NCBI RefSeq assembly: GCF_000585395.1
Contig: NZ_KK073875.1
Span: 2,666,017-2,730,016, forward strand
Direction: 5' to 3'
Origin: Saccharibacillus sacchari DSM 19268
Lineage (GTDB): Bacteria; Bacillota; Bacilli; Paenibacillales; Paenibacillaceae
Length of the DNA stretch: 64,000 nucleotides
This document shows positions 1 to 64,000 of the stretch, one piece after another; within the stretch, counting starts at the first letter, position 1, and every line of letters starts with the position of its first letter. A program made the position numbers and the translations under genes. The notes beneath the pieces were generated by a model. The model did no database searches. It had not been told where the DNA came from and saw only the letters and a program-made list of their open reading frames with translations.

Positions 1-190
1 ACAATTCGATCTCGCCGCCTGTCGGTTGAACCAGTCCAAGCAGCATTTTCATCACGGTGGACTTGCCCGCTCCGTTCGGCCCCAGGAACCCGTAAATTTC
101 GCCCCGCTTTACCGTCATCTCGACATTGGATACGACATCCGCCGACCGATAACTTTTGCTGAGCATCCGTGTGCGTATCGTGTGCGTCAT
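1..190 (-). CDS. ABC transporter ATP-binding protein, N-terminal part (runs off the window)
   Basis: Only the first 63 codons are present; the gene continues past base 1. The visible protein starts MTHTIRTRMLSKSY and has a Walker A motif GPNGAGKST near residue 40, preceded by GEIYGFL, as in BcrA/LanF-type ATPases that drive drug or lantibiotic export. The ATG at 190 has an AAGGAG site about 8 bases upstream. It is third in a minus-strand series of response regulator, sensor kinase and transporter, the usual order for antimicrobial-peptide detoxification modules. That role is inferred from context. The permease and the rest of the ATPase lie outside the window. Confidence 0.9.
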   Translation of the reverse strand, partial: MTHTIRTRMLSKSYRSADVVSNVEMTVKRGEIYGFLGPNGAGKSTVMKMLLGLVQPTGGEIEL

Positions 191-281
191 GGTTTTGCTC
201 ACTCCTTATCGCGTATTTTCTTCATGTCTTCATGTTATCGGGCGAGGCTGTCTTTTCCCTGTCGCGATTCTTACTTATTTC

Positions 282-1262
282 TTACGTTGAGCGCGTGAGC
301 GTAGGCGGGGTATAAGACGAAGCCGCAAAAACAAGCGTAAAGCAAGTCCGAACGCCCGGTTCGCTCGTTAAGGCAACCGTGCCGTCCATTCGTTCCGTCA
401 GCCTTTTCGCGATCGCAAGTCCCAGGCCGCTGCCTTGAAATCCGCGGTTGCGGGAATCGTCCAGCGTGTACATGCGTTCGAATACGCGAAGCTGCTCGGA
501 AGCCGGAATGCCTTTGCCCCGGTCGACGACTTCGATGGTGACGCGGCTCTCCGAAGAAGTCAGCCGAAGCCCCAGATAACCGCCGTCCGCGCCGTACCGA
601 ATCGCATTGGAGAGCAAATTATCCAAAATGCGGTGTAGCGCGTCGGCGTTGGCGTAGATCCAAGCAGGCTGCTCGGGCAAATCCAGCGCTACTTCAATGC
701 CGCGATCCGCAAGCAGGTCGAAATACCCGAGGATGCGTTGGCGGCAGGCTTCGGCGGCATCGATCGGGGACAGCTGCAGATCGTAATCGTCGGACTCCAG
801 CTTGGACAGATCGAAAAAGGCATTGATGCGCTCATGCACCTCGACCGTTTTGCGGTACACTTTGCCCAGCATGTCGCGGCGTTCCGCATCGGTCAGTTCC
901 GGGCTGCGATCCAACACTTCGGCATAGCCCATTACGACGGTCAGCGGGGTTTTGAGATCATGGGAGACATTAGAGAGCATCCGGCGCATGGCTTGTTCGG
1001 TGCGGGCGTAATCGGAAGCCGACTCCGCCGCCCGGTCCAGCAGTGCGTTGATATTTTGCAGCAGCTCCCGCAGTTCCGGTTCTCCCGTCACCACAAGCAA
1101 CCGTTCGCGGCCCGGCACATGCTCGGGAGCCGTGAACGATAGCAGCTTTTCATTCATATAAGCCAGATCTCGCCGCAGTTTGCGCACGCGCAGTTTTTCC
1201 CCGACATAGAGCGCAAGCAGTACCCCGGCAGGAAGCAGACCGATCCACCATCGTTCATCCAT
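282..1262 (-). CDS. Sensor histidine kinase (HisKA/HATPase_c)
   Basis: A 326-residue membrane kinase. One hydrophobic segment (about residues 6-20) is followed directly by a cytoplasmic linker, so there is essentially no extracellular sensor domain, as in kinases that sense through a partner transporter. The H-box is NVSHDLKTPL with the phospho-accepting His at 101. The catalytic domain has DNLLSNAIRYG (N box), DRGKGIP (G1), VFERMY (F box) and GSGLGLAIAKR (G2). Its ATG overlaps the regulator stop codon in a TAATG arrangement, so the two are probably translationally coupled. The ABC transporter gene follows after about 90 bases. A link to cell-envelope stress is inference. Confidence 0.93.
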   Translation of the reverse strand: MDERWWIGLLPAGVLLALYVGEKLRVRKLRRDLAYMNEKLLSFTAPEHVPGRERLLVVTGEPELRELLQNINALLDRAAESASDYARTEQAMRRMLSNVSHDLKTPLTVVMGYAEVLDRSPELTDAERRDMLGKVYRKTVEVHERINAFFDLSKLESDDYDLQLSPIDAAEACRQRILGYFDLLADRGIEVALDLPEQPAWIYANADALHRILDNLLSNAIRYGADGGYLGLRLTSSESRVTIEVVDRGKGIPASEQLRVFERMYTLDDSRNRGFQGSGLGLAIAKRLTERMDGTVALTSEPGVRTCFTLVFAASSYTPPTLTRST

Positions 1263-1975
1263 TACCGCTCACCCAGCCGATAACCGATTCCCCACAGCGT
1301 CACGATATAGCGAGGGTTCGACGGATCGTCCTCGATCTTCTCGCGCAGCCTGCGCATATGTACGTTGATCGCGTTATCGTCGTTGTAATATTCTTCGTTC
1401 CAGACCTGCTCGTACAGCATGGCTTTCGTGTATACGCGGGAAGGGTGCTGGAGCATCAGTTTGAGAATCTGGAATTCTTTTGCCGTCAAACGAATGTCTT
1501 CGCCGCGCTTGCGCACGCTGAAGTTGTCCGGGTCTACGACGAGATCGCCCGCTGTCAGCAGTTCCGGTTGGGTCGGTTGAATCACAGCCTGCTCCTCCGG
1601 AATCGAATACTGCGTCGCTCTGCGGATCGAAGCTTGAATACGGGCCGACAACTCGATGAGGGAAAAAGGCTTGGCAATATAATCATCGGCGCCGAACCGC
1701 AGTCCGAGCGCTTTCTCGACTTCATTATCTTTGGCCGACACGATCAGGATCGGGACGCGGCTGACGCCCCGGAGCTGCTGGAGCACGTCCATGCCGCTGA
1801 GTCCGGGCAGCATTAGGTCGAGCAGCACCAGATCGTAACGGTCGGCTCGGAAGGCTTCCAACGCGCTGCTGCCTTCATGCACAACGGCAGAACGGTAGCC
1901 TTCCTTCTTCATATAATCCGCGATCATGTCGCTAATCCCTGTATCGTCCTCGATAATCAGAAGATTTCCTTCCAC
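1262..1975 (-). CDS. OmpR-family response regulator
   Basis: A 237-residue regulator. The receiver domain starts [11 protein letters not shown]; the aspartate in [11 protein letters not shown] is the phosphorylation site, and the switch lysine is in [10 protein letters not shown]. The C-terminal winged helix has the OmpR signature [14 protein letters not shown] and ends [14 protein letters not shown] chose the GTG at 1975 because AGGAGG lies 7 bases upstream and family members begin at this point; an in-frame upstream extension to 2113 has no matching homology. It is the first gene of the kinase/transporter unit and diverges from selO. Confidence 0.9.
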
Positions 1976-2078
1976 CTGTTCTCCTCCTAAAGTGAAGCGA
2001 ATGTTTCCAAACTGGAAATGGAACGCGTTCTCCTCTACTCTAAGGGAGAGGAACATTTTGAACAAGGAGGCTTGTCTC

Positions 2079-3716
2079 ATGACTGAATTGTCTGGAAAAG
2101 GTTCATCCGGCATGTCCGCCGGATGGAATTTTGATCATAGTTATGCCCGTTTGCCCGAAGTGTTCTACAGTTCGCTTCCGCCCGTCCCTGTGGCTCAGCC
2201 GAAAGCGGTCATTCTGAACGACGAGCTGGCGAAAGAATTGGGGCTGGATACGGAATGGCTGCACGGCAACGAAGCGGCCGCCGTGTTTGCCGGAAACGAC
2301 TTGCCGGAAGGCGCGAAGCCGATCGCGCAGGCTTATGCGGGTCACCAGTTCGGCAGCTTCAATCGGCTCGGCGACGGGCGTGCGGTACTGCTCGGCGAGC
2401 ATCTGGCGCCTTCCGGCGAGCGCTTCGACATCCAGCTCAAAGGCTCGGGACGCACCCCGTTCTCGCGCGGAGGAGACGGCCGCGCCGCGCTCGGCCCGAT
2501 GCTGCGGGAATATATCATCAGCGAAGCGATGTATGCGCTGGGTATTCCGACAACGCGCAGTCTGGCCGTCGCGACGACCGGAGAGCATATCCGGCGCGAG
2601 ACGCCGCTGCCGGGCGCCGTATTGACGCGCGTCGCGGCCAGCCATCTGCGCGTCGGCACGTTCCAGTATGCGCTTCAATGGGGCGGCGCGGACGCGCTGC
2701 GCGAGCTTGCGGATTACGCGATCGCGCGGCATTACCCGGAGATCGACGAAGCCGAAGAAACGGCTGCCGGAGAAGCAAGCAACCGCTATGCCCGCTTCCT
2801 GCGCGGCGTCGTAGAACGCCAAGCGAAGCTTGTGGCGAACTGGATGCTGGTCGGATTCATCCACGGCGTGATGAACACGGACAATATGACGATCAGCGGC
2901 GAGTCTATCGATTATGGGCCGTGCGCCTTTATGGACGCGTACGATCCTTCGACTGTGTTCAGCTCGATCGACACCGGAGGACGTTACGCGTACGGCAACC
3001 AGCCGTATATGACGCTGTGGAATTTGTCGCGACTGGCGGAGACGCTGATTCCGTTGCTCGACGAGGACGCGGATCGCGGGATGGAGATCGCGGAGCAGAC
3101 GCTCGCCGGGTTCGAACGTTTGTATCTGAATATCTGGTTCGACGGCATGCGGGCTAAGCTCGGGTTGTCCAACCGCGAAGAAGAAGACGAGAAGCTGATC
3201 GCCGATCTGCTGGATCTGATGAAGGCGTTCCGGGCGGACTATACGAATACGTTCGTGGGGTTGACGTTCGACGCGCCGACGGAAGCAGGCGGAGGCGATG
3301 GCGCGGACTTAGTCGCGCAGACTTACGACGACGCGGGTAACGCGGAGGAGGCTTTTGCCGGTATGGGCGGCACGGACGGCGGTTTCCAACCGACGGCGTT
3401 CCCCGGCGCGGACGCGCTGCTCGCCAGCGGCGAGTACCGCGTCTGGCGCGAGCGGTGGCGGGAACGCCTGGGACGCCAGGCGGATACGCCGGACGAGGTG
3501 CGCAAGCGCATGCGCGCGCACAATCCCGCGGTCGTTCCGCGCAACCATCGCGTGGAAGAAGCGCTCGCGGCCGCCGCGCAGGGCGGCGATTACGGCCCGC
3601 TGCACCGCCTGCTGGCGGTGCTGGCACGGCCGTACGAGCATTCCGCGGATCAGGCGGAATACGCGGAGCTTCCGCCGGAGGCGGATAACGGGTACCGAAC
3701 GTTCTGCGGGACGTGA
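2079..3716 (+). CDS. selO: Protein adenylyltransferase SelO (YdiU family)
   Basis: A 545-residue SelO/YdiU pseudokinase-fold enzyme. Characterised members transfer AMP from ATP to Ser, Thr or Tyr of proteins, linked to redox stress. Family blocks are clear: [55 protein letters not shown] and the metal-binding HGVMNTDNM followed by DYGPCAFMD. The ATG at 2079 has AAGGAGG 8 bases upstream. An open frame upstream to 1926 overlaps the opposite regulator gene and is not conserved. The C-terminal third has Gly/Ala/Glu-rich insertions and makes the protein longer than the usual roughly 480 residues. A good terminator follows, so it is likely a single-gene unit. Confidence 0.93.
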
Positions 3717-3729
3717 GGGGATTTGAACA

Positions 3730-3765
3730 GGCGCTCGACGGAACGTGAGCGCCGGGGTTTTGTTT
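3730..3765 (+). terminator. Rho-independent terminator of selO
   Basis: A 7-bp stem GGCGCTC/GAGCGCC with a 10-base loop, followed by GGGGTTTTGTTT, starts 13 bases after the selO stop. Confidence 0.8.
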
Positions 3766-3796
3766 AGGCGGAACTAACGGCGGAATATCGCCGCAA

Positions 3797-3875
3797 TGTT
3801 GCGAGAGTCCATCATTTTGGCGTTGCGAGGACGGTTTGAGGCCGAACTATGCGAAAATGATGGATGCCTGCAACA
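3797..3875. repeat. Two-tier palindrome downstream of selO
   Basis: Outer arms TGTTGC (3797-3802) and GCAACA (3870-3875), then 5 unpaired bases on each side, then perfect 11-bp arms TCCATCATTTT (3808-3818) and AAAATGATGGA (3854-3864) around a 35-base loop. No T-run and no promoter elements. It lies in the 416-base gap between selO and the GH94 gene, and I saw no second copy here. It could be a REP-like element or a stable RNA stem. Confidence 0.6.
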
Positions 3876-4028
3876 AATGTTTTCGGTTTTGATTTTCCTA
3901 TTCACGAAGAGCCGCAAGCCTGTTGAACACTTTCTCTGTGCCTCATCAGTTACTCTTTAAACCAAGCCGAACCGTACTTTTCTTCGTTCTTTTTTACAAA
4001 CTTCGCCCACTTGTTTCGCCAACTGCTC

Positions 4029-4083
4029 TATAATAAACGCTATGAATGCCGCTGCGTCTATTTGTTTTCGAAAGCGTTTGCGT
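4029..4083 (+). promoter_or_regulatory. Promoter -10 box and CcpA-like cre site of the GH94 gene
   Basis: A perfect TATAAT at 4029-4034 has no good -35 at standard spacing. A cre-like sequence at 4068-4083 (TCGAAAGCGTTTGCGT) matches the WTGNAANCGNWNNCWW pattern except for two positions and would lie some 30-50 bases after the start of transcription. A cre there typically blocks elongation, which would fit carbon-catabolite repression of a sugar phosphorylase. Confidence 0.55.
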
Positions 4084-4132
4084 TAACCGTAGCGCCGCAG
4101 TGAATCTTTGTCGAAAAGAGGAGTTTTCCGCA

Positions 4133-6559
4133 ATGATCAGACCTACCGAAGACCAGCAGTACTACGAGTTGACCAGTCCGACCGCGCTGCCGAAGGCGTC
4201 CGGATTTCTGTGGAACAATCAGATGATGATCCATATGAACTGCCGCGGCTATGCCATTGCCCAGTTCATGCAGCCCGAACCTGCCAAATATTCGTATGCG
4301 CCCAATCTGGAAGCCAAAACGTTCATGCAGCCGGAGCAGCCGTATTACGCGCATCATCCGGGACGTTTTCTTTTTATTAAGGATGAGGAGAGCGGTTACA
4401 TATTCTCGGCTCCCTACGAACCGACCCGTCAGGTGCCGGATAAATTCGTGTTCGCCGCGGGCAAGCACGACATCGTCTGGACATTGGAACATTGGGATCT
4501 GCGCATCGAAATGACATTGACGCTCCCGAGAGACCATGCCGCCGAGCTGTGGAAGATCAAAGTGACGAACACAGGCAACCGCAAGCGTAAAATCAGTCTG
4601 TACCCGTATTTCAGCGTCGGCTATATGTCGTGGATGAACCAGTCCGGCGAGTATGTCGAGGAGCTGGGGGCGATCGTTTGCTCTGCGGTTACTCCTTATC
4701 AGAAAGTGCAGGATTACCCGAAGATCAAGACCCTTAAGGACAAGACCTATCTGCTCGCGGAAAAGAAACCGGAAGCGTGGGAAGTCAGCCAGGAAGCGTT
4801 CGAAGGGGAAGGCGGCATCATGCGTCCGTCGGCTTTGGAATCAGGGACGCTTGCCTGCGGCGACGCGCGTTACGAGATGCCTGCCGCCGTCATGCAGTAC
4901 CGGATTCAACCGGAAGCGGGCGAGGAGCAGGAGTATCGGTTCGTGTTCGGTCCGGCGAAGGATGAAGCGGAGATCGCGGATATTCGGGAACTTTATTTTG
5001 GCTTGGATGGGGAAAAAGGAACCGGGGAGGATGCAGAGAGCGGATCGGAGGCGCATCAGGCGTATTCCGAATACGGTTTCGACGCAGCCGCTTCCGACTA
5101 CGCGGCTTACGTGGCGGAAGGACGCGGCAGTCTGACGATCGACACGCCGGATAAAGACCTCGACAACTTCGTCAATCACTGGCTGCCGCGCCAGATGTAT
5201 TACCACGGCGTGACCAACCGGCTGTCGACCGATCCGCAGACGCGCAACTATTTGCAGGATCATATGGGAATGAGCTATATCGATCCGCGCAGCACGCGCC
5301 ATGCGTTCCTGACCGCGTTGTCGCAGCAGCGTCCCGACGGCTCCATGCCGGACGGCATCGTATTGTACGAAGGCGCCGAGCTGAAATACATCAATCAGGT
5401 GCCGCATACCGACCATTGCGTCTGGCTGCCGGTGTGCCTCATTACGTACCTCGACGAGACGAACGATTATGCGCTGCTCGATGAAGAAGTCACGTATGCG
5501 GGCGGGGAAAAGTCCGGCACGGTGTTCGAGCATATCGATCTGGCCGTGAAGTGGCTGATCGGGGATCGGGATGATCGCGGATTGAACTATATCAATCAAG
5601 GCGACTGGTGCGATCCGATGAACATGGTCGGTTACAAAGGGCGCGGCGTATCCGGCTGGCTGACGATCGCGACGGCATATTCATGCCTCGTCTGGGCGAA
5701 TATCTGCGAGCGCAGCGGACGTTCGTCGGAAGCGGCGGATTACCGCCAGCAGGCGGAAGAAATCAACGGCGCGGTTAACCGCCATCTGTGGGACGGCGAT
5801 TGGTACGCGCGCGGCATCACCGACGACGGCGTGCCGTTCGGCATCAGCGCGGACGAGGAAGGCCGCATCTTCATCAATCCGCAAGGCTGGTCGCTGCTCA
5901 GCGGTGCGGCGGACGATGACAAAAAGGAAAAGCTGATCCGAGCGGTCGCCGAGCAGCTCGAAAGTCCGTACGGCGTAGAAAAGCTCGCTCCTTCTTACAC
6001 CGCGATGCGCGAAGACGTCGGCCGGGTGACCCAGAAGCATCCGGGCTCGGCGGAAAACGGCGCGGTGTACAACCATGCGGCGGCGTTTTATATCTATGCG
6101 CTGTACGCGGTCGGGGAAAAGGAAAACGCCTACCGTCTGCTGCGCAAAATGCTGCCGGGCGCGGACGAAGGTGATATCCGTCAACGCGGCCAGCTTCCGG
6201 TGTTTATTCCGAACTACTACCGGGGCGCGTACCGTCAATTCCCGCGCACGGCGGGACGTTCCAGCCAGCTGTTCAACACCGGCACGGTGCCTTGGGTGTA
6301 CCGCTGCTTGATCGACGGATTGTTCGGGGTTCAGGGCACGCCGGACGGTCTGCGCGTATCGCCGCAGCTTCCTGCGGAATGGAACGAAGTCTCCGTGACG
6401 CGGACGTTCCGGGGCGCGGAATTCCGTATTGCGATCAAACGGGAAGACGGCGTGAGCGAAACGGAAGTGTACGTCGGCGGTGAGCGGATCGAAGGCAGCG
6501 TGATTCGCGACGTTGCCGAAGGCGAGACGTATGCGGTCGAGGTGAAGCTTCCGCTGTAA
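4133..6559 (+). CDS. GH94 family glycoside phosphorylase
   Basis: An 808-residue cytoplasmic enzyme (no signal peptide), close in length to chitobiose and cellobiose phosphorylases (about 800). GH94 enzymes split a beta-disaccharide with inorganic phosphate to give a sugar 1-phosphate. The N-terminal beta-sandwich spans about 1-280 and the (alpha/alpha)6 barrel the rest. Barrel blocks include HWLPRQMYYH, NYLQDHMGM, PHTDHCVWLP, NQGDWCDPMNM and FNTGTVPWVYR. Asp491 of DWCDP lies where the GH94 general acid is found. The ATG at 4133 has GAGGAG about 9 bases upstream. Substrate (cellobiose, chitobiose, cellobionate or other) cannot be decided by reading. zwf follows about 220 bases downstream, a plausible route for the released sugar phosphate. 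Confidence 0.85.
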   Translation: MIRPTEDQQYYELTSPTALPKASGFLWNNQMMIHMNCRGYAIAQFMQPEPAKYSYAPNLEAKTFMQPEQPYYAHHPGRFLFIKDEESGYIFSAPYEPTRQVPDKFVFAAGKHDIVWTLEHWDLRIEMTLTLPRDHAAELWKIKVTNTGNRKRKISLYPYFSVGYMSWMNQSGEYVEELGAIVCSAVTPYQKVQDYPKIKTLKDKTYLLAEKKPEAWEVSQEAFEGEGGIMRPSALESGTLACGDARYEMPAAVMQYRIQPEAGEEQEYRFVFGPAKDEAEIADIRELYFGLDGEKGTGEDAESGSEAHQAYSEYGFDAAASDYAAYVAEGRGSLTIDTPDKDLDNFVNHWLPRQMYYHGVTNRLSTDPQTRNYLQDHMGMSYIDPRSTRHAFLTALSQQRPDGSMPDGIVLYEGAELKYINQVPHTDHCVWLPVCLITYLDETNDYALLDEEVTYAGGEKSGTVFEHIDLAVKWLIGDRDDRGLNYINQGDWCDPMNMVGYKGRGVSGWLTIATAYSCLVWANICERSGRSSEAADYRQQAEEINGAVNRHLWDGDWYARGITDDGVPFGISADEEGRIFINPQGWSLLSGAADDDKKEKLIRAVAEQLESPYGVEKLAPSYTAMREDVGRVTQKHPGSAENGAVYNHAAAFYIYALYAVGEKENAYRLLRKMLPGADEGDIRQRGQLPVFIPNYYRGAYRQFPRTAGRSSQLFNTGTVPWVYRCLIDGLFGVQGTPDGLRVSPQLPAEWNEVSVTRTFRGAEFRIAIKREDGVSETEVYVGGERIEGSVIRDVAEGETYAVEVKLPL

Positions 6560-6781
6560 ATTCAAAACAAAAAACGGTGAATCTTGAACAGGGAAAAGTG
6601 TCGAATGCTGCCAAGCGGCATATCGGCGTTTTTTCCGTTTTCTACAAATCGAACGTTTATGGTTTCCTCCGCGTCACTAGGTGTGCGAAAAGTGCGTACT
6701 TCCGGGATGTGTTTCGTGCGGGTATACTTGGACTCTGCCTTTTACGGCAAAGTATCAAGTCTGGATCAAGGAGGTACAAGC

Positions 6782-8356
6782 ATGAGCGTATCCGTAATCG
6801 TATTCGGCGCTTCGGGGGATCTGGCTCGGCGCAAGATTTACCCGGCGCTTTTTAATTTATATTTGAACGGCGGACTGCCTGCTTCGTTCGCGGTGGTCGG
6901 TTCGGGGCTTGAAGATTGGTCCCGGCAGGAATTTCGAGAGCGCGTCAAACAATCCTTGTACGCGTTCTCGCGGCATCTGATTTCCGATCCGGCCCGCAAA
7001 GACGAATTTTTGTCATGGTTTTATTATTCCCGGTTGGATGCCGATGAGCCGGGCGACTATGCAAATTTGCGTTCGGAGACGGAAAAGGCCGAATCGGAAA
7101 AAGGTCTTGGCGGCAACCGGTTGTTTTATTTCTCGGTCGCTCCGACGCTGTTCGGACAGATCGCGCGACATATTCGTTTGAGCGGTCTGAGCGAGACTTC
7201 CGGCTGGAGCCGGTTGATCGTGGAAAAGCCGTTCGGCCGCGACCTCGCTTCCGCCCGCGAATTGAACGACAAGCTGTCCCGAACGTTCGGCGAAGAACAA
7301 ATTTATCGAATCGATCATTATTTGGGTAAACCGATGGTGCAAAATCTGCACGCGTTGTCCGCGGACAATCCGATGCTCAAATCGTTATGGAACGCCCGCC
7401 ATATCGCCAACGTGCAGATCACGGCTTCCGAAACGGTCGGCGCGGGCGAACGCCTCGGTTATTACGAACGCTCGGGCGCGGTTCGCGACATGCTGCAAAA
7501 TCACCTGCTTCAAGTATTGGCGACGGTCGCGGCGAATCGGGGCTTCGAAAACGGAGAAGGACGGGCCGCGAAAGAAGAAGTGCTGCGCGCGCTGCGCGGC
7601 TTCGAACCGGCAGAGGCGGCAGCACACGTGGTGCGCGGGCAGTACGGACCGGGCGAATCGGAAGGGCAGCCGGTCCTCGGATATCGCCAAGAAGACGAAG
7701 CCGTATCGGATTCGGTCTGCGATACGTTCATTGCCGCAAGGTTGTACGTGGACCTTCCGGCTTGGAACAAAGTGCCGTTCTATCTTCGGACGGGCAAGCG
7801 CATGGCCCGCAAAGAAACCCGGATCGTGATCGAGTTCAAAGAATCGCCGGATTATTCGTGGTCGGACACGGCTGCAAAGCCCGCGGTTCCGCCGCTATGG
7901 CGTTCGTTCCCGGCTTCCTGCGCGAATCCTTCAGCCGCCGAAGCCGAAGAGAATGCCGATTTTGCCGGCAATACCGCGGTCGCCGTCGCCTCGAAGCAGG
8001 ATCGCGAAGTTCTGCCCAATTTGCTCGAAATCCGGATCGAACCGAATCTCGGCATGTCGCTCAGGCTGAACAGCAAAAATGCGCGAACGGGACAGGTCGA
8101 GCCGATCAACGTCGATTTTTCGGATCGCCATCCGGAAACGCCGGAAGCGTACGAGCTGCTGCTGGCGGACGCGATCAAAGGGAATAAAGAGTTTTTCGCG
8201 AACTGGAACGAGGTCGAACAGTCTTGGATCGCGGTGGAGCCGATTCTGAAAGCGTTCGAGGAGAACTATGTGCCGCTGGAGCTTTATCCGGCGGGGTCGC
8301 AAGGGCCGGAATCGGCAGAATCGTTGTTGGCTTCGGACGGGTTTCGCTGGTGGTGA
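6782..8356 (+). CDS. zwf: Glucose-6-phosphate 1-dehydrogenase
   Basis: A 524-residue enzyme that oxidises glucose 6-phosphate to 6-phosphogluconolactone with NADP+, the entry to the oxidative pentose phosphate pathway. The N-terminal Rossmann motif is VFGASGDLARRKIYPALF. VEKPFGRDLASA and the active-site signature RIDHYLGKPMVQN are intact, and the C-terminal substrate-binding part carries PFYLRTGKRM. The ATG at 6782 has AAGGAGG 7 bases upstream; in-frame codons back to 6584 have neither a good site nor homology. A TATACT at 6723-6728 may be its -10 box. An acidic, low-similarity insert near residues 365-400 makes it slightly long. It converges on ltrA across repeat P1-A. Confidence 0.95.
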   Translation: MSVSVIVFGASGDLARRKIYPALFNLYLNGGLPASFAVVGSGLEDWSRQEFRERVKQSLYAFSRHLISDPARKDEFLSWFYYSRLDADEPGDYANLRSETEKAESEKGLGGNRLFYFSVAPTLFGQIARHIRLSGLSETSGWSRLIVEKPFGRDLASARELNDKLSRTFGEEQIYRIDHYLGKPMVQNLHALSADNPMLKSLWNARHIANVQITASETVGAGERLGYYERSGAVRDMLQNHLLQVLATVAANRGFENGEGRAAKEEVLRALRGFEPAEAAAHVVRGQYGPGESEGQPVLGYRQEDEAVSDSVCDTFIAARLYVDLPAWNKVPFYLRTGKRMARKETRIVIEFKESPDYSWSDTAAKPAVPPLWRSFPASCANPSAAEAEENADFAGNTAVAVASKQDREVLPNLLEIRIEPNLGMSLRLNSKNARTGQVEPINVDFSDRHPETPEAYELLLADAIKGNKEFFANWNEVEQSWIAVEPILKAFEENYVPLELYPAGSQGPESAESLLASDGFRWW

Positions 8357-8419
8357 TTCTCGGAAGAGTAGTTCGTTCAAAGCTTCAACGACAAAAAAGC
8401 TTCTCCTCTAGCATAGGAA

Positions 8420-8515
8420 CTTGACCAAGTTAAATGTAAGGTTACGTTCGCCTGAATCGCGCTTAAAGCGTGTGCGTTTCAGGCGAACGTAAACCTCTGA
8501 TTAAAAGTGGTCAAG
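8420..8515. repeat. P1-family palindromic repeat, copy A
   Basis: Outer 8-bp arms CTTGACCA (8420-8427) and TGGTCAAG (8508-8515), and inner perfect 15-bp arms 8442-8456 and 8478-8492, around a loop containing CGCTTAAAGCG. It shares the AAGTTAAATGTAAGGTT block with copy B (16761) and the TAAAGCGTGT and TGATTAA blocks with copy C (24680). The right arm supplies the stop codon of ltrA. It may also end transcription from both sides. Confidence 0.75.
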
Positions 8516-9653
8516 GTAATAGGAGGGAAGCTTTTTTGCTGTGTTTCCGTACAATCCCTTCCGCCAGCGCGAATCCGGCGAACAGGAGGAACAGGGCTGC
8601 GTAAATTATCGTGGTCGAAGGCAGCAGAGGCAAGGCCACGGCAGCAACAGCAATAAATACGAGCGTACGGATTAGCGTCTGCCGAATATGTATCCGACTT
8701 TTACCCGGCAGGAAAATGACGGCGGTCGAGATGACGTACAACGCGAACCCGGACAGCGCCAACCAGCCGAAGTTGCGAACCGTCAGCTCTTGGTGGAAGT
8801 CGTAATGCAGCACGTTGGCGATCAGGCCCAGCGACAGGAACGTCAGCAGATGGCCGTAGATGATCGACTGCCCGGAGCTTTTGCGGTCTTCTTCCGCGAT
8901 ATGCTCGGACGATTCGAAGTAATGCCACCAGATCGAGACGGTCGTCGCGAAGCCAAGCACGGCGGCTATCATGTATTCGAATCCGACATGACCTTCGCGC
9001 AGTCCGTTGACGATGACCAGAATCAACTCGCCGAGCAGGATAATCGTCGCGAGTCCGTAGCGTTCGAGCAGATGCGGGTGATGTACCGGCAGATGGCTCA
9101 GCACCTTTTTACGGGCCAGCAACGGCAGCAGGATATCGGCGAAGATGCCGAGATAGAGCACGAAAAATTTGGCGTCGCCCGGCAGGAATACCGAAGCGGA
9201 GCTGACGAGCGCGCCGCCAAGGAACGTCAGTCCCAGATAACGGGCGATGCGTCGTTGTTCTCCGTCTTTTTCCAACCAGGTACGGATATACATTAACGCA
9301 GTCGAGAGCCGAATGCCGACATAGCCGAGCATGAAGGCCAGATAATACGCGTCGAAGTCTTCGTTGATACTGGCCGCCATGACAATGACAAAAGCCATTT
9401 GCACGAAATAAGCGATACGCTGAATGACGTCGTCTTTGCCGAATCGGTTGACGTAGACGGTGAATCCGGTCCAGGCCCACCAGAGGGGGATGAAGATCAG
9501 AACATACTTGATCGCGGTTCCGGCCTGGATGGCGCCATGATGGGAATGGACCAATACATGTGCGGTGATCGAGATCGCCGCGACGTAGATCAGGTCATAA
9601 AAAAGTTCCAGCCAAGTGACCTTTTTGTGGGCGATGTGCGAAATGAGAGTCAC
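8511..9653 (-). CDS. ltrA: Low temperature requirement protein A (LtrA) family membrane protein
   Basis: A 380-residue polytopic membrane protein with about 10-12 hydrophobic segments. LtrA hallmarks are the N-terminal KKVTWLELFYDLIYVAAIS and the later ERYGLATIILLGE. The family was named from a Listeria cold-growth mutant; its biochemical activity is unknown. The start is a GTG at 9653 with GGAAAGGA just upstream. The last codons and the TGA lie inside palindrome P1-A, so the true ancestral C-terminus may have been altered. It sits downstream of a TrmB-type gene on the same strand but has its own -10 box. Confidence 0.85.
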   Translation of the reverse strand: MTLISHIAHKKVTWLELFYDLIYVAAISITAHVLVHSHHGAIQAGTAIKYVLIFIPLWWAWTGFTVYVNRFGKDDVIQRIAYFVQMAFVIVMAASINEDFDAYYLAFMLGYVGIRLSTALMYIRTWLEKDGEQRRIARYLGLTFLGGALVSSASVFLPGDAKFFVLYLGIFADILLPLLARKKVLSHLPVHHPHLLERYGLATIILLGELILVIVNGLREGHVGFEYMIAAVLGFATTVSIWWHYFESSEHIAEEDRKSSGQSIIYGHLLTFLSLGLIANVLHYDFHQELTVRNFGWLALSGFALYVISTAVIFLPGKSRIHIRQTLIRTLVFIAVAAVALPLLPSTTIIYAALFLLFAGFALAEGIVRKHSKKASLLLP

Positions 9654-9671
9654 GCATCCTTTCCTTCAAAT

Positions 9672-9702
9672 TTGTGATAACACAATTGAAGTCAGTATAC
9701 CA
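9672..9702 (-). promoter_or_regulatory. Extended -10 promoter and palindromic operator of ltrA
   Basis: Reading the minus strand, TGGTATACT (9694-9702) is an extended -10 box. Just downstream lies the palindrome TTGTG-TTAT-CACAA (9672-9685), before the ribosome site. The position suits a repressor; which protein binds is unknown. Confidence 0.5.
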
Positions 9703-9711
9703 GCGAACACG

Positions 9712-10557
9712 CTAACCGCCCAGCCCCAACCTAGCCGCCATGCTATACCCGTTAGGCCCGGCATTATACCTTTTGCGCAGCTCGATCAGATTCGGACCGA
9801 ACGTCGCTTCCAGCGTCTCGCGGTGCGCCTGCATCAGCTCGTAAATGTACAAGTCGTGCACGATCACTTCGGTGATCGGCATGACGAGTCCCGGATGAAG
9901 CGTCCAAGCCGCGCGGCTGTCCGCGCCGAGCGATACGATGCCCGCCACGACTTCGCGATCGTCCGCGCTAACCACGATCCAGCGTCCGCCGTACTCCTGC
10001 GTGATCTCGTCGCTCGAATCGTGCGGATAGACCTGGGCGAAATCAAATTCCGACAACTCCCCGTACACGACGAGCAGGACATCCAGCCCCCGCTTCGCGG
10101 CAGCACGCAGATCTTTTTCGAGCAGCTTCGCTTCTTCCGGCCAAATCTCCAGCAGCACCCGTTGTTCCGCGCGCTCGATCGCATCGGCAGCCCGTTCGAG
10201 AATCGCATCGGCACCGGTAATATTCCAGATGTTTTCCCGGTTGGAAGAGACGAAAGAATAATGCTCCAAGGCCGTCTCTGCCGCTTCGAATGACGACTCA
10301 ACACGGCGCTTTTTCAAACGAATCAATTCCTGTGGCGGCAGCGGGGTATAGAGTGCAGGCTCTTCGTGACTGACCAACACCTCCCCGCGATCGACCAGTC
10401 CGCCGAGCACCTCATAAATTTTGGAGCGCGGAACGCCGGAGCCCAAAGACACGGCATAACCCGACAGCGGAGATTTATCCAAAAGCGCAAGGTAAGCCTT
10501 CGCTTCGTATTCGGTAAAGTTCAGATCTTGCAGCAGTTTGACGATTTCGGGTTTCAT
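9712..10557 (-). CDS. TrmB-family transcriptional regulator
   Basis: A 281-residue regulator. The N-terminal winged helix (about 1-75) has the TrmB form LQDLNFTEYEAKAYLALL, then GSGVPRSKIYEVLGGLVDRG as the recognition part. The C-terminal domain (about 100-260) resembles the TrmB sensor domain (PLD-like fold), which binds sugars in characterised archaeal members. The ATG at 10557 is preceded by GGGAGG; a longer in-frame start at 10593 lacks a site. It diverges from a drug/metabolite-type exporter with a palindrome between them, so it probably controls that gene and itself. The ligand is unknown. Confidence 0.85.
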   Translation of the reverse strand: MKPEIVKLLQDLNFTEYEAKAYLALLDKSPLSGYAVSLGSGVPRSKIYEVLGGLVDRGEVLVSHEEPALYTPLPPQELIRLKKRRVESSFEAAETALEHYSFVSSNRENIWNITGADAILERAADAIERAEQRVLLEIWPEEAKLLEKDLRAAAKRGLDVLLVVYGELSEFDFAQVYPHDSSDEITQEYGGRWIVVSADDREVVAGIVSLGADSRAAWTLHPGLVMPITEVIVHDLYIYELMQAHRETLEATFGPNLIELRKRYNAGPNGYSMAARLGLGG

Positions 10558-10664
10558 CGGTGAACCTCCCTGTTCTTTTGCGGCCGCAGTCATGCAGTCA
10601 TGCGATCACGACCCAAAAGCCTCGCCTTTCGGCGGTCTTTTCCTTGTATTATCCCACACCTGCC

Positions 10665-10724
10665 TTGACACCGTATAGCGTCGATGTTATATCTGTATAC
10701 TAGTGACTACAAAAGTAGCGACTA
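10665..10724 (+). promoter_or_regulatory. Promoter and candidate TrmB operator before the DMT exporter
   Basis: A consensus TTGACA (10665-10670) is followed after 17 bases by a TG-extended -10 TATATC (10688-10693). Immediately downstream are 10-base arms TAGTGACTAC (10701-10710) and GTAGCGACTA (10715-10724), pairing with two mismatches across AAAA. The site overlaps the start of transcription, as expected for a repressor. Confidence 0.6.
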
Positions 10725-10765
10725 TATAAAAAACGATGATGGATCGCGCAAATGGAGGTATAGCA

Positions 10766-11722
10766 GTGGGAACGATCACGCAGGAACATAGCAAGACCAA
10801 TAAACCTAAACGCATTTCAGGCGCGCAGACCGGCATTCGTCATGCCCGTACGCTTTATCTGATTGCCGCGTTAATTGCGATTCTATTATGGAGCACATCA
10901 TTCGTCGGAACCAAGATCGCCTATGCTTCGTTCCCTCCGTTGACCTTGGGCGCTGCGAGATTCGCGATCGCGTCGGTGATTTTGGGCGGAATCATGCTGC
11001 TGCAACGTCAGTTTGCGCTTCCCGCTCCGAAAGACCTCGGGATGATGGCATTGAGCGGTTTGCTCGGCACGACGATGTATTTTGCTTTGGAAAATATAGG
11101 GGTAGAGATGACTACGGCGTCGAGCGCCGCGCTGATTGTCGCTTCGTACCCGGCGATTACGGCGCTGCTGGAATTCATGTTTTACCGGACGAAGATTTCA
11201 TGGATGCGCGGAATCGGGATCGCTATGGCGATCTTCGGGGTATATCGAATTTCCGGCGGGGGCGGCAGCGAAGGCGGCGAACATGCGCTGATCGGAAATC
11301 TGCTGCTGATCGCGGCGGGCTTCGTGTTCGCGGTATACAACTTCGCAACGCGCAAGGTGGTCGGCCGCTACTCGATGGTGACGGTGTCATTTTACCAGAC
11401 GATTGCAGGTACGATTGCTTTTATCCCGTTGGCTTTGATTGAAAAGGATAAGTGGCAGATGCCGACGACGGAGTCGATGTGGATGCTGATGTATCTGGGG
11501 CTATTCTGCTCGGTGGCGGCGTTCATGCTGTACAATTACGGGCTGCGGGGGTTGACGGCGGGTACGGCGATGGCGCTAATGAATCTCGTGCCGATCTTCG
11601 GCGTGGCGCTGTCGATTACGGTGCTGGGAGAGACGCTGCGGCCGGGGGATTGGATTGGGGGGAGTATCGTTATTTTGGGCGTGATCCTGAGTGTGAGGGA
11701 GAAGAAAAAGCCTACTCGGTGA
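10766..11722 (+). CDS. EamA/DMT-family transporter
   Basis: A 318-residue inner-membrane transporter with ten predicted helices arranged as two EamA repeats (about 30-160 and 175-310). The first repeat begins AILLWSTSFVGTKIA; the second ends PGDWIGGSIVILGVILS. Members export amino acids, metabolites or drugs; the substrate here is unknown. I chose GTG at 10766 because GGAGG lies 7 bases upstream. It diverges from the TrmB-type regulator. The basic N-terminal tail (about 30 residues) is longer than usual. Its 3' end runs into repeat P2-1. Confidence 0.83.
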   Translation: MGTITQEHSKTNKPKRISGAQTGIRHARTLYLIAALIAILLWSTSFVGTKIAYASFPPLTLGAARFAIASVILGGIMLLQRQFALPAPKDLGMMALSGLLGTTMYFALENIGVEMTTASSAALIVASYPAITALLEFMFYRTKISWMRGIGIAMAIFGVYRISGGGGSEGGEHALIGNLLLIAAGFVFAVYNFATRKVVGRYSMVTVSFYQTIAGTIAFIPLALIEKDKWQMPTTESMWMLMYLGLFCSVAAFMLYNYGLRGLTAGTAMALMNLVPIFGVALSITVLGETLRPGDWIGGSIVILGVILSVREKKKPTR

Positions 11723-11856
11723 GGATGGAAGCTGGGGGCGCTGCGTGCGAAATTCGCTCAAGACGCTGTCTCACGCAGAAAACCTTCGGTTTTCCGCGTT
11801 CAAAGGCGTATTGAGCTGAATTTCGCCCTCCGCTGGAGCTTCCGGGGAGTAGGCGT
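11712..11856. repeat. P2-family palindromic repeat, copy 1
   Basis: Nested arms: GCCTACTC/GAGTAGGC (11712-11719, 11849-11856), GGAAGCT/AGCTTCC (11729-11735, 11839-11845), GCGAAATTC/GAATTTCGC (11749-11757, 11820-11828) and the apical GAAAACC-TTC-GGTTTTC (11780-11796). A T-rich tail follows on the plus strand and an A-run precedes it, so it likely works as a large bidirectional terminator. The asymmetric core (CAAGACGCTGTCTCAC, then TTCAAAGGCGT) is shared with the other P2 copies and gives it a direction. It overlaps the last codons of the DMT gene. The remaining sequence up to 12005 shows nothing more. Confidence 0.75.
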
Positions 11857-12005
11857 TTTCTTCGGAGCGGGTAGGTAAAAGAAAAGGCAAAGATAACGAT
11901 AGAAAAAAGGATAGAGATAAAAATAGGGCAGAGCGGATGTTATTCGCTTCTGTCTTTTTTGCGTTTGACGATTCTTCGTCTTCGCTTATTTTGCCTTGCT
12001 TCCCC

Positions 12006-12560
12006 TTAATCCCGATAACGGATCGTCATGCTCAATTTTACCGGGTCGGGTCCTGTGTTGCGGTAGTTGTGGGGGCGGTCGGCGCGGAAGCGGATCGCGT
12101 CGCCGGTTTGCAAGGTGTAGGATTGGCCGGCTATTTCAAGTTCCAACGTTCCCGCGAACAGGGTGATCAGTTCTTCGGTTCCTTCGCGGTGCGGGTCGGA
12201 TCCTAGTTCGCCGCCTGGATCGATCTCGACGGTGTAGACTTCGAAGCCGCGTTCGGCGTCGTAAGGGAATACGGGGTAGAGTCGGTATTTGTGCTCCGGG
12301 TCTTCTAAGGTTTGGATGTCTTGGCGGCGTATGACCACGGCATCGGCGGGAGGTTCGACGATCAGGGAAGTGAAGGACACCTTTAGCCCATTCGCGATTT
12401 TCCAGACGGTGGTGAGAGATGGGCTGGATTCGCCGCGTTCGATCTGGCCGAGCATCGTTTTGCTGATTCCGGTGAGTTCGGCGAGCTTATCCAGACTCAG
12501 TTTGCGTTCGGCACGCAGGTTTTTGAGATTTTGACTCAAGATTAGGTTGATGGGTTCCAC
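12006..12560 (-). CDS. XRE-family regulator with C-terminal cupin domain
   Basis: A 184-residue two-domain regulator. Residues 8-62 form a Cro/C1-type helix-turn-helix (NLKNLRAERKLSLDKLAELTGISKTMLGQIE). Residues 105-180 form a small cupin (DPHREGTEELITLFAGTLELEI, then GDAIRFRADRPHNYRN) that probably binds a small ligand. The start is a GTG at 12560 with AGAGGAG about 10 bases upstream; an in-frame extension to 12671 crosses the promoter region. It diverges from a LysE-type exporter, a common pairing in which the cupin senses the exported metabolite. Its 3' end faces repeat P2-1. Confidence 0.87.
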   Translation of the reverse strand: MEPINLILSQNLKNLRAERKLSLDKLAELTGISKTMLGQIERGESSPSLTTVWKIANGLKVSFTSLIVEPPADAVVIRRQDIQTLEDPEHKYRLYPVFPYDAERGFEVYTVEIDPGGELGSDPHREGTEELITLFAGTLELEIAGQSYTLQTGDAIRFRADRPHNYRNTGPDPVKLSMTIRYRD

Positions 12561-12644
12561 GACAGATTCGCTCCTCTTTATGGTGTGCGCTAAAAAGTCT
12601 ATATTGATCTTTTTAACGTACAGGTCTATAGTAAAAAAACAAAA

Positions 12645-12660
12645 GTGCGTTAAAACGTAC
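12645..12660. promoter_or_regulatory. Candidate operator between the XRE-cupin and LysE genes
   Basis: A near-perfect inverted repeat GTGCGTT-AA-AACGTAC sits midway between the two divergent genes. The half-site AACGTACA occurs again at 12615-12622. A TATAAC at 12673-12678 is the likely -10 box of the exporter, so this palindrome covers its -35 region. Confidence 0.5.
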
Positions 12661-12696
12661 ATTTCGTGCAATTATAACATACAAAGGAGTGAGAGG

Positions 12697-13278
12697 ATGT
12701 CATTTGTTGCGTTGTTTTCCTATGCGATCGCGGCCAGTTTTACGCCGGGACCTAACAATCTGATGGCTTTAGACGGAGCACGGAGATGGGGGTTTCGTCG
12801 AATGACCGCGTTTGTGACGGGCGTGTCGGCGGGTTGCTTTGGCGTTACGTTGTTGGCTTGTCTGCTGAATCTGGCGCTGTATCAATGGATTCCCGGTGTT
12901 CGGATCGTGATGGGTGTGCTCGGAACGGGGTATATGCTGTGGCTGGCGCGGAAAATTTATACGAGCACAGGCAGCGGTAATGGAAAAGAAATCCGGCTTG
13001 CGTATTCGCTTCGCGCCGGATTTTGGCTTCAATTCGTCAATCCCAAGCTGCTGCTGTACGCGATCACGGCGGTGTCAACGTTCGTGATGCCGTATGCGCC
13101 TTCGCTGCTGCAACTGCTCGGCGTCTCGGCGCTGCTTGGCGTGATTGCTTTGTTTTCTTCCGGCTCATGGGCGGCTTTCGGTGCGTTGTTCCAACCTTTT
13201 CTTATCCGACATGAACGAGCTTTTAATCTGATCATGGCGCTGTTACTTGTATATAGTGCGATCGCGGTCTGGTTGTAA
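12697..13278 (+). CDS. LysE/RhtB-family amino acid exporter
   Basis: A 193-residue membrane protein with about six helices. The N-terminus SYAIAASFTPGPNNLMAL is the LysE-family signature, and FVNPKLLLYAITAVSTF is the second conserved block. These proteins export amino acids or related metabolites; the exact substrate is unknown. The ATG at 12697 has AAAGGAGTGAGAGG upstream. A longer frame to 12547 overlaps the divergent regulator gene and is not credible. It is probably controlled by that XRE-cupin regulator. Confidence 0.88.
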   Translation: MSFVALFSYAIAASFTPGPNNLMALDGARRWGFRRMTAFVTGVSAGCFGVTLLACLLNLALYQWIPGVRIVMGVLGTGYMLWLARKIYTSTGSGNGKEIRLAYSLRAGFWLQFVNPKLLLYAITAVSTFVMPYAPSLLQLLGVSALLGVIALFSSGSWAAFGALFQPFLIRHERAFNLIMALLLVYSAIAVWL

Positions 13279-13283
13279 CTGCG

Positions 13284-13349
13284 TTGCGATCAAGTTGGTT
13301 TCTCCTGTATAATGATGATAAAACGAAACTCAGTTTCATTAAATGAAAC
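13284..13349 (+). promoter_or_regulatory. Promoter with two overlapping palindromes before the methyltransferase gene
   Basis: TTGCGA (13284-13289), an 18-base spacer and a perfect TATAAT (13308-13313) form the promoter. Directly downstream are GAAACT-C-AGTTTC (13325-13337) and GTTTCATT-A-AATGAAAC (13333-13349), which share the GTTTC half-site. Both lie between the transcription start and the ribosome site, where a bound TetR- or MarR-type dimer would block transcription. Confidence 0.6.
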
Positions 13350-13372
13350 ACAATCAGAGGAGGAAACAAATT

Positions 13373-14137
13373 ATGGACAGCAAACAGCGTTTTTCTGCCC
13401 GGGTAGACGCGTACGTCAAATACCGCCCGGATTACCCGCAGACGGCAATGGACTATCTGTATACGGAAGTCGGGTTGAACAACGTAACCGAAATCGCGGA
13501 TATCGGAGCGGGAACCGGCATCTTTTCGCGTTTATTGCTCGATCGCGGCAGTCAGGTTATCGCCGTTGAGCCGAACGACGACATGCGGGGCGCGGCGGAA
13601 AAGCAATTGGGCAGCAATCCTGCGTTTCGCGCCCTTGCCGCTCCAGCCGAGCATACCGGACTGCCGGACGCAAGCGTAGGAGCCATTATATGTGCGCAGG
13701 CGTTCCACTGGTTCGACCGGGAAGCGGCCTACAAGGAGTTCAAACGCATTTTAAAACCCGGCGCTCCCGTCATTCTGATCTGGAACAACCGCCTGACGTC
13801 GGGCACGCCTTTTCTCGAAGCGTACGAACAGATGCTGTTGACGTACGGAACGGACTACAGCCAGGTCAACCATCGGAATACGACTAATGTCGAGACGGAA
13901 GAACTACAGTCGTTTTTCGGAAAAAACAAGATGACAGTAGCCAAGTTCCCGAATCACCAGTTGTTCGACTTCGAAGGAGTCAGCGGGCGCTTGAATTCTT
14001 CTTCCTATGTGCCGTCGCCGGATCAAGAAAACTACGCGCCGATGATGGAGGAACTACGCCGAATCTTCGACCGTACCGCCAAAGACGGCCGGATTTCTTT
14101 TGACTATGAGACGGAAGTGTATTGGGGCACGCTGTAA
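13373..14137 (+). CDS. Class I SAM-dependent methyltransferase
   Basis: A 254-residue cytosolic methyltransferase. Motif I is EIADIGAGTGIFSRLL (about 39-54), the acidic residue binding SAM ribose is in VIAVEPNDDM, and motif IV is VGAIICAQAFHWFD. The HWFD form is typical of Methyltransf_11/25-type small-molecule enzymes. The ATG at 13373 has AGAGGAGG upstream. The acceptor is unknown. It converges on a DMT-type transporter gene with only a one-base gap and no visible terminator. The operator-like palindromes upstream suggest inducible expression. Confidence 0.85.
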   Translation: MDSKQRFSARVDAYVKYRPDYPQTAMDYLYTEVGLNNVTEIADIGAGTGIFSRLLLDRGSQVIAVEPNDDMRGAAEKQLGSNPAFRALAAPAEHTGLPDASVGAIICAQAFHWFDREAAYKEFKRILKPGAPVILIWNNRLTSGTPFLEAYEQMLLTYGTDYSQVNHRNTTNVETEELQSFFGKNKMTVAKFPNHQLFDFEGVSGRLNSSSYVPSPDQENYAPMMEELRRIFDRTAKDGRISFDYETEVYWGTL

Positions 14138-14138
14138 C

Positions 14139-15104
14139 TCAAGCCCTTCCGCGCAGGCTCATCAGCAGCACGACCGCGATAATGCACACCGTGCCGCCCC
14201 ACTGCCATAAACCAAACGGTTCGTGCAGCCAGACGACCGTCGTCAATACAGCCGCGAGCGGTTCCAGACTGCCGAGCACGATGGTCTCCTGCGGAGGCAG
14301 ATTGCGCAGGCTCTCGATGTAGAACCAGAAAGCCAGCGTCGTCCCGAAGATCAGCACAAAGGCCAGATATCCGTATCCCGTCGCATCCAGCGTCGGCCAT
14401 GGGAAACTCCACGGTGGACGAACCGCGGCAAGCGTCAGACCGCCTACCGTCATCGCCCAGCCGACCACGACGAGCGAGTCGTATTTTCGCAGCAAAGGGA
14501 CGGCGGCTAACGTATAGAAGGCAGCGGCTACCGCCGATAGCAAGCCCCAGATGACCGCGGGCGTCGGCACGGATAATGAGGACAGCGAACCGTTGGTCAG
14601 CAGCATGAAGCAGCCGATCAGGGCAAGAGCCGCTGTGGTCATTTCGAGCCGGGTCGGTGCTTTGCGTTGTCTCATTAAAAAGTAAAGCAGCGTGACGACT
14701 GGAGCGAGATACTGGAGCAGCGTCGCCACGGCCGCGTTGCCGTAGCTGATCGACGCAATAAACGTATATTGCACGGCGAGCATCCCGGCCAATCCGTAGA
14801 GTAGCAGCAGCGGCGCGATTCGGCGATCTTTCCAGACTCCGAAAATCTGGCGGCGATCCTTCAGCACGAATTGCAGCAAAAGCAGCAGCGGACCCGCGAC
14901 TAACAATCGAACCGTAACCAACCAGGCCGGATCGGCGCCGTAATGGTGCATGAGCTTCTGAGATACCGTCCCGCCAACGCCCCATAGTATAGCGCCTACG
15001 ATGACAAAAAATAATCCGGTTTTCCGATTTTTCGGTCGATCAGCTGTAGTGTCCGGTGACATTACGGCTTTTTGACGCGTTTGCGATTCTATTGGATTTT
15101 CCAT
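14139..15104 (-). CDS. EamA/DMT-family transporter
   Basis: A 321-residue ten-helix transporter with two EamA repeats, starting GLFFVIVGAILWGVGGTVSQ. The block SLEPLAAVLTTVVWLHEPF in the last repeat is typical of RhaT/YedA-like exporters. The ATG at 15104 follows AAGGAGAAAACGCAGC, with the SD core 9-10 bases away; the in-frame region to 15212 overlaps the AraC start. It diverges from an AraC-type regulator and probably belongs to its regulon. Substrate unknown. Confidence 0.84.
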   Translation of the reverse strand: MENPIESQTRQKAVMSPDTTADRPKNRKTGLFFVIVGAILWGVGGTVSQKLMHHYGADPAWLVTVRLLVAGPLLLLLQFVLKDRRQIFGVWKDRRIAPLLLLYGLAGMLAVQYTFIASISYGNAAVATLLQYLAPVVTLLYFLMRQRKAPTRLEMTTAALALIGCFMLLTNGSLSSLSVPTPAVIWGLLSAVAAAFYTLAAVPLLRKYDSLVVVGWAMTVGGLTLAAVRPPWSFPWPTLDATGYGYLAFVLIFGTTLAFWFYIESLRNLPPQETIVLGSLEPLAAVLTTVVWLHEPFGLWQWGGTVCIIAVVLLMSLRGRA

Positions 15105-15210
15105 GCTGCGTTTTCTCCTTAATGATGTCGTGATAGGATGATTATAGTGGGCAGAAGGCTTCGAAAATACGCAAATATGAGCTAAAAATATCGGGATATT
15201 GAGGTGAGTC

Positions 15211-16101
15211 ATGCAAATACGGGATTTTCCGATCGAAAGCGAAAGCCTGCGCGAACTGACCGCTCACCGTACCGCGATGCTGCCGGTGGCCTGCTATCGT
15301 TCGCGAATCGATCGACATGTACACGGACGCATTCCGCTGCATTGGCATGACGAGGTTCAATGGACGCAGGTCGAGCAGGGAGAAGGTATTTTTCGTGTAA
15401 ACGATGAAGAACTGACGCTGCGAGCGGGTGACGGTTTATTTATCAACAGCGGTTGCCTGCATGGGGCGGAGGATCGGAATCATTCGGGCTGCGTGTATGT
15501 CTCGCTGAATGCCGCGCCGGATTTTCTGCTGCCGCGCGAGCTGCGTGAAGCGTATCTGTTGCCTTATCTGGGGACGGCGGGCATGCCTTATTTGCGCTTT
15601 GACGGAAGCACGCGCAGAGGGCAGAGTTTGCAGCAGGGAATCGGCGAGGTGCAGCGGTTATTGGCGGAAAAGCCTCCTTTTTACGAACCGGAGATTGCTA
15701 TGTTGTTGACCCGTTTGTGGCACGGTGTGATCGCCGGAGGACCTGAGCCCCGTCCGGATGAGGAACGCGGACAGCGCAGCCGCAGGGTCAAAGAGATGCT
15801 GAATTGGATTCACGCGCACTATGCGGAACCGATTCGTCTGGAGGAGATTGCGCAGGCGGGCGGTTTGAGTCGCTCGGAATGCTGTCGATACTTCAATAGA
15901 TACCTCGGCGGTACGCCGCTAGGGTATGTGACGGAGTATCGGATTCGGCAGGCGATGGATTTGCTCAGGGGAGACTTGAACGTAACGGAGACGGGGTATC
16001 GGGTGGGGTTTGTCAGCACGAGTCATTTTATTGAGAAGTTTCGGTTGAAGACGGGAATGACTCCATTGGCGTACAAGAAAAAGGAGGCGAATAAAGCGTG
16101 A
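15211..16101 (+). CDS. AraC-family transcriptional regulator (cupin sensor)
   Basis: A 296-residue regulator. Residues 30-110 form an AraC-type cupin (LHWHDEVQWTQVEQGEGIFRV). Residues 195-290 form the double helix-turn-helix (IHAHYAEPIRLEEIAQAGGL, then TEYRIRQAMDLLRGDLNVTE and the final FIEKFRLKTGMTPLAYKK). The ATG at 15211 is preceded by GAGGTGA. It overlaps the next gene by 4 bases (GTGA), so the two are co-transcribed, and it diverges from the DMT transporter. A ligand-responsive activator is the likely role; the ligand is unknown. Confidence 0.88.
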   Translation: MQIRDFPIESESLRELTAHRTAMLPVACYRSRIDRHVHGRIPLHWHDEVQWTQVEQGEGIFRVNDEELTLRAGDGLFINSGCLHGAEDRNHSGCVYVSLNAAPDFLLPRELREAYLLPYLGTAGMPYLRFDGSTRRGQSLQQGIGEVQRLLAEKPPFYEPEIAMLLTRLWHGVIAGGPEPRPDEERGQRSRRVKEMLNWIHAHYAEPIRLEEIAQAGGLSRSECCRYFNRYLGGTPLGYVTEYRIRQAMDLLRGDLNVTETGYRVGFVSTSHFIEKFRLKTGMTPLAYKKKEANKA

Positions 16102-16772
16102 CATCGATCATCAAAGTGAACGGGGCGGCGAGAGAAGATTTTCTTGCATTGCTTCCGGATGAGGTGTGGGTAGGATGTCGCTATGGTACGGAAGGCCTGG
16201 CGGGAACCGTGAATCGGGAAGAATTTCTTGCGTTAAAAAAGCTCAAGCCTAAGGCTAAATGGATCTTGGCATTCGATGAATCGGAGACGACGCATGAGGA
16301 GCGGCTGCGACTGCTGAATGAGTTGGCGCCGGACTATTATGAATATACGCCACCTGATCCACTGAAAAAAGCCGAATTCGCCGCCTGTATGGAGCGACTT
16401 GCGGAGATCCAAGTACCGAAGATCGCAGGGCCTTTTCCCGTGCTGAAGGACGATATGTCGATGATCCGCGAGCGTGAGCCGTTTGCCGAGATGATGCGGC
16501 GAGGCACGATGTATTTTCGATTCGACGTGGAGTCGGCAGTGAACGCGAACTTCCGCCTATCTGCCGCACAGCGGCGCAAGCTGGACGAATTTTGGGCGGA
16601 GTTTCCGGCTTTGGTGAACGATTCGTTTGATCGGTTGGACAATTATCCGCTGCACAATCAGCATGGCTATGATGTGGATGCGATCGTGCCCGGAACGGAT
16701 AAATCGGCTCGGAGCTGGAACGCGATGACGTCGGGGAAGATTGTTCGGTTGGTGAAGACGCTAGTAGCTTGA
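16098..16772 (+). CDS. Conserved hypothetical protein (224 aa)
   Basis: I do not recognise a family. The protein is soluble, rich in charged residues, without a signal peptide or membrane segment. Segments such as WILAFDESETTHEERLRLL and LDEFWAEFPALVNDSFDRLD look helical. The start is a GTG that overlaps the AraC-gene stop codon (GTGA); AAGGAGG lies about 10 bases upstream inside that gene, so translation is probably coupled. Its TGA stop lies inside repeat P1-B, which may have truncated or extended the original end. Confidence 0.75.
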   Translation: MTSIIKVNGAAREDFLALLPDEVWVGCRYGTEGLAGTVNREEFLALKKLKPKAKWILAFDESETTHEERLRLLNELAPDYYEYTPPDPLKKAEFAACMERLAEIQVPKIAGPFPVLKDDMSMIREREPFAEMMRRGTMYFRFDVESAVNANFRLSAAQRRKLDEFWAEFPALVNDSFDRLDNYPLHNQHGYDVDAIVPGTDKSARSWNAMTSGKIVRLVKTLVA

Positions 16773-16805
16773 CCAAGTTAAATGTAAGGTTGGTCAAGCC
16801 ACTAG
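16761..16805. repeat. P1-family palindromic repeat, copy B (internally deleted)
   Basis: Arms of 15 bases (16761-16775 and 16791-16805, one mismatch) built from CTAGT-GCTTGACCA and its complement surround a 15-base loop AGTTAAATGTAAGGT. Compared with copy A it keeps both outer ends and the AAGTTAAATGTAAGGTT block but lacks the whole inner stem. It supplies the TGA of the preceding gene. Confidence 0.7.
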
Positions 16806-16831
16806 GATAGACGGATAAGAAGGCGCTGAGC

Positions 16832-18214
16832 TTAATCGCCCAACACCTCTTCCATCTTTTTCAGCTTGCGATACACGACTGACCGGTCCACGCCCAGACG
16901 TTTGGCGACTTCTGCCGCATTCCCGCCGCACTCGGCCAGCATTTGCTTGATGTAGCGTCCTTCCGCAATAGCGGCGAAGTCTTTTAATGAATTGGCACGC
17001 TCGCGATTGCGGGAGATGAAATGATCGAGCGCAAAAGCATCGTTCAACCCTTCCTCGCCGCTTCGTTCGTCGCTTTGCACCCTGCCCGTGATGACCAGCC
17101 GCTCGATATAATTGCGCAGCTCGCGTGCATTGCCGTGCCAGGGCTGATCAAGGATGCGCTGGAACTCGTCTGCGCCCAGCATATACCGTTTGCCGTAGGC
17201 CGAATTGAAGTGCGCGATAAAGTTCGACGTCAGTCCGACAAGGTCCGGTTTGCGGCTGCGCAGCGGAGGGATATGGATCGGAATCACGTTGATCCGGTAA
17301 TACAGATCTTCGCGGAACTGTCCTTGCTGCACCATGCTCCACAGATCGCGGTTGGTGGCGCAAATGACCCGGCAATGAACGGGAATCGGCTCTGTGCCGC
17401 CGATTCGGCGCAGCTCGCTGCTTTCGAGGACATGCAGCAGTTTGGCTTGCATATCGAGCGGCATTTCCGCGATCTCGTCGAGGAAAAGCACGCCGCCCGC
17501 TGCCAGCTCGACCAGTCCTTTTTTGCCGTCCGTATTCTCGACTGTCTGCGGCTCGCGTCCGAATAATTCGTATTCGAACGAATCCACCGGGATCGCGGCG
17601 CAGTTGACCGGAATGAACGGGCCGTTCCATCTTGAGCTTTTGCGGTGAATGTATTTGGCGATGATTTCTTTGCCCGTACCGGACTCCCCGAGGATCAGCA
17701 CTTTGCTGTCGTAGGAGGCGATCTGGTTGCAGACCTGAATGATTTGCTTCATAGCCAAGCTTTCGGCGATGATGCCGGAAGTCGTGTCCGGATCTAGGCG
17801 AACAGCGCCGCGTCGCGGCTTGGCGTTGGGTGAAGGCGGCGTTTCTCCCCGCACGGCTTCGCCGGGGTAACTGTTGGAACTGGTGACGACGAGCTGCACC
17901 TCGCCGTCCTGGTTCAGAATCGGGGTGGCGGTGGACATCACGTTGAAGCCTTGAACCGTGCGAATGACCATCGAGACTTTCTTTTTGGCCGCGATTGCCT
18001 TCATGGTGACGGAATCGCTATAATATCCGGCGTTCACCAGATCCTGCACATTATATTTCAAAAGCTCTTCGAGCGGAATGCCGATCGTGAGCGCCGTGAA
18101 TTCATTGGAAATGAGGATATTGCCCCGCGCGTCAGTGACAAAAAGCGTGCCGGGCGACTGACCGTCGATCAGGCCCGCATATTCGTTCGCAAGGCCGTCT
18201 TGGCTGCGGTTCAT
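16832..18214 (-). CDS. PAS-AAA+-Fis enhancer-binding-type regulator lacking GAFTGA
   Basis: A 460-residue regulator: PAS-like sensor (about 18-115), AAA+ domain (about 147-370) with Walker A GESGTGKE (176-183) and Walker B LFLDEI, and a Fis-type helix-turn-helix at the end (GNAAEVAKRLGVDRSVVYRKLKK). Where sigma-54 activators have GAFTGA after ELFG, this protein has ELFGREPQTVENTDGKKG (217-233), so the sigma-54 contact loop is absent. It may act on sigma-A promoters, as TyrR does. The ATG at 18214 has GAGGTGATC upstream. It lies downstream of the CoA-transferase operon but behind that operon's terminator, as its own unit. Confidence 0.85.
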   Translation of the reverse strand: MNRSQDGLANEYAGLIDGQSPGTLFVTDARGNILISNEFTALTIGIPLEELLKYNVQDLVNAGYYSDSVTMKAIAAKKKVSMVIRTVQGFNVMSTATPILNQDGEVQLVVTSSNSYPGEAVRGETPPSPNAKPRRGAVRLDPDTTSGIIAESLAMKQIIQVCNQIASYDSKVLILGESGTGKEIIAKYIHRKSSRWNGPFIPVNCAAIPVDSFEYELFGREPQTVENTDGKKGLVELAAGGVLFLDEIAEMPLDMQAKLLHVLESSELRRIGGTEPIPVHCRVICATNRDLWSMVQQGQFREDLYYRINVIPIHIPPLRSRKPDLVGLTSNFIAHFNSAYGKRYMLGADEFQRILDQPWHGNARELRNYIERLVITGRVQSDERSGEEGLNDAFALDHFISRNRERANSLKDFAAIAEGRYIKQMLAECGGNAAEVAKRLGVDRSVVYRKLKKMEEVLGD

Positions 18215-18235
18215 ACAGGATCACCTCGAAATGAT

Positions 18236-18266
18236 CCGTTGACTACGTCCGATAGACGGTCAACGG
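18236..18266. promoter_or_regulatory. Perfect inverted repeat in the leader of the enhancer-binding-type gene
   Basis: CCGTTGAC (18236-18243) and GTCAACGG (18259-18266), an exact 8-bp inverted repeat with a 15-base spacer, lies about 20-50 bases upstream of the regulator start. It could be an autoregulatory operator or a leader hairpin. Confidence 0.45.
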
Positions 18267-18353
18267 AATAGGATGGCAAGCAGGCAAATAGAGTAGATTA
18301 TACGTATCATAACCGAATCGCTTGAATAAAGAGTGCTTTTTAACGGCAATTAG

Positions 18354-18398
18354 CCAAAAAGCAAAACGGGGCGACTTCCCGAAAGAAGTCGTCCCGTT
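18354..18398 (-). terminator. Rho-independent terminator of the CoA-transferase operon
   Basis: On the minus strand a 14-bp stem (18365-18378 with 18385-18398, one G-T pair) and a 6-base loop are followed by GTTTTGCTTTTTGG. It separates the operon from the regulator gene. Confidence 0.8.
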
Positions 18399-18443
18399 CA
18401 GGAAATGCGAGAGTACGCGAGAGTTGGACTCCAACTACAAGCG

Positions 18444-19403
18444 TTAAGCCTGTACAGCCGCTCTCGGCGTAAGGCTCAGCGCACCCAGACGATCCAGATG
18501 CTGCTGCGCGTCGGCGAACATGCCGGTGATCATTTCTTCGACGCTGGTCAGTTCGTTGCACAGTCCGGCGATTTGTCCCGCCATGACCGAACCGCGATCC
18601 GTATCGCCTTCGAATACGGCACGGCGCAGGGAACCGAGGCTGATTTTTTCCAACTCTTCGCGCGAAGCGTGTTCGTTCTCCAGCTTGAGGAATTCGGCGA
18701 TCATGCTGTTTTTGATACTGCGAACCGGGCCGCCGATGCTGCGTCCGGTCACCGTTGTGCTGGTATCGTCGGCGTCCAGCACGGCTTGTTTGAAATTCTC
18801 GTGGGTTGGGCATTCGAAGGTAGTGAGGAAGCGGGTTCCGACTTGCACGCCTTGCGCACCCAATGCGAAGGCCGCCGCAATACCGCGACCGTCTGCCACG
18901 CCGCCAGCGGCAACGACCGGAATCGATACGGCGCTTACGACCTGCGGAACCAGCGCCATGGTTGTGGTTTCGCCGACGTGTCCGCCTGCTTCAGTGCCTT
19001 CGGCGACCACGGCGTCCACGCCGAGAGCTTCCATCTTTTTGGCGATCTTCACGGACGGGATCACGGCGATAACGGTCAAGCCGTTTTCTTTGAGAATCGG
19101 CATGTACGGAGCAGGCGTGCCCGCGCCCGTGGTCACGATCTTCACGCCTTCTTCCAAAATGACGCCGATCAGCTCGGGGATGTTCGGCATCATCAGCATG
19201 AGGTTGACGGCAAAAGGTTTGTCCGTAGCGGCTTTGACCTTGCGGATCTCTTCGCGCAGTACGTCCGCGCTCATGCCGCCGGAGCCGATAATGCCAAGAC
19301 CGCCTGCGTTCGATACGGCGCTGACCAGCGGTTCGCGTGCGATCTGCGCCATGGCGCCTTGGAAGATCGGATATTGGATGCCGAGCAGTTCAGTGATAGT
19401 CAT
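18444..19403 (-). CDS. FabK/nitronate monooxygenase-family FMN enzyme
   Basis: A 319-residue TIM-barrel flavoprotein. The layout follows enoyl-ACP reductase II (FabK) of streptococci closely from memory: YPIFQGAMA at the start, SNAGGLGIIGSGG, FAVNLMLMMPN, KIVTTGAGTPAPYM, the EAGGHVG block with the catalytic His, IPVVAAGGVADG and GVQVGTRFL. FabK and nitronate monooxygenases share this fold and cannot be separated by eye. The ATG at 19403 follows GGGGGAATTACTC. It is the last gene of the CoA-transferase/MFS unit. If it is a FabK it would reduce enoyl-ACP in fatty-acid synthesis; if an NMO it would detoxify nitronates. Confidence 0.82.
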   Translation of the reverse strand: MTITELLGIQYPIFQGAMAQIAREPLVSAVSNAGGLGIIGSGGMSADVLREEIRKVKAATDKPFAVNLMLMMPNIPELIGVILEEGVKIVTTGAGTPAPYMPILKENGLTVIAVIPSVKIAKKMEALGVDAVVAEGTEAGGHVGETTTMALVPQVVSAVSIPVVAAGGVADGRGIAAAFALGAQGVQVGTRFLTTFECPTHENFKQAVLDADDTSTTVTGRSIGGPVRSIKNSMIAEFLKLENEHASREELEKISLGSLRRAVFEGDTDRGSVMAGQIAGLCNELTSVEEMITGMFADAQQHLDRLGALSLTPRAAVQA

Positions 19404-19456
19404 GAGTAATTCCCCCAATTAAGTAAATGAAATTTTGAAATAGGAATGAAGCGTGT

Positions 19457-19494
19457 GGCGTTCGAACCGGGAGAACTCCCAGGCTTCGAACGCC
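19457..19494. repeat. Intra-operon hairpin
   Basis: Perfect 10-bp arms GGCGTTCGAA (19457-19466) and TTCGAACGCC (19485-19494) enclose a second stem GGGAG-AA-CTCCC. It lies between the MFS and FabK-like genes and has no T-run. It may set differential mRNA stability or be a partial attenuator. Confidence 0.55.
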
Positions 19495-19544
19495 ATGATT
19501 CTTTTAGCATACCGATAGAAGGTCGTACGGCGCGAGGATCAAAG

Positions 19545-20798
19545 TCACGCTGCGCGAGTCGGAGTGACCGGAGTCGCAGCCGTCTTTTTCTCCATCGCCT
19601 TGAAGACGAAGGTCAACGCGAATCCGACCAGAGCGATAACAAGTGCAATATAGAAAGCATTGGTGAACGCGCCGCCATTTGCCGCCGCGACCGAACCCGC
19701 GATACGAGGGCCGAAGAAAGCCGCGCCGGAGTAGCCGATGAAGGTCACGCCGTAGTTGACGCCGTAATATTTCATGCCGAACTTTTCGCCGACGATCGAA
19801 GGGAAGATGCCCATCGTGCCGCCGAAGCACAGTCCGATGCCGATGATCGCGACGGCGAAGCCGACAACGGAAGACGAGAGGGCGATCGTGAGCATCATGA
19901 CCGCGATCACTAGATAGATAGCCATCAAGCATTTGGTACGTCCGATCCGGTCGGACACCGCGCCCCAGACGATCCGGCCCAGGCAGTTGCTGAGCGAGTA
20001 CAGGCTGACGAACAAGGCGGCGCTGGCCGCGGTCAGACCGAACATCGTTTGACCGATGACCGAAGCGTTGGCGGTGACCATCATGCCGGACAAAGCGCCG
20101 ATCAGGAACAGGCAGGCGATGACGTAAAAGATCGGTTTGCGAATGATTTCATGCCAGTTGAAGTTGATCCCGCCGTGCCGTCCGGCCGTAACCGGCGGCG
20201 TCCAGCCCAGCGGCGCGTAGCCGACGGGAGCGGCTTTGACCAGCAGGCCGCAGCCGAGGATGACAATCAGGAAAGCGACGCCGAGCATCATCATGGCCGA
20301 TTGCACGCCGGAGCCTGTAATCAGCGCATTGGCGATCGGCGCGATCACGATCGTACCGCCGCCGTAGCCTGCGGTCACGAGACCGGCAGCCAGACCTCTT
20401 TTATCCGGGAACAGCTTAACGGTATTGCCGATGGTTGCCGAGTAGACGATCCCTTGGCCGATCCCGGTGATGACGCCGTACGTCAGGTAGAGCATCCATG
20501 GCGCGGTCGCGAGGCCGGATAAAATGAAGCCGATGCCGAACATCGCGCCCCCGAGGAAGATCGCGGTCCGCGCGCCCCCTTTATCGACGAGCTTGCCGCC
20601 GAGAATCATCGGAATCGGGGAGATCGCGCCGTTGATGGTGAAGGCCATCATGATCTGCGGCATGGTAGCGTCGAATACTTTGCTGAGCGGCATCGCGAAT
20701 ACGCTGAACGCGTAAATGGAGCCGACGCAGATATTGATCAGAACGGAGACGATCAGGATCGTCCAGCGGTTCAAGTTAGGTTGGGTCGATGAATTCAT
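19545..20798 (-). CDS. OFA-family MFS transporter
   Basis: A 417-residue twelve-helix major facilitator. The start RWTILIVSVLINICVGSIYAFSVF and the central YGVITGIGQGIVYSATIGNTVKLFPDKRG are typical of the oxalate/formate antiporter (OFA) group, whose members move small carboxylates. Next to a CoA-transferase, a short-chain carboxylate substrate is plausible but unproven. The ATG at 20798 follows AAAGGAGAATATAAGCC. The gap to the CoA-transferase gene is 46 bases with no terminator, so they are co-transcribed. Confidence 0.86.
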   Translation of the reverse strand: MNSSTQPNLNRWTILIVSVLINICVGSIYAFSVFAMPLSKVFDATMPQIMMAFTINGAISPIPMILGGKLVDKGGARTAIFLGGAMFGIGFILSGLATAPWMLYLTYGVITGIGQGIVYSATIGNTVKLFPDKRGLAAGLVTAGYGGGTIVIAPIANALITGSGVQSAMMMLGVAFLIVILGCGLLVKAAPVGYAPLGWTPPVTAGRHGGINFNWHEIIRKPIFYVIACLFLIGALSGMMVTANASVIGQTMFGLTAASAALFVSLYSLSNCLGRIVWGAVSDRIGRTKCLMAIYLVIAVMMLTIALSSSVVGFAVAIIGIGLCFGGTMGIFPSIVGEKFGMKYYGVNYGVTFIGYSGAAFFGPRIAGSVAAANGGAFTNAFYIALVIALVGFALTFVFKAMEKKTAATPVTPTRAA

Positions 20799-20844
20799 GG
20801 CTTATATTCTCCTTTAAAATGGGGGAATGAATGCGTTAGCCGAT

Positions 20845-22449
20845 CTAACGGATCGCAACCGGCTCTTTGGACTGAACTTGTGCGGCTTTGCGTTCTGCGA
20901 TGATGGATTTCAAGCTGCCCCAGGTCTCGCGGAACATGCCGGGGTCCATCGATTTCAGGTCTTTGGCGATAACCGGTGCGAATTCCATCTGATCCAGAAT
21001 GTCGCGCTGCAAGTCGATGCCCGGTGCGATCTCGGTTAAGGTCATCACGCCTTCAACCAGTTCGAAAACGGCGCGTTCCGTCACATAGGTGACAGGTTGC
21101 CCGACTTTGGCCGCATACGATCCGCTGAACGTCACCTGTTGAACGTTTTTCAGGAACTTCTTCGCTTTGCCTTCTTTTACGATCTTGAGCTGTCCGTCTT
21201 CGACTTTCACTTCAAGGCCGCCTGCGGTAAAGGTTCCGGCGAACACCAGCTTTTTGGCCGCCTGCGAGATATTGATAAAGCCGCCGCAGCCTGCAACCCG
21301 CGTGCCGAATTTGCTGACATTCACGTTGCCGAACTGATCGGTCTGCGCCAAACCCAACACCGAGAGGTCGATGCCGCCGCCGTCGTAGAAGTCGAATTGC
21401 GAATCGTGGTCCACGATCGCTTCGGAGTTATAGGCGTGGCCGAAGTCTTTCAGTCCCGCCGGAACGCCGCCGATCGAACCGGCTTCCGTGGTCAGGATAA
21501 GTTGGTCGCTTACGCCTTCTTCGGCCGCGACTGTGGAGACGTTGACCGGGATGCCGACGCCAAGATTCAGCACGGTATTCGGAGCCAGTTCAGCGGCTGA
21601 GCGGCGGGAGATCACTTTGCGCTCATCAAGCGGAATGGTCTCAATATCTTCGAGCGGAACTTTGATCTGACCGGAAAAGGCCGGGTTGTACAAGGTGTTC
21701 TCCGTCTGGAAATGGTTCTCCGGCTTGGCGACGACCAGATGGTCGATCAGGATGCCGGGCACTTTGACGTCTTTCGGATTGAGCGTGCCGTTTTTGGCGA
21801 CCGTCTCTACCTGGGCAATCACGATCCCGCCAGAGTTGCGCACGGCTTGGGCGATCGGCAGCACTTCCATATGCAGACCTTCTTTTTCCAGCGTCAGATT
21901 GCCGTTCTCGTCAGCGACGGTGCCGCGAATCAAAGCAACCTGAATCGGGAACGTCTTGTAGAACAACCATTCTTCGCCTTCCAGCTCGATGACCTTGACC
22001 AGGTCTTCTTTCGAAGACGGCGACATCCGGCCTCCTTCGAGGCGCGGATCGACGAAGGTCTCCAGTCCGACTTTGGTAATAACGCCCGGACGCTTGGCGG
22101 CAATCTCGCGGAATAGCTGCGTGATGACGCCTTGCGGAAGATTGTAAGCTTCGCACTTGTCTTCTTCGATCAGCTTCGCCATGCCCGGCGACGCAATCGC
22201 GATCCCGCCGATCCACCGCTTGATCAGTCCTTCATGTCCGAGGTGACTCATGCCTTTCTCGCGACGGTTACCGACGGCGCTAGCATGGATGACCGTCAGA
22301 TTGCGCGGCGCGCCGCTCTGCATGAAGCGTTCCTCAATCGCGATCCCCATCTCTTCCGCCCAGCAGGAAAGCCCGAATCCACTTGCTGCTACCGTATCTC
22401 CGTCCTGAATCAATGCTGCTGCTTGCGACGTCGTAATCACTTTAGACAT
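20845..22449 (-). CDS. Acyl-CoA:acetate/3-ketoacid CoA-transferase, fused alpha-beta subunits (YdiF/propionate type)
   Basis: A 534-residue class I CoA-transferase. The alpha half begins VITTSQAAALIQDGDTVAASGFG and includes the glycine-rich IHASAVGN region. The beta half (from about 285) contains TTEAGSIGGVPAG, whose Glu forms the CoA thioester, and the NFGVG-like LGVGIPVNVS. It swaps CoA between short-chain acids. I chose ATG 22449 (AAGGAG about 8 bases upstream) over a TTG two codons earlier. First gene of a unit with the MFS carrier and FabK-like enzyme. Two identical palindromes upstream are candidate control sites. Confidence 0.88.
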   Translation of the reverse strand: MSKVITTSQAAALIQDGDTVAASGFGLSCWAEEMGIAIEERFMQSGAPRNLTVIHASAVGNRREKGMSHLGHEGLIKRWIGGIAIASPGMAKLIEEDKCEAYNLPQGVITQLFREIAAKRPGVITKVGLETFVDPRLEGGRMSPSSKEDLVKVIELEGEEWLFYKTFPIQVALIRGTVADENGNLTLEKEGLHMEVLPIAQAVRNSGGIVIAQVETVAKNGTLNPKDVKVPGILIDHLVVAKPENHFQTENTLYNPAFSGQIKVPLEDIETIPLDERKVISRRSAAELAPNTVLNLGVGIPVNVSTVAAEEGVSDQLILTTEAGSIGGVPAGLKDFGHAYNSEAIVDHDSQFDFYDGGGIDLSVLGLAQTDQFGNVNVSKFGTRVAGCGGFINISQAAKKLVFAGTFTAGGLEVKVEDGQLKIVKEGKAKKFLKNVQQVTFSGSYAAKVGQPVTYVTERAVFELVEGVMTLTEIAPGIDLQRDILDQMEFAPVIAKDLKSMDPGMFRETWGSLKSIIAERKAAQVQSKEPVAIR

Positions 22450-22497
22450 ATTCAATCACTCCTTAATAAGAATGGAAAAATCATCGTTTTTTAAAAT

Positions 22498-22545
22498 GTG
22501 AAAATATTCACTTTATCTGGCGAGTTGTTATGTGAACCCTTTCAC
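22498..22545. promoter_or_regulatory. Twin GTGAA-N4-TTCAC palindromes upstream of the CoA-transferase operon
   Basis: GTGAA-AATA-TTCAC at 22498-22511 and GTGAA-CCCT-TTCAC at 22532-22545. Identical arms, 34 bases centre to centre (about three helical turns), beginning about 50 bases upstream of the start codon. They suit a cooperative dimeric regulator. The second also resembles a degenerate cre site. Confidence 0.65.
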
Positions 22546-22931
22546 TTGGAGAATAACGCGCAGAAAAATCATCGTCAATATCTTGTGATCCTTGCAAAAA
22601 ACCACTCCCAAAGTGTAGCGAAAATGCGACTGGAAGAAGGGGTAGCCGAAGAGAAGCGATACTTTTTTCCAAAAGACCACGGATTAATCCAGGTTGGCAA
22701 GCAGTCGGACGCAGAAGTTCAACCTGTCGCAAAAAAGCAACATCTTTCACGAGAGAGGAGCGCTTTGAAGATCCATCTGGACTAAGCGAGAAAATGATCC
22801 GGTGCGGACTATACGAAATCTGAAATGGCGAAAAAGCGAGGTTACATCCGGTAGGATCGATAGAAGGATAAGGATGTGACGAAATCGTGAAGAGCGACAG
22901 ATGGGCATTTTTGCAACAGAATTCGGAGTCG
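22546..22931. other. Gap without recognised features
   Basis: About 390 bases between the twin palindromes and the cdsA terminator. Short open frames exist on both strands but have no ribosome site or recognisable protein. I see no RNA fold or repeat shared with the rest of the window. Confidence 0.5.
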
Positions 22932-22968
22932 CAAAAAAGCGCATGAGCCCGTTAACGGACGCATGCGC
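22932..22968 (-). terminator. Rho-independent terminator of the CdsA-like gene
   Basis: On the minus strand, stem GCGCATG/CATGCGC with the inner palindrome CCGTTAACGG is followed by TTTTTTGC, starting about 15 bases after the stop codon. Confidence 0.75.
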
Positions 22969-22982
22969 ATGCAGCTTGTCTG

Positions 22983-23900
22983 TTACATAAATTCGAAGAA
23001 ATAGCGTACCGCGTGGAAAAAGACCGGAGCGGTGTAGGTAAGACTGTCGATCTGGCTGAGGTAACTCTTCTTGAGCGTCGCGGCTTTGTCTTCGTCGCCG
23101 ACGAGCAGATCACGCTTCAATACGGAAACCGTCAGGCTGCCGAACAGACCCGCCAGAGCGAGCAATGCACCGAACCACGCGGCGGCGGTGGGGCTGAACG
23201 GCGTCAGATGCGGCGCCAGCGCCAGCGAAGCACCCATCGTCACGATGAACGCGCAGACAAAGCCTTCCCAGGTCAACTGCGGATTGGCGGTCGGCACGAT
23301 CTTTCTTTTTCCGAAATAAAGCGAGACTAACGTATGTACGACATCGTTGATCTGGGTCAACACGACGAGAAACAGAACTAACCCGCCGCCGAACTCCGGG
23401 GTCGCGAACTGGAAATACGCCAAATGGCTGAGACCGAACACCATGAGCATCAGGCCCCATTGGGTGGAGCTGACGCTGCGCAGGAAGCCGAATGTTCCTT
23501 TCCCCAATAGACGCGGAATCGGCAGCACCAAGAATACATAGAGCGGAATGAACACGATGAACATGCCGTACCAACCCGTGTAGATCCAGTAGAACTGCAC
23601 CGGAATCGCGAGGTACGCCCAGAGGAAAAGCCGTCGATCCGCTTTGCGCGTGCCCCGGATCATGGAGAAATATTCCTGAAGCGCGAAGAAGCAGAGCAGC
23701 ATCAAGGAAACGAGCGAGACGGCAGGCGTGAATAAGGTAGCGAGGCAGAAAATGAAGAACATGCCCCACCAGGTTTTCATGCGCGTTCCGATCGAGGAAT
23801 AGTCTTTGCCCGGCTGCTTGCGGCTGACGAACACATACACCAGATTCGCGGCAACCAGCACGGCAAGAACGATCAACAACACGATATATGAACTGAACAA
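22983..23900 (-). CDS. Phosphatidate cytidylyltransferase-like membrane protein (CdsA family)
   Basis: A 305-residue membrane protein with about eight helices. The C-terminal part VSVLKRDLLVGDEDKAATLKKSYLSQIDSLTYTAPVFFH keeps the CdsA arrangement: S-x-x-KRD, then a D-S-L near the end, although the classic KD..PGHGG stretch is diverged. CdsA makes CDP-diacylglycerol from phosphatidic acid and CTP. The divergence suggests a paralog (YnbB-like) rather than the housekeeping enzyme. The start appears to be a TTG at 23900 behind GGTGAT; this is the weakest point. It has its own terminator. Confidence 0.78.
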   Translation of the reverse strand: MFSSYIVLLIVLAVLVAANLVYVFVSRKQPGKDYSSIGTRMKTWWGMFFIFCLATLFTPAVSLVSLMLLCFFALQEYFSMIRGTRKADRRLFLWAYLAIPVQFYWIYTGWYGMFIVFIPLYVFLVLPIPRLLGKGTFGFLRSVSSTQWGLMLMVFGLSHLAYFQFATPEFGGGLVLFLVVLTQINDVVHTLVSLYFGKRKIVPTANPQLTWEGFVCAFIVTMGASLALAPHLTPFSPTAAAWFGALLALAGLFGSLTVSVLKRDLLVGDEDKAATLKKSYLSQIDSLTYTAPVFFHAVRYFFEFM

Positions 23901-23951
23901 ATCATCACCAACTTAAGGGTAAAATAGCAGTCGTAACCGCTTGACTATGCT

Positions 23952-23981
23952 ATCATAAGGGAATCATTCAAAAAGGCGCAA
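23952..23981 (-). promoter_or_regulatory. Promoter of the CdsA-like gene
   Basis: On the minus strand TTGCGC (23976-23981), 18 bases, then TATGAT (23952-23957), about 50 bases before the start codon. Confidence 0.45.
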
Positions 23982-23999
23982 CAGGAAACTTGGCCCGGC

Positions 24000-24040
24000 G
24001 CATGGATCGTTCGTAACGTTGAAGCGGAAGCGATCCATGC
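24000..24040 (+). promoter_or_regulatory. Leader hairpin before the permuted papain-fold gene
   Basis: Exact 10-bp arms GCATGGATCG (24000-24009) and CGATCCATGC (24031-24040) with a 21-base loop, ending 60 bases before the start codon. No T-run. Probably a leader stem or operator. Confidence 0.4.
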
Positions 24041-24100
24041 ACCTGAACAAAAAGGCCCGATTTCGTCAGCCCTGCGCCCAGGCGGAAGGGGAAATTGACA

Positions 24101-24682
24101 ATGACGGATCAACGGTCCGTGTACATTCTACTGACCAATACCGGCACGCTGTTCACCCGCATGATCCGGGTCTACACGCGCGCGCCTTACAATCATGCCT
24201 CGATCTCGTTCAACCGCGAGCTGACGGAGCTGTACAGTTTCGGGCGCAAAAATCCGTACAATCCGATCGACGGCGGCTTCGTGCGCGAAGACATTCGGAC
24301 AGGCACATTCAGCCGCTATCCGAACACGACCTGCGTGATCTACAAGCTTGAGGTGAGCGAGCGCGAAGAGACGAAGATGCGGCGGGTGCTGAACGTCTTT
24401 ATCCGCAGCCGGGAAAAGTATCTGTATAATCTGCTCGGCATCGTCGGCGTGGCGTTCAAGGAACCGGTAGAGTTCAGCAACTCGTATTTCTGTTCCCAGT
24501 TCGTGGCCGAGATTCTGCATCGATCGGGTATCAAGATCTGGAACAAGCTGCCCGCGCTCGTAACACCGGACGATTTCCGTCAAAGCGAGCGCATGATGCT
24601 GGTCTACGAGGGGCGGCTGAGCGAGTATGAGCATGCCGCTTCCCCGGAAGAGCTGACCGTCGAAGGCGCCAAGTTGGAATAG
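24101..24682 (+). CDS. Permuted papain-fold (YiiX/C92, NlpC/P60 superfamily) protein
   Basis: A 193-residue soluble protein without a signal peptide. The circularly permuted NlpC/P60 order is visible: His32 in NHASISFN comes first and Cys131 in NSYFCSQFVAEIL later. Members include cysteine peptidases and amidases that act on peptidoglycan or lipids; a cytosolic one has no assigned substrate. Start ATG 24101 (GGGGA 8 bases upstream) was preferred over a TTG two codons earlier. The stop codon abuts repeat P1-C. Confidence 0.78.
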   Translation: MTDQRSVYILLTNTGTLFTRMIRVYTRAPYNHASISFNRELTELYSFGRKNPYNPIDGGFVREDIRTGTFSRYPNTTCVIYKLEVSEREETKMRRVLNVFIRSREKYLYNLLGIVGVAFKEPVEFSNSYFCSQFVAEILHRSGIKIWNKLPALVTPDDFRQSERMMLVYEGRLSEYEHAASPEELTVEGAKLE

Positions 24683-24787
24683 TACCTTATCAACGCTAAA
24701 AGTAAGGTTATGCCCGCCGGAAACCCACCTAAAGCGTGTGGGTTTCCAGCGAACATAATCCTATGATTAAGAGTTGATAAGGTACTA
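24680..24787. repeat. P1-family palindromic repeat, copy C
   Basis: Exact 15-bp outer arms 24680-24694 and 24773-24787 (TAGTACCTTATCAAC and complement), with an imperfect inner stem and the blocks GTAAGGTTA, TAAAGCGTGT and TGATTAA shared with copy A. It fills the gap between the papain-fold and SEC-C genes and includes the stop of the former. Confidence 0.7.
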
Positions 24788-24815
24788 GATTATCGTTGAA
24801 AAAGGAGAGAGTCGA

Positions 24816-25394
24816 TTGAAAATCGGAAGAAACGACCCGTGCTTCTGCGGTTCGGGCAAAAAGTACAAGAAGTGCTGCATTGATCGAGATATCGCCTTCG
24901 CAGATTCCGTGAAGTTTGCAGAACGCAAAAAGACAGACCCCGCCTTCACGCCGCGAAGCTACTATATCAACCGCGTCACGACATTGAACGATCGTCTGCA
25001 AAACGAAGCACGCTCCGAAGAACTCGATACGCAGCTGATGGAACTCGCCGGAGACACCCTGGACGATCTGGACGGCGCACGCCTGCATGCTTTCACCCGC
25101 TACGGCGAAGGTTTCTTGCCCACAGAGCGCCGCCTGCTTCAAGCCCTAGCCAACCGACTCTGGGGAGCCCTCGTCTTCGGCGAATTCCAGGAACAAGAAA
25201 TCCTGCGCCCGTTGATGGCTTTCGCCGCATCGACGCTGGCCGAAGGCATTAGCGAAGCCGCGCCAATCTCTGGAGCCATACTGACGACGGACGAAGACGG
25301 AAATCTGTTGAATGCGTCCCTGAAGCCTGCTGCTGAAGGCGAAGAACTAGAAGTGTTCGAGTTGGATATAGAGATCGAAGGCGTTGAACTTTAA
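24816..25394 (+). CDS. SEC-C zinc-binding motif protein
   Basis: A 192-residue protein. The N-terminal motif GRNDPCFCGSGKKYKKCC supplies Cys9, Cys11, Cys20 and Cys21, the CxC-x8-CC zinc ligand set also found at the end of SecA. The remaining part (30-192) is mostly helical and acidic at the C-terminus, without a recognised domain. The start is a TTG at 24816 with AAAGGAGAGAG 8 bases upstream. Function unknown; SEC-C proteins often bind ribosomes or other proteins. Repeats P1-C and P2-2 flank it on either side. Confidence 0.82.
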   Translation: MKIGRNDPCFCGSGKKYKKCCIDRDIAFADSVKFAERKKTDPAFTPRSYYINRVTTLNDRLQNEARSEELDTQLMELAGDTLDDLDGARLHAFTRYGEGFLPTERRLLQALANRLWGALVFGEFQEQEILRPLMAFAASTLAEGISEAAPISGAILTTDEDGNLLNASLKPAAEGEELEVFELDIEIEGVEL

Positions 25395-25410
25395 AATCAG
25401 AAGCATTTAA

Positions 25411-25514
25411 GCGGAGGGAGAAATTCAGCGAGAGACGCCTTTGAGCCGGGAAAGCTGCAAGCTTTCTCGACGAAACAACGTCTCGAACGAATTTCTCTCG
25501 CAGCGCCCAAGCTT
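25411..25514. repeat. P2-family palindromic repeat, copy 2
   Basis: Arms GAGAAATTC/GAATTTCTC (25418-25426, 25489-25497) and apical GAAAGCT-GCA-AGCTTTC (25450-25466), with the family core AGACGCCTTTGA on the left and TCTCGAACGAATTTCTCTCGC on the right, and a GCTTCC end. It is in the opposite direction to copies 1 and 3. Confidence 0.7.
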
Positions 25515-25550
25515 CCCCAACGAATAGGATTTTAACGATCTGACAACCCA

Positions 25551-25573
25551 GCCGCCTTACAGGCGGCTTTTTG
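25551..25573 (+). terminator. Rho-independent terminator of the SEC-C gene
   Basis: Stem GCCGCCT/AGGCGGC with a 3-base loop, then TTTTTGC. It insulates the sigma-factor operon from upstream transcription. Confidence 0.85.
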
Positions 25574-25600
25574 CTGTCCAGATTTTTTCCGAATCCTCGC

Positions 25601-25625
25601 ATAACCAATCTTCAAGATTTCCGTC
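25601..25625 (+). promoter_or_regulatory. ECF-type promoter of the sigma operon
   Basis: ATAACC (25601-25606), 15 bases, then CGTC (25622-25625, within CCGTCTG), about 40 bases before the sigma gene. The same pair with the same spacing precedes the SLH gene. It fits an autoregulated ECF promoter (AACC-like -35, CGTC -10). Confidence 0.7.
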
Positions 25626-25667
25626 TGTAATCATGAAGGGAACGCAATCCCGGAAAGGAGCCTCACA

Positions 25668-26255
25668 TTGAACAGTCCATCCAGCTCAACGAGCGAATCG
25701 CAAGACGAGAAAATCATCGATCTATTCTGGAACCGCAGCGAATCGGCGATCAGCGAGGCCGCGAGCGAATACGGTCGTTACTGTTATTCCATTTCCTATC
25801 ATATTCTGCGCAGCACGGAGGACGCCGAAGAATGCGTCAACGATACGTGGCTGCGCACCTGGAACGCTATTCCGCCGCAGCGTCCCGGCAAGTTGTCGTT
25901 TTTCGTTGGTCGCATCGTGCGCAATCTGTCGCTCGATAAATTCCGCAGCAAAAAAGCCAAACGGCGCGGCGGCGAAATGTCGCCTATTCTCGAAGAATTG
26001 AGCGAAGCGATTCCCGGCGGACCGGATACGGAAAGTCTGGTGCTGGATCGGGAACTCGGACGCGCGATTAACGACTTTTTGCGTACATTGCCCGAGAACG
26101 CCTGCAATCTCTTTTTGGCCCGCTACTGGCATAGCATGCCGCTGACGGAAATCGCGTCGAAGTTCGGCGTGAAGGAGAACAATATCAAAGCCAGCCTGTT
26201 TCGCACTCGGGGCAAACTGAAAGAGTATCTGGAGAAAGAAGGGATGCAGCCGTGA
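25668..26255 (+). CDS. ECF RNA polymerase sigma factor
   Basis: A 195-residue extracytoplasmic-function sigma factor. Region 2 spans about 25-95 (STEDAEECVNDTWLRTWNAIPP, then LSFFVGRIVRNLSLDKFRS for -10 recognition). Region 4 spans about 130-190 (LPENACNLFLARYWHSMPLTEIASKFGVKENNIKAS, the -35 helix-turn-helix). The TTG at 25668 is supported by GGAAAGGAG 7 bases upstream. It overlaps the next gene by 4 bases (GTGA). It is probably held inactive by that membrane protein and drives its own promoter and that of the SLH gene. Confidence 0.92.
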   Translation: MNSPSSSTSESQDEKIIDLFWNRSESAISEAASEYGRYCYSISYHILRSTEDAEECVNDTWLRTWNAIPPQRPGKLSFFVGRIVRNLSLDKFRSKKAKRRGGEMSPILEELSEAIPGGPDTESLVLDRELGRAINDFLRTLPENACNLFLARYWHSMPLTEIASKFGVKENNIKASLFRTRGKLKEYLEKEGMQP

Positions 26256-26923
26256 ACAATGAAGAACGATTGTACCGGGCGATTGGCGAAGCTGACGATG
26301 AGCTGTTGGAGAGAATGGAGCAAGCGATGGCGGCAGGCAAGGCGAGTCATTCCGATCTAAAAAAACGACGGCGGATCTGGCAAGCGAGCGTAGCATCGCT
26401 GCTTGTAGCGGCGGCCGCATTGCTGCTCATTTTCAACGACAGCTTGTTCAACCGCGATGGTAATGTGACCTATACGGCATCCGGGCCGGTCGTCGACCGG
26501 GCAATCGGAAATGAGCCTTCAAGCAGTGTGGTTACTCCGGGCAACGGTCAAATCGTATATTTCGATTCGGTTCGTCGCGCATTCGAGACGAACAAGGATT
26601 CCAGAACGAAGTATTTTGTCGCAATCGATCTGTTCGCGGACGACATGCCGCTTAATGTAGGCAGCTTCGATACGCATCGCGAGTTGAAGCGGCTTCAAGA
26701 GCTGGGATTGCAGGTGGGTTATGCCGAGTCGTGGACGTATCAAGGCGAAGGCGTACAGGTTGATTATTTGTATGCAGCAGGCCTATTAACGGCGGAGCAG
26801 CTGAAGAACTTCCCGGCTTCGTCCGAATACGGCTACGCGTTCCGCTTCGCGACCAACGCTGACGGAACTCCCGTACCGACAGAGAACTTTGTTGAATCCG
26901 GTTCCCAAACGAAAATGAAATAA
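26252..26923 (+). CDS. Membrane anti-sigma factor with an extracellular domain shared with the SLH protein
   Basis: A 223-residue single-pass protein, assigned as anti-sigma by position and topology. Residues 1-40 form a cytoplasmic helical segment (ERLYRAIGEADDELLERMEQ), 42-61 a membrane helix, 62-97 a linker and 98-208 an extracellular domain. The domain aligns without gaps to residues 250-360 of the neighbouring SLH protein, with 51 of 111 positions identical by my count. Shared blocks are ELKRLQ, WTYQG, TAEQL and YGYAF. The GTG start overlaps the sigma stop (GTGA). No zinc-binding HxxxCxxC motif is present, so it is not a ZAS-type anti-sigma. Confidence 0.82.
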   Translation: MNNEERLYRAIGEADDELLERMEQAMAAGKASHSDLKKRRRIWQASVASLLVAAAALLLIFNDSLFNRDGNVTYTASGPVVDRAIGNEPSSSVVTPGNGQIVYFDSVRRAFETNKDSRTKYFVAIDLFADDMPLNVGSFDTHRELKRLQELGLQVGYAESWTYQGEGVQVDYLYAAGLLTAEQLKNFPASSEYGYAFRFATNADGTPVPTENFVESGSQTKMK

Positions 26924-26938
26924 AATGTTGTCGCCAGA

Positions 26939-26963
26939 ATAACCGAAGCGGAAAATCTCCGTC
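26939..26963 (+). promoter_or_regulatory. ECF-type promoter of the SLH gene
   Basis: ATAACC (26939-26944), 15 bases, CGTC (26960-26963, within CCGTCTT), starting 16 bases after the anti-sigma stop. Same elements and spacing as at 25601-25625. It predicts that the sigma factor transcribes the SLH gene directly. Confidence 0.7.
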
Positions 26964-27020
26964 TTGTAGGGCAGAACGTCAAAAACAAACCCATTCAACC
27001 CCTTCAAGGAGGAACTTCCC

Positions 27021-28157
27021 ATGCATAAAAAAATCGCAACGACTGTCCTGTCCGCTTCTCTGCTCGCCGCTTCCTTAGGCGGTGCCGCTTCGGCCGCGTC
27101 CGCTACGAACTTCCGCGATCTGCAAAACGTAACGGGCCACGACAAGATTCTCGCGCTGCATGACAAAAAAATCGTCAGCGGCGTGAGCAAAACGGCCTTT
27201 GCGCCGCAGTCGAAATTAACGCAAGCCGAAGCGCTCCAGCTTATCGTCAACGGGTTTAAACTGGACGAGAAACCTTTGACGGATGCGTTGATCGCGCTGA
27301 ATACTCTTTTCCCGGCTGTCAAAGAAGATGCTTGGTACGCCAACGCGTTCAGTTATGCGTACTACAACGGCGTCGATATCCCGAAGTCGGTCAGTCCGTC
27401 GGCAACGATCACCCGGGAGCAATATATCGATTACGTGATGACGGGTCTTCAAGCTGTAGGAAATATGCCGGCTATCGACGTAGTTGCTCAAGAGATCGCG
27501 GACGGCGACAAGCTCAATCCGGCATACCTGGATTCCGTACAGTTGGCGATCGTATTCGGCATTGCGGAACTGGATTCCGAGCGTAACTTCAATCCGACTC
27601 ACGAGATTACACGAGCGGAAGCAGCCGTGATCTTATACAATGCGGTGGAGTTTTTGGAGAAAAGTTCTTCGAATCAAGTGAACTCGAATGATGAACGCAT
27701 CATCGACGTGCTGCCGCATGAACAACCGACCACGGCTCCGGCAGCCGGTCTTTATGCAGCTCCGGAGAACGGCAAGTTCTTCTCGACAGGCAGCGTGCAG
27801 CAGGCGATTGACGAACAGGCCGCTCCAAGCACGAAGGTACAGGTCGCGGTAACGCTGTTCGAGAACGGATCACCGATCGATGAACAAAGCGCCAAAGGCG
27901 CCGCAGAGCTGAAGCGTCTCCAGTTACTCGGCTACGATATCGATTATGCCCAAGCCTGGACGTATCAAGGCAATCTGGAGAAGGTGGAATACACGTATAT
28001 TTCCGGCGTGTTCACGGCAGAGCAGCTTGAATCGTTCCAAGCCTCTGCAAACTACGGTTATGCTTTCGACTTTGCCTCAAACGGTGACGGATCGGCAGTA
28101 TTGGGTAAAAACGATGCCGTAACAGGTACGAAAAGCCCGCGTCTGATTGCGGAATAA
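27021..28157 (+). CDS. Secreted SLH-domain protein with anti-sigma-like C-terminal domain
   Basis: A 378-residue exported protein. Signal peptide 1-26 (cleavage near ASA-A). Three degenerate SLH repeats follow (about 30-80, 97-145, 163-213), which in other proteins bind pyruvylated secondary cell-wall polysaccharide and so fix the protein to the wall. A linker (214-248) leads to a 111-residue domain (250-360) homologous to the extracellular domain of the upstream anti-sigma protein. The ATG at 27021 has AAGGAGG upstream. The two proteins would place the same domain in the wall and at the membrane; ligand capture or dimer exchange with the anti-sigma protein is my inference. Confidence 0.88.
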   Translation: MHKKIATTVLSASLLAASLGGAASAASATNFRDLQNVTGHDKILALHDKKIVSGVSKTAFAPQSKLTQAEALQLIVNGFKLDEKPLTDALIALNTLFPAVKEDAWYANAFSYAYYNGVDIPKSVSPSATITREQYIDYVMTGLQAVGNMPAIDVVAQEIADGDKLNPAYLDSVQLAIVFGIAELDSERNFNPTHEITRAEAAVILYNAVEFLEKSSSNQVNSNDERIIDVLPHEQPTTAPAAGLYAAPENGKFFSTGSVQQAIDEQAAPSTKVQVAVTLFENGSPIDEQSAKGAAELKRLQLLGYDIDYAQAWTYQGNLEKVEYTYISGVFTAEQLESFQASANYGYAFDFASNGDGSAVLGKNDAVTGTKSPRLIAE

Positions 28158-28183
28158 ATAGCGGATAACCGAAATAGCGATAA

Positions 28184-28270
28184 AAAATGTTGCAAGCTCT
28201 CATCGTTCTCTCTCGGATTGCGGATTAATCGCACAACCGGGATGGCGGATGGAGCTTGCAACATTTTGTT
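28184..28270. terminator. Bidirectional terminator with a long loop
   Basis: Exact 16-bp arms (28184-28199, 28252-28267) with a 52-base loop that itself holds TGCG-GATTAAT-CGCA. Plus-strand tail TTTTGTTTTG and minus-strand tail TTTTTT serve the convergent SLH and kinase genes. Confidence 0.75.
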
Positions 28271-28308
28271 TTGAGGACCTCTTTTTCGGTACGGGTTGGT
28301 ATTCCCGG

Positions 28309-29694
28309 TCAAGCCGGAAACTGCACGGTAAACGTCGTCTTTTCGCCGACCGTGCTTTTCGCCGAGATCCGTCCTTTATTTTGTTCCACAATGGAGCGCG
28401 CGATCGCAAGTCCCAGCCCGTGTCCGCCCTGTGAGCGGGTACGCGACTGGTCGGTACGATAAAAGCGGTCGAATACGCGCGGCAGATGCTCGGCGGGAAT
28501 GCCTTCGCCCGTGTTGCTCACCGTTAGCACGACCTCGCCGTGTTCCTGCTTCAGCGACACGTCGATCCGGCCTTGCGCATTCGCGTATTTAATCGCGTTG
28601 TCCAGCAGGATCATCGTGACCTGCACGATCTGCTCGCGGCTTCCCGTAATGCTGAGCGCGGGTTCGATTTCGTAGTCGAGCGTCAGATCCTTTTCGAAAA
28701 CAACGGCTTCCATCGTCAGCATGACGTTCTCCACCGCATCGCTCAGATCGAAACGAGCCTGGATCATATTCGAGCGGGAGTCGTCCATTTCGGTTAGATA
28801 AAGCAAGTCGCCTGTCAGCTTCGCCATGCGTTCCGTCTCGGATTTAATATAACGAAGCCATTTTTCCTGACTGCGGATCGTCTCGTCCCGGTTCGCCAGC
28901 AGCACGTCCGCGTTGGTGTTAATGACCGCGAGCGGCGTTTTCAACTCGTGCGAGGCGTCTCCGATGAACTGCTTCTGCTTCTCGAACGCTTCGCGTACCG
29001 GCTGAATCGAGCGGTTGGCGAAGAATCGGCTGAAGAAGAACAGGACGACCAGCATCGCCAGCCCTACGGCGAGGAACGCGTAGACCAGCGTCGTCAAAAT
29101 CTCTTCGCGGGACGTCGTGTCGATAAATACGTACATCGTTCCGTCTTCCGTCTGCATCTTTTGGAACGTCCAACGGCTGTTGCTGAGCGTGAAGCCGCCG
29201 CTGTCTTTGCCGTCGGCTACCGCCTGCGCAAGCGCTTGGGCGTAATCGTCTTCCGTCATGCTGAAGCGGGATTCCGTATCGATCAGCGTACCCGAAGCGT
29301 CGGTCAGCAGCATGAACGAGACCGACCGTTCCGGCGCATTGTTTCCGCCGAAGCCGTTCATCGGGGGCTCGCCCATATCGAAGCTGCCGTTTTGCGAGCT
29401 TGAACCGCTGCCGCCCGTATTTCCGCTTCCGTTTGCCGTATCCGGGATCGCACCTTTTTGACCGGAACCGCCGCCCGGCATCTCGCCGTTTAATCCGCTG
29501 CGGTACATATTCGTCGTGCGCTCCAGATCCATGCCGATCTCGTCGTGCACCTGTCGGTACGTGATCGTGTAGATCGTGGCGAAGGCGACCAGCATGATGA
29601 TGACGATCGTGACCAGATTGACGATGAGGAATCGGTTGCGCAGCTTTTTGAACAGGGGGTTCATCGGCATGTTTTTCATATTCAAGCCGCCCAT
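28309..29694 (-). CDS. Sensor histidine kinase of the surface-regulon two-component system
   Basis: A 461-residue kinase. Two membrane helices (about 20-45 and 203-226) bracket an extracellular domain that starts with a Gly/Ser/Asn-rich stretch (about 70-125) and continues as a small PAS-like part (FMLLTDASGTLIDTE). The H-box is DASHELKTPLAV, followed by N box LLDNAIKYA, G1 NTGEGIP, F box VFDRFYR and G2 GHGLGLAIARS. The ATG overlaps the regulator stop (TAATG). Its Gly/Met/Pro-rich linker recalls the low-complexity parts of the beta-helix proteins it may control. The signal is unknown. Confidence 0.9.
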   Translation of the reverse strand: MGGLNMKNMPMNPLFKKLRNRFLIVNLVTIVIIMLVAFATIYTITYRQVHDEIGMDLERTTNMYRSGLNGEMPGGGSGQKGAIPDTANGSGNTGGSGSSSQNGSFDMGEPPMNGFGGNNAPERSVSFMLLTDASGTLIDTESRFSMTEDDYAQALAQAVADGKDSGGFTLSNSRWTFQKMQTEDGTMYVFIDTTSREEILTTLVYAFLAVGLAMLVVLFFFSRFFANRSIQPVREAFEKQKQFIGDASHELKTPLAVINTNADVLLANRDETIRSQEKWLRYIKSETERMAKLTGDLLYLTEMDDSRSNMIQARFDLSDAVENVMLTMEAVVFEKDLTLDYEIEPALSITGSREQIVQVTMILLDNAIKYANAQGRIDVSLKQEHGEVVLTVSNTGEGIPAEHLPRVFDRFYRTDQSRTRSQGGHGLGLAIARSIVEQNKGRISAKSTVGEKTTFTVQFPA

Positions 29695-30374
29695 TACGCT
29701 TTGCCCTCCTCCAGTACATAGCCGACGCCCCGGATCGTGGTGATGCGCGTTTCCGAGCCGAGGAAGTTCAATTTTTTACGCAAAAACGAGATATAGACCT
29801 CCACGTTGTTATGCTCCGCTTCCGAGTCGAACCCCCACAGCTTTTCGATGATTTGTTCCTTCGACGTCACCGCCTGTTTGCGCACGATCAGCAGCTCAAG
29901 CAGTTCGCTTTCTTTCGGATTCAGCTTGATTTCTTTGCCGCGTACCGTCAGCTTCGGATTGGTTGCGTTCAACTCCAAATCGCCGAACTTAAGCGCGTCT
30001 TCCGGCATGACCTCGCCTTTTCTGCGCATCGCGGCCCGGATTCTTGCCAGCAGTTCGTCTGAGGAAAAAGGTTTCGCCACGTAATCGTCCGCTCCGTGAT
30101 CCAGCCCCGCGATTTTGTCCGGGATCTCGCCTTTGGCTGTCAGCAAGATGACCGGGACGGCCATGCCTTTGCTCCGTACGTTTTTCAAAATGCTGATGCC
30201 GTCCATGCCCGGAAGCATGATATCGAGCAGCAGCAGGTCGTAAATATCGCTGAGCGCGTAATCCAAGCCGTCTTCGCCGTCGTGCACGACATCGACCGAA
30301 TAATTGTTCTTTTTCAAAATTTGAGACAGGGCTTCCGCCAGATGCAGCTCGTCTTCCACGATTAGGATTCGCAT
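29694..30374 (-). CDS. OmpR-family response regulator (PmrA/QseB-like)
   Basis: A 226-residue regulator. The receiver starts MRILIVEDELHLAEAL, with the phospho-acceptor Asp in LLLLDIMLPGMDG and the switch Lys in ADDYVAKPFS. The winged helix spans about 130-225 and ends TTIRGVGYVLEEG. I chose ATG 30374, with GAGGGTG upstream; a GTG four codons earlier is too close to the site. Its promoter carries a YTTAAG-N5-YTAAAG direct repeat, which also precedes the VTC operon and the second beta-helix gene. This resembles the PmrA box of proteobacteria, so it is the best candidate to bind all three. Confidence 0.9.
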   Translation of the reverse strand: MRILIVEDELHLAEALSQILKKNNYSVDVVHDGEDGLDYALSDIYDLLLLDIMLPGMDGISILKNVRSKGMAVPVILLTAKGEIPDKIAGLDHGADDYVAKPFSSDELLARIRAAMRRKGEVMPEDALKFGDLELNATNPKLTVRGKEIKLNPKESELLELLIVRKQAVTSKEQIIEKLWGFDSEAEHNNVEVYISFLRKKLNFLGSETRITTIRGVGYVLEEGKA

Positions 30375-30437
30375 GTCTATATTCACCCTCTGTTTAATTT
30401 TCGTTTGAATGGAGGCTTTCGTTTATCGATTGTCTTC

Positions 30438-30470
30438 ATTATATCGGGAAAGGCTTTAATGAACCTTAAG
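30438..30470 (-). promoter_or_regulatory. Promoter with PmrA-like box of the two-component operon
   Basis: On the minus strand CTTAAG-GTTCA-TTAAAG (within 30454-30470) is followed by TATAAT (30438-30443). The -10 begins 27 bases after the first base of the repeat, as at the other two copies of this box. The repeat replaces a -35 element, as expected at an activator-dependent promoter. Confidence 0.75.
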
Positions 30471-30494
30471 GTTTTGACGCGGCGAGATTAAACG

Positions 30495-30526
30495 CAAAAA
30501 AGACGCTCTCCGGTGGGAGAACGTCT
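30495..30526 (-). terminator. Terminator half-copy left of repeat P2-3
   Basis: Stem AGACG-C-TCTCC with GGAGA-A-CGTCT; on the minus strand it is followed by TTTTTT. A 25-base near-copy lies right of P2-3 (30714-30738). It would end transcription from the SDR gene before the regulator promoter. Confidence 0.7.
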
Positions 30527-30713
30527 GGGTGTCGAGAAAGTTACGTAGGCGAGGGAATCGAGAAGACTGCGAGAAAAATTCGTTCAAGACGCTGTCTCAC
30601 TCGGAAAATGGATTGGATTTAAATAAGGAGTTTTCCGAGTTCAAAGGCGTCTTTCACTGAATTTTTCTCTCCGTCTTCTCGCTTCTAGCTACGTTGGAGT
30701 TTCTCGACACGCT
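30527..30713. repeat. P2-family repeat, copy 3 (full length, about 187 bp)
   Basis: Terminal inverted repeats GTGTCGAGAAA (30529-30539) and TTTCTCGACAC (30700-30710). Nested arms follow: GAGAAGAC/GTCTTCTC (30560-30567, 30673-30680), GAGAAAAATTC/GAATTTTTCTC (30571-30581, 30659-30669) and ACTCGGAAAA/TTTTCCGAGT (30599-30608, 30631-30640). It is flanked by 25-base direct repeats of a terminator hairpin (21 of 25 identical). No open reading frame. It has the look of a MITE. Confidence 0.8.
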
Positions 30714-30742
30714 GACGCTCTCTGGGTGGAGAACGCCTTTTT
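30714..30742 (+). terminator. Terminator half-copy right of repeat P2-3
   Basis: The near-copy of 30502-30526 ends in CGCCTTTTT on the plus strand, so the T-run lies to the right. The left copy has its run only on the left, as if one bidirectional terminator had been split by an insertion. Confidence 0.55.
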
Positions 30743-30779
30743 GAAAAGGTAAAGTGATTGTGTATGCCAAACTGCTTAA

Positions 30780-31517
30780 TTATTGCGCCGTATATCCGCC
30801 GTCCACGATCAGGCTGCCGCCGGTCATGTACGAAGAATCGTCGCTTGCCAGGAACAGGACGGCCGTCGCCATTTCGTCGGCTTGGCCGAGGCGTTTCATT
30901 GGCGTGATTGCGGCCAGTTCTTTTTTGTTTTCTTCCGGGATGATCGGCGTGTCGATGAAGCCTGGGCAGAGGGCGTTTACGCGAATGTTTTGGTCTGCAT
31001 ACTCAAGTGCCAGGGAACGGGTCAGGTTGATGACGCCGCCTTTGGCCGCGTTATAGGCTGCCGATCCCGGGGAACCGACCCAGCCGTACATGGAAGCGGT
31101 GTTCACGATCGTGCCGCCGCCTGCTTTGAGCATTTCGCGAATAGATTCACGGGCAACGAGGAATACGCCGTCCAGATCGACGTTGACGGTGTTGCGCCAT
31201 TCCGAGTAGTCCAATTCATGGGTAGGTTGCACGCGTCCGATTCCGGCATTGTTGAATACGATATCGACTTTGCCGAATGCTTCGACCGCTTGTTTGAACA
31301 GGCTGGCTACTTCTTCTTCGCTGGTGATGTTGGCTTTAACGAATACGGCTTCGGCACCTTGCGCTTTCAGTTCCGCTTCGAACGCTTTGCCTTTTTCCTC
31401 ATTGAGGTCGGCGAGTACGACTTTGGCTCCTTCTTGTACGAACAAACGAGCAGTTGCCGCACCGATACCCGACGCTCCGCCTGTAATCAACGCGATTTTA
31501 TTCTGTAATTTTCCCAT
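30780..31517 (-). CDS. SDR-family NAD(P)-dependent oxidoreductase
   Basis: A 245-residue classical short-chain dehydrogenase. Cofactor motif TGGASGIGAATARLF (about 14-28), acidic residue in VVLADLNEEKG (favours NAD), NNAGIG, catalytic Ser in VNTASMYGW and the pair YNAAKGG (Tyr and Lys). The C-terminus ends SLIVDGGYTAQ. The ATG at 31517 has GGGAGG upstream; the in-frame extension to 31613 runs through the promoter. Substrate unknown. It diverges from a TetR-type gene with a palindrome between, the usual layout for a repressor and its target. Confidence 0.9.
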   Translation of the reverse strand: MGKLQNKIALITGGASGIGAATARLFVQEGAKVVLADLNEEKGKAFEAELKAQGAEAVFVKANITSEEEVASLFKQAVEAFGKVDIVFNNAGIGRVQPTHELDYSEWRNTVNVDLDGVFLVARESIREMLKAGGGTIVNTASMYGWVGSPGSAAYNAAKGGVINLTRSLALEYADQNIRVNALCPGFIDTPIIPEENKKELAAITPMKRLGQADEMATAVLFLASDDSSYMTGGSLIVDGGYTAQ

Positions 31518-31632
31518 TTTGAATTCCTCCCGTATAATAAATGAATGAAATTTAATTGAAATTGTGCGTTTTTGGTCACAATTTAAGTTTACTCCGATGA
31601 GTTCCGATAACAATCATTAATATGACGGCAAA

Positions 31633-31649
31633 TGTCTGATTAATAGACA
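31633..31649. promoter_or_regulatory. Candidate TetR operator
   Basis: TGTCT-GATTAAT-AGACA between the divergent SDR and TetR genes. A further half-site AATGTCT lies at 31660-31666. Likely bound by the adjacent TetR-type regulator. Confidence 0.55.
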
Positions 31650-31686
31650 GATGCGACCTAAATGTCTTGCCAGAAGGAGAATAATA

Positions 31687-32289
31687 ATGACGGAAGTGCG
31701 AAATGGGACGTCTCCTCGCCGTAATCGAACCAAAGAACATCTGCAAGAGGCTTTGGTCAAACTAATCAAATCCAAAGGCTATCATGCCGTAACTGTGAGA
31801 GATATCGTTGACACCGCCGCTTATAACCGCAGTACCTTTTACGTGCAGTACCCGGATAAGCCAGGTTTGGCGGAAGATTTGCTGAATGTCATGCTTCAAG
31901 GCTTGGAAGATTCGGTCGGCAAGCCGTACGTGCCCGGACACTGGGTGAATTCGGCTGCTCTTGACGCGCCTTCATTCAACATCCTGACTTACATCCACGA
32001 ACATCGCGACTTTTTCGAATTGATCAAATACGAAGATACCCTGCCCGGCATACATACCGCCATCCCGCAGACCTTTTTAAAAATCTATATGGAACAATTC
32101 GACTTCGAAACCATCGATAACCGCCCGGTCGATATGGATTACTTCAAGAAATACACAGCCTACGGCTTTTACGGACTTGTCTTAAACTGGATCACCGAAG
32201 ACTTCCGCGAATCGCAAGAAGAGTTCGTCAAAAAAGTCATCGACCTGACGCGCACCCATATTTATTCGTTTCAATATAGAGGCAAATGA
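31687..32289 (+). CDS. TetR/AcrR-family regulator
   Basis: A 200-residue regulator. The N-terminal helix-turn-helix (about 12-60) reads HLQEALVKLIKSKGYHAVTVRDIVDTAAYNRSTFYVQYPDK. The C-terminal ligand domain has the form of TetR_C proteins with a long central helix (YIHEHRDFFELIKYED). The ATG at 31687 has AGAAGGAGA upstream. It probably represses the divergent SDR gene. Downstream the gene runs into an old terminator and repeat P2-4. Confidence 0.87.
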   Translation: MTEVRNGTSPRRNRTKEHLQEALVKLIKSKGYHAVTVRDIVDTAAYNRSTFYVQYPDKPGLAEDLLNVMLQGLEDSVGKPYVPGHWVNSAALDAPSFNILTYIHEHRDFFELIKYEDTLPGIHTAIPQTFLKIYMEQFDFETIDNRPVDMDYFKKYTAYGFYGLVLNWITEDFRESQEEFVKKVIDLTRTHIYSFQYRGK

Positions 32290-32357
32290 TCGAGCATCGA
32301 GCTTGAAAACGAACTTGGATCGGCGCGATTGTCGTACAAAGTGAATTCAAGAAAAGA

Positions 32358-32377
32358 AGAACCGGAAATCCAGTTCT
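32358..32377. repeat. Left direct duplication flanking P2-4
   Basis: AGAACCGGAAATCCAGTTCT matches 32572-32591 at 17 of 20 positions in direct orientation. Each copy is a terminator-like hairpin, and the pair brackets P2-4. Confidence 0.6.
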
Positions 32378-32378
32378 C

Positions 32379-32569
32379 AACGTGTCCAGAAAGTCCAACG
32401 TAACTGGAAGCGAGAAGACGGAGAGAAAAATTCAGTGAAAGACGCCTTTGAACTTGGAAAACCCCATTATAAAATTTCAATCCCGTTTTCCAAGTGAGAC
32501 AGCGAATTGAACGAATTTTTCTCGCAGTCTTCTTGCTTCCCCGTACCAACGTAACTTTATCGACAATCC
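32379..32569. repeat. P2-family repeat, copy 4 (full length, about 191 bp)
   Basis: The same element as P2-3 in the opposite direction: its left end (GTGTCCAGAAAGTCCAACGT) matches the complement of the P2-3 right end, and its right end (ACGTAACTTTATCGACA) the complement of the P2-3 left end. Nested arms include GAGAAAAATTC with GAATTTTTCTC and CTTGGAAAAC with GTTTTCCAAG. Flanked by 20-base direct repeats. No open reading frame. Confidence 0.8.
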
Positions 32570-32571
32570 TG

Positions 32572-32597
32572 AGAACCGGAACCCCGGTTCTTTTTTG
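32572..32597 (+). terminator. Terminator (right duplication) after P2-4
   Basis: Stem AGAACCGG/CCGGTTCT with loop AACC and tail TTTTT. It insulates the VTC operon promoter from the TetR gene. Confidence 0.8.
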
Positions 32598-32651
32598 TTG
32601 TGTAAACGCTGCGTAAAATCCCCCACACCATTTTACAAACTCCTCGATTTA

Positions 32652-32684
32652 TTTAAGATTCGCTAAAGGTTGCAGGCCTAAGAT
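32652..32684 (+). promoter_or_regulatory. Promoter with PmrA-like box of the VTC operon
   Basis: TTTAAG-ATTCG-CTAAAG (32652-32668), then -10 TAAGAT (32679-32684). Spacing from box to -10 is identical to that at 30438 and 49100. The start codon is about 50 bases downstream. Confidence 0.75.
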
Positions 32685-32736
32685 ACAGACATGGCAAGGG
32701 AACACCGACAACTTCACAACGAAAGGAACGAGGAAC

Positions 32737-33546
32737 ATGGCAATCGAGGTCTTCAACCGGTACGAGAGCAAATACCTGATGGATCATGCGTCTTACGAGA
32801 AAATTTACGCGGCGCTGCTGGAATATATGGAGAAAGACGAGTACAACAAAAACGAATTTTATTCGATCAGCAATCTGTACTTCGATACGCCGCATGATTC
32901 GCTCATCCGTCAAAGCCTAGCCAAACCGAAATACAAGGAAAAACTTCGTCTCCGGGCTTACGGCGTACCGAACGAAGACGCGAAAGTCTATCTCGAAATC
33001 AAAAAGAAAGTGTTCGGTCTGGTCAACAAACGCCGCACGGCGCTAAAGCTGAACGAAGCCTACGAGTTCGTCCGCACCGGACAACCGCCGGAGTTTCAAC
33101 CTTACATGAACGCGCAGGTGCTGGACGAGATCGAATACTTCCTCCGCCTGTACGACCTGGACCCGAAAGTTTATCTCTCCTACGACCGTAAAGCTCTGTT
33201 CGACAAGACGAGCCGCGACCTGCGGATTACCTTCGACACCAACATCCGATGCAGACGCTACGACGTCCAACTGGAACGCGGCGATTACGGCGAACAACTG
33301 ATGCAGCCCGGTCAATGGTTGATGGAAGTCAAAGCGGAAAAGACTGTACCGGCGTGGTTGTCCAAAATGCTGTCCGAACACGGCTTATACCGGACGAGCT
33401 TTTCGAAATACGGCAACGAATACAAAAAGCTGCTGAAAACCCGAAGAATGATGCCCGACCTGCAACCCAACATTCAATTGAACGCGATCGGCGATCTGCC
33501 GACTACAGAACGCGCAACCGAAAAGGAGACTGTGCTTTATGCTTGA
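32737..33546 (+). CDS. VTC-domain (polyphosphate polymerase-like) protein
   Basis: A 269-residue cytosolic protein made of one VTC/CYTH-type tunnel domain. Expected nucleotide and phosphate ligands are present: NRYESKYLM near the start, KEKLRLRAYG, VYLEIKKKV, the Arg in LSYDRKALF, RITFDTNIR, the metal-binding Glu in LMEVKAEK, and SKYGNEYK. Yeast Vtc4 makes polyphosphate with this fold; no SPX domain is present here. The ATG at 32737 follows AACGAGGAAC. It overlaps the next gene by 8 bases, so it is tightly coupled to the DUF4956 membrane protein. Polymerase activity in bacteria of this type is inference. Confidence 0.88.
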   Translation: MAIEVFNRYESKYLMDHASYEKIYAALLEYMEKDEYNKNEFYSISNLYFDTPHDSLIRQSLAKPKYKEKLRLRAYGVPNEDAKVYLEIKKKVFGLVNKRRTALKLNEAYEFVRTGQPPEFQPYMNAQVLDEIEYFLRLYDLDPKVYLSYDRKALFDKTSRDLRITFDTNIRCRRYDVQLERGDYGEQLMQPGQWLMEVKAEKTVPAWLSKMLSEHGLYRTSFSKYGNEYKKLLKTRRMMPDLQPNIQLNAIGDLPTTERATEKETVLYA

Positions 33547-34228
33547 TTCCATCCTCAACAGCACCACGACGAGTACCACCGACCTGACTTTGAGTAATGC
33601 GCTGGTGACCATCGGCCTGGCGATCGTGCTGGGCCTGATTATCAGCCTGACGTATATGAAGACCAACAAAGCCACTTATACCCAAGGCTTCACCCTCACG
33701 CTGATCGTTCTCCCGATCGTCGTCGCCGTCATTATCCTCATGATCGGCAGCAACGTGGCCCGCGCATTCAGCTTGGCCGGCGCGTTCTCGATCATTCGCT
33801 TCCGCAGCGCGGCAGGCGATCCGAAAGACATCACCTACGTCCTGTTCACGATGGCGGCAGGCTTGGCTTGCGGCGTCGGTTCTCTCGGCTACGCGGTACT
33901 GTTCACCGTAATCCTCTGCGTCGTGATGTTCGTGCTCAGCCGTTTCAAATTCGGAGTCAAAAAATCGCAGCAAAAAACGCTTAAAGTCACCATCCCGGAA
34001 AACCTCGGCTACGAAGAAGCGTTCGAAGAAGTCTTCAACAAATTCGGCGTACAGCATGAACTCAAAAAGATCCGCACCACCGAACTCGGCAGTCTGTACG
34101 AACTCGTTTACTCCGTCACCATGGATCAGAATGTTAACCAAAAAGCATTCCTCGATTCGATCCGGACCCGCAACGGCAACCTCGATTTGTCGCTGACGAT
34201 GGCTCCTCCGGTGACGGCGGAATATTAA
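33539..34228 (+). CDS. DUF4956 membrane protein
   Basis: A 229-residue protein with four membrane helices (about 20-40, 53-72, 95-117, 122-142) and a cytosolic C-terminal domain (150-229). The central block FSLAGAFSIIRFRSAAGDPKDITYVLF, with a charged turn between helices, is the DUF4956 hallmark. The ATG lies inside the end of the VTC gene (ATGCTTGA overlap). VTC and DUF4956 genes recur together, often with CotH or beta-helix surface proteins; a role as channel or platform for the VTC product is plausible but unproven. Confidence 0.86.
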   Translation: MLDSILNSTTTSTTDLTLSNALVTIGLAIVLGLIISLTYMKTNKATYTQGFTLTLIVLPIVVAVIILMIGSNVARAFSLAGAFSIIRFRSAAGDPKDITYVLFTMAAGLACGVGSLGYAVLFTVILCVVMFVLSRFKFGVKKSQQKTLKVTIPENLGYEEAFEEVFNKFGVQHELKKIRTTELGSLYELVYSVTMDQNVNQKAFLDSIRTRNGNLDLSLTMAPPVTAEY

Positions 34229-34255
34229 TTAAGAAGCGAAGGGAAGAGAACTCTC

Positions 34256-36709
34256 ATGAAAAAAGCAACCAAGATCGCGAAAACGAAAAAGTTCAAAGCC
34301 AACAAAAAAATGGCGGCAGCCGGTCTGCTCGGCGCGGTGCTGCTGACCTCGGCGAGCGTCGTTCCTGCGGCAGCGGCCGGATTGACCTGGAATGCCTCGA
34401 ACGGTTATCTGATCAACGCAACCAGCAGCAATACGACCAGCACGACGTCCGCTTCGACTTCTACAGGCACGACCGCATCTACCGCATCCGATTTGAAAGT
34501 GACCAACATGACCGTCTCGGATCTTGTCACGTTAAAAACGAAGGATTACGCGACAACGTGGAGCACCGGAACCTATACGACGATCAAGCTGAACAGCACA
34601 AGCGCAACCGTTAGCGGCTCGGGTGCCAAGGCATCCGGCAGTACGGTTACGATCTCCGAGGCAGGCACGTATGTCGTGAGCGGCAAACTGACGGACGGGC
34701 AGATCGTCGTTGCGGCAGCGGACACGGATGATGTGCATATCGTCTTCAAAGGCGTGACTTTGGCTAACGATTCGACTTCGCCATTCTATGTAAAGTCGGC
34801 GGATAAAGTCGTAGTCACTCTGTCAGCGGGCACAACGAATACGATCACGGACAGCAGCACCTATACCTTTGCGGAGGGCGAAGACGAACCGGATGCCGCG
34901 ATGTTTAGTAAAGCTAATCTGACCATTAACGGCACCGGAACCCTGAACGTCACGGGCAATTACAAGGACGGTATTCGCAGTAAAGATAATCTCAATATCG
35001 TCAGCGGTAAAATTACGGTCAAAGCGGTCGAAGACGCCATTATCGGTAAAGACCGCGTCGTGATCGAAGGCGGCACGTTCAATATCGATGCAGGCTTCGA
35101 CGGAATCAAATCCACCAACGATACCAATACGGCAAAAGGCTTCGTTGCGATCTCGGGAGGCACGTTCAACATCACGGCAGGCAATGACGGCATTCAGGCC
35201 GAAACCGCGCTTGTCATCGATGGCGGGGACTTCGACATCGTAACGGGCGGCGGTTATGAAAATGGACGGACGCATACCGACGACTTCGGCGGCGGTGGAG
35301 GCTTTGGCGGTCAAATGCCAGAAGATTGGACACCGGGCGAAATGCCGACGAATGCGGATGGCACAGCGATGACCTTCCCGACCAATGCAGACGGCACAAC
35401 CATGACGCCGCCAACCAACGCGGACGGAACGGCGATGACGCCTCCGACGAACTTGAATACAGCCTCCGGTACTGAAGCGGACGAAACAACGGAAGAAGCG
35501 GAGACGACCGAAAGCATGAAGGCGCTCAAAGCGGGCACCGAATTGGTTATCAACGATGGAACATTCACGATCGATGCGGCTGACGATGCGGTGCATAGCA
35601 ACGGCAACGTGAATATCACAGGCGGAACATTCGACGTCGCGACCGGAGACGACGGCTTCCATGCCGACGCGGTACTGGAAATCTCGGACGGTACGATTGA
35701 GGTTACGAATAGCTATGAATCGTTGGAAGGCTTTATCATCAATATCAAAGGCGGCGATATTGACGTAACCGCTTCGGATGACGGTGTCAATGCGGCTGGT
35801 GATGATCCGACGTTGGCAGCAACGACGGATACGACGTCTACAGACAGTGCGGCAACAACAAGCAGTGCGACACCAGCAAGCAACACGCAAACAGCCGCAG
35901 CTTCTACATCCAGCGCAAGCAGCTCTTCAACTGCAACGACAAGCACCGCGGCGGCAGCCGACACGACGACCGATGCGACTTCCTCCGCTTCGCAGACGCC
36001 AGGCAACGGTATGATGCCGGGCGGCATGGGCGGCGGAATGATGGAAGCCAGCAACGCCGAACTGAATATCAGCGGCGGAACCCTAACCGTTAACGCAGGC
36101 GGCGACGGTCTGGATTCCAACGGTTCCGTCAATATGACGGGCGGCACGGTGATCGTGAACGGCCCGATGGATAACGGCAACGGGCCACTCGACTATGACG
36201 GCACATTCGAGATCAGCGGAGGTACCCTGATCGCAGCCGGAAGCTCGGGCATGGCACAAGCCCCTTCGACTTCATCGAGCCAACGTTCGCTGGGCATTAC
36301 CTTTGCCGCTTCGCTGAGTGCAGGAACGCTTGTGCATGTGGAAGACTCGGCGGGCAACAACGTTCTGACCTTCGCTCCGTCCAAATCGTTTAGTTCGGTC
36401 GTGGTTAGCTCTTCCGCGTTGAAAGCAGGCGAAACGTATACCGTTTCGACAGGCGGCACATCGACGGGTACGGAGTTTGACGGTCTCTACACAGGCGGAA
36501 CGTATAGCGGTGGAACAACTTACACAACCTTCGAATTCTCAACGAGCGACGCCACAACCTGGGTCGACGAATCCGGCGTAACTGCCGGACCGAGCGGCAT
36601 GGGCGGATTCGGCAGTGGAGGCATGGGCGGCGACGGCACGACCCGCGGCCCGCGAGGTACGCAATCAAGCAGCACGTCTACTACGACAAGCACAACAACG
36701 GCGGAATAA
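34256..36709 (+). CDS. Secreted DUF4353-type beta-helix (carbohydrate-binding domain) protein
   Basis: An 817-residue exported protein. A long basic n-region (about 18 residues, mostly Lys) precedes a hydrophobic core and a signal-peptidase I site near AAAAG (about 42). A Ser/Thr-rich linker leads to a right-handed beta-helix-like repeat region with turns of the form ISGGTFNITAGNDGI and INDGTFTIDAADDAVHSNG. It is interrupted by a Gly/Met/Pro-rich insert (about 345-410) and a Thr/Ser/Ala-rich one (about 520-580). The ATG at 34256 is 27 bases after the DUF4956 gene, in the same operon. A surface or matrix role is likely. A lipoprotein paralog lies at 49202. Confidence 0.85.
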   Translation: MKKATKIAKTKKFKANKKMAAAGLLGAVLLTSASVVPAAAAGLTWNASNGYLINATSSNTTSTTSASTSTGTTASTASDLKVTNMTVSDLVTLKTKDYATTWSTGTYTTIKLNSTSATVSGSGAKASGSTVTISEAGTYVVSGKLTDGQIVVAAADTDDVHIVFKGVTLANDSTSPFYVKSADKVVVTLSAGTTNTITDSSTYTFAEGEDEPDAAMFSKANLTINGTGTLNVTGNYKDGIRSKDNLNIVSGKITVKAVEDAIIGKDRVVIEGGTFNIDAGFDGIKSTNDTNTAKGFVAISGGTFNITAGNDGIQAETALVIDGGDFDIVTGGGYENGRTHTDDFGGGGGFGGQMPEDWTPGEMPTNADGTAMTFPTNADGTTMTPPTNADGTAMTPPTNLNTASGTEADETTEEAETTESMKALKAGTELVINDGTFTIDAADDAVHSNGNVNITGGTFDVATGDDGFHADAVLEISDGTIEVTNSYESLEGFIINIKGGDIDVTASDDGVNAAGDDPTLAATTDTTSTDSAATTSSATPASNTQTAAASTSSASSSSTATTSTAAAADTTTDATSSASQTPGNGMMPGGMGGGMMEASNAELNISGGTLTVNAGGDGLDSNGSVNMTGGTVIVNGPMDNGNGPLDYDGTFEISGGTLIAAGSSGMAQAPSTSSSQRSLGITFAASLSAGTLVHVEDSAGNNVLTFAPSKSFSSVVVSSSALKAGETYTVSTGGTSTGTEFDGLYTGGTYSGGTTYTTFEFSTSDATTWVDESGVTAGPSGMGGFGSGGMGGDGTTRGPRGTQSSSTSTTTSTTTAE

Positions 36710-36734
36710 TCGGAAAATTTAGCCCTAAAGCAAG

Positions 36735-36766
36735 GCCTTCCCTTTTCATAAGGGGAGGCTTTTTTC
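36735..36766 (+). terminator. Rho-independent terminator of the VTC operon
   Basis: GCCTTCCC/GGGGAGGC (one G-T pair), 9-base loop, then TTTTTTT. Confidence 0.8.
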
Positions 36767-36862
36767 GTGAGGAATAGTTGGCTTTTCGCGTTTATAGACT
36801 GAATGCTTGAATATTCGATAAAGCTCGCAAGTATGGAAGTTGACCACTGATTGGAGGCAGGT

Positions 36863-37060
36863 ATGGATATCATTTTGATCGCAACCTTTTTAGCAGCGAT
36901 TCTGAGTTTTTTTATCGTATATATCTTAATAGGTATTTTCAACGCGCACGCAAATCCGAAAAGCCGCATCCTTGTGAGTTTTTTGACAGCCATTCTTTCC
37001 TTGATTTTCTTTGCGTTTATGGCTGTGATCGTGGGCCAAGTATCTTTGATTACCCTTTGA
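36863..37060 (+). CDS. Small membrane protein (65 aa)
   Basis: Two hydrophobic helices (about 1-24 and 35-62) joined by a short basic loop [15 protein letters not shown] lies 7 bases upstream of ATG 36863, so translation is credible. No family recognised. It sits after the VTC operon terminator and directly before a broken AraC gene. Confidence 0.6.
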
Positions 37061-37067
37061 TATTTTT

Positions 37068-37443
37068 GTGCACCGATTGCAAGACTCGGATCGGCGGCTG
37101 CTCTTAGCGGCTTTCGATCTCGCGCTCAAGTACGGATACGAATCGCCGGAAGCGTTCACTCGGGCTTTTAAAAAAATGCACGGAATTACTCCGGCAGACG
37201 CACGAAAGCCCGGCATCAGGCGCAAAGCTTATCCGCGAATTTCCTTTCAACTTTCTAATGGATCTATTCGGCAGATCGACGCTAATCGGAAATATAGGCG
37301 AACACCTTATCAACAAATCCCGGAATTTTGGCAAACCTGTATTGCCGACGGCACCGTCGACCGCATCCGCGCAGCACCGCGGCAATGGTATGTACGAGAT
37401 GGAAATCTGGATTCCCATCGCGCCAAAAACAAATAAAAACTAA
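37068..37443 (+). pseudogene. Remnant of an AraC/GyrI-like effector-binding regulator
   Basis: One frame encodes the second AraC helix-turn-helix ([33 protein letters not shown]) and the start of the effector domain ([11 protein letters not shown]). After a deletion, IPEFWQ remains, and the last strand [12 protein letters not shown] appears in another frame (about 37390-37430). The first helix-turn-helix and most of the effector domain are lost. No valid start is present. Confidence 0.75.
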
Positions 37444-37493
37444 ACCCATCCCCACCCGCTGGCAACTTCTTCCCGCCACGGGTTCTTTTCATA

Positions 37494-37525
37494 TCTATTT
37501 TTATTGCAAACGCAATAAAAATAGA
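37494..37525. promoter_or_regulatory. Perfect 14-bp AT-rich palindrome upstream of paiA
   Basis: TCTATTTTTATTGC-AAAC-GCAATAAAAATAGA. Exact arms, 4-base loop, followed by CTATATTTC. It may be an operator or a terminator of the degraded upstream gene. Confidence 0.55.
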
Positions 37526-37562
37526 CTATATTTCTGAGTGTCGCTTACACTAACCCAACTCC

Positions 37563-37613
37563 GGGAGCGAGATCGTTTCGAACCGAAGCGCAGGTCGAAA
37601 CGATCTCGCTCCC
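37563..37613. repeat. P3-family palindromic repeat, copy 1 (upstream of paiA)
   Basis: Exact 19-bp arms 37563-37581 (GGGAGCGAGATCGTTTCGA) and 37595-37613 with a 13-base loop ACCGAAGCGCAGG. Ends 27 bases before the paiA start, so in mRNA it forms a very stable leader stem. Confidence 0.75.
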
Positions 37614-37640
37614 TCTCCCACCCGGAAAGGAATGATAAAA

Positions 37641-38159
37641 ATGACAACTACAATCCGAAAATGCGACATCCAAGACTTGAAAACCCTCCGCGAAATCGGA
37701 ATAGAAACCTTCAACGACACCTTCGCCGAGCAAAATAAACCCGAAAACATGCACGCCTATCTAGCAAAAGCATTCGACGAAAAAAAGTTCCAACAAGAAC
37801 TGAACACCCCAAACTCTTCCTTCTTCTTCATCTCGCATAACAACCAGCTAGCCGGATTCCTAAAAGTAAACGTCGGCACCGCACAATCCGAACCGATGGG
37901 CGACGATAGCCTCGAAGTCGAACGCATCTACGTCCGTAAATCGTTCAAACGCATGGGTCTAGGCAAAAAACTCATGAACTACGCCTTCGAACTCGCCAAC
38001 CAACAAGCCAAAACAAAAATCTGGCTAGGCGTCTGGGAAAAAAACACCTCCGCCATCCTTTTCTATGAACAACAAGGCTTTGTCCTAACAGACAAACATT
38101 CTTTCTGGATGGGCGACGACGAACAAATCGACTGGATCATGACAAAATCGCTAGCTTAA
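37641..38159 (+). CDS. paiA: Spermidine/spermine N-acetyltransferase PaiA (GNAT)
   Basis: A 172-residue GNAT enzyme strikingly close to B. subtilis PaiA as I remember it: ETFNDTFAEQNKPENMHAYL, the LEVERIYVRKSFKRMGLGKKLMNYA acetyl-CoA loop, IWLGVWEKN and the HSFWMGDDEQIDWIM end. PaiA acetylates polyamines and affects sporulation and degradative enzyme genes in Bacillus. I chose ATG 37641, since AAGGA is 9 bases upstream. Base use is more A-rich than the neighbours. It lies between two P3 repeats; no paiB is next to it. Confidence 0.9.
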   Translation: MTTTIRKCDIQDLKTLREIGIETFNDTFAEQNKPENMHAYLAKAFDEKKFQQELNTPNSSFFFISHNNQLAGFLKVNVGTAQSEPMGDDSLEVERIYVRKSFKRMGLGKKLMNYAFELANQQAKTKIWLGVWEKNTSAILFYEQQGFVLTDKHSFWMGDDEQIDWIMTKSLA

Positions 38160-38228
38160 TTTTGCCTTCGTCCTTTTAATTTTATCTTTTCGCCTTTAAT
38201 CTTTTCTTCTCTCTACTACCCCACCTCC

Positions 38229-38312
38229 GGGAGCAAGACCGTTTCGAACCGAAGGGCCTTTGCCCTTAGAGGGAATGGACAACGAAGCCCAGGTCGAAGC
38301 GGTCTTGCTCCC
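38229..38312. repeat. P3-family palindromic repeat, copy 2 (downstream of paiA)
   Basis: 19-bp arms 38229-38247 (GGGAGCAAGACCGTTTCGA) and 38294-38312, one G-T pair, around a 46-base loop that holds AGGGC-CTTT-GCCCT. Two arm positions differ from copy 1, and both changes are compensated on the opposite arm. Confidence 0.75.
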
Positions 38313-38375
38313 GCCCTCCCATCGTTATGCTAGAATCGAAGTGAAAAGATCAATACGCGAAAGGCGGTCTCCTAC

Positions 38376-39587
38376 ATGACCTCATTGCCGCTTCGCCGAG
38401 GCCAGATTATCTCAAGCATCGTGCTGCTGTATCTGTTCACGCGCTTGCTGCCCGATTCGAATTCGGCGCGCTGGGCTTCGGCGATCTTATTTCTGGCCTT
38501 TATCGTCGGACTGGCGATTGCTCCGCGAGTCCAAAATCCAACCATCCGATTGCTCGTATTCGGAGGCCTGTACGCGGCGTCCGTCGCCTATTGGCTGGCG
38601 TTCGGCCACGACACGTCGCTGCTGCTGATCCTGCAAGGATTTCTGGTCAGCTATATCGCGCTATTACTGGTCGAACCCGCTTCAGCGGTACTGGCGAGCG
38701 CGATCGTGGCGTTTACTTTTATTCTGCAAATCGAGTATGAAGGGGCCTCCTGGGAGAGCTTGCTGAGACAGGATTTGTTTATTTATGTCGGACTGTACGC
38801 GCTGCTGCGCATGATCCGCATTAGCCGATCCAAACAGCGCGAACAGCAGCGGCACGCGGAAGAGTTGAAGATTATTCATGCCAAGCTTCAGCAGGCGCAT
38901 GAGGAATTGGAACAGGCTACGGTGCAGTCGCTGCGTTATGCCGTGTTGGAAGAACGCAGCCGGATCGCGCGGGATATTCACGACAGTATCGGCCATCGTC
39001 TGACCTCGGTCATCGTTCAGCTTCAAGCTCTGCCTTACGTGTTGAAAAGCGATCCGACAGAATCCGAACGTATCGTGCGCACGGTGCTGGAAGTGGCGCG
39101 CTCATGCATGCAGGAAGTCCGTTCCGTCGTGCACGAGATGGGTACGGACGAGAGTGGGGCCGGGATCGTATCATTACGCAGCCTGGTGCAGCAGACCTCG
39201 GCCGTTCCGGGCGCGCCGAAAATCAGTTTGAACATTGAAGGGGAAGAGGCAAAGAGACAGCAAGAGTGGCCGCCGCAAATTGCGGCAGCCTTGTACCGTT
39301 GCTTGCAGGAGGCTTTAACGAACACGATTCGCCATGCTCAGGCGCATCAAGTAGAGGTTACGATCAAGCAAAGCGAGAGTCGTCTGGCGCTAAATTACCG
39401 TGACGACGGTATTCTCAAGCCGGGAGAGTCGTTGCAAGAAGGCTTTGGATTGGGCGGGATTCGCAAACGGTGCCGGGATGTCGGCGGGGAATGTATCATC
39501 GCGGTACGGGAACCGCACGGCATCGCGATCGATATTGCGCTGCCGCTGGCGATCGATCGAGACAAGGGAGATGAGCAGCATGACTAA
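38376..39587 (+). CDS. NarL-type sensor histidine kinase (HisKA_3)
   Basis: A 403-residue kinase. Four to six membrane helices occupy residues 10-150, a coiled coil about 152-185 (KQREQQRHAEELKIIHAKLQQAHEELEQ), the HisKA_3 domain about 190-255 (RSRIARDIHDSIGHRLTSV; phospho-His in DIHD) and a compact HATPase_c follows (EALTNTIRHAQA, GFGLGGIRKRC). Topology resembles DesK/LiaS-like kinases of Bacillota. Start ATG 38376 follows AAGGCGG. It overlaps the regulator gene by 8 bases. Confidence 0.9.
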   Translation: MTSLPLRRGQIISSIVLLYLFTRLLPDSNSARWASAILFLAFIVGLAIAPRVQNPTIRLLVFGGLYAASVAYWLAFGHDTSLLLILQGFLVSYIALLLVEPASAVLASAIVAFTFILQIEYEGASWESLLRQDLFIYVGLYALLRMIRISRSKQREQQRHAEELKIIHAKLQQAHEELEQATVQSLRYAVLEERSRIARDIHDSIGHRLTSVIVQLQALPYVLKSDPTESERIVRTVLEVARSCMQEVRSVVHEMGTDESGAGIVSLRSLVQQTSAVPGAPKISLNIEGEEAKRQQEWPPQIAAALYRCLQEALTNTIRHAQAHQVEVTIKQSESRLALNYRDDGILKPGESLQEGFGLGGIRKRCRDVGGECIIAVREPHGIAIDIALPLAIDRDKGDEQHD

Positions 39588-40278
39588 CGCGGAATCTGCG
39601 AATGAAAGATTGGACAACGGAATCGCCAAAATCCTGCTCGTGGACGATCAGCCGCTTGTTCGCCAAGGAATGAAATACATCATCGGCGCGCAGCCGGATC
39701 TTGAAGTCGCAGGCGAGGCCGGAAGCGGACCGGATGCGGTGAAGGTCGCGCTGGAGCAGCATCCTCAGCTTATTTTGATGGATGTCCAAATGCCGGAGTT
39801 TAACGGAATCGAAGCCGCGCGGCGCATTTTGGAAAAACTGCCGGATTGCAAAATCGTCATTTTGACTACGTTTGATACGGAAGAGTATGTGCTGGAAGGG
39901 ATTCGCGCGGGAGCGATCGGCTATTTGCTGAAAGATACGGAGCCGGAGGAGCTTTTAACTGCGATTCGTGCCGCATTGCGCGGCGAAGTCATTTTCCGCA
40001 CCGCGCTGGCCGGGAAGCTGATCGGTCAGGCCTTGCAGCGGCAGGGGGACAATGCTTCGGATTCGATGACCACGAAGCTGCTCCAACCTTTTACCGCGAG
40101 AGAACTGGAAGTGCTTCAGCAGATGGCCTACGGATTACGTAACGAAGAGATCGCGGCCAAGCTGTTCGTCAGCGAAAGCACGGTGAAGACGCATGTACAT
40201 CGAATCCTGCAAAAGTTCGACGTACAGGATCGGACGCAGGCGGTGGTGTACGCGATTCGCAACGGGATCGTGGAGTGA
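39580..40278 (+). CDS. NarL/FixJ-family response regulator
   Basis: A 232-residue regulator. The receiver begins AKILLVDDQPLVRQGMKYII, with phospho-Asp in LILMDVQMPEFNG and the switch Lys in YLLKDTEPEE. The LuxR-type helix-turn-helix (about 165-228) reads FTARELEVLQQMAYGLRNEEIAAKLFVSESTVKTHVHRIL. I chose ATG 39580 (AAGGGAG 9 bases upstream). It pairs with the overlapping kinase. The regulon is not evident from the window. Confidence 0.92.
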   Translation: MTNAESANERLDNGIAKILLVDDQPLVRQGMKYIIGAQPDLEVAGEAGSGPDAVKVALEQHPQLILMDVQMPEFNGIEAARRILEKLPDCKIVILTTFDTEEYVLEGIRAGAIGYLLKDTEPEELLTAIRAALRGEVIFRTALAGKLIGQALQRQGDNASDSMTTKLLQPFTARELEVLQQMAYGLRNEEIAAKLFVSESTVKTHVHRILQKFDVQDRTQAVVYAIRNGIVE

Positions 40279-40329
40279 AGGGAACGGACACAGAAGACGC
40301 GGAGCGGCGGAGTGCGGTCGCATCACCGC

Positions 40330-40430
40330 TTATCCACAGAGCCGACGGCGAACAGAGCGCCGTCGGCTTCTTTTTGCCTGGGGATAACCGATTTTCCGCG
40401 TCTGCGCATCCATCCACAGGTGGATAAGCG
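40330..40430. promoter_or_regulatory. Cluster of DnaA-box-like sequences
   Basis: A perfect TTATCCACA at 40330-40338, CCATCCACA at 40410-40418, and on the minus strand TTATCCACC (complement of 40420-40428). A terminator lies between. The neighbours are not replication genes, so this is probably a DnaA titration or regulatory cluster, or chance. Confidence 0.35.
40341..40376 (+). terminator. Rho-independent terminator of the NarL-type operon
   Basis: Exact 10-bp stem GCCGACGGCG/CGCCGTCGGC, 7-base loop, then TTCTTTTTG. Confidence 0.88.
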
Positions 40431-40521
40431 CCTGCGGCAAGAGCAACCCCTCGGTGGACGCGGTGCCTCCTGAATCGGGATAAGCTTAAGACATCCCAAA
40501 AACAACAAGGAGGCAACACAC

Positions 40522-41037
40522 ATGACCGCAACGACCTGGATCTCGACGCTCGCTATTTTCGCTCTTCTCACTTGGAGTACATTCGGCCGCAAGGCATTCA
40601 ATCCGGTTCGCCTGATTATGCCTATTCTGGTCATCAGCTACTTCGGCGCCACCTACCTGAAAGACATCCCGAGCGACGGCAATAACGGTTGGCTGCTCGC
40701 GGCGTCCGCCGCATTCGGCGCCCTGATCGGCGCGCTGCTGCTGACCATGTCCCATATCGAATATGACGGCAAAAGCCGCAAGACTTACGTAACCAACGGC
40801 ATCGCCAGCATCGGCGTTCTGTCGATCATGTTCATCCTGCGCATCGGACTGGTGCAATGGGTGACCAGCCACGGCGAGACCGCTTACCGGTACTCGCAGC
40901 TGCATCATTTTGACTTGTACATCATCGGTCCGGCATTTATTTTCATGGCTGCTTCGATGCTGATCGTGCGGATCGTCGGCCTGTTGATTCGGGTGAAACG
41001 CACGCGTTCGGAAGCGGTATCCGGCTGGAGTGCCTAA
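40522..41037 (+). CDS. Hypothetical membrane protein (171 aa)
   Basis: Five hydrophobic segments (about 3-18, 28-43, 57-76, 92-110, 132-158) with short loops. AAGGAGG lies 9 bases upstream of ATG 40522, so expression is very likely. The layout recalls CcdC/DUF1453-like proteins but I cannot assign it with confidence. It is a single gene between two terminators. Confidence 0.75.
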   Translation: MTATTWISTLAIFALLTWSTFGRKAFNPVRLIMPILVISYFGATYLKDIPSDGNNGWLLAASAAFGALIGALLLTMSHIEYDGKSRKTYVTNGIASIGVLSIMFILRIGLVQWVTSHGETAYRYSQLHHFDLYIIGPAFIFMAASMLIVRIVGLLIRVKRTRSEAVSGWSA

Positions 41038-41065
41038 TGAATACGCTTGGAAAAACAGCACCGCA

Positions 41066-41115
41066 AAACAGGTCGATTAACGGACATTCATCCGCTGATC
41101 GACCTGTTTCGTTTT
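41066..41115. terminator. Bidirectional terminator
   Basis: Exact 12-bp arms AAACAGGTCGAT (41066-41077) and ATCGACCTGTTT (41098-41109), inner stem CGGA/TCCG, plus-strand tail CGTTTTTG. It lies between the convergent membrane-protein and ArsR genes. Confidence 0.8.
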
Positions 41116-41161
41116 TGCCGAAGATTGTTCGCAGGGTTTGCAAATCGCCTTTTACCATCCG

Positions 41162-41476
41162 TTATTCCGTCAATACAGGCTCGTTCAACAGCAGATCGAC
41201 CATACCCGGAAAGCGGCGGTCCAGGTCTTCCTTTCGCAGAGAGTAGAAATGTTCCTTGCCTTGAAAACGCGGTTGGATCAATCCGGACTCGCGCAGAATC
41301 TTGATATGGTGGGATAACGTCGATTTGGAAATGTGTTCGACTTCGAAGCCGGAGCAGTTTTTCTCGCCCGAGCGAGCCAAACACTGAACGATCTTCATGC
41401 GTACGGGATCGCCGAGCGCGGCACATACGGTCGTTAAATCCATTTCGGAGATCGAAGGAAGGGTTAGAGTTTTCAT
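41162..41476 (-). CDS. ArsR-family transcriptional regulator
   Basis: A 104-residue winged-helix repressor: LTTVCAALGDPVRMKIVQCLA, then the recognition helix HISKSTLSHHIKILRESGLI and the wing FQGKEHFYSLRKEDLDRRFPG. Two cysteines (in QCLA and KNCSGF) could bind a metal or respond to oxidation, but the classic ELCVCDL metal box is absent. The ATG at 41476 has no clear ribosome site, so the transcript may be leaderless or the start slightly wrong. It diverges from an NTF2-like gene across a TTCGA-type palindrome. Confidence 0.87.
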   Translation of the reverse strand: MKTLTLPSISEMDLTTVCAALGDPVRMKIVQCLARSGEKNCSGFEVEHISKSTLSHHIKILRESGLIQPRFQGKEHFYSLRKEDLDRRFPGMVDLLLNEPVLTE

Positions 41477-41513
41477 GGTTGTAGGGTAGCACAATCGCGG
41501 ATTGAATACAAAT

Positions 41514-41566
41514 TTCGAAAAAAATCGAACTAAAGATTGCGAAGCGGCGAGAGAGTGTGTTATATT
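41514..41566 (+). promoter_or_regulatory. ArsR-type operator and promoter of the NTF2-like gene
   Basis: Palindrome TTCGA-AAAAAA-TCGAA (41514-41529) lies just upstream of TTGCGA (41537-41542), 18 bases, and a TG-extended TATATT (41561-41566). Another TTCGA half-site follows at 41576-41580. Suited to repression by the divergent ArsR protein. Confidence 0.6.
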
Positions 41567-41631
41567 CCTTTTCAGTTCGAAAAATATCAAACAATAAATG
41601 ATGCAGCAGCATTGTTTCGGGAGGATTAACC

Positions 41632-42012
41632 ATGGAAACGTTGACGGTATTGAATACGTATTTTCGCTTGTTCGACGCGGCGCGCACGGATGAATCGGCA
41701 ATGAACGACTTGTTGTCGCTGTTCACGGAAGATGCGGAGATCGTGCTGAACGGCAATAGCCGAAACGGCTTTGAAGATTTCGTAAGAGCCTTCTACGCGC
41801 ATAACCGCGACGTCAAACATATGTGGGACGGCTGGGTGCTTCAAGCGGACGGCAGCTACCATACCAATTGGGCGGTATGCGGCCAGACGTCGGAAGGTGC
41901 GGTCTATGCGAAAACGGGCGTGGATATTGCTCGTTTTAACGCGGACGGAAAGATTGTGTATTTGGAAAACGTGCCGACGGATAAGGATGCGTTCGGAAAA
42001 TATACGTCTTAA
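41632..42012 (+). CDS. SnoaL/NTF2-like protein
   Basis: A 126-residue single-domain protein with the cone-shaped NTF2/SnoaL fold pattern: an N-terminal helix VLNTYFRLFDAARTDESAMNDLLSLF, TEDAEIVLNGNSRNGFEDF, and C-terminal strands with GKIVYLENVPTDKDAFGKY. Such proteins are small-molecule isomerases, hydrolases or binding proteins; the substrate is unknown. The ATG at 41632 has GGGAGG upstream. Likely under control of the divergent ArsR-type repressor. Confidence 0.83.
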   Translation: METLTVLNTYFRLFDAARTDESAMNDLLSLFTEDAEIVLNGNSRNGFEDFVRAFYAHNRDVKHMWDGWVLQADGSYHTNWAVCGQTSEGAVYAKTGVDIARFNADGKIVYLENVPTDKDAFGKYTS

Positions 42013-42035
42013 GCGCGATCTCTCTGAAAAATAGG

Positions 42036-42080
42036 AAAGCCGCCGCAATCAGGTCGAATCCCTGACTACGGCGGCTTTTT
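42036..42080. terminator. Bidirectional terminator
   Basis: 10-bp arms AAAGCCGCCG/CGGCGGCTTT with an inner stem (TCAGG with CCTGA) and plus-strand tail TTTTTGC. It separates the NTF2-like gene from the convergent sugar ABC operon. Confidence 0.82.
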
Positions 42081-42103
42081 GCTGTCATTTGTTTGAACTC
42101 AAG

Positions 42104-43006
42104 CTATCCCTTAATCGATCCCACATATACGCCTTTCACGAAATACTTCTGCAAGAACGGATACACCAGAAGGATCGGGAGCGTCGAGACGACGATGGTG
42201 CAGTATTTGACCAGTTCGCGGTAAGCGGTGGCGCTGCCTGCGCTGTCGATCACGACGCCGCCCGCGCTGCCCATGGTGGCTGCGCTCGTATCGTTGGCGA
42301 CGAGGATTTCTTTTAACAGCAATTGCAGCGGGAACTTATCCCGGTCTTGCAGAAGCACCATCGCATTGAACCAGGAGTTCCAGTTGCCGACGAGATAGTA
42401 GAGGAAAATGACGGCCAGCGTCGCTTTGGACAACGGGATGATGACGCTCAGCAGGATGCGCGCTTGGCTTGCTCCGTCGATCGTCGCAGCTTCTTCCAAC
42501 TCCTGCGGCAGCGCCTGGAACCCGGTTCGCAGGATGATCATGTTCCACGTGCTGATCGCGCCGGGTAAGACCATCGCCCAGATATTGTTGTACAGCCCGA
42601 TGTCTTTCATCAGCAGGAACCACGGGATCAGGCCGCCGCCGAAAAACATCGTGATGGTGATGACGATCATGATGTACTTTTTAAAGAACAACTCGCGACG
42701 GGACAAGACGTACGCGCCCATGATCGTCATGACCATGTTGATCGCCGTGCCCAGCCCGACGTACAGCAGCGTGTTGGCGTAGCCGACGATCAGGGCGTTG
42801 TCGCGGAAAATCAGCTTGTAGCCGTCGAGGGTGAATCCGAGCGGCGCGAGCAGCAGTCCTTTATGCGCGACCAGCTCGCTCGGATTGCTCATCGAAGCGA
42901 ACAGGATATGCACGATCGGGTACAGGCAGACCAGCGTAAGTATCGTAAGCAGAACGTAGATCGCGCCGTCGAACAATCGGTTGCCCAGCGATTTGTATTG
43001 GACCAT
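42104..43006 (-). CDS. Carbohydrate ABC transporter permease (LplC/YtcP type)
   Basis: A 300-residue six-helix permease. The EAA loop, which docks the ATPase, is LEEAATIDGASQARILLSVIIPLSKATLAVI. The end FVKGVYVGSIKG is characteristic of the LplC group. It is the last gene of a binding protein-LplB-LplC operon and lies 47 bases after the LplB-like gene. As usual for this class, no ATPase gene is present; a shared MsmK/MsmX-type ATPase elsewhere is expected. Confidence 0.92.
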   Translation of the reverse strand: MVQYKSLGNRLFDGAIYVLLTILTLVCLYPIVHILFASMSNPSELVAHKGLLLAPLGFTLDGYKLIFRDNALIVGYANTLLYVGLGTAINMVMTIMGAYVLSRRELFFKKYIMIVITITMFFGGGLIPWFLLMKDIGLYNNIWAMVLPGAISTWNMIILRTGFQALPQELEEAATIDGASQARILLSVIIPLSKATLAVIFLYYLVGNWNSWFNAMVLLQDRDKFPLQLLLKEILVANDTSAATMGSAGGVVIDSAGSATAYRELVKYCTIVVSTLPILLVYPFLQKYFVKGVYVGSIKG

Positions 43007-43053
43007 TTGCGGATTCTCTCCTTTCGAACGCGGGTGTGACGGTGTCTAACGGC

Positions 43054-44022
43054 TTACCACAGGCTGACTTCGGATTTTCGCCGGGCGATATTGTTCGTCA
43101 TCCACAGCAGTCCGAAGTTGATGACCGCGCTGAACAGTCCGACCGCCGTCGAGTAGCTGAGGCTGGCTTCGCGCAGACCGCGGCGATACACGTAAGATGC
43201 GATCACGTCGGCCGTGTCGTAGGTGAGCGGGTTGTAGAGCAGGATGATTTTTTCGTAACCGGAAGCCATAAGGCCGCCTACCGCGAAAATGAACAGGATC
43301 ACGATGGTCGGCGTAATCTGCGGAAGGGTGACATGCCACATTTTTTGCAGCCGATTCGCGCCGTCCATATCCGCGGCTTCGTAGAGCGACGTATCGATCG
43401 AGCCCATCGCGGCGAGGTAGATGATGCTTTCCCAGCCGATGCTTTGCCAGATGCCCGAGAACACGTACAGCGGCCGGAACATGGACGAATAGCCGAGCAG
43501 GGACGAGTATTCTTTGCCCGTGATCCATTGCAGCACCTGCGTGATGATCCCTTCGTCGGCGGTGAAAATATGGATCATGCCCGCCACGACCACCAGCGAG
43601 ATAAAGTGCGGCATGTAAGTGATCGTTTGCACGGTGCGTTTGAACATCTTATTGCGGATCTCATTTAGCAGCAGCGCCAAAATGATCGGGGCGGTGAAGC
43701 CGAAGCCGATGCCCCACAGATTCAGCAGCAGCGTATTTTTGACCACCCGCCAGAAGTACGGACCTTGGAAAAAGTCGACGAAATGCTTGAAACCGACCCA
43801 AGGACTGGCTTCGAAACCGAGCAGCGGTTTGTAGTCTTTGAACGCGATCAGCACGCCCCACATCGGCCCGTAGCAAAAGATGATAAACCAGGCGAGTACG
43901 GGGATCGCCAGCAGGTAGGGAAACCAGTTTTTGCGTACGTCTTTGCGGATCATCAGCGACGTTTTCGGGCGTTCGGACGCGGCGAGGGCGTTGCCTTTTT
44001 TGTTTTTGCGCAGCGTTAGCAC
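43054..44022 (-). CDS. Carbohydrate ABC transporter permease (LplB type)
   Basis: A 322-residue six-helix permease of the LplB/YteP group. The EAA loop is LYEAADMDGANRLQKMWHVTLPQITPTIVIL, and the N-terminal FPYLLAIPVLAWFIIFCYGPMWGVLIAFKDYKP is typical. The start is a GTG at 44022 with AGGAGG upstream. It lies between the binding-protein gene and the LplC-like gene, all on the minus strand. Confidence 0.92.
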   Translation of the reverse strand: MLTLRKNKKGNALAASERPKTSLMIRKDVRKNWFPYLLAIPVLAWFIIFCYGPMWGVLIAFKDYKPLLGFEASPWVGFKHFVDFFQGPYFWRVVKNTLLLNLWGIGFGFTAPIILALLLNEIRNKMFKRTVQTITYMPHFISLVVVAGMIHIFTADEGIITQVLQWITGKEYSSLLGYSSMFRPLYVFSGIWQSIGWESIIYLAAMGSIDTSLYEAADMDGANRLQKMWHVTLPQITPTIVILFIFAVGGLMASGYEKIILLYNPLTYDTADVIASYVYRRGLREASLSYSTAVGLFSAVINFGLLWMTNNIARRKSEVSLW

Positions 44023-44060
44023 CGGTCGGTCACCTCCTTTTTTTCAATAGGTCGGATGGA

Positions 44061-45797
44061 TTAACGTTGGTTGTACCGATCCAGCGCGGCTTGGTGCAAG
44101 CTCAGGAACTCGTCGAGACCCATCTTCTGCGCTTCGGCCAAGAATTTGTCGTACGCGTCCACCGGCATCTCGCCCATGATGATCTTGGCGAAATATTCGC
44201 TGCGCAGCGTCGCCAATTGGTTGCCGAGTTCCGCTTCGCGCGAAGCTTCGGCCTGGGTGAACGTGATCGGAGGCATGGTCATGCTCGCGTCCATTTCTTC
44301 GGTCCACGTTTTGCGGATATCGCCCGAGTAGCTGCCTTCCGCCACGATCAGCGGGTTGGAGTTATGCTCGTCGCGGATGTCCGGCCAGTTGTGCATGCGG
44401 TATTTGTGCAGCGTCGTCGCGACCGGCTGGCCGTCCGGGTCTTCGTAAATGTAGCTGTCGGCCGGATAGTAAGGCTTGCCGTCGGCGTCGATCAGATGGA
44501 CTTTGCCGTATTCGCCGTAGTTGAGCAGCTCCCAGCCTTTTTTCGTATAACTGAAGTCGAGGAACGCCATCGCCGCTTCCACGTTCTCGGCCTGCGTGGT
44601 GATCGCGGCGTTGGTGCCGGCGCGCATGAAGTTTTTGTAGCTGACCTGCGGCTGGTCGCCTTCGTTGAGCACCGGATTCGGCGCGCCCACGAAGTCGAAA
44701 TCGTTTTGCTGTTTCCAATAACTCCACATCGTGTCCGGGGAATCCATCATGACGGCCGTTTTGTCCGAAATGGCGGTCGCCATGCGCTGATTGAAGTCGG
44801 CCGTCGCCCAGTCGCGGTTCAGCAGCCCCTCTTTGTTCCACTGCTGCATCGTCGTCAGGTATTCTTTCGCTTTAGGCTGAGCCGGACCCCATTTGACTTT
44901 GCCGTCCGCGTCGAGGAAGGTCCAATCCCAGACGCCGTAAGCGCCGTTGATGATGCCGGTGAAAAGCTGGCCGTAGCTCGAGCCGTAGTTGAGCGGTTCG
45001 GAATAGCCGACTTCTTTGGCTTTGGTCAGGAACGCATGCCATTCGTCGACGGTCGTCGGCACTTCGAGACCGGTTTTGTCCAGCGCTTCCTGCTTGATCA
45101 GCATGCCGAACCACATCCACTCGGAGTAAGGCGCGATGCCGTAGAAGCCGAGCAGGCGGCCGTCGTCGGTGACGGTCGTTTTGCGGCGCATCTCGTCGGA
45201 GTTGCGCCATTCGCTGTAGTTCGGCGCGTTTTTCTCCATCTGTTCGGTCAGGTCGATATACGCGCCGTCGTTCACGCCCGCTTCCAATCCGCCCGGGTAA
45301 CGGCCCGGATCGATGATGATGTCCGGCAGCTCGCCCGAGGAGATCATGAGCGTGAACGAATCCGCTTCTTGGCCGACCGGCGGCGTGATGAAGTTGACCT
45401 TGATGCCCGTCAGCTTCTCTACCTGATCCTGCACGGCCTGCGTGTTCATGTCCGGCACGTCGGGGTTGGCCGGCATCCAGACATCCAGCGTCACGTCGCC
45501 CGGGAACGGATAGGCACCGTAATGGCTCGGGATTTCTTGTTCGAAAATGTCGCCCAGATATGTATCGTTGAGCGTGTCGTTGACTTCGGCGATTTGCTCC
45601 GCGGTCGGCTTGTCGTTGCCTTTGATATCGCTGCCGATGTCCGTAAAAGCGACTTGCTCCTGCTTGCCCGCGGCTTCCGTATCCGTCGCTTCGGCTTCTT
45701 CCGGTTCACTGCCTCCGCTGCTGCATGCGGTAGAGACGGCGAGCGCGGAAACGGCGGCCAGCATCCCGATCTTTTTCGCGAATGTTTTCATGTTCAT
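44061..45797 (-). CDS. Extracellular sugar-binding lipoprotein (LplA type)
   Basis: A 578-residue solute-binding protein. The lipobox STAC (Cys25) follows a hydrophobic signal, then an acidic linker (GGSEPEEAEATDTEAAG). The mature part fits the large (about 550-residue) LplA/YtcQ group that binds oligosaccharides, with blocks VDEWHAFLTKAKEVGYSEPL and EAAMAFLDFSYTKKGWELLNYGEYG. First gene of the importer operon; a perfect cre site precedes it. With the neighbouring GH43 remnant, arabinose- or xylose-containing oligosaccharides are plausible substrates. Confidence 0.92.
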   Translation of the reverse strand: MNMKTFAKKIGMLAAVSALAVSTACSSGGSEPEEAEATDTEAAGKQEQVAFTDIGSDIKGNDKPTAEQIAEVNDTLNDTYLGDIFEQEIPSHYGAYPFPGDVTLDVWMPANPDVPDMNTQAVQDQVEKLTGIKVNFITPPVGQEADSFTLMISSGELPDIIIDPGRYPGGLEAGVNDGAYIDLTEQMEKNAPNYSEWRNSDEMRRKTTVTDDGRLLGFYGIAPYSEWMWFGMLIKQEALDKTGLEVPTTVDEWHAFLTKAKEVGYSEPLNYGSSYGQLFTGIINGAYGVWDWTFLDADGKVKWGPAQPKAKEYLTTMQQWNKEGLLNRDWATADFNQRMATAISDKTAVMMDSPDTMWSYWKQQNDFDFVGAPNPVLNEGDQPQVSYKNFMRAGTNAAITTQAENVEAAMAFLDFSYTKKGWELLNYGEYGKVHLIDADGKPYYPADSYIYEDPDGQPVATTLHKYRMHNWPDIRDEHNSNPLIVAEGSYSGDIRKTWTEEMDASMTMPPITFTQAEASREAELGNQLATLRSEYFAKIIMGEMPVDAYDKFLAEAQKMGLDEFLSLHQAALDRYNQR

Positions 45798-45834
45798 GTC
45801 GTGCCCCCTAATCTGTATAGTGATATTCGATTAA

Positions 45835-45850
45835 ATGGTAACGCTTACAA
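45835..45850 (-). promoter_or_regulatory. Consensus cre (CcpA) site of the sugar ABC operon
   Basis: TTGTAAGCGTTACCAT on the minus strand matches WTGNAANCGNWNNCWW at every position. It lies about 40-55 bases upstream of the binding-protein start, overlapping the promoter region, consistent with carbon catabolite repression. Confidence 0.75.
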
Positions 45851-45918
45851 TAGATGGCTTCAAGAGACGGATCTTTGGTCTTACGGACGGATTTTTGGAT
45901 GTTTGGCAGAAAAGGCGT

Positions 45919-46874
45919 TTATTCGCCGGAAGGAATGTGCAACGGCTGATCATTGCCGAGCGGCGTGCCGAAATCCGGCGTTCCGTCCGCGTGCCAGCCG
46001 AATTTTTGGATGCGCGTGGCGCGACGTGCCGTATCTTCGCCGGGAGCGGACAGCGCGTGGAACACGATCCAGTCTTCCTGTCCGTCCGGCGAAGTCGTGA
46101 AGCTGTTGTGACCGACGGCATAAACTTGGGCTTCGGCATTTTTTCGGAAAACGGGCTGAGGCGACTTGCTCCAGGACTCCGGCGACGTCGGATCGTCGTG
46201 CTCGTCCATCGTCAGCATGCCGAGGCAGTAATCTTCCGACCAAGTGGTGCTGGCGGAGTAGATCAGGAAGATGCGCCCGTTGCGGCGGAGAATCACGGGA
46301 CCTTCGTTGATCGCCATGCCGCCCTGTTTTTCCCAATCCAGCGTCGGCGCGGTAGCAGCACGTGTTCATCGTTTTGCAGCGTGTACGGGTTGTCCATGCG
46401 CATGATATAGACGGCCGAACCGTAATCGGGAAAACGGCCGTAGCCCGCATACAGGAAGTACAGCTTGTCGCCCAGTTCCAGCACGGAGCCGTCGAGCCCC
46501 GGAGCGGGTGTCGGCAGCGCGCCGCGCCATCTCCATTCGCCTTCCATCGGATCGGGACCGGCGTTTTCCAGCACGCACACTTGCCGGGTATCGTCGCCTC
46601 CGCCGTCGTTGGCCGTGTAATAGATGTACCAACAGCCGTTCAGAAAATGAATTTCCGGCGCCCAGAGGTGGTGACTGTGCCTGCCGCCGGGTTCCGGTCT
46701 CCAGACGATTCGGCGGTCGCCGTCGGCAATCGTCGTCAAACGGGGCGAGCGCAGTAGTTCGAGCACATCGCCTTTGGTGCACATGAAATAGTAAAATCCG
46801 TCGGTATGCCGGTAAACCCAAGGGTCGGCTGCATGTTCGGCGATGGGGTTGGAAAAGGTTAAACGGTTCGTCAT
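45919..46874 (-). pseudogene. GH43 glycoside hydrolase, interrupted by a frameshift
   Basis: The first part (46874 to about 46355) encodes DPWVYRHTDGFYYFMCTK with the catalytic base Asp, and WAPEIHFLNGCWYIYYTA. It goes out of frame at about 46350-46360. The other frame continues APTLDWEKQGGMAINEGPVIL with the acid Glu, to the end. Joined, they would give one GH43 protein of about 318 residues, intracellular, such as an alpha-L-arabinofuranosidase or beta-xylosidase. A single-base change near GGTAG (46351-46355) explains it; a sequencing error is possible. It lies just upstream of the sugar importer. Confidence 0.82.
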
Positions 46875-47055
46875 CGGGGTTCTCCTTTGGCGTTGAGGAT
46901 AGCTTTATTATCTCGGAGGGGGCGGAGAGGAACAATTGTGAAAACGCTTTACTTTTACCGCGAAAAAGAGGATGTTTGTGGCGGAAACGACGGTCGAAAA
47001 ACGTTCATTCGGGAAAGAAATTTTGAAATCGCTCCGAGTCCTTCAAAAACTACTC
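46875..47055. other. Gap upstream of the GH43 gene
   Basis: About 180 bases without a gene. The only signal is a degenerate cre-like sequence around 46938-46952 (TGAAAACGCTTTAC, 12 of 14 against a cre consensus), which would fit co-repression with the importer. Confidence 0.4.
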
Positions 47056-47104
47056 AATAATAAAAGTGACGATCGCTTATTAAGCGACCGTCACTTTTAT
47101 TATT
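47056..47104. terminator. Bidirectional terminator overlapping a stop codon
   Basis: A near-perfect 49-base palindrome: AATAATAAAAGTGACG with CGTCACTTTTATTATT, and TCGCTTA with TAAGCGA inside. It includes the TAA of the copper-amine-oxidase-like gene and has A/T-rich ends on both sides. Confidence 0.8.
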
Positions 47105-47918
47105 GGTTTAGTGGGTTAGAACTTATAAAAGAGTTCGCCTGATTTACTTTCCAAGATCCGTTGGTATAAACAAGAAAAATGTTACGGAAAAGAATCTCCA
47201 TGCTATTTGTCGCTTCGTTTAATCCCATATCCTTGCTTTGAACTAATCTGGCTGTTTTAAGACCCGTATATTCAATATAGAATGACGAAGAAGCAGGTAT
47301 GGCTTCATGCTTCAAGCCTTTATCTTGAATCAATGTGTTAATCAATTGATCTGTAAAATGTCCGCGAAAATGAGTTCTGACTTGTTTGATCGAAGATAGA
47401 TCAGTGGCTTCATTTAATTTATTGATCAGCAGATTTTGAGTGTTTAAAGATATCTTTTGAATAGGATTTATTGTAGAAGGAGCCTGTTTTAAATTAACTA
47501 AAATTTGCTTTCCTTCGGACAAGATTTTCACTTGATTTGCTTGTTTATTCCATGAAACGTTTGCCCCTAAAGATTGACTCACGAATCTTGCAGGAACATA
47601 AGTTATTCCAAAATTGGAGAAAGAAGCTGTATCAAGTTCCAAGTTTTCCTGATTTACAGTCGCTACCTTTGACCCTAATACTAGACTGATCTCAGTATCT
47701 TCTTTTTTAATCTCAATCCTCTTATTCTCCTTATTCCAAGTGACTTCAGCACCCAGTTTTTCTGACACAAATCGAACAGGAACCAAGGTTCGGTTGTCTT
47801 GATAGATCCCTTCTGTAAGTTCATATGCATCGGAAGTTGCGCTTAAATTAGAAGGGGGACTTAATGCTAGTAAGATGCTAGATGCAAATAGAGCTAAAAG
47901 CGACTTTTTTTTCATCAT
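47100..47918 (-). CDS. Secreted protein with copper amine oxidase N-terminal (stalk) repeats
   Basis: A 272-residue exported protein. Signal peptide about 1-27. Two stalk-type repeats follow, each with the signature RTLVPVRFVSEKLGAEVTWNKENK and ITYVPARFVSQSLGANVSWNKQ (about 43-66 and 106-127). This Cu_amine_oxidN1 domain is a wall-associated module common in Paenibacillaceae and is not an oxidase. The C-terminal 130 residues are unassigned. Base composition is clearly more AT-rich than all neighbours, suggesting recent acquisition. The ATG at 47918 has AGGAGG upstream. Confidence 0.85.
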   Translation of the reverse strand: MMKKKSLLALFASSILLALSPPSNLSATSDAYELTEGIYQDNRTLVPVRFVSEKLGAEVTWNKENKRIEIKKEDTEISLVLGSKVATVNQENLELDTASFSNFGITYVPARFVSQSLGANVSWNKQANQVKILSEGKQILVNLKQAPSTINPIQKISLNTQNLLINKLNEATDLSSIKQVRTHFRGHFTDQLINTLIQDKGLKHEAIPASSSFYIEYTGLKTARLVQSKDMGLNEATNSMEILFRNIFLVYTNGSWKVNQANSFISSNPLNQ

Positions 47919-47937
47919 ATAATCCTCCTTTTGAAGG

Positions 47938-48780
47938 TCAGGCTTTCCGCTGATGCCGCACGCGCCATTCGAGCGGCGTGATCCCGGACGACTTGACGAA
48001 AAATTCGTAGAAGCGGCTGGAGGAGGTGAAGCCGACTTCGGAGGAGATGCTTTCGATGGCTTTGTCGGTTTGTTGAAGCAGGCGCTTGGCCTCCATCAGG
48101 CGCAGGTTGATCATATATTGCTTTGGGGAGATTCCCATCGTTTCGACAAACTTTTTGCGCAAATTGCTCTCCGATAAAAAATGCTTCGAAGCCAGCTCGC
48201 CGATGGTGATTCCGGTGTAATAGCTGGCGTGGATTTCTTTGAGGACCTCTTGAATCACGCCTGAATCTCTCGAGCCGTAAGGAGTCTGCGCATCATGGCT
48301 TCGTTGGAACAACAGCAGCGCCGTCTCCAACGCAAGCCGCATCAAATGCCGGGCATCTACATTTTCATGCGCGGATTTCCATTCGTGTTCAAGTCTCGAC
48401 AAGCAGATCTCCGCCCAGCGCAACTCTTCCCCTTCAAGCGCCGCATGCCGAATCCGTTCCTGTTCAGGCTCTGTCCCGACAAGCGGGTAACGACTATGTA
48501 CCGGAAGCCGATCATGTTGAAAATGCACCGAAATTCCCTGCCAAGGCACGGTGCATACAAACCCGTGATGCAGCCCCGGCGGAATCAACACGATATCTCC
48601 CGCGCTTACCTTAATATTTTGCTCCGGCGAACTATAATATCCTTGCCCTTCCAGGATCAGCGTCAACTCGTCGTATTCATGCGAATGCGACATAAACAGA
48701 CCTTCCCCCATCTCAAAGTTAAACGTATGCGGCTTAAAACGCTCAATGCTAACAATCACTTGCGCTTCCTTGTTCTCCAT
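47938..48780 (-). CDS. AraC-family transcriptional regulator
   Basis: A 280-residue regulator. The cupin domain (about 15-95) has SHSHEYDELTLILEGQGYY and PPGLHHGF. The C-terminal double helix-turn-helix (about 180-278) has ITIGELASKHFLSESNLRKKFVETMGISPKQYMINLRLMEAKRLL and ITPLEWRVRH. I chose ATG 48780; the site AGAGG is about 10 bases upstream. The neighbouring sugar operon is a possible target. Its short distance (20 bases) to the downstream stalk-protein gene allows read-through. Confidence 0.87.
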   Translation of the reverse strand: MENKEAQVIVSIERFKPHTFNFEMGEGLFMSHSHEYDELTLILEGQGYYSSPEQNIKVSAGDIVLIPPGLHHGFVCTVPWQGISVHFQHDRLPVHSRYPLVGTEPEQERIRHAALEGEELRWAEICLSRLEHEWKSAHENVDARHLMRLALETALLLFQRSHDAQTPYGSRDSGVIQEVLKEIHASYYTGITIGELASKHFLSESNLRKKFVETMGISPKQYMINLRLMEAKRLLQQTDKAIESISSEVGFTSSSRFYEFFVKSSGITPLEWRVRHQRKA

Positions 48781-48947
48781 CTGCCCGCAACCTCTTCCCT
48801 GGGATTGCCCTGCCAATCGTTAACCTTCGGATTTACTTCTTCATTTACAAATTATCTTACCCAACAACCTTGCCTCGTACAATGAATTCCCTATTTCTTA
48901 CTTCCTATCCCCAATCCTCAAAAGGCTTGTTCATTTTGCGAAAAGCC

Positions 48948-49076
48948 GGAAGCGGAGGAGAAGGGTTTAGTGAAGGAGCGAAGCGCTCGCCTTTGCAATC
49001 GGGAAGCTTCTTCCTCGTCTAATCCGGCTTCCCGATTGCAACACGCGACCGAAACAAAATCTTCTCCGTAGCTTCC
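48948..49076. repeat. P2-family palindromic repeat, copy 5
   Basis: Exact 15-bp inner arms TTGCAATCGGGAAGC (48993-49007) and its complement (49027-49041), and outer GGAAGC/GCTTCC (48948-48953, 49071-49076). The family cores TTTAGTGAA, CGCCTTTG and ACACGCGA are recognisable but most diverged among the five. It lies in the divergent gap between the AraC and beta-helix genes. Confidence 0.6.
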
Positions 49077-49099
49077 CCTTTTCCAACTCAAATAAGAAT

Positions 49100-49132
49100 T
49101 TTAAGTTTCACTAAAGCTTCACCCTCTAATAT
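49100..49132 (+). promoter_or_regulatory. Promoter with PmrA-like box of the beta-helix lipoprotein gene
   Basis: TTTAAG-TTTCA-CTAAAG (49100-49116), then -10 TAATAT (49127-49132), with the same phase as the copies at 30438 and 32652. It links this distant gene to the same regulon. Confidence 0.75.
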
Positions 49133-49201
49133 AAAGCCAAGAACAAACGACACCCCAATCCGAACTACCCGAAACTTTCAACAAGAAGGGAACGATTATA
49201 G

Positions 49202-51532
49202 ATGAAAAAAACAACGAAGATCCAAAAAACCAAAAGATTCCAAGCGAAAAAACAGACCGGCCTCGTCATTTTCCTCGGCGCGATGTTGACGCTCTCCGCG
49301 TGCACCTCGGCAGCCGATACCGCTTCAACGGCAGCAACGACGACCACCACCGCCTCAACCTCGACATCGACGCAAACGACCTCTGCCACAACATCCGTCA
49401 CTACGGCTTCCGCAAGTTTGAGCGGGGTGACCGCCGCAAGCCTGGTGACGCTGGACGATGAAGATTATGTAACGGAGGCCGGTTCCGACGCGACGACGAT
49501 CACGTTGGCAGGAACAAGCGCTTCGGTAGAAGGAACGGGCGCCGAAGCTGCGAACGGTTCGGTGACGATCAAGGCGGCAGGTACGTACGTGATCAGCGGA
49601 TCGCTCAGCGACGGACAGATCATTGTGGATACGGCGGACGCCGATTCCGTGCATATTATCTTGAACGGCGTAGAGCTGACGGACAGCAACAGTGCCCCGA
49701 TCTACATCAAATCCGCAGAAAAGGTGATTCTGACGCTCGCCGAAGGTACGGCCAATACCGTGACGGACGGTTCGACGTATACGCTGAATACCGATGAAGA
49801 GCCGAGCGCGGCGATCTTCAGCAAAGCCGATCTGACGATCAACGGAACGGGAAGCCTGGTCGTAACCGCCAATTACAATGACGGGATTACGAGCAAGGAC
49901 GATCTCAATATCGTAAGCGGCACCCTTGACGTCAAAGCGGCGGACGACGGCTTGGTCGGCAAAGATCGCGTCTATATCGAAGGCGGCACGATCAGCATCG
50001 ATGCGGCCGGCGACGGAATCAAATCCACGAATGACGAAGATACGGAAAAAGGCTTCGTTGCGATCAAAGACGGCATATTCGAAATCACGGCCGGCAACGA
50101 CGGGATTCAAGGCGAAACGAATGTAGTCGTGGACGGCGGGGAATTCAATATTGTCACGGGCGGCGGCTATGAAAACGGACCGGAACACACCGAGGAAATG
50201 GGCGGAGGCTTCGGAGGAGGCGGCTTTGGCGGCGGACAGCGTCCCGAAGGCGGCAGCGGCGGCCCCGGCGGAATGGGAGACCCGGGCACGGGACAAGGTC
50301 CTGACGTAGACAGCAGCGGCGCGGCTTCGGGTACGACCGGCACGGACGCATCGACAGACGGCCCTCCAGCTTTACCGGACGGCGCACAGCCTACAGGCGG
50401 CGGAACGCCTCCGTCCCTGCCAAGCGATGCAAGCGGAACGACGACCGATGCGACGACCGATTCTGCGGCAACGACGACAACCGAGACGGAATCCGACAGC
50501 ATGAAAGGCATCAAGGCAGGCGCGACATTGACGATCAACGGCGGCACATTCGTCATCAACTCGGCCGACGATGCGCTGCACAGTAACGGCAAGGTTGAAG
50601 TGACGAACGGCGATCTGCAAATTTCGACGGGTGACGATGCGATCCACGGCGAAAGCGATCTGATCATCGCGGCAGGCACCATCGATATCCAGGCCAGCTA
50701 TGAAGGCTTGGAAGCTGAAAACATTACGATCGACGGCGGCGATATTAACGTAGTCGCGAGTGACGACGGCGTGAATGCGTCAGACGCTACGACCGCTACG
50801 ACCGCTACGACTACAACGGATGCAACGGCTTCTACAGAATCTGCAGCAAACGCGACATCTTCGGCAACGGTGGTTACGGCTTCGGCAACTGCGAACACAA
50901 CCGCTTCTGTGACGACGGCAAGCGCATCGTCGACGGAATCGTCCACAGATGCCACAGGCGATACGGCAGCAGGCAACCAATCCAGAGGCGGCTTCGGCGG
51001 CGGCATGGGTATGAGTTCGGGCAATGCGCAGTTGACGATCAATGGCGGCACGCTCACCGTGAATGCGGAAGGCGACGGTCTGGATTCCAATGGATCGATC
51101 ACCATGACAGGCGGCACGGTAACGGTATACGGACCGACGGGTGACGGCAACGGATCGCTGGACTACGACGGTACCTTCGAGATTAGCGGAGGAACACTCG
51201 TCACAGCCGGAAGCGCAGGCATGGCACAAGCACCAAGCGACGATTCCTCGCAGCTCTCCATCGCGATGACGTTTACCGACACGCAGGAAGCGGGAACTCA
51301 AGTAGAGGTAAAAGACAGCGAAGGGAACACGATTGCCACGGTGACGCCGTCCAAGCAATTCCGTACGGTCGTGGTGAGTTCGGCTGATCTGCAAGACGGC
51401 AGTACCTACACCGTATCGGCCGGAGGCAGCGACGTAGTCACCTTTACGCTCTCGGGCAGCCAAACGACCTGGGTCAATGAGTCCGGAATCACGACAGGCA
51501 ATACCGGCGGTATGATGGGTGGAAGACGCTAA
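49202..51532 (+). CDS. DUF4353-type beta-helix lipoprotein (paralog of the VTC-operon protein)
   Basis: A 776-residue exported protein. The unusual Lys-rich n-region (MKKTTKIQKTKRFQAKK) is shared with the paralog at 34256, but here the signal ends in a lipobox LSAC (Cys near 34), so it should be membrane-anchored. A Thr/Ser-rich linker follows, then beta-helix-like repeats with turns such as IEGGTISIDAAGDGIKSTND. Gly- and Thr/Ala-rich inserts interrupt the repeats at the same points as in the paralog. It is a single-gene unit with the PmrA-like box and a terminator. An anchored partner of the secreted protein is a reasonable inference. Confidence 0.85.
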   Translation: MKKTTKIQKTKRFQAKKQTGLVIFLGAMLTLSACTSAADTASTAATTTTTASTSTSTQTTSATTSVTTASASLSGVTAASLVTLDDEDYVTEAGSDATTITLAGTSASVEGTGAEAANGSVTIKAAGTYVISGSLSDGQIIVDTADADSVHIILNGVELTDSNSAPIYIKSAEKVILTLAEGTANTVTDGSTYTLNTDEEPSAAIFSKADLTINGTGSLVVTANYNDGITSKDDLNIVSGTLDVKAADDGLVGKDRVYIEGGTISIDAAGDGIKSTNDEDTEKGFVAIKDGIFEITAGNDGIQGETNVVVDGGEFNIVTGGGYENGPEHTEEMGGGFGGGGFGGGQRPEGGSGGPGGMGDPGTGQGPDVDSSGAASGTTGTDASTDGPPALPDGAQPTGGGTPPSLPSDASGTTTDATTDSAATTTTETESDSMKGIKAGATLTINGGTFVINSADDALHSNGKVEVTNGDLQISTGDDAIHGESDLIIAAGTIDIQASYEGLEAENITIDGGDINVVASDDGVNASDATTATTATTTTDATASTESAANATSSATVVTASATANTTASVTTASASSTESSTDATGDTAAGNQSRGGFGGGMGMSSGNAQLTINGGTLTVNAEGDGLDSNGSITMTGGTVTVYGPTGDGNGSLDYDGTFEISGGTLVTAGSAGMAQAPSDDSSQLSIAMTFTDTQEAGTQVEVKDSEGNTIATVTPSKQFRTVVVSSADLQDGSTYTVSAGGSDVVTFTLSGSQTTWVNESGITTGNTGGMMGGRR

Positions 51533-51562
51533 AGGCAGGAGAGAATTACAGCTGCAAACAAG

Positions 51563-51604
51563 AAACCGGATGAATGCCGACCAGGCTGTTCATCCGGTTT
51601 TTTT
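51563..51604 (+). terminator. Rho-independent terminator of the beta-helix lipoprotein gene
   Basis: Exact 12-bp arms AAACCGGATGAA/TTCATCCGGTTT, 14-base loop, tail TTTT. Confidence 0.85.
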
Positions 51605-51646
51605 GTCGGGTAAAAAAAGTGTTGAGACTGGGAGAACGTCCCGAAT

Positions 51647-51700
51647 TTGAATTTTCACTGGAAGCATGTTATATTCTTAAAAAACAAGAACACATGTTCT
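51647..51700 (+). promoter_or_regulatory. Promoter with LexA-like operator before the SWIM/MoxR/VWA operon
   Basis: TTGAAT (51647-51652), 17 bases, then TG-extended TATATT (51670-51675). AGAAC-ACAT-GTTCT (51687-51700) follows at the expected transcription start; it matches 12 of 14 positions of the Bacillus SOS box CGAACRNRYGTTYG. A second TATAAT lies at 51789-51794 without a good -35. The leader to the first gene is about 150 bases. Confidence 0.6.
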
Positions 51701-51835
51701 TTTCGCTGTCTGAAATCCCGATAGGACGCAGGATGCGGGTCAAAAGACCGATGCCGCATGCCTGAGTGAGATTTGTGAAAGATTCCCGTATAATCTAATC
51801 AATCCAATTTATATTACAGCGAGGAGGCGCTTGAT

Positions 51836-53275
51836 TTGCTGGAACTGACTGCATCACATATTGATTCGCTCGCCCCGAACGCCGCTGCGGCCAAGAATGG
51901 TCGCGGACTGGTATTGAAGAACAAATTCGTCAAACTTAACGTGTCCGAGGAAGGCGACCTGATCTTCGGAGAATGCTCCGGCAGCGGGAAGTCGAATTAC
52001 ATCTGCTCGGTCGACTTTGTTACTCCTGAAAATCCGGTGTCGCGATGCAATTGCCCAAGTCGGCAGTTCCCCTGCAAGCATGCGCTAGGTCTGATGTACG
52101 CGTATGCGGACGGCCTGACTTTTGAAAAGGCGACCGTGCCGGAAGACATTTCGTCCAAGCGGGAAAAGGCCGAGAAACGAGAAGAAACGAAGGCGAAGCG
52201 CGAGAGCGGCGAACTGCCGCCGGCCAAGCCGAAGAAAGTGAACAAGACCGCGCTCAAGAAGAAAATCGCCCAACAGCTCGAAGCGCTGGATGAACTGGAG
52301 AAGATCGTCGTATCGCTGGTACGCGGCGGGCTGGGAACAGCCAACGCCCGAACCGTGAAAGATCTGAACGATCATGCCAAGCGGCTGGGCAGCAGTTATT
52401 TGACCGGAGCGGAGAACGAACTTCGCCGACTGGCGCTGCTGCTGGAACAAGACGATCGCGAGAGCGGCTATACATATGCGGCCGAGCAGCTTACGCTGTT
52501 GAACGCTTTTATCAAAAAGGGGCGCTCCTATCTTCAAACGAAGCAGGAAGATCCCGAACTGGCTCCCGATTCGGAGTCGACGATCGAAGAATGGCTGGGT
52601 CACGCTTGGCAGTTAGCCGAATTGAAAGAAGCCGGACGAGTGAGCGAGAGCGTCGAATTGCTTCAATTGGCTTTTTACACGTATCGGGACGAAGCGCGCA
52701 AAGAGTTCGTGGATACGGGATTTTGGCTGCAACTGGGCGAGGGCAAGATTCACCGTACCGTACAGTACCGTCCGTTCAAGGCCGTGAAGTACATGAAGGA
52801 AGAAGACAGTTTCTTCAGCGTGGCGCAGATCTCGGAACTCTATCGCTATCCGGGCGGCATGAATGCGCGGGTGCGCTTTGAAGGCATGATCCCCCGTCAG
52901 GCGAACCATGCCGATTACGACGGTATTCGCTCTGCTGCGGCAGCTTCGATTCCCGATGCGGTGAAAGCCGTGAAAAATCAGTTAAAAGATCCGCTGGCCG
53001 ATCGTGCTCCCGTTGTGTTGCTGAACGCTGCGCGAGTCGCTCAAACCGAGAACGGCACGTTTGCTCTGGTTGACGAAGCGGGCAATACCCTTGAACTGGG
53101 AGACGTTTATCGCTTGCCGCAGCCTACGACGCCGTTGTTATCGCTGGTCGATCCTTCCTTGCTGGAGAATTGTGCCGTGCTGGCGATGTTCGAGCACCAG
53201 ATGGATACGGGGAAATTGGTCGCGCAGCCGCTGACGTTGATTCAAGGCGAGCGGATTGCCAGATTGCTGTATTGA
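51836..53275 (+). CDS. SWIM zinc-finger protein (YehQ-like)
   Basis: A 479-residue cytosolic protein. The SWIM motif CxC-x6-CxH is formed by Cys71, Cys73, Cys80 and His82 (CNCPSRQFPCKH). A Lys/Glu-rich helical segment follows (about 105-145), then an alpha-helical region without a known domain. The start is a TTG at 51836 with GAGGAGG 8 bases upstream. First gene of a six-gene plus-strand operon with HEAT, MoxR, DUF5682 and VWA proteins. In E. coli the yehL-yehM-yehP-yehQ genes have a similar combination. SWIM fingers bind DNA or proteins; the target here is unknown. Confidence 0.87.
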   Translation: MLELTASHIDSLAPNAAAAKNGRGLVLKNKFVKLNVSEEGDLIFGECSGSGKSNYICSVDFVTPENPVSRCNCPSRQFPCKHALGLMYAYADGLTFEKATVPEDISSKREKAEKREETKAKRESGELPPAKPKKVNKTALKKKIAQQLEALDELEKIVVSLVRGGLGTANARTVKDLNDHAKRLGSSYLTGAENELRRLALLLEQDDRESGYTYAAEQLTLLNAFIKKGRSYLQTKQEDPELAPDSESTIEEWLGHAWQLAELKEAGRVSESVELLQLAFYTYRDEARKEFVDTGFWLQLGEGKIHRTVQYRPFKAVKYMKEEDSFFSVAQISELYRYPGGMNARVRFEGMIPRQANHADYDGIRSAAAASIPDAVKAVKNQLKDPLADRAPVVLLNAARVAQTENGTFALVDEAGNTLELGDVYRLPQPTTPLLSLVDPSLLENCAVLAMFEHQMDTGKLVAQPLTLIQGERIARLLY

Positions 53276-53299
53276 TCCCTTTTACGGGAGGTGGATTTC

Positions 53300-55144
53300 A
53301 TGAGCATGCTGCTACAGGAATTACACGGCGAATTGCGACGCCTTTATATTGCAGGTAGCGATTTAGCCGTTGATGATTTTCGTTTGAAAAAGCTGGAGCC
53401 AAAGCTGACTGCGCTTGGCGAACGGGCTCCCGTGTTCAGACGAATCGCCGAAGGGGTCGCCGAATTGATCGGACCCGGAGTGCCTTTCGAACGGGCGGTG
53501 CGATTGCAGGACGTGTCGATGCTATTGAACTCGGTGTTGGCGACGCAAGGGAAGACAGAGGTTGACGGTACGGGTAGCGAGGCCGATATCACTCCGATTG
53601 CTCTCGATAATCGACTGCCCGATCTGGCGACGAATCATTCTTCGCGCGAACTCGGCGAAGTGCGGCAAGCGCTGTCTTCATCGGGCAGCGGGCGTTACGA
53701 GGTGGTGCTTTCGGCTTACGAACGCGGGCTTTTTGATGATCTGCGGATGCTGCCTATGGCCGTTCAGGCGCTGGGCGATTCGTATTCGGAGATTGCCGAT
53801 TTGGCGACGGAGAAGATCGTGCCGGGATACGGATCGGCTATCGTCGCGTATCTGCTGAACGACCTTGATATTCAAGGCGACAAGGCGCATGAACGAAGAT
53901 TGCAGGTCGTCAAAAAGATCGGCGTAAACCCGGAAGACCGGGCCTCGATCGATAAGCTGATTTTAGCTGCCGAACAAGGCGGAGCGAAGATCGGTCCTGC
54001 GGCGATCGCTTGTCTGGGTGCCGACCCGGAATGCGAGCAAAGGTTGCTGGACTGGTCCCGTGATTCCAAAAAAACGGTGCGCGAAAGTGCTTATTTTGCA
54101 TTATCCGTACTCGATTCGATAGCTGCACGCGATCGTCTGTACGAAGCGTTGAACGGTAAGGACGGATTGATGGCTTCCGAAGCGATCCAACCTTCAATAT
54201 CGCAGGCGTTAGCAGAAAGACTGATCACGCTGTACGAAGAAAAGTTGAAAGATCACGTGGACAAAAAGGTCAATTCGATCAAGGAGCTGCGCCCTCTTTT
54301 GAATGCGCTGGGGAAGGTGCGCCATCCGTCGCTGGAACGGCTCTATACGGAGATGGCACAGGATTTGTCGATCTATCCGGTATTTCAGCGATTGGCCAGA
54401 ACGGAGATGGGTCAGGTTACCGGTGCCGCCGCCGATTATTTCGTCAGATCGAATACGATCAAAGCCCTTGAGCATATCGAGCGAATGGCAAAAACATCTC
54501 CGACGATGCTGGTCCATTACGCTGTTCCGCTGGCGAGACGCATACTCTCCCCGGCCGAAGTCTATGAGCGTTACGCAGGTTCCGAATCGGGAAAAATCAG
54601 GATGTCGGACGACTTGTTGTTTATGGTCTTTCGCGAAGCGCTATACAGCAGAGCAGGCGGGTATGATCGCAGACGCCCCCAAGCGCAGATCGAAGCGGAG
54701 TGGGATCCCCGTTGGCTGGATTGGGCGATCGATCATGACCGTTTATCCGTTGCTGCGGGACTTGCCCGGCTCGGTAACGATAGGCTTCTTCCTTATTTGA
54801 AGCAGGCGATTCGCAACAATGCTTCGCCGACGATCGAAAATGACAGATACAACGTGTTGGGCGCTGTGCAAAACGTACCGTTTGACGAAGAGACGCGTTT
54901 TGAGTTGCTGATGCAGTTGATCGAAGCCCCAAATTGGAATCGTCCTTCTACGCTTGCTTATGCCGAGTTCGCGCTCACGGTCGAGGCGAGCGATGTTCCG
55001 GTAAACCGAATCGACGAGGCATTGCGACGCATCGAAGGGATTATGGCCGGAATCGAACGAACGGACTATAAAAGAAGGCTTCAAGAAGCAGTGGATACGC
55101 TTCGCACCAGACAATCGGCGGCACAGGCAGAAGCAGGCGAATAG
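53300..55144 (+). CDS. HEAT-repeat-like protein 1 of the MoxR operon
   Basis: A 614-residue all-helical protein. Helical pairs typical of HEAT repeats occur from about 120 to 600 (PMAVQALGDSYSEIADLATEKIVPGYG, AAIACLGADPECEQRLLDWSRDSKKTVRESAYFALSVLD). The N-terminal 95 residues (LLQELHGELRRLYIAGSDLAVDDFRL) are highly conserved in the next gene, its tandem paralog. I chose ATG 53300 (GGAGG 8 bases upstream) over a GTG three codons earlier. It probably serves as a scaffold for the MoxR/VWA partners; this is inference. Confidence 0.8.
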   Translation: MSMLLQELHGELRRLYIAGSDLAVDDFRLKKLEPKLTALGERAPVFRRIAEGVAELIGPGVPFERAVRLQDVSMLLNSVLATQGKTEVDGTGSEADITPIALDNRLPDLATNHSSRELGEVRQALSSSGSGRYEVVLSAYERGLFDDLRMLPMAVQALGDSYSEIADLATEKIVPGYGSAIVAYLLNDLDIQGDKAHERRLQVVKKIGVNPEDRASIDKLILAAEQGGAKIGPAAIACLGADPECEQRLLDWSRDSKKTVRESAYFALSVLDSIAARDRLYEALNGKDGLMASEAIQPSISQALAERLITLYEEKLKDHVDKKVNSIKELRPLLNALGKVRHPSLERLYTEMAQDLSIYPVFQRLARTEMGQVTGAAADYFVRSNTIKALEHIERMAKTSPTMLVHYAVPLARRILSPAEVYERYAGSESGKIRMSDDLLFMVFREALYSRAGGYDRRRPQAQIEAEWDPRWLDWAIDHDRLSVAAGLARLGNDRLLPYLKQAIRNNASPTIENDRYNVLGAVQNVPFDEETRFELLMQLIEAPNWNRPSTLAYAEFALTVEASDVPVNRIDEALRRIEGIMAGIERTDYKRRLQEAVDTLRTRQSAAQAEAGE

Positions 55145-55197
55145 CGACTGCGTCCGTGAATAAATATCCTATCCAAATACCGGGAGGAGAGATGAAT

Positions 55198-57066
55198 ATG
55201 AGTACGACTTTGTTGCAGGAGCTTCAAGGCGAATTGCGTCGTCTGTATATCGCAGGCAGCGACTTGGCGGCTGACGATTTTCGCTTGAATCGAGTACAAC
55301 CGAAGCTGGCACAGCTTGGGGAACGGGCACCGGTATTCAAAAAGCTGGCGGAAGGCGTCGCTGCGCTTACAGGGCCGTCCGAAGCGGAGGCGCGAGCGGC
55401 ACGTTTGCAGGATGTCTCGTTGCTGTTGAATTCGGTGCTGTCAACGCAGGGTGCGACAGCGGCGGGAAGTGATCTTTCAAATAATCAGACAGAAGACAGT
55501 GGCTTGACCGGACTGACCACCGTTCATTCCTACCGTCAGCTTGCGGAGGTGCAAAATGCGCTGTCCACATCGGGCGGCGGTCGGTATGAAATCGTCCTGG
55601 AAGCGTATCGACACGGACTATTCCGCGATTTGCGTTTGTTTCCGTTCGCAATGAAGGCGCTGGGCGATCCTTATGCGGAGTTGGCCGACTATGCCGTTCG
55701 ACATATTTTACCGTCATACGGTCCGGTGATCGTGCCGTATCTGCTGGCGGATATGAATATTCAGGGCGGCCGGGAAGAAGAACGTCGTTTGGAAGTCGTG
55801 CGTAAGCTTGGCGTCGATTCGGATGATCAGAAGTCGCTGAATCTGTTGGTGAAAGCGGCGGAAGAAGGGTCGGATAAGGTGCGGGCTGCGGCAATCGCTT
55901 GTCTGGGCTTGCATCCGGACTTTGAAGACAAGCTGATCGAATGGTCGCTGGACAAGAAAAAGCCGGTTCGCGAAGGCGCGCTTGCGGCTCTGGCGGTTCG
56001 CAATTCGGAGACGGCACGCGATCGACTGTATGAAGCTTTTATCGGCAAAGACGCGCTTCCGGCGGCTCAAGCGATCGAAGCTTCGCCAAAGGAAGAGATG
56101 CTGGAGCGTTTGATTCCTCTATACGAAGAACGTCTGAGTCAGGAAATTTTCGGAGACAACGACCAGAAGAGCAAAGACAAGCTGTGGAAAACGATCGAAC
56201 CGTTCACTGTCGCTTTCCGGCAGGCCAGACATCCAGAATTGGAGCGATTATTCCTGGATTTGATCTCGAACGAATCGAAATATCCGGCGATCGGTCGTCT
56301 GGACTTTTCGGAAAATCTGCGCGTGATGAGCCAAGCAGCCAAATATTTGGAGAATACGAATACCGAGGAAGCATTGGCTGCGCTGCAAGGTTTGGAAGAA
56401 CGCGACGTCGCTTATCTGCCTTACGCGTTCCATGCCACCAAGCGCCTGCGCACGCCTGCGGACGTGTACGAACGGTATGTCGCTTCCGGCTTGGGTCGCC
56501 TGCGCGAAGCCGTATCGAAAAAAGCCCAAGCGCGGCAAAACAAACTCATTGAGACACTGCGGGAAGAAGTTTACGCCTTCGAAGGCTATGTACGGAACCG
56601 GAGTACCCGGCTTTCGTCGGATCAGATCGCGGCGCAATGGGACCCGCGCTGGTTGGAGTGGTTGATCGACCGTGACGATCTTCAATTGGTAGCGGCGCTT
56701 GCTGCTCCTAATAACCCCGGCAATCCCAAATTGTTGAAGTATCTGGAGCGGCAGATCGAAAAGGCGAATAACAATTATTACGGCTATTACATCTTCCTGG
56801 CATTGGATGAAGGCGGATTTGACGAAGAAACGAAGTACGAGCTGCTGATGCGCTGGATGGAGAAAAAAGACTGGAAAAAGATCTACAGCATTTATCATGA
56901 CGAAACGCAGCTTTTACTGAAATTGCCGGATCGTTTCGCGGGCGAAGCCGCCGATCGTTTGGAGCCTTTGATCCAAGAGACTCGCTTCGAGAGCGTGAAG
57001 GAAGAAGCACAGGAAATCATTGACACTCTTCGCCGCCGTGCAGCTTCAGCCGAGTCCAACTCTTAA
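55198..57066 (+). CDS. HEAT-repeat-like protein 2 of the MoxR operon (tandem paralog)
   Basis: A 622-residue helical protein, paralogous over its whole length to the preceding gene: LLQELQGELRRLYIAGSDLAADDFRL at the start, then AAIACLGLHPDFEDKLIEWSLDKKKPVREGALAAL, and the shared AQWDPRWLEWLIDRDDL near the C-terminus. I chose ATG 55198 because it aligns with the start of the paralog and has AGGAG 8 bases upstream; an ATG two codons earlier is also possible. Both copies are intact and clearly diverged, so both are under selection. Confidence 0.8.
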   Translation: MSTTLLQELQGELRRLYIAGSDLAADDFRLNRVQPKLAQLGERAPVFKKLAEGVAALTGPSEAEARAARLQDVSLLLNSVLSTQGATAAGSDLSNNQTEDSGLTGLTTVHSYRQLAEVQNALSTSGGGRYEIVLEAYRHGLFRDLRLFPFAMKALGDPYAELADYAVRHILPSYGPVIVPYLLADMNIQGGREEERRLEVVRKLGVDSDDQKSLNLLVKAAEEGSDKVRAAAIACLGLHPDFEDKLIEWSLDKKKPVREGALAALAVRNSETARDRLYEAFIGKDALPAAQAIEASPKEEMLERLIPLYEERLSQEIFGDNDQKSKDKLWKTIEPFTVAFRQARHPELERLFLDLISNESKYPAIGRLDFSENLRVMSQAAKYLENTNTEEALAALQGLEERDVAYLPYAFHATKRLRTPADVYERYVASGLGRLREAVSKKAQARQNKLIETLREEVYAFEGYVRNRSTRLSSDQIAAQWDPRWLEWLIDRDDLQLVAALAAPNNPGNPKLLKYLERQIEKANNNYYGYYIFLALDEGGFDEETKYELLMRWMEKKDWKKIYSIYHDETQLLLKLPDRFAGEAADRLEPLIQETRFESVKEEAQEIIDTLRRRAASAESNS

Positions 57067-57110
57067 TCGTCGCCCGATTCCCATACCGTAATTCGAGAGG
57101 AGAATAATCA

Positions 57111-58208
57111 ATGGCCGCAGCTCATACGCAGGATACGATGCGTTTACCCGCCGAGCTTCTGTACCAACAGGAGATCGAAGCATTGAAAAAGGAAGACAAA
57201 GGAGCCGTTCCGCCGGGTTGGCAGATGTCGCCTCGCGCCGTGTTAACCTATATCACCGGAGGCAAAGCCGGTAAGCTTGATATCACCCCTAAATATATCG
57301 GCAACCGTCGTTTGGTCGAAATGGCGATTGCCACACTCGTCACCGACCGTGCGCTGCTGCTGATCGGTGAGCCGGGAACCGCAAAGTCCTGGTTGTCGGA
57401 GAACCTGACGGCCGCGGTCAGCGGAAATTCGGGTCTTGTCGTGCAAGGCACCGCCGGAACGAGCGAAGAACAGGTACGCTATTCGTGGAACTATGCGATG
57501 TTGCTGGCAAATGGTCCGACGCCGGAAGCGCTGGTTCGAAGCCCGATTATGCGCGCGATGGAAGGCGGCAGCGTAGCCCGGTTCGAGGAAATTTCGCGCT
57601 GTGCTTCGGAAGTTCAGGATGCGCTAATCTCTATTCTGTCCGAGAAGACGGTTTCCGTGCCGGAGCTTGGCAATGAGACTAGCGCCCGCAAAGGCTTCTC
57701 GATTATTGCGACGGCGAATACGCGCGACCGCGGCGTCAACGAGATGTCTGCCGCGCTGAAGCGCCGCTTCAACATTATCGTACTGCCTGCTCCGTCAGAC
57801 CTGGAAACCGAGCTGTCGATCGTGAAGAAGCGGGTAAGCGAGATCGCGGCATCGTATGAGCTGAAAGCTTCGCCGCCTGCCGATGAAGCGCTGCTGAAAG
57901 TCGTCACGATCTTCCGTGAGTTGCGCAGCGGTATGACGCTGGATCGCAAAGAAAAGCTGAAATCGCCGGCCGGCGTGATCTCGACGGCGGAAGCGATCTC
58001 GCTGCTGACGAACAGTATGGCTTTGGCCGCAAGCTTTGGCAGCGGGGAGATGACCGACGAAGACCTGGCAGCCGGGCTTCAAGGCGCGATCGTGAAAGAC
58101 GACGACAAGGACAAGCTCGTATGGAAAGAATATCTGGACAACGTCATGAAGAAACGGGGATCGGAGTGGCGCGGACTGTATCAGGCGTGCAGGGAGATGA
58201 ACGAGTGA
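57111..58208 (+). CDS. MoxR-family AAA+ ATPase (YehL-like)
   Basis: A 365-residue AAA+ ATPase. Walker A is GEPGTAKS (86-93). Walker B reads ARFEEISR, with Glu where most MoxR proteins have Asp. Sensor 1 is ATANTRDRG, and the arginine finger region ALKRRFN follows. MoxR ATPases remodel VWA-domain partners in metal insertion, stress or conflict systems. ATG 57111 with AGAGGAGA upstream. Its end overlaps the DUF5682 gene by 4 bases (GTGA), so the two are translated together. Confidence 0.92.
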   Translation: MAAAHTQDTMRLPAELLYQQEIEALKKEDKGAVPPGWQMSPRAVLTYITGGKAGKLDITPKYIGNRRLVEMAIATLVTDRALLLIGEPGTAKSWLSENLTAAVSGNSGLVVQGTAGTSEEQVRYSWNYAMLLANGPTPEALVRSPIMRAMEGGSVARFEEISRCASEVQDALISILSEKTVSVPELGNETSARKGFSIIATANTRDRGVNEMSAALKRRFNIIVLPAPSDLETELSIVKKRVSEIAASYELKASPPADEALLKVVTIFRELRSGMTLDRKEKLKSPAGVISTAEAISLLTNSMALAASFGSGEMTDEDLAAGLQGAIVKDDDKDKLVWKEYLDNVMKKRGSEWRGLYQACREMNE

Positions 58209-60706
58209 AGACGGCGGCGGACGTCAAAGTCTCCGTCTTCGGCGTCCGGCACTTGTCCCCCGGCGGTGCCCGCCATCTGCTGCAATATCTGGATCAGGTT
58301 CGTCCCACAGCGGTGCTGATCGAAGGTCCGTCCGATGCAACGAGCATGATTCGCGACCTGGTTCACCCTTCCACTGTACCTCCGGTTGCGGTGCTGGCGT
58401 TCACCGACGAGATGCCGGTTCGTACGGCGCTTTGGCCTTTTGCCGTCTATTCGCCGGAACTTCAGGCGATGCGCTGGGCGGCGAAGCATAAAGCGTTATG
58501 CGAGATGATTGATTTGCCTTCCGGCTCGGCGCTGGCGCTTCAAGATTTGCGGCGGCGCGCTGAAGAAGAGAAGGTGTCGCGAAAAGCAGTTCCTGGAGAG
58601 GAAACCGAAGTCAAACCGACAACGGACACAATGCCTGAAACGGGAAATGGGACATCTCCCAGCTTGGAGATTGCGTCCGATCCTTCAGGTAACCCGGCCA
58701 ACCCTCTGCCGGGCGGATTGCCGCCGTCCGAAGAGTCTGTTCCTGTTGAGCCGGAAGGCGTCGAAGAATTGGAAGCCGAAGCTACTGGGCGCTCGATCTA
58801 CGAGCGAATTGCCGAACTTGCGGACGAGCACGACTACGATACGTATTGGGAACGCCATTACGAGCATAATGCGAATCCGGATACGTACCGGGATTCGATT
58901 CTGGCCTTCTCGGCCGAGATGCGTGCGCTCGGCGAAGATCGGGAACGCTCCGATCAGCCGGAAGAACATGCCTACAACCATGTGCGCGAAGCTTATATGC
59001 AGCGACAGATTCTGAAAGCCGTCGAAGCCGGACATGATCCGTCGAAGATTGTGGTGGTTTGCGGCGCTTATCACGCTGCTGCCTTGGAGTATCCGGCAAA
59101 AGGCGCCATGAGCGACGAGGAGCTTGCGGCGATGCCGTCGCGCAGCTCCAAGCTGACGCTGATGCCGTATTCCTATTATCGGTTGTCCAGTTTGTCCGGC
59201 TACGGCGCGGGTAACAACGCGCCTCATTATTTCCAGATGATGTGGGAGGCGATGGAATCCGGCCAGCCGGAAGACTTGCCGCGCGTCTATCTGTCGACGG
59301 CGGCGCGGGCGCTGCGGGCATCGGGCACGCATCGTTCGACGGCGGAAGTCATCGAAGCCGTACGCATGGCCGAAGGTCTGGCTTCGCTGCACGGCGGAAG
59401 CGCGCCGACGCTGCTGGAGCTTCGCGATGCGGCGCAGACGCTGCTCGGCCGGGGTGAGTTATCGGTTGTTGCCGAAGCGCTGGCCCGGGTCGATGTGGGA
59501 ATCGAGATCGGAAGCCTCGCTGAAGGCGTCAGTCAGACACCGCTTCAAGATGACTTGAATCGCGAATTGAAGCGACTAAAGCTGACGAAGTACAAGACGG
59601 CCGTCGCGACTGACTTATCGCTTGATCTGCGGGAGAATCGCCGCGTCTCGTCGCAGGAAGCCGCCTTCCTCGACTTGAACCGTTCCTTCCTGTTTCATCG
59701 GTTGGAACTGCTGGAGATTCCGTTTGTTCGATCCCGACCCGCTAACGCGGATCGTGCGGTATGGGCCGAGGATTGGATTATTCAATGGACGCCGGAAGCC
59801 GAGATTCGCGTCGTCGAGTCCACGCTGCTCGGCGAGACGATCGAGATTGCTTGCGCGCATCGCCTGCGCGAGAAGCTGGAAGCCTGTACGTCGATCTCGG
59901 AAGCTTCCGCGCTGATCGGCGTGTCGGTACGCTGCGGAATGACCGCGCAGATGGAGGACGGTCGACGGGTACTCCAAGCGTTGGCGGCAGACAGCCGCGA
60001 CGTGGCGCAGATCTCGGGCGCGGCATCGCGCTTGTCCGGCATTATCGCGTACGGCGATATCCGGCGCGCCGATACCGCTCCGCTCGTGCCGCTGTTGGAA
60101 CAGCTGTTTTTCCGCGGTTGCCTTTATCTATCAGATGCGGCCAATTGTAACGACGAAGCGGCTTACGGGATGGTATCTGCCATCGGCGAGCTGAACAAGA
60201 TTGCCCAGGAACATGACGATACCGTCGACGTATCGCTATGGACGCAGGAACTGAATGCGTTGTCGGAGCGGGATGATCGCAATCCGAAGCTGTCCGGCTT
60301 CGCCTGCGCGCTGCTGCTTGAACGCGGAGAGATGGACGCGGAGCAGTGCGCGGCCGAAGTGTCCCGACGTTTATCGCCGGGCATTCCGTCCGATTTGGGC
60401 GCGGGCTGGTTCGAAGGATTATCGATGCGTAACCGTTACGCGCTCTTGTCCAGAATGAGCCTGTGGGTGCAGTTGAACGATTATATCAACTCGTTGGGCG
60501 ACGAAGAGTTCAAGCGCGCGCTGGTCTTCCTGCGCCGGGCATTCAGCTCGTTTTCGGCTCACGAAAAGACCATGATCGCCGAGACGCTAGGCGAACTGTG
60601 GGGCGTCAATGCGGAACAGGCAGCGGAAATTCTGACCGGGGAACTGAAGGAGGAAGAGGACAAAATGCTGGATGAATTGAACGATTTCGACTTTGGGGAC
60701 TTTTAA
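58205..60706 (+). CDS. DUF5682-family protein (YehM-like)
   Basis: An 833-residue cytosolic protein. The N-terminal part has VSVFGVRHLSPGGARHLLQYL and VLIEGPSDA, and a later VVCGAYHAAALE; together these resemble a TraB/EreA-like fold with conserved His and Glu. An acidic, low-complexity insert lies at about 125-200. The C-terminal half is helical. The start is a GTG overlapping the MoxR stop, with GGGAG 8 bases upstream. In E. coli the corresponding protein lies between MoxR and VWA genes. Catalytic activity is not established. Confidence 0.85.
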   Translation: MKTAADVKVSVFGVRHLSPGGARHLLQYLDQVRPTAVLIEGPSDATSMIRDLVHPSTVPPVAVLAFTDEMPVRTALWPFAVYSPELQAMRWAAKHKALCEMIDLPSGSALALQDLRRRAEEEKVSRKAVPGEETEVKPTTDTMPETGNGTSPSLEIASDPSGNPANPLPGGLPPSEESVPVEPEGVEELEAEATGRSIYERIAELADEHDYDTYWERHYEHNANPDTYRDSILAFSAEMRALGEDRERSDQPEEHAYNHVREAYMQRQILKAVEAGHDPSKIVVVCGAYHAAALEYPAKGAMSDEELAAMPSRSSKLTLMPYSYYRLSSLSGYGAGNNAPHYFQMMWEAMESGQPEDLPRVYLSTAARALRASGTHRSTAEVIEAVRMAEGLASLHGGSAPTLLELRDAAQTLLGRGELSVVAEALARVDVGIEIGSLAEGVSQTPLQDDLNRELKRLKLTKYKTAVATDLSLDLRENRRVSSQEAAFLDLNRSFLFHRLELLEIPFVRSRPANADRAVWAEDWIIQWTPEAEIRVVESTLLGETIEIACAHRLREKLEACTSISEASALIGVSVRCGMTAQMEDGRRVLQALAADSRDVAQISGAASRLSGIIAYGDIRRADTAPLVPLLEQLFFRGCLYLSDAANCNDEAAYGMVSAIGELNKIAQEHDDTVDVSLWTQELNALSERDDRNPKLSGFACALLLERGEMDAEQCAAEVSRRLSPGIPSDLGAGWFEGLSMRNRYALLSRMSLWVQLNDYINSLGDEEFKRALVFLRRAFSSFSAHEKTMIAETLGELWGVNAEQAAEILTGELKEEEDKMLDELNDFDFGDF

Positions 60707-60707
60707 T

Positions 60708-61961
60708 ATGACGAATACAGCGGATAACGGCAACGATACCAATCAAGAGAATTCCGTTTCGCGTTGGCGGCTTATTTTGGGTGAAGCGGCTCAGAATAAG
60801 CTTGAGGGCATGAACGGACCGGGCGGCCTGCGGTTGACGGATGAAGAAGCGATCATGGATTCGGCGCTTGCCGCCATCTACGACGATACCGAGAGCGGTT
60901 CGCCTTCCGCGGGCGGTTCCGGCTCAGGCTCGGGGAGCGGCTCGGGCGGCCGGGGAGCAGGCAACGGACGAGGGTCCGTCAATTTGTCGCGTTGGCTCGG
61001 CGATGTGCGTAATCTATTTTCGGAGGATGTCGTTTCGATCATTCAAAACGATGCGATCGAGCGGCGCGGCTGGAAGCAGCTGCTGTTCGAGCCGGAGCTG
61101 CTGGCATCGGTCAAACCGGATATTCAGATGGTCGGCACGTTAATGTCGCTGCGCGGCAAAATCCCCGAAAAGACGAAGGACACGGCCCGTATGCTGGTCA
61201 AAGCCGTCGTGGACGAGCTGATGGCTCGCATGAAGGAAGACATGCAGCGTGCCGTCACGGGCGCGCTGAACAGACGGCAGCATACGCCGCTTCCTTCGCT
61301 CAGCGGACTCGACTGGAAGCGGACGATTCAACGCAACCTCAAGCATTACGATACCGAGCGCAAGCTTCTGATTCCCGAGCGATTCTATTACTTCGACCGG
61401 GCGCGGCGCAGTAAAGAATGGACGGTTATTCTCGACATCGACCAAAGCGGTTCGATGGCGGAATCCGTCATCTGGGCTTCGGTAACGGGCGCGATTTTCG
61501 CGAGTATGCCGGCATTGGACACGCGGGTCGTCGTGTTCGACACCGAAGTGGTCGATCTGACCGAGCAGTGTGCCGACGATCCCGTCGATATGCTGTTCGG
61601 CATTCAGCTCGGCGGCGGCACGGATATCAATAAATCCGTCGCTTACTGCGAGCAGTATATTGAAGACCCGAAAAAGACGCTGTTCATCATGATTACCGAC
61701 TTGTACGAAGGCGGTAATCAATCCGCGCTCGTGCGTCGGATGCGCGAAATGCGCGAATCCGGCGTGCGTACGCTTTGTCTATTGGCGCTGTCCGACAGCG
61801 GACGTCCGTTCTACGACGAGCGTCTGGCAAGACTGCTTGCGCGAGACGGCACGCCTTGTTTTGCCTGTACCCCCGCTATGCTGCCAGAGCTTGTAGCGGG
61901 AGCTTTGCAAGGGCAGGATATGACGGAACTGGCAGATAAACTAACGGCTAAAAAAAGGTAA
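60708..61961 (+). CDS. VWA-domain protein (CoxE/YehP-like), partner of MoxR
   Basis: A 417-residue protein. An N-terminal helical part contains a Gly/Ser-only linker (about 67-90, SGSGSG type). The C-terminal VWA domain (about 235-415) has an intact MIDAS: DIDQSGSMAES (DxSGS at 245-249), a Thr in GGGTDINKS, and the Asp of MITDLYEGG. VWA proteins of this kind are remodelled by the adjacent MoxR ATPase. The ATG is one base after the DUF5682 stop codon (TAATATG). Last gene of the operon. Confidence 0.9.
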   Translation: MTNTADNGNDTNQENSVSRWRLILGEAAQNKLEGMNGPGGLRLTDEEAIMDSALAAIYDDTESGSPSAGGSGSGSGSGSGGRGAGNGRGSVNLSRWLGDVRNLFSEDVVSIIQNDAIERRGWKQLLFEPELLASVKPDIQMVGTLMSLRGKIPEKTKDTARMLVKAVVDELMARMKEDMQRAVTGALNRRQHTPLPSLSGLDWKRTIQRNLKHYDTERKLLIPERFYYFDRARRSKEWTVILDIDQSGSMAESVIWASVTGAIFASMPALDTRVVVFDTEVVDLTEQCADDPVDMLFGIQLGGGTDINKSVAYCEQYIEDPKKTLFIMITDLYEGGNQSALVRRMREMRESGVRTLCLLALSDSGRPFYDERLARLLARDGTPCFACTPAMLPELVAGALQGQDMTELADKLTAKKR

Positions 61962-61970
61962 TACCGCATA

Positions 61971-62032
61971 TTCAAGCACGCTGTTGGCCCAGTCTTCGCA
62001 TTCATGCGAACTACGCCGATGGGGTGCTTGAA
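61971..62032. repeat. Two-stem hairpin after the MoxR/VWA operon
   Basis: Outer arms TTCAAGCAC (61971-61979) and GTGCTTGAA (62024-62032), inner stem CGCAT-TC-ATGCG (61997-62008). No T-run. It could be a factor-dependent terminator or an mRNA 3' end stabiliser. Confidence 0.45.
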
Positions 62033-62063
62033 TGATGATAGGACTGTAGAGGATGATTATTTT

Positions 62064-62234
62064 ATGGAAGAAAACCTGAACATGATGATTCGTCGGCCGA
62101 ACAGCGAGGATCAAGCATCCGCCTACCGAATGTTCACGGCTATGGTCAATGAGATGCGTAACCGCGGGGTTGAGACCTTCTGTCTGGACAGCGGGTATGG
62201 AAAGGTACAAGAACGTTGGGGTCGAAGATTATGA
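62064..62234 (+). pseudogene. Probable GNAT acetyltransferase remnant
   Basis: A 56-residue frame whose N-terminus (MMIRRPNSEDQASAYRMF) resembles the first strand-helix of a GNAT enzyme. The continuation (RNRGVETFCLDSGYGKVQERWG) resembles its last helix-strand. The acetyl-CoA loop between them is absent, as after an internal deletion. It overlaps the start of the LRR gene. Alternatively it is a real small protein; no ribosome site supports that strongly. Confidence 0.4.
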
Positions 62235-63409
62235 ATGAGGATAAGCTGTATGAAAAATCGAAGCAGGCGCTGTTAAAAGAAGCCGAAGCCTATATCACTA
62301 AACAGCGGCAGTATGCGCATTTTCATGTGCCGGACTCGCCGGAAGGGCTTGAGGTACTTAAGATCATGCAGCCCCGTCCGATCTCTACCTATGCGCCGTT
62401 AAAAGAGTTCACTCAATTGGAACGTCTGGAGTTTGGCACCACCGACTCCAAAATGACCGTACCGACCCTGGCCGGATTAGATGCCGCTGTGCATCTAAAA
62501 AGTCTGGGATTCGTCTCGAAAACCACGATTACCCAGGATATTGGGGCAATAGCAGGATTAACCGGATTGGAGACGTTACAAATTCGGCAGCTGGTTCAAC
62601 CTATTCCGCCGAATATGATGATTTCGTTGATAAATTTAAGGCAATTGAGCTTATCGCGTCTTAATCACGACAGCTTCGATGAACTACCTCCGGCATTGGA
62701 AGAACTGTCGCTGAACTTTTTCGAGATCGAGCGCGTTCCTCCGTACAAATCTGCTCCTTCCGTACGCAAATTATCTTTGGGAGCGCAGACCTGCGGCTTG
62801 GAGGATCTGGGTTCGCTTCGCGTATTTCCGAACATCGAAGAGGTGCAGCTACTTTCGCCGAAAAAATTGACGGATCTCTCCCACGCGGTCGAACTGGTCA
62901 AGCTGCGAGTTCTGGACGCGAACTTCTGCCAAGCCTCCGATCTCAGTGGCTTCCGCAATCACCCTTCGATTCAGGACCTTCGCCTGCGCGGATCGCAGAT
63001 CCGAAGCCTGAGAGAGATGGGACACTGCCCCGAGCTTCAAATCTTATACGCGGAAAAAACCAAACTGGAATCCATCGAAGGCATTCGCGAGCAATTTCCC
63101 AAGCTTGAGCTGCTATGGATCTGGGGAACGAAGGTAAAAGACCTAAGTCCACTCGAAGGCATGACCCACCTGAAAAATCTCGACGTCACCATGCTCAAGC
63201 CCAAAGCCTGGGATTTCTTGCTCACGCTGACGGCCTTGGAACGCCTAGACCTGAGCAAAACCTCATTCTCCGATCCCAAGCTGCTGCTAGAGCTGCCTGC
63301 ATTAAAATGGGTCCGCTTATCCGGCAGCCAAGCCGAACGCGGAACGGAAGACGGGTTGAAACTAGAGCGCCTGCTACAAGCGCGAGGCGGCGAACTGGTG
63401 CATCGTTGA
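62231..63409 (+). CDS. Leucine-rich repeat protein
   Basis: A 392-residue soluble protein without a signal peptide. About ten irregular LRR units run from residue 60 to 370, with consensus stretches such as LTGLETLQIRQL, LINLRQLSLSRL, HPSIQDLRLRGSQIRSL, FPKLELLWIWGTKVKDLSPL and MTHLKNLDVTML. The ATG at 62231 has GGGG about 8 bases upstream; a TTG five codons earlier is possible. LRR proteins mediate protein contacts. It follows the MoxR operon after a 270-base gap and may or may not belong to it. Confidence 0.82.
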   Translation: MNEDKLYEKSKQALLKEAEAYITKQRQYAHFHVPDSPEGLEVLKIMQPRPISTYAPLKEFTQLERLEFGTTDSKMTVPTLAGLDAAVHLKSLGFVSKTTITQDIGAIAGLTGLETLQIRQLVQPIPPNMMISLINLRQLSLSRLNHDSFDELPPALEELSLNFFEIERVPPYKSAPSVRKLSLGAQTCGLEDLGSLRVFPNIEEVQLLSPKKLTDLSHAVELVKLRVLDANFCQASDLSGFRNHPSIQDLRLRGSQIRSLREMGHCPELQILYAEKTKLESIEGIREQFPKLELLWIWGTKVKDLSPLEGMTHLKNLDVTMLKPKAWDFLLTLTALERLDLSKTSFSDPKLLLELPALKWVRLSGSQAERGTEDGLKLERLLQARGGELVHR

Positions 63410-63410
63410 T

Positions 63411-63472
63411 CATGAAAAAAAGCAAAAAAGAAAGCAGCCTTTCGGCCGCTTTTCTTTTTTGCTTTTTTCATG
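63411..63472. terminator. Bidirectional terminator between the LRR and diacylglycerol kinase genes
   Basis: A 62-base palindrome: ATGAAAAAA-GCAAAAAAGAAA with TTTCTTTTTTGC-TTTTTTCAT, apical GGCC pairing. T-runs on both strands. Confidence 0.85.
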
Positions 63473-63476
63473 ACGA

Positions 63477-64000
63477 TTAATTTGAAGAAGGATCAGGACC
63501 CTCCTCCGGCACGATCACCTGAACGTGAGCCGGCAAAATATGCATTTCGATCGGAAGCACAGGTCCCGGCTCCCCGTCGACGTTCGTTTTTACCGGTTCC
63601 GTCGAAGACACGCGGATACTGCGGGAAGTGAAATATTCGACGTCTTTATGTTCTTTGAGATTGCCGAGCAATAAGGAGAATCCGGCTGTCAGCGTATTGA
63701 AAAAGTTCAGGTCATGCACGATAAATCCATGCAGCAGACCGTCGTCGACCGAAGCGTCCGGTGCCAGGTTTTCGAATCCGCCGACCGAGTTGGTTAGAGC
63801 CGCGATAAAGATCGGCGCGGGACCTTCCCATTTGCCGTTGTCATGTTCGATCACCAAGTGCGCCGCCGAACCGCCGAGCAGTTCTTTGACGCCTTCTTTG
63901 AAGTAAGCGAACGCACCCAGTTTGGATTTCTCTTCCGAAGTGACGGAGGATAGTGTATCGGCAAGCGATCCGGCGGCGACCACGTTGGCAAAGAGTTGTT
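63477..64000 (-). CDS. Diacylglycerol kinase / YegS-like lipid kinase, C-terminal part (runs off the window)
   Basis: The visible frame (about 174 codons) continues past base 64000. It starts FANVVAAGSLADTLSSV within the catalytic domain and contains ALTNSVGGFENLAPDASVDDGLLHGFIVH, the DGLL block in the C-terminal beta-sandwich of DgkB-type lipid kinases. DgkB phosphorylates diacylglycerol released during lipoteichoic acid synthesis. Gene end is certain; the start lies outside. Confidence 0.88.
   Translation of the reverse strand, partial: QLFANVVAAGSLADTLSSVTSEEKSKLGAFAYFKEGVKELLGGSAAHLVIEHDNGKWEGPAPIFIAALTNSVGGFENLAPDASVDDGLLHGFIVHDLNFFNTLTAGFSLLLGNLKEHKDVEYFTSRSIRVSSTEPVKTNVDGEPGPVLPIEMHILPAHVQVIVPEEGPDPSSN

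Follow-up and report, generated by a model that had tools for sequence, protein, structure and literature searches.

A candidate ECF sigma factor circuit in Saccharibacillus whose putative anti-sigma factor and wall-anchored SLH protein share an extracellular domain

Described sigma systems and the Saccharibacillus locus

In the SigI/RsgI systems of Clostridium thermocellum, the type of extracellular module carried by a membrane anti-sigma factor recurs in secreted proteins of its regulon. RsgI6 ends in a GH10 domain, and SigI6 recognises its own promoter as well as those of the GH10 xylanases xyn10Z, xyn10Y and xyn10D (PMC4711584). A second point of comparison is provided by SigV/RsiV of Bacillus subtilis and SigP/RsiP of B. 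thuringiensis, in each of which an ECF sigma factor is paired with an anti-sigma factor that is degraded by proteases in successive steps once an external signal arrives. RsiV binds lysozyme, and the opening lines of the abstracts mention no wall-anchored paralogue of either ectodomain (PMC4183432, PMC5014341, PMC8844934). Within Saccharibacillus itself, DUF4179-type systems likewise combine an ECF sigma factor with a membrane anti-sigma factor, but the latter bears DUF4179 and not the domain described below. An ECF sigma factor related to the DUF4179-linked one of genome G014 adjoins an SLH-protein gene in G001, G005, G012 and G014, and the DUF4179 protein following it was confirmed in G014 and G001. 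Finally, ECF264, with an S. sacchari representative, is listed among the ECFs without an anti-sigma factor in a table of PMC8999054.

The locus analysed here lies in a 64,000-nucleotide stretch of Saccharibacillus sacchari DSM 19268 (the window), whose genome is a single contig of 6.08 Mb. Three genes run in one direction and encode an ECF sigma factor, an anti-sigma candidate and a secreted SLH protein. The first two overlap by 4 nucleotides and a gap of 97 bp precedes the third. The features, in window coordinates, are as follows.

25601..25626, +: promoter of ECF type (ATAACC-N15-CGTCT) preceding the sigma gene (conserved in 6/6 sigma carriers)
25668..26255, +: ECF sigma factor, 195 aa, TTG start (ORF; Pfam Sigma70_r2, Sigma70_r4_2)
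26252..26923, +: candidate membrane anti-sigma factor, 223 aa, GTG start (gene order, topology)
26372..26452, +: single transmembrane segment of the anti-sigma candidate, residues 41-67 (hydropathy)
26471..26494, +: juxtamembrane stalk motif YTASGPVV, anti-sigma residues 74-81, a possible cleavage zone
26537..26875, +: anti-sigma copy of the shared extracellular domain, residues 96-208 (BLASTP, alignment, AlphaFold2)
26939..26964, +: promoter of ECF type (ATAACC-N15-CGTCT) preceding the SLH gene (in 5/5 linked loci, but not in G014)
27021..28157, +: SLH protein of 378 aa, secreted, bearing a C-terminal copy of the anti-sigma ectodomain (ORF, BLASTP, Pfam)
27105..27722, +: wall-anchoring SLH part, homologous to genus-wide short SLH proteins (Pfam, tree)
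27762..28100, +: SLH-protein copy of the shared extracellular domain, residues 248-360 (BLASTP, alignment, AlphaFold2)

The initial annotation had named an ECF sigma factor, a membrane anti-sigma candidate and a protein with three SLH repeats, and both Pfam and hydropathy agree with it. The sigma factor is a two-domain protein with regions 2 and 4 only (Sigma70_r2 at 43.8 bits and Sigma70_r4_2 at 35 bits in Pfam). The anti-sigma candidate matches no Pfam or NCBIfam family above its cut-off, nor any curated anti-sigma family; hydropathy gives one transmembrane-like segment in all six candidates known from the genus, and from gene order and topology we infer that this protein would inhibit the sigma factor. 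The SLH protein of the window has three SLH stretches (Pfam, E up to 10) and a signal peptide assigned by eye, while one or two stretches were found in its five relatives at a stricter limit (0.05), that of G010 having an eroded anchor with one Pfam SLH stretch. Beyond the SLH part and the shared domain, Pfam recognises no domain in this protein. At the corresponding S. endophyticus locus (L013), the sigma factor, anti-sigma candidate and SLH protein are 93%, 85% and 95% identical to those of the window.

Membership of the SigI/RsgI group was considered and rejected, as both Pfam and NCBIfam place the sigma factor with the ECF factors and Pfam finds no RsgI domain in the anti-sigma candidate. 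SigI is a separate sigma type with many targets, mostly dockerin enzymes, and with known polysaccharide ligands, whereas the Saccharibacillus locus has an ordinary ECF sigma factor, one small unnamed domain, one detected target besides itself and wall anchoring through SLH repeats. Judged by promoter type, the ectodomain would nevertheless be shared with a protein of the regulon, a likeness to SigI/RsgI in the manner of working. Our preferred reading, to which we assign a probability of roughly 0.45, is that the three genes form an ECF circuit that anchors a copy of its own sensor in the wall, where this copy would capture or shield the ligand and so switch the system off.

The shared extracellular domain

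Residues 98-208 of the anti-sigma candidate and 250-360 of the SLH protein align without a gap and are identical at 51 of 111 positions, exactly reproducing the alignment on which the locus had first been singled out. BLASTP of the two proteins gives 54/125 identical residues (103 bits, E 1e-30), and the two domain copies reach a local alignment score of 260, whereas none of 1000 residue shuffles scored above 57. AlphaFold2 models of the copies, built from five-row alignments, have mean pLDDT values of 69.7 and 66.0, with ten-residue blocks of the domain mostly at 70 or above. Both predict the same order of elements (strand-helix-strand-helix-strand-strand-helix-strand), one model adding a short low-confidence strand ahead of the domain. 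Neither copy matches a solved structure at E 0.001 or better in Foldseek. The domain has no significant sequence relative in the PDB (best E 0.32), no Pfam match over cut-off and no relative in viral_contigs; among the 20 of 25 plasmid records listed, all matches were to the SLH part only. The ectodomain is predicted to be small and of alpha/beta type, and it is rare.

The weak Foldseek matches, none of them significant and none given weight in our reading, include PII-like proteins and the PCSK9 prodomain, which is subtilisin-propeptide-like. The latter is the top match of the SLH copy (E 0.096, probability 0.57), and would fit a wall copy that lures a protease cleaving the anti-sigma factor instead of capturing a ligand. 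We regard this as very improbable: the E-value is not significant, PII-like proteins score alike, and the stalk motif that lies where cleavage would be expected is missing from all six SLH copies.

Across 16 Saccharibacillus genomes, a search with the anti-sigma sequence (E 0.001) detected the domain in six, always exactly twice, once within an anti-sigma candidate and once within an SLH protein, and did not detect it in the other ten. A domain profile (E 0.01) recovered the same six among 295 genomes of the family, and the sigma factor, counted at E 1e-15 or better with weaker relatives excluded, is present in these same 6/16. No partial set of sigma factor, anti-sigma candidate and SLH-domain protein was seen in the 16 genomes at these cut-offs. 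The three genes are adjacent in five carriers; in G014 the SLH-domain gene is unlinked, on another contig. The domain therefore recurs as a sigma/anti-sigma/SLH set, as the profile search proposed in the initial annotation had been meant to establish. On an rpoB tree the carriers are spread patchily over both main clades, requiring four gains or losses, of which at least three are forced by well-supported branches. A perfect 6/10 match would arise by chance once in 8008 (an arithmetic figure, uncorrected for relatedness). As five of the sets are linked and most co-loss is explicable by single deletions, we give this co-occurrence moderate weight; adjacency alone could account for co-loss in the five linked genomes.

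Outside the genus, the profile matched 5/397 genomes in the family to which the Lachnospiraceae MAG G686 belongs (3/250 by single-sequence search), 2/391 genomes in the class of G686 and 3/398 phylum genomes. Two of the matches were judged by eye to be false positives, namely a trigger factor in G384 (L027) and RpoC in G698 (L031). In four of the six remaining carriers (G686, G909, G986 and G816), the domain is C-terminal in a membrane protein encoded directly after an ECF sigma factor, the latter confirmed by Pfam. In G1216 the domain belongs to a solitary lipoprotein, and the 9 kb examined there contain no ECF sigma factor; in G1041 a fragment of it lies close to the end of a contig. The case named at the outset as telling against a dedicated system, a module that is abundant, generic and unconnected with ECF operons, was rejected on the counts of 6/295, 5/397, 3/398 and 2/391 genomes and on the ECF linkage of four of the six carriers outside the genus. 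The domain thus appears to be chiefly a sensor domain of ECF anti-sigma factors, found elsewhere mainly in Clostridia. Its pairing with SLH repeats is seen in Saccharibacillus only.

The clostridial carriers have one domain copy per genome, and no SLH gene lies beside the domain gene in their loci, which suggests that the sensor works without a wall copy. This bears on the wall-integrity sensor that the initial annotation had suggested, in which the SLH copy would compete with or bind the anti-sigma copy, or buffer a common ligand. In a tethered form of that idea, the wall copy would bind the anti-sigma copy and tie it to the wall, so that lost contact through damage or detachment would free the sigma factor. 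Two copies of one domain, at the membrane and in the wall, invite such a reading, and duplicated domains often retain self-interaction. The single-copy carriers indicate, however, that the domain is useful without a wall partner, and an SLH protein made from the sigma factor's own promoter type suits feedback more than a tether at rest. We therefore consider the tether unlikely.

Promoters and the detected regulon

The promoters are the strongest new evidence tying the sigma factor and the SLH gene together. The motif ATAACC-N15-CGTCT, which we take to be an ECF-type promoter, is found ahead of the sigma gene in 6/6 genomes and ahead of the SLH gene in 5/5 linked loci. In dinucleotide shuffles of the upstream region of the window's sigma gene it occurred in 0 of 2000, and in 0 or 1 of 2000 for each 240-base upstream region. 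Its conservation before all six sigma genes points to autoregulation through an ECF-type promoter.

Genome-wide, the six carriers contain 27 exact sites, 11 of which are the sigma and SLH-gene promoters. For each site we asked whether, within 200 bp downstream and on the same strand, there is a start codon that has a ribosome-binding site and is followed by at least 60 open codons. Ten of the 11 system sites passed, the exception being the sigma gene of G007, and none of the other 16 did; in a coarse ORF list for 14 sites, L133, L136 and L138 each overlap a frame on the same strand and lie close to its 5' end. The ten Saccharibacillus genomes lacking the system contain 25 exact sites, so the background is similar to that of the carriers. 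A larger regulon under the exact motif was therefore rejected, since 0/16 further sites precede a start with a ribosome-binding site. Allowing one mismatch added no site within the window. The genome-wide search was for exact matches and would miss looser promoters, so that, as far as the exact motif can tell, the detected regulon appears to comprise the sigma operon and the SLH gene, and looser sites may exist.

Spacing was compared across 31 SLH genes out of 79 matches to the SLH part in the genus. AACC-N15-CGTC precedes exactly the five linked domain-bearing genes (0.12 expected from base shuffles), and AACC-N16-CGTC precedes 18 of the remaining 26, including the unlinked gene of G014. From this latter count SLH proteins seem to be common ECF targets in Saccharibacillus, and the linked domain-bearing genes seem to carry the promoter spacing of the new sigma factor. 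The G014 gene is unlinked, sits beside a DUF4179-type ECF operon and has the N16 spacing; cognate control is thus unsupported in that genome.

These results also bear on whether the domain is just a binding module common to sensor and effector, with the SLH protein acting as a protective or adhesive wall effector directed at the same target and exerting no feedback on the anti-sigma factor, as with RsgI6 and the xylanases. The common promoter type of the sigma and SLH genes fits this, as do the SigI/RsgI precedent and the ECF-type promoters of 18/26 other SLH genes, which make SLH proteins look like common ECF outputs. We nevertheless find it doubtful, because no further domain is recognised in the SLH protein and its one visible activity would be binding through the shared domain, which would itself be enough to buffer a ligand.

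Origin of the pair and a model of the circuit

In a tree of the domain, 88% of 200 bootstrap replicates place all SLH copies apart from all anti-sigma copies of Saccharibacillus, although the branch splitting the tree is weakly supported (50/92). Recent duplication or gene conversion within each genome is thus unsupported, and the domain was probably duplicated long ago and kept as a pair. Comparisons of the SLH-copy domain give dN/dS values of 0.12 (G000/G006) and 0.16 (G009/G010). Short secreted SLH proteins that lack the domain make up the family from which the SLH part comes, and matches to it occur in 16/16 genomes of the genus. A tree of the SLH part unites the five linked proteins in a single clade and places that of G014 as sister (94/89) to a group of eight short SLH proteins; domain presence requires two changes on it. 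At the four loci of this latter group that were examined (G014, G001, G000 and G006), a similar short-chain oxidoreductase gene was recognised by eye in the vicinity, and the G014 SLH gene therefore probably retains the older genomic place.

This history could also be read as a chance fusion, in which a duplicated ectodomain joined an SLH gene and was retained with no functional tie to the anti-sigma factor. The adjacency of the genes in 5/6 genomes, the eroded SLH part of G010, the differing promoter of G014 and the abundance of domain-less SLH proteins are all in keeping with it. Such an accident would hardly be expected to leave the pair retained in both main clades of the genus, to hold the domain at a dN/dS of 0.12-0.16, to preserve co-occurrence even where the genes are unlinked (G014), or to confine the N15 spacing to the fused linked genes among the 31 compared, and we give it very little credence.

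Our preferred reading of a self-limiting circuit would run as follows. The anti-sigma factor would hold the ECF sigma factor at the membrane while its ectodomain senses an extracellular ligand. Upon sensing it would be inactivated, probably through cleavage of the stalk, and the freed sigma factor would activate two promoters of the same type, those of its own operon and of the SLH gene. The SLH protein would then place the same ectodomain in the wall, where it would most likely trap or shield the ligand before the membrane copy meets it, so that the cell is protected and the system is turned off again. Ligand capture seems the most likely role, since both copies should recognise the same ligand and, no other domain being recognised, all that the SLH protein visibly does is fix the shared domain to the wall. 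Provided that the two copies do bind one ligand, the wall copy must compete for it. Against this reading weigh the N16 spacing of the unlinked G014 gene, the eroded anchor of G010, the single-copy clostridial carriers and the lone G1216 lipoprotein.

The proposed cleavage is consistent with the stalk, as YTASGxV is kept in five of the six anti-sigma candidates and in none of the six SLH proteins, which would fit a cleavage region confined to the sensor. A proteolytic step of the kind described for RsiV and RsiP may thus be shared with this system; we know of no wall-anchored ectodomain paralogue for either SigV/RsiV or SigP/RsiP. The trap is somewhat favoured over the tether by on-demand expression and by the sensors that occur elsewhere with no wall copy. 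More tentatively, and with less confidence than in capture as such, the circuit may be dedicated to just one output, namely a decoy of its sensor that is anchored in the wall, intercepts the inducer and is built only while the threat is present, the sigma factor also making more of itself. By the exact promoter motif, this copy is the only detected target besides the circuit itself.

Among the papers that searches of the open-licence PMC library listed, no title describes a combination of ECF sigma factor, anti-sigma factor and SLH protein. The initial annotation had proposed an undescribed system; the sharing of a module between an anti-sigma factor and secreted proteins of its regulon was already known from RsgI6 and the SigI6 xylanases (PMC4711584). 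The novelty lies in the use of an ECF sigma factor, in a domain that has no name, in its anchoring to the wall, and in a detected output made up of the circuit itself and a copy of its sensor.

On this reading, the analysis would define an unnamed extracellular domain of ECF anti-sigma factors that is common to Saccharibacillus and Clostridia. If our reading is true, Saccharibacillus would possess a minimal bacterial circuit that reuses the ligand-binding domain of a sensor as a wall-anchored decoy under that sensor's control, and the small domain, present twice, would offer a direct route to the ligand. The system would then provide a simple model of how Gram-positive cells end an envelope alarm.

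Local variation of the sigma/SLH gene set in Saccharibacillus

The portion of the anti-sigma gene that encodes the extracellular domain shared with the SLH protein shows unusually low synonymous divergence between the window genome (G000) and G006 (dS 0.094 for window 26531-26920 against locus L003, versus 0.61 for the remaining gene), which may reflect recombination or a constraint on the DNA. The SLH protein itself is shortened in G010, where its 357 residues carry one Pfam SLH stretch and the C-terminal domain is kept. On the far side of the window SLH gene lies a convergent two-component pair; by eye, this pair does not adjoin the set in G007, G009 or G010.

28309-30386 (window), minus strand, sensor kinase and response regulator
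321-1394 (L004, G010), SLH protein with shortened SLH region

The shared domain outside the genus

In a Lachnospiraceae MAG (L014), an ECF pair with the domain lies directly downstream of an apparent regulator/M56-peptidase pair, BlaI/BlaR-like by eye. In G1216, from the class of G686, no ECF sigma was found in the 9 kb examined around the locus encoding the domain as a lone 158-residue protein, judged by eye to be a lipoprotein.

1704-3913 and 3922-5336 (L014), apparent regulator/M56-peptidase pair with the ECF pair directly after it
4110-4586 (L149, G1216), lone protein with the domain, a lipoprotein by eye

Other ECF/SLH neighbourhoods and short SLH-only proteins

A second kind of neighbourhood occurs within Saccharibacillus, in which an ECF sigma gene adjoins an SLH-protein gene; a DUF4179 protein follows the sigma factor in G014 and G001, the two genomes checked.

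8388-10026 (L068, G014), ECF sigma beside SLH-protein gene
3194-4799 (L074, G001), the same arrangement
L046 (G012), the same arrangement
L047 (G005), the same arrangement

Short secreted SLH-only proteins form a genus-wide family (loci including L043, L046, L047, L054, L055 and L075). As AACC-N16-CGTC precedes 17 of the 25 short SLH-only genes compared in Saccharibacillus, these upstream sequences suggest that the family is controlled by an ECF sigma of different spacing from the set's own ATAACC-N15-CGTCT.
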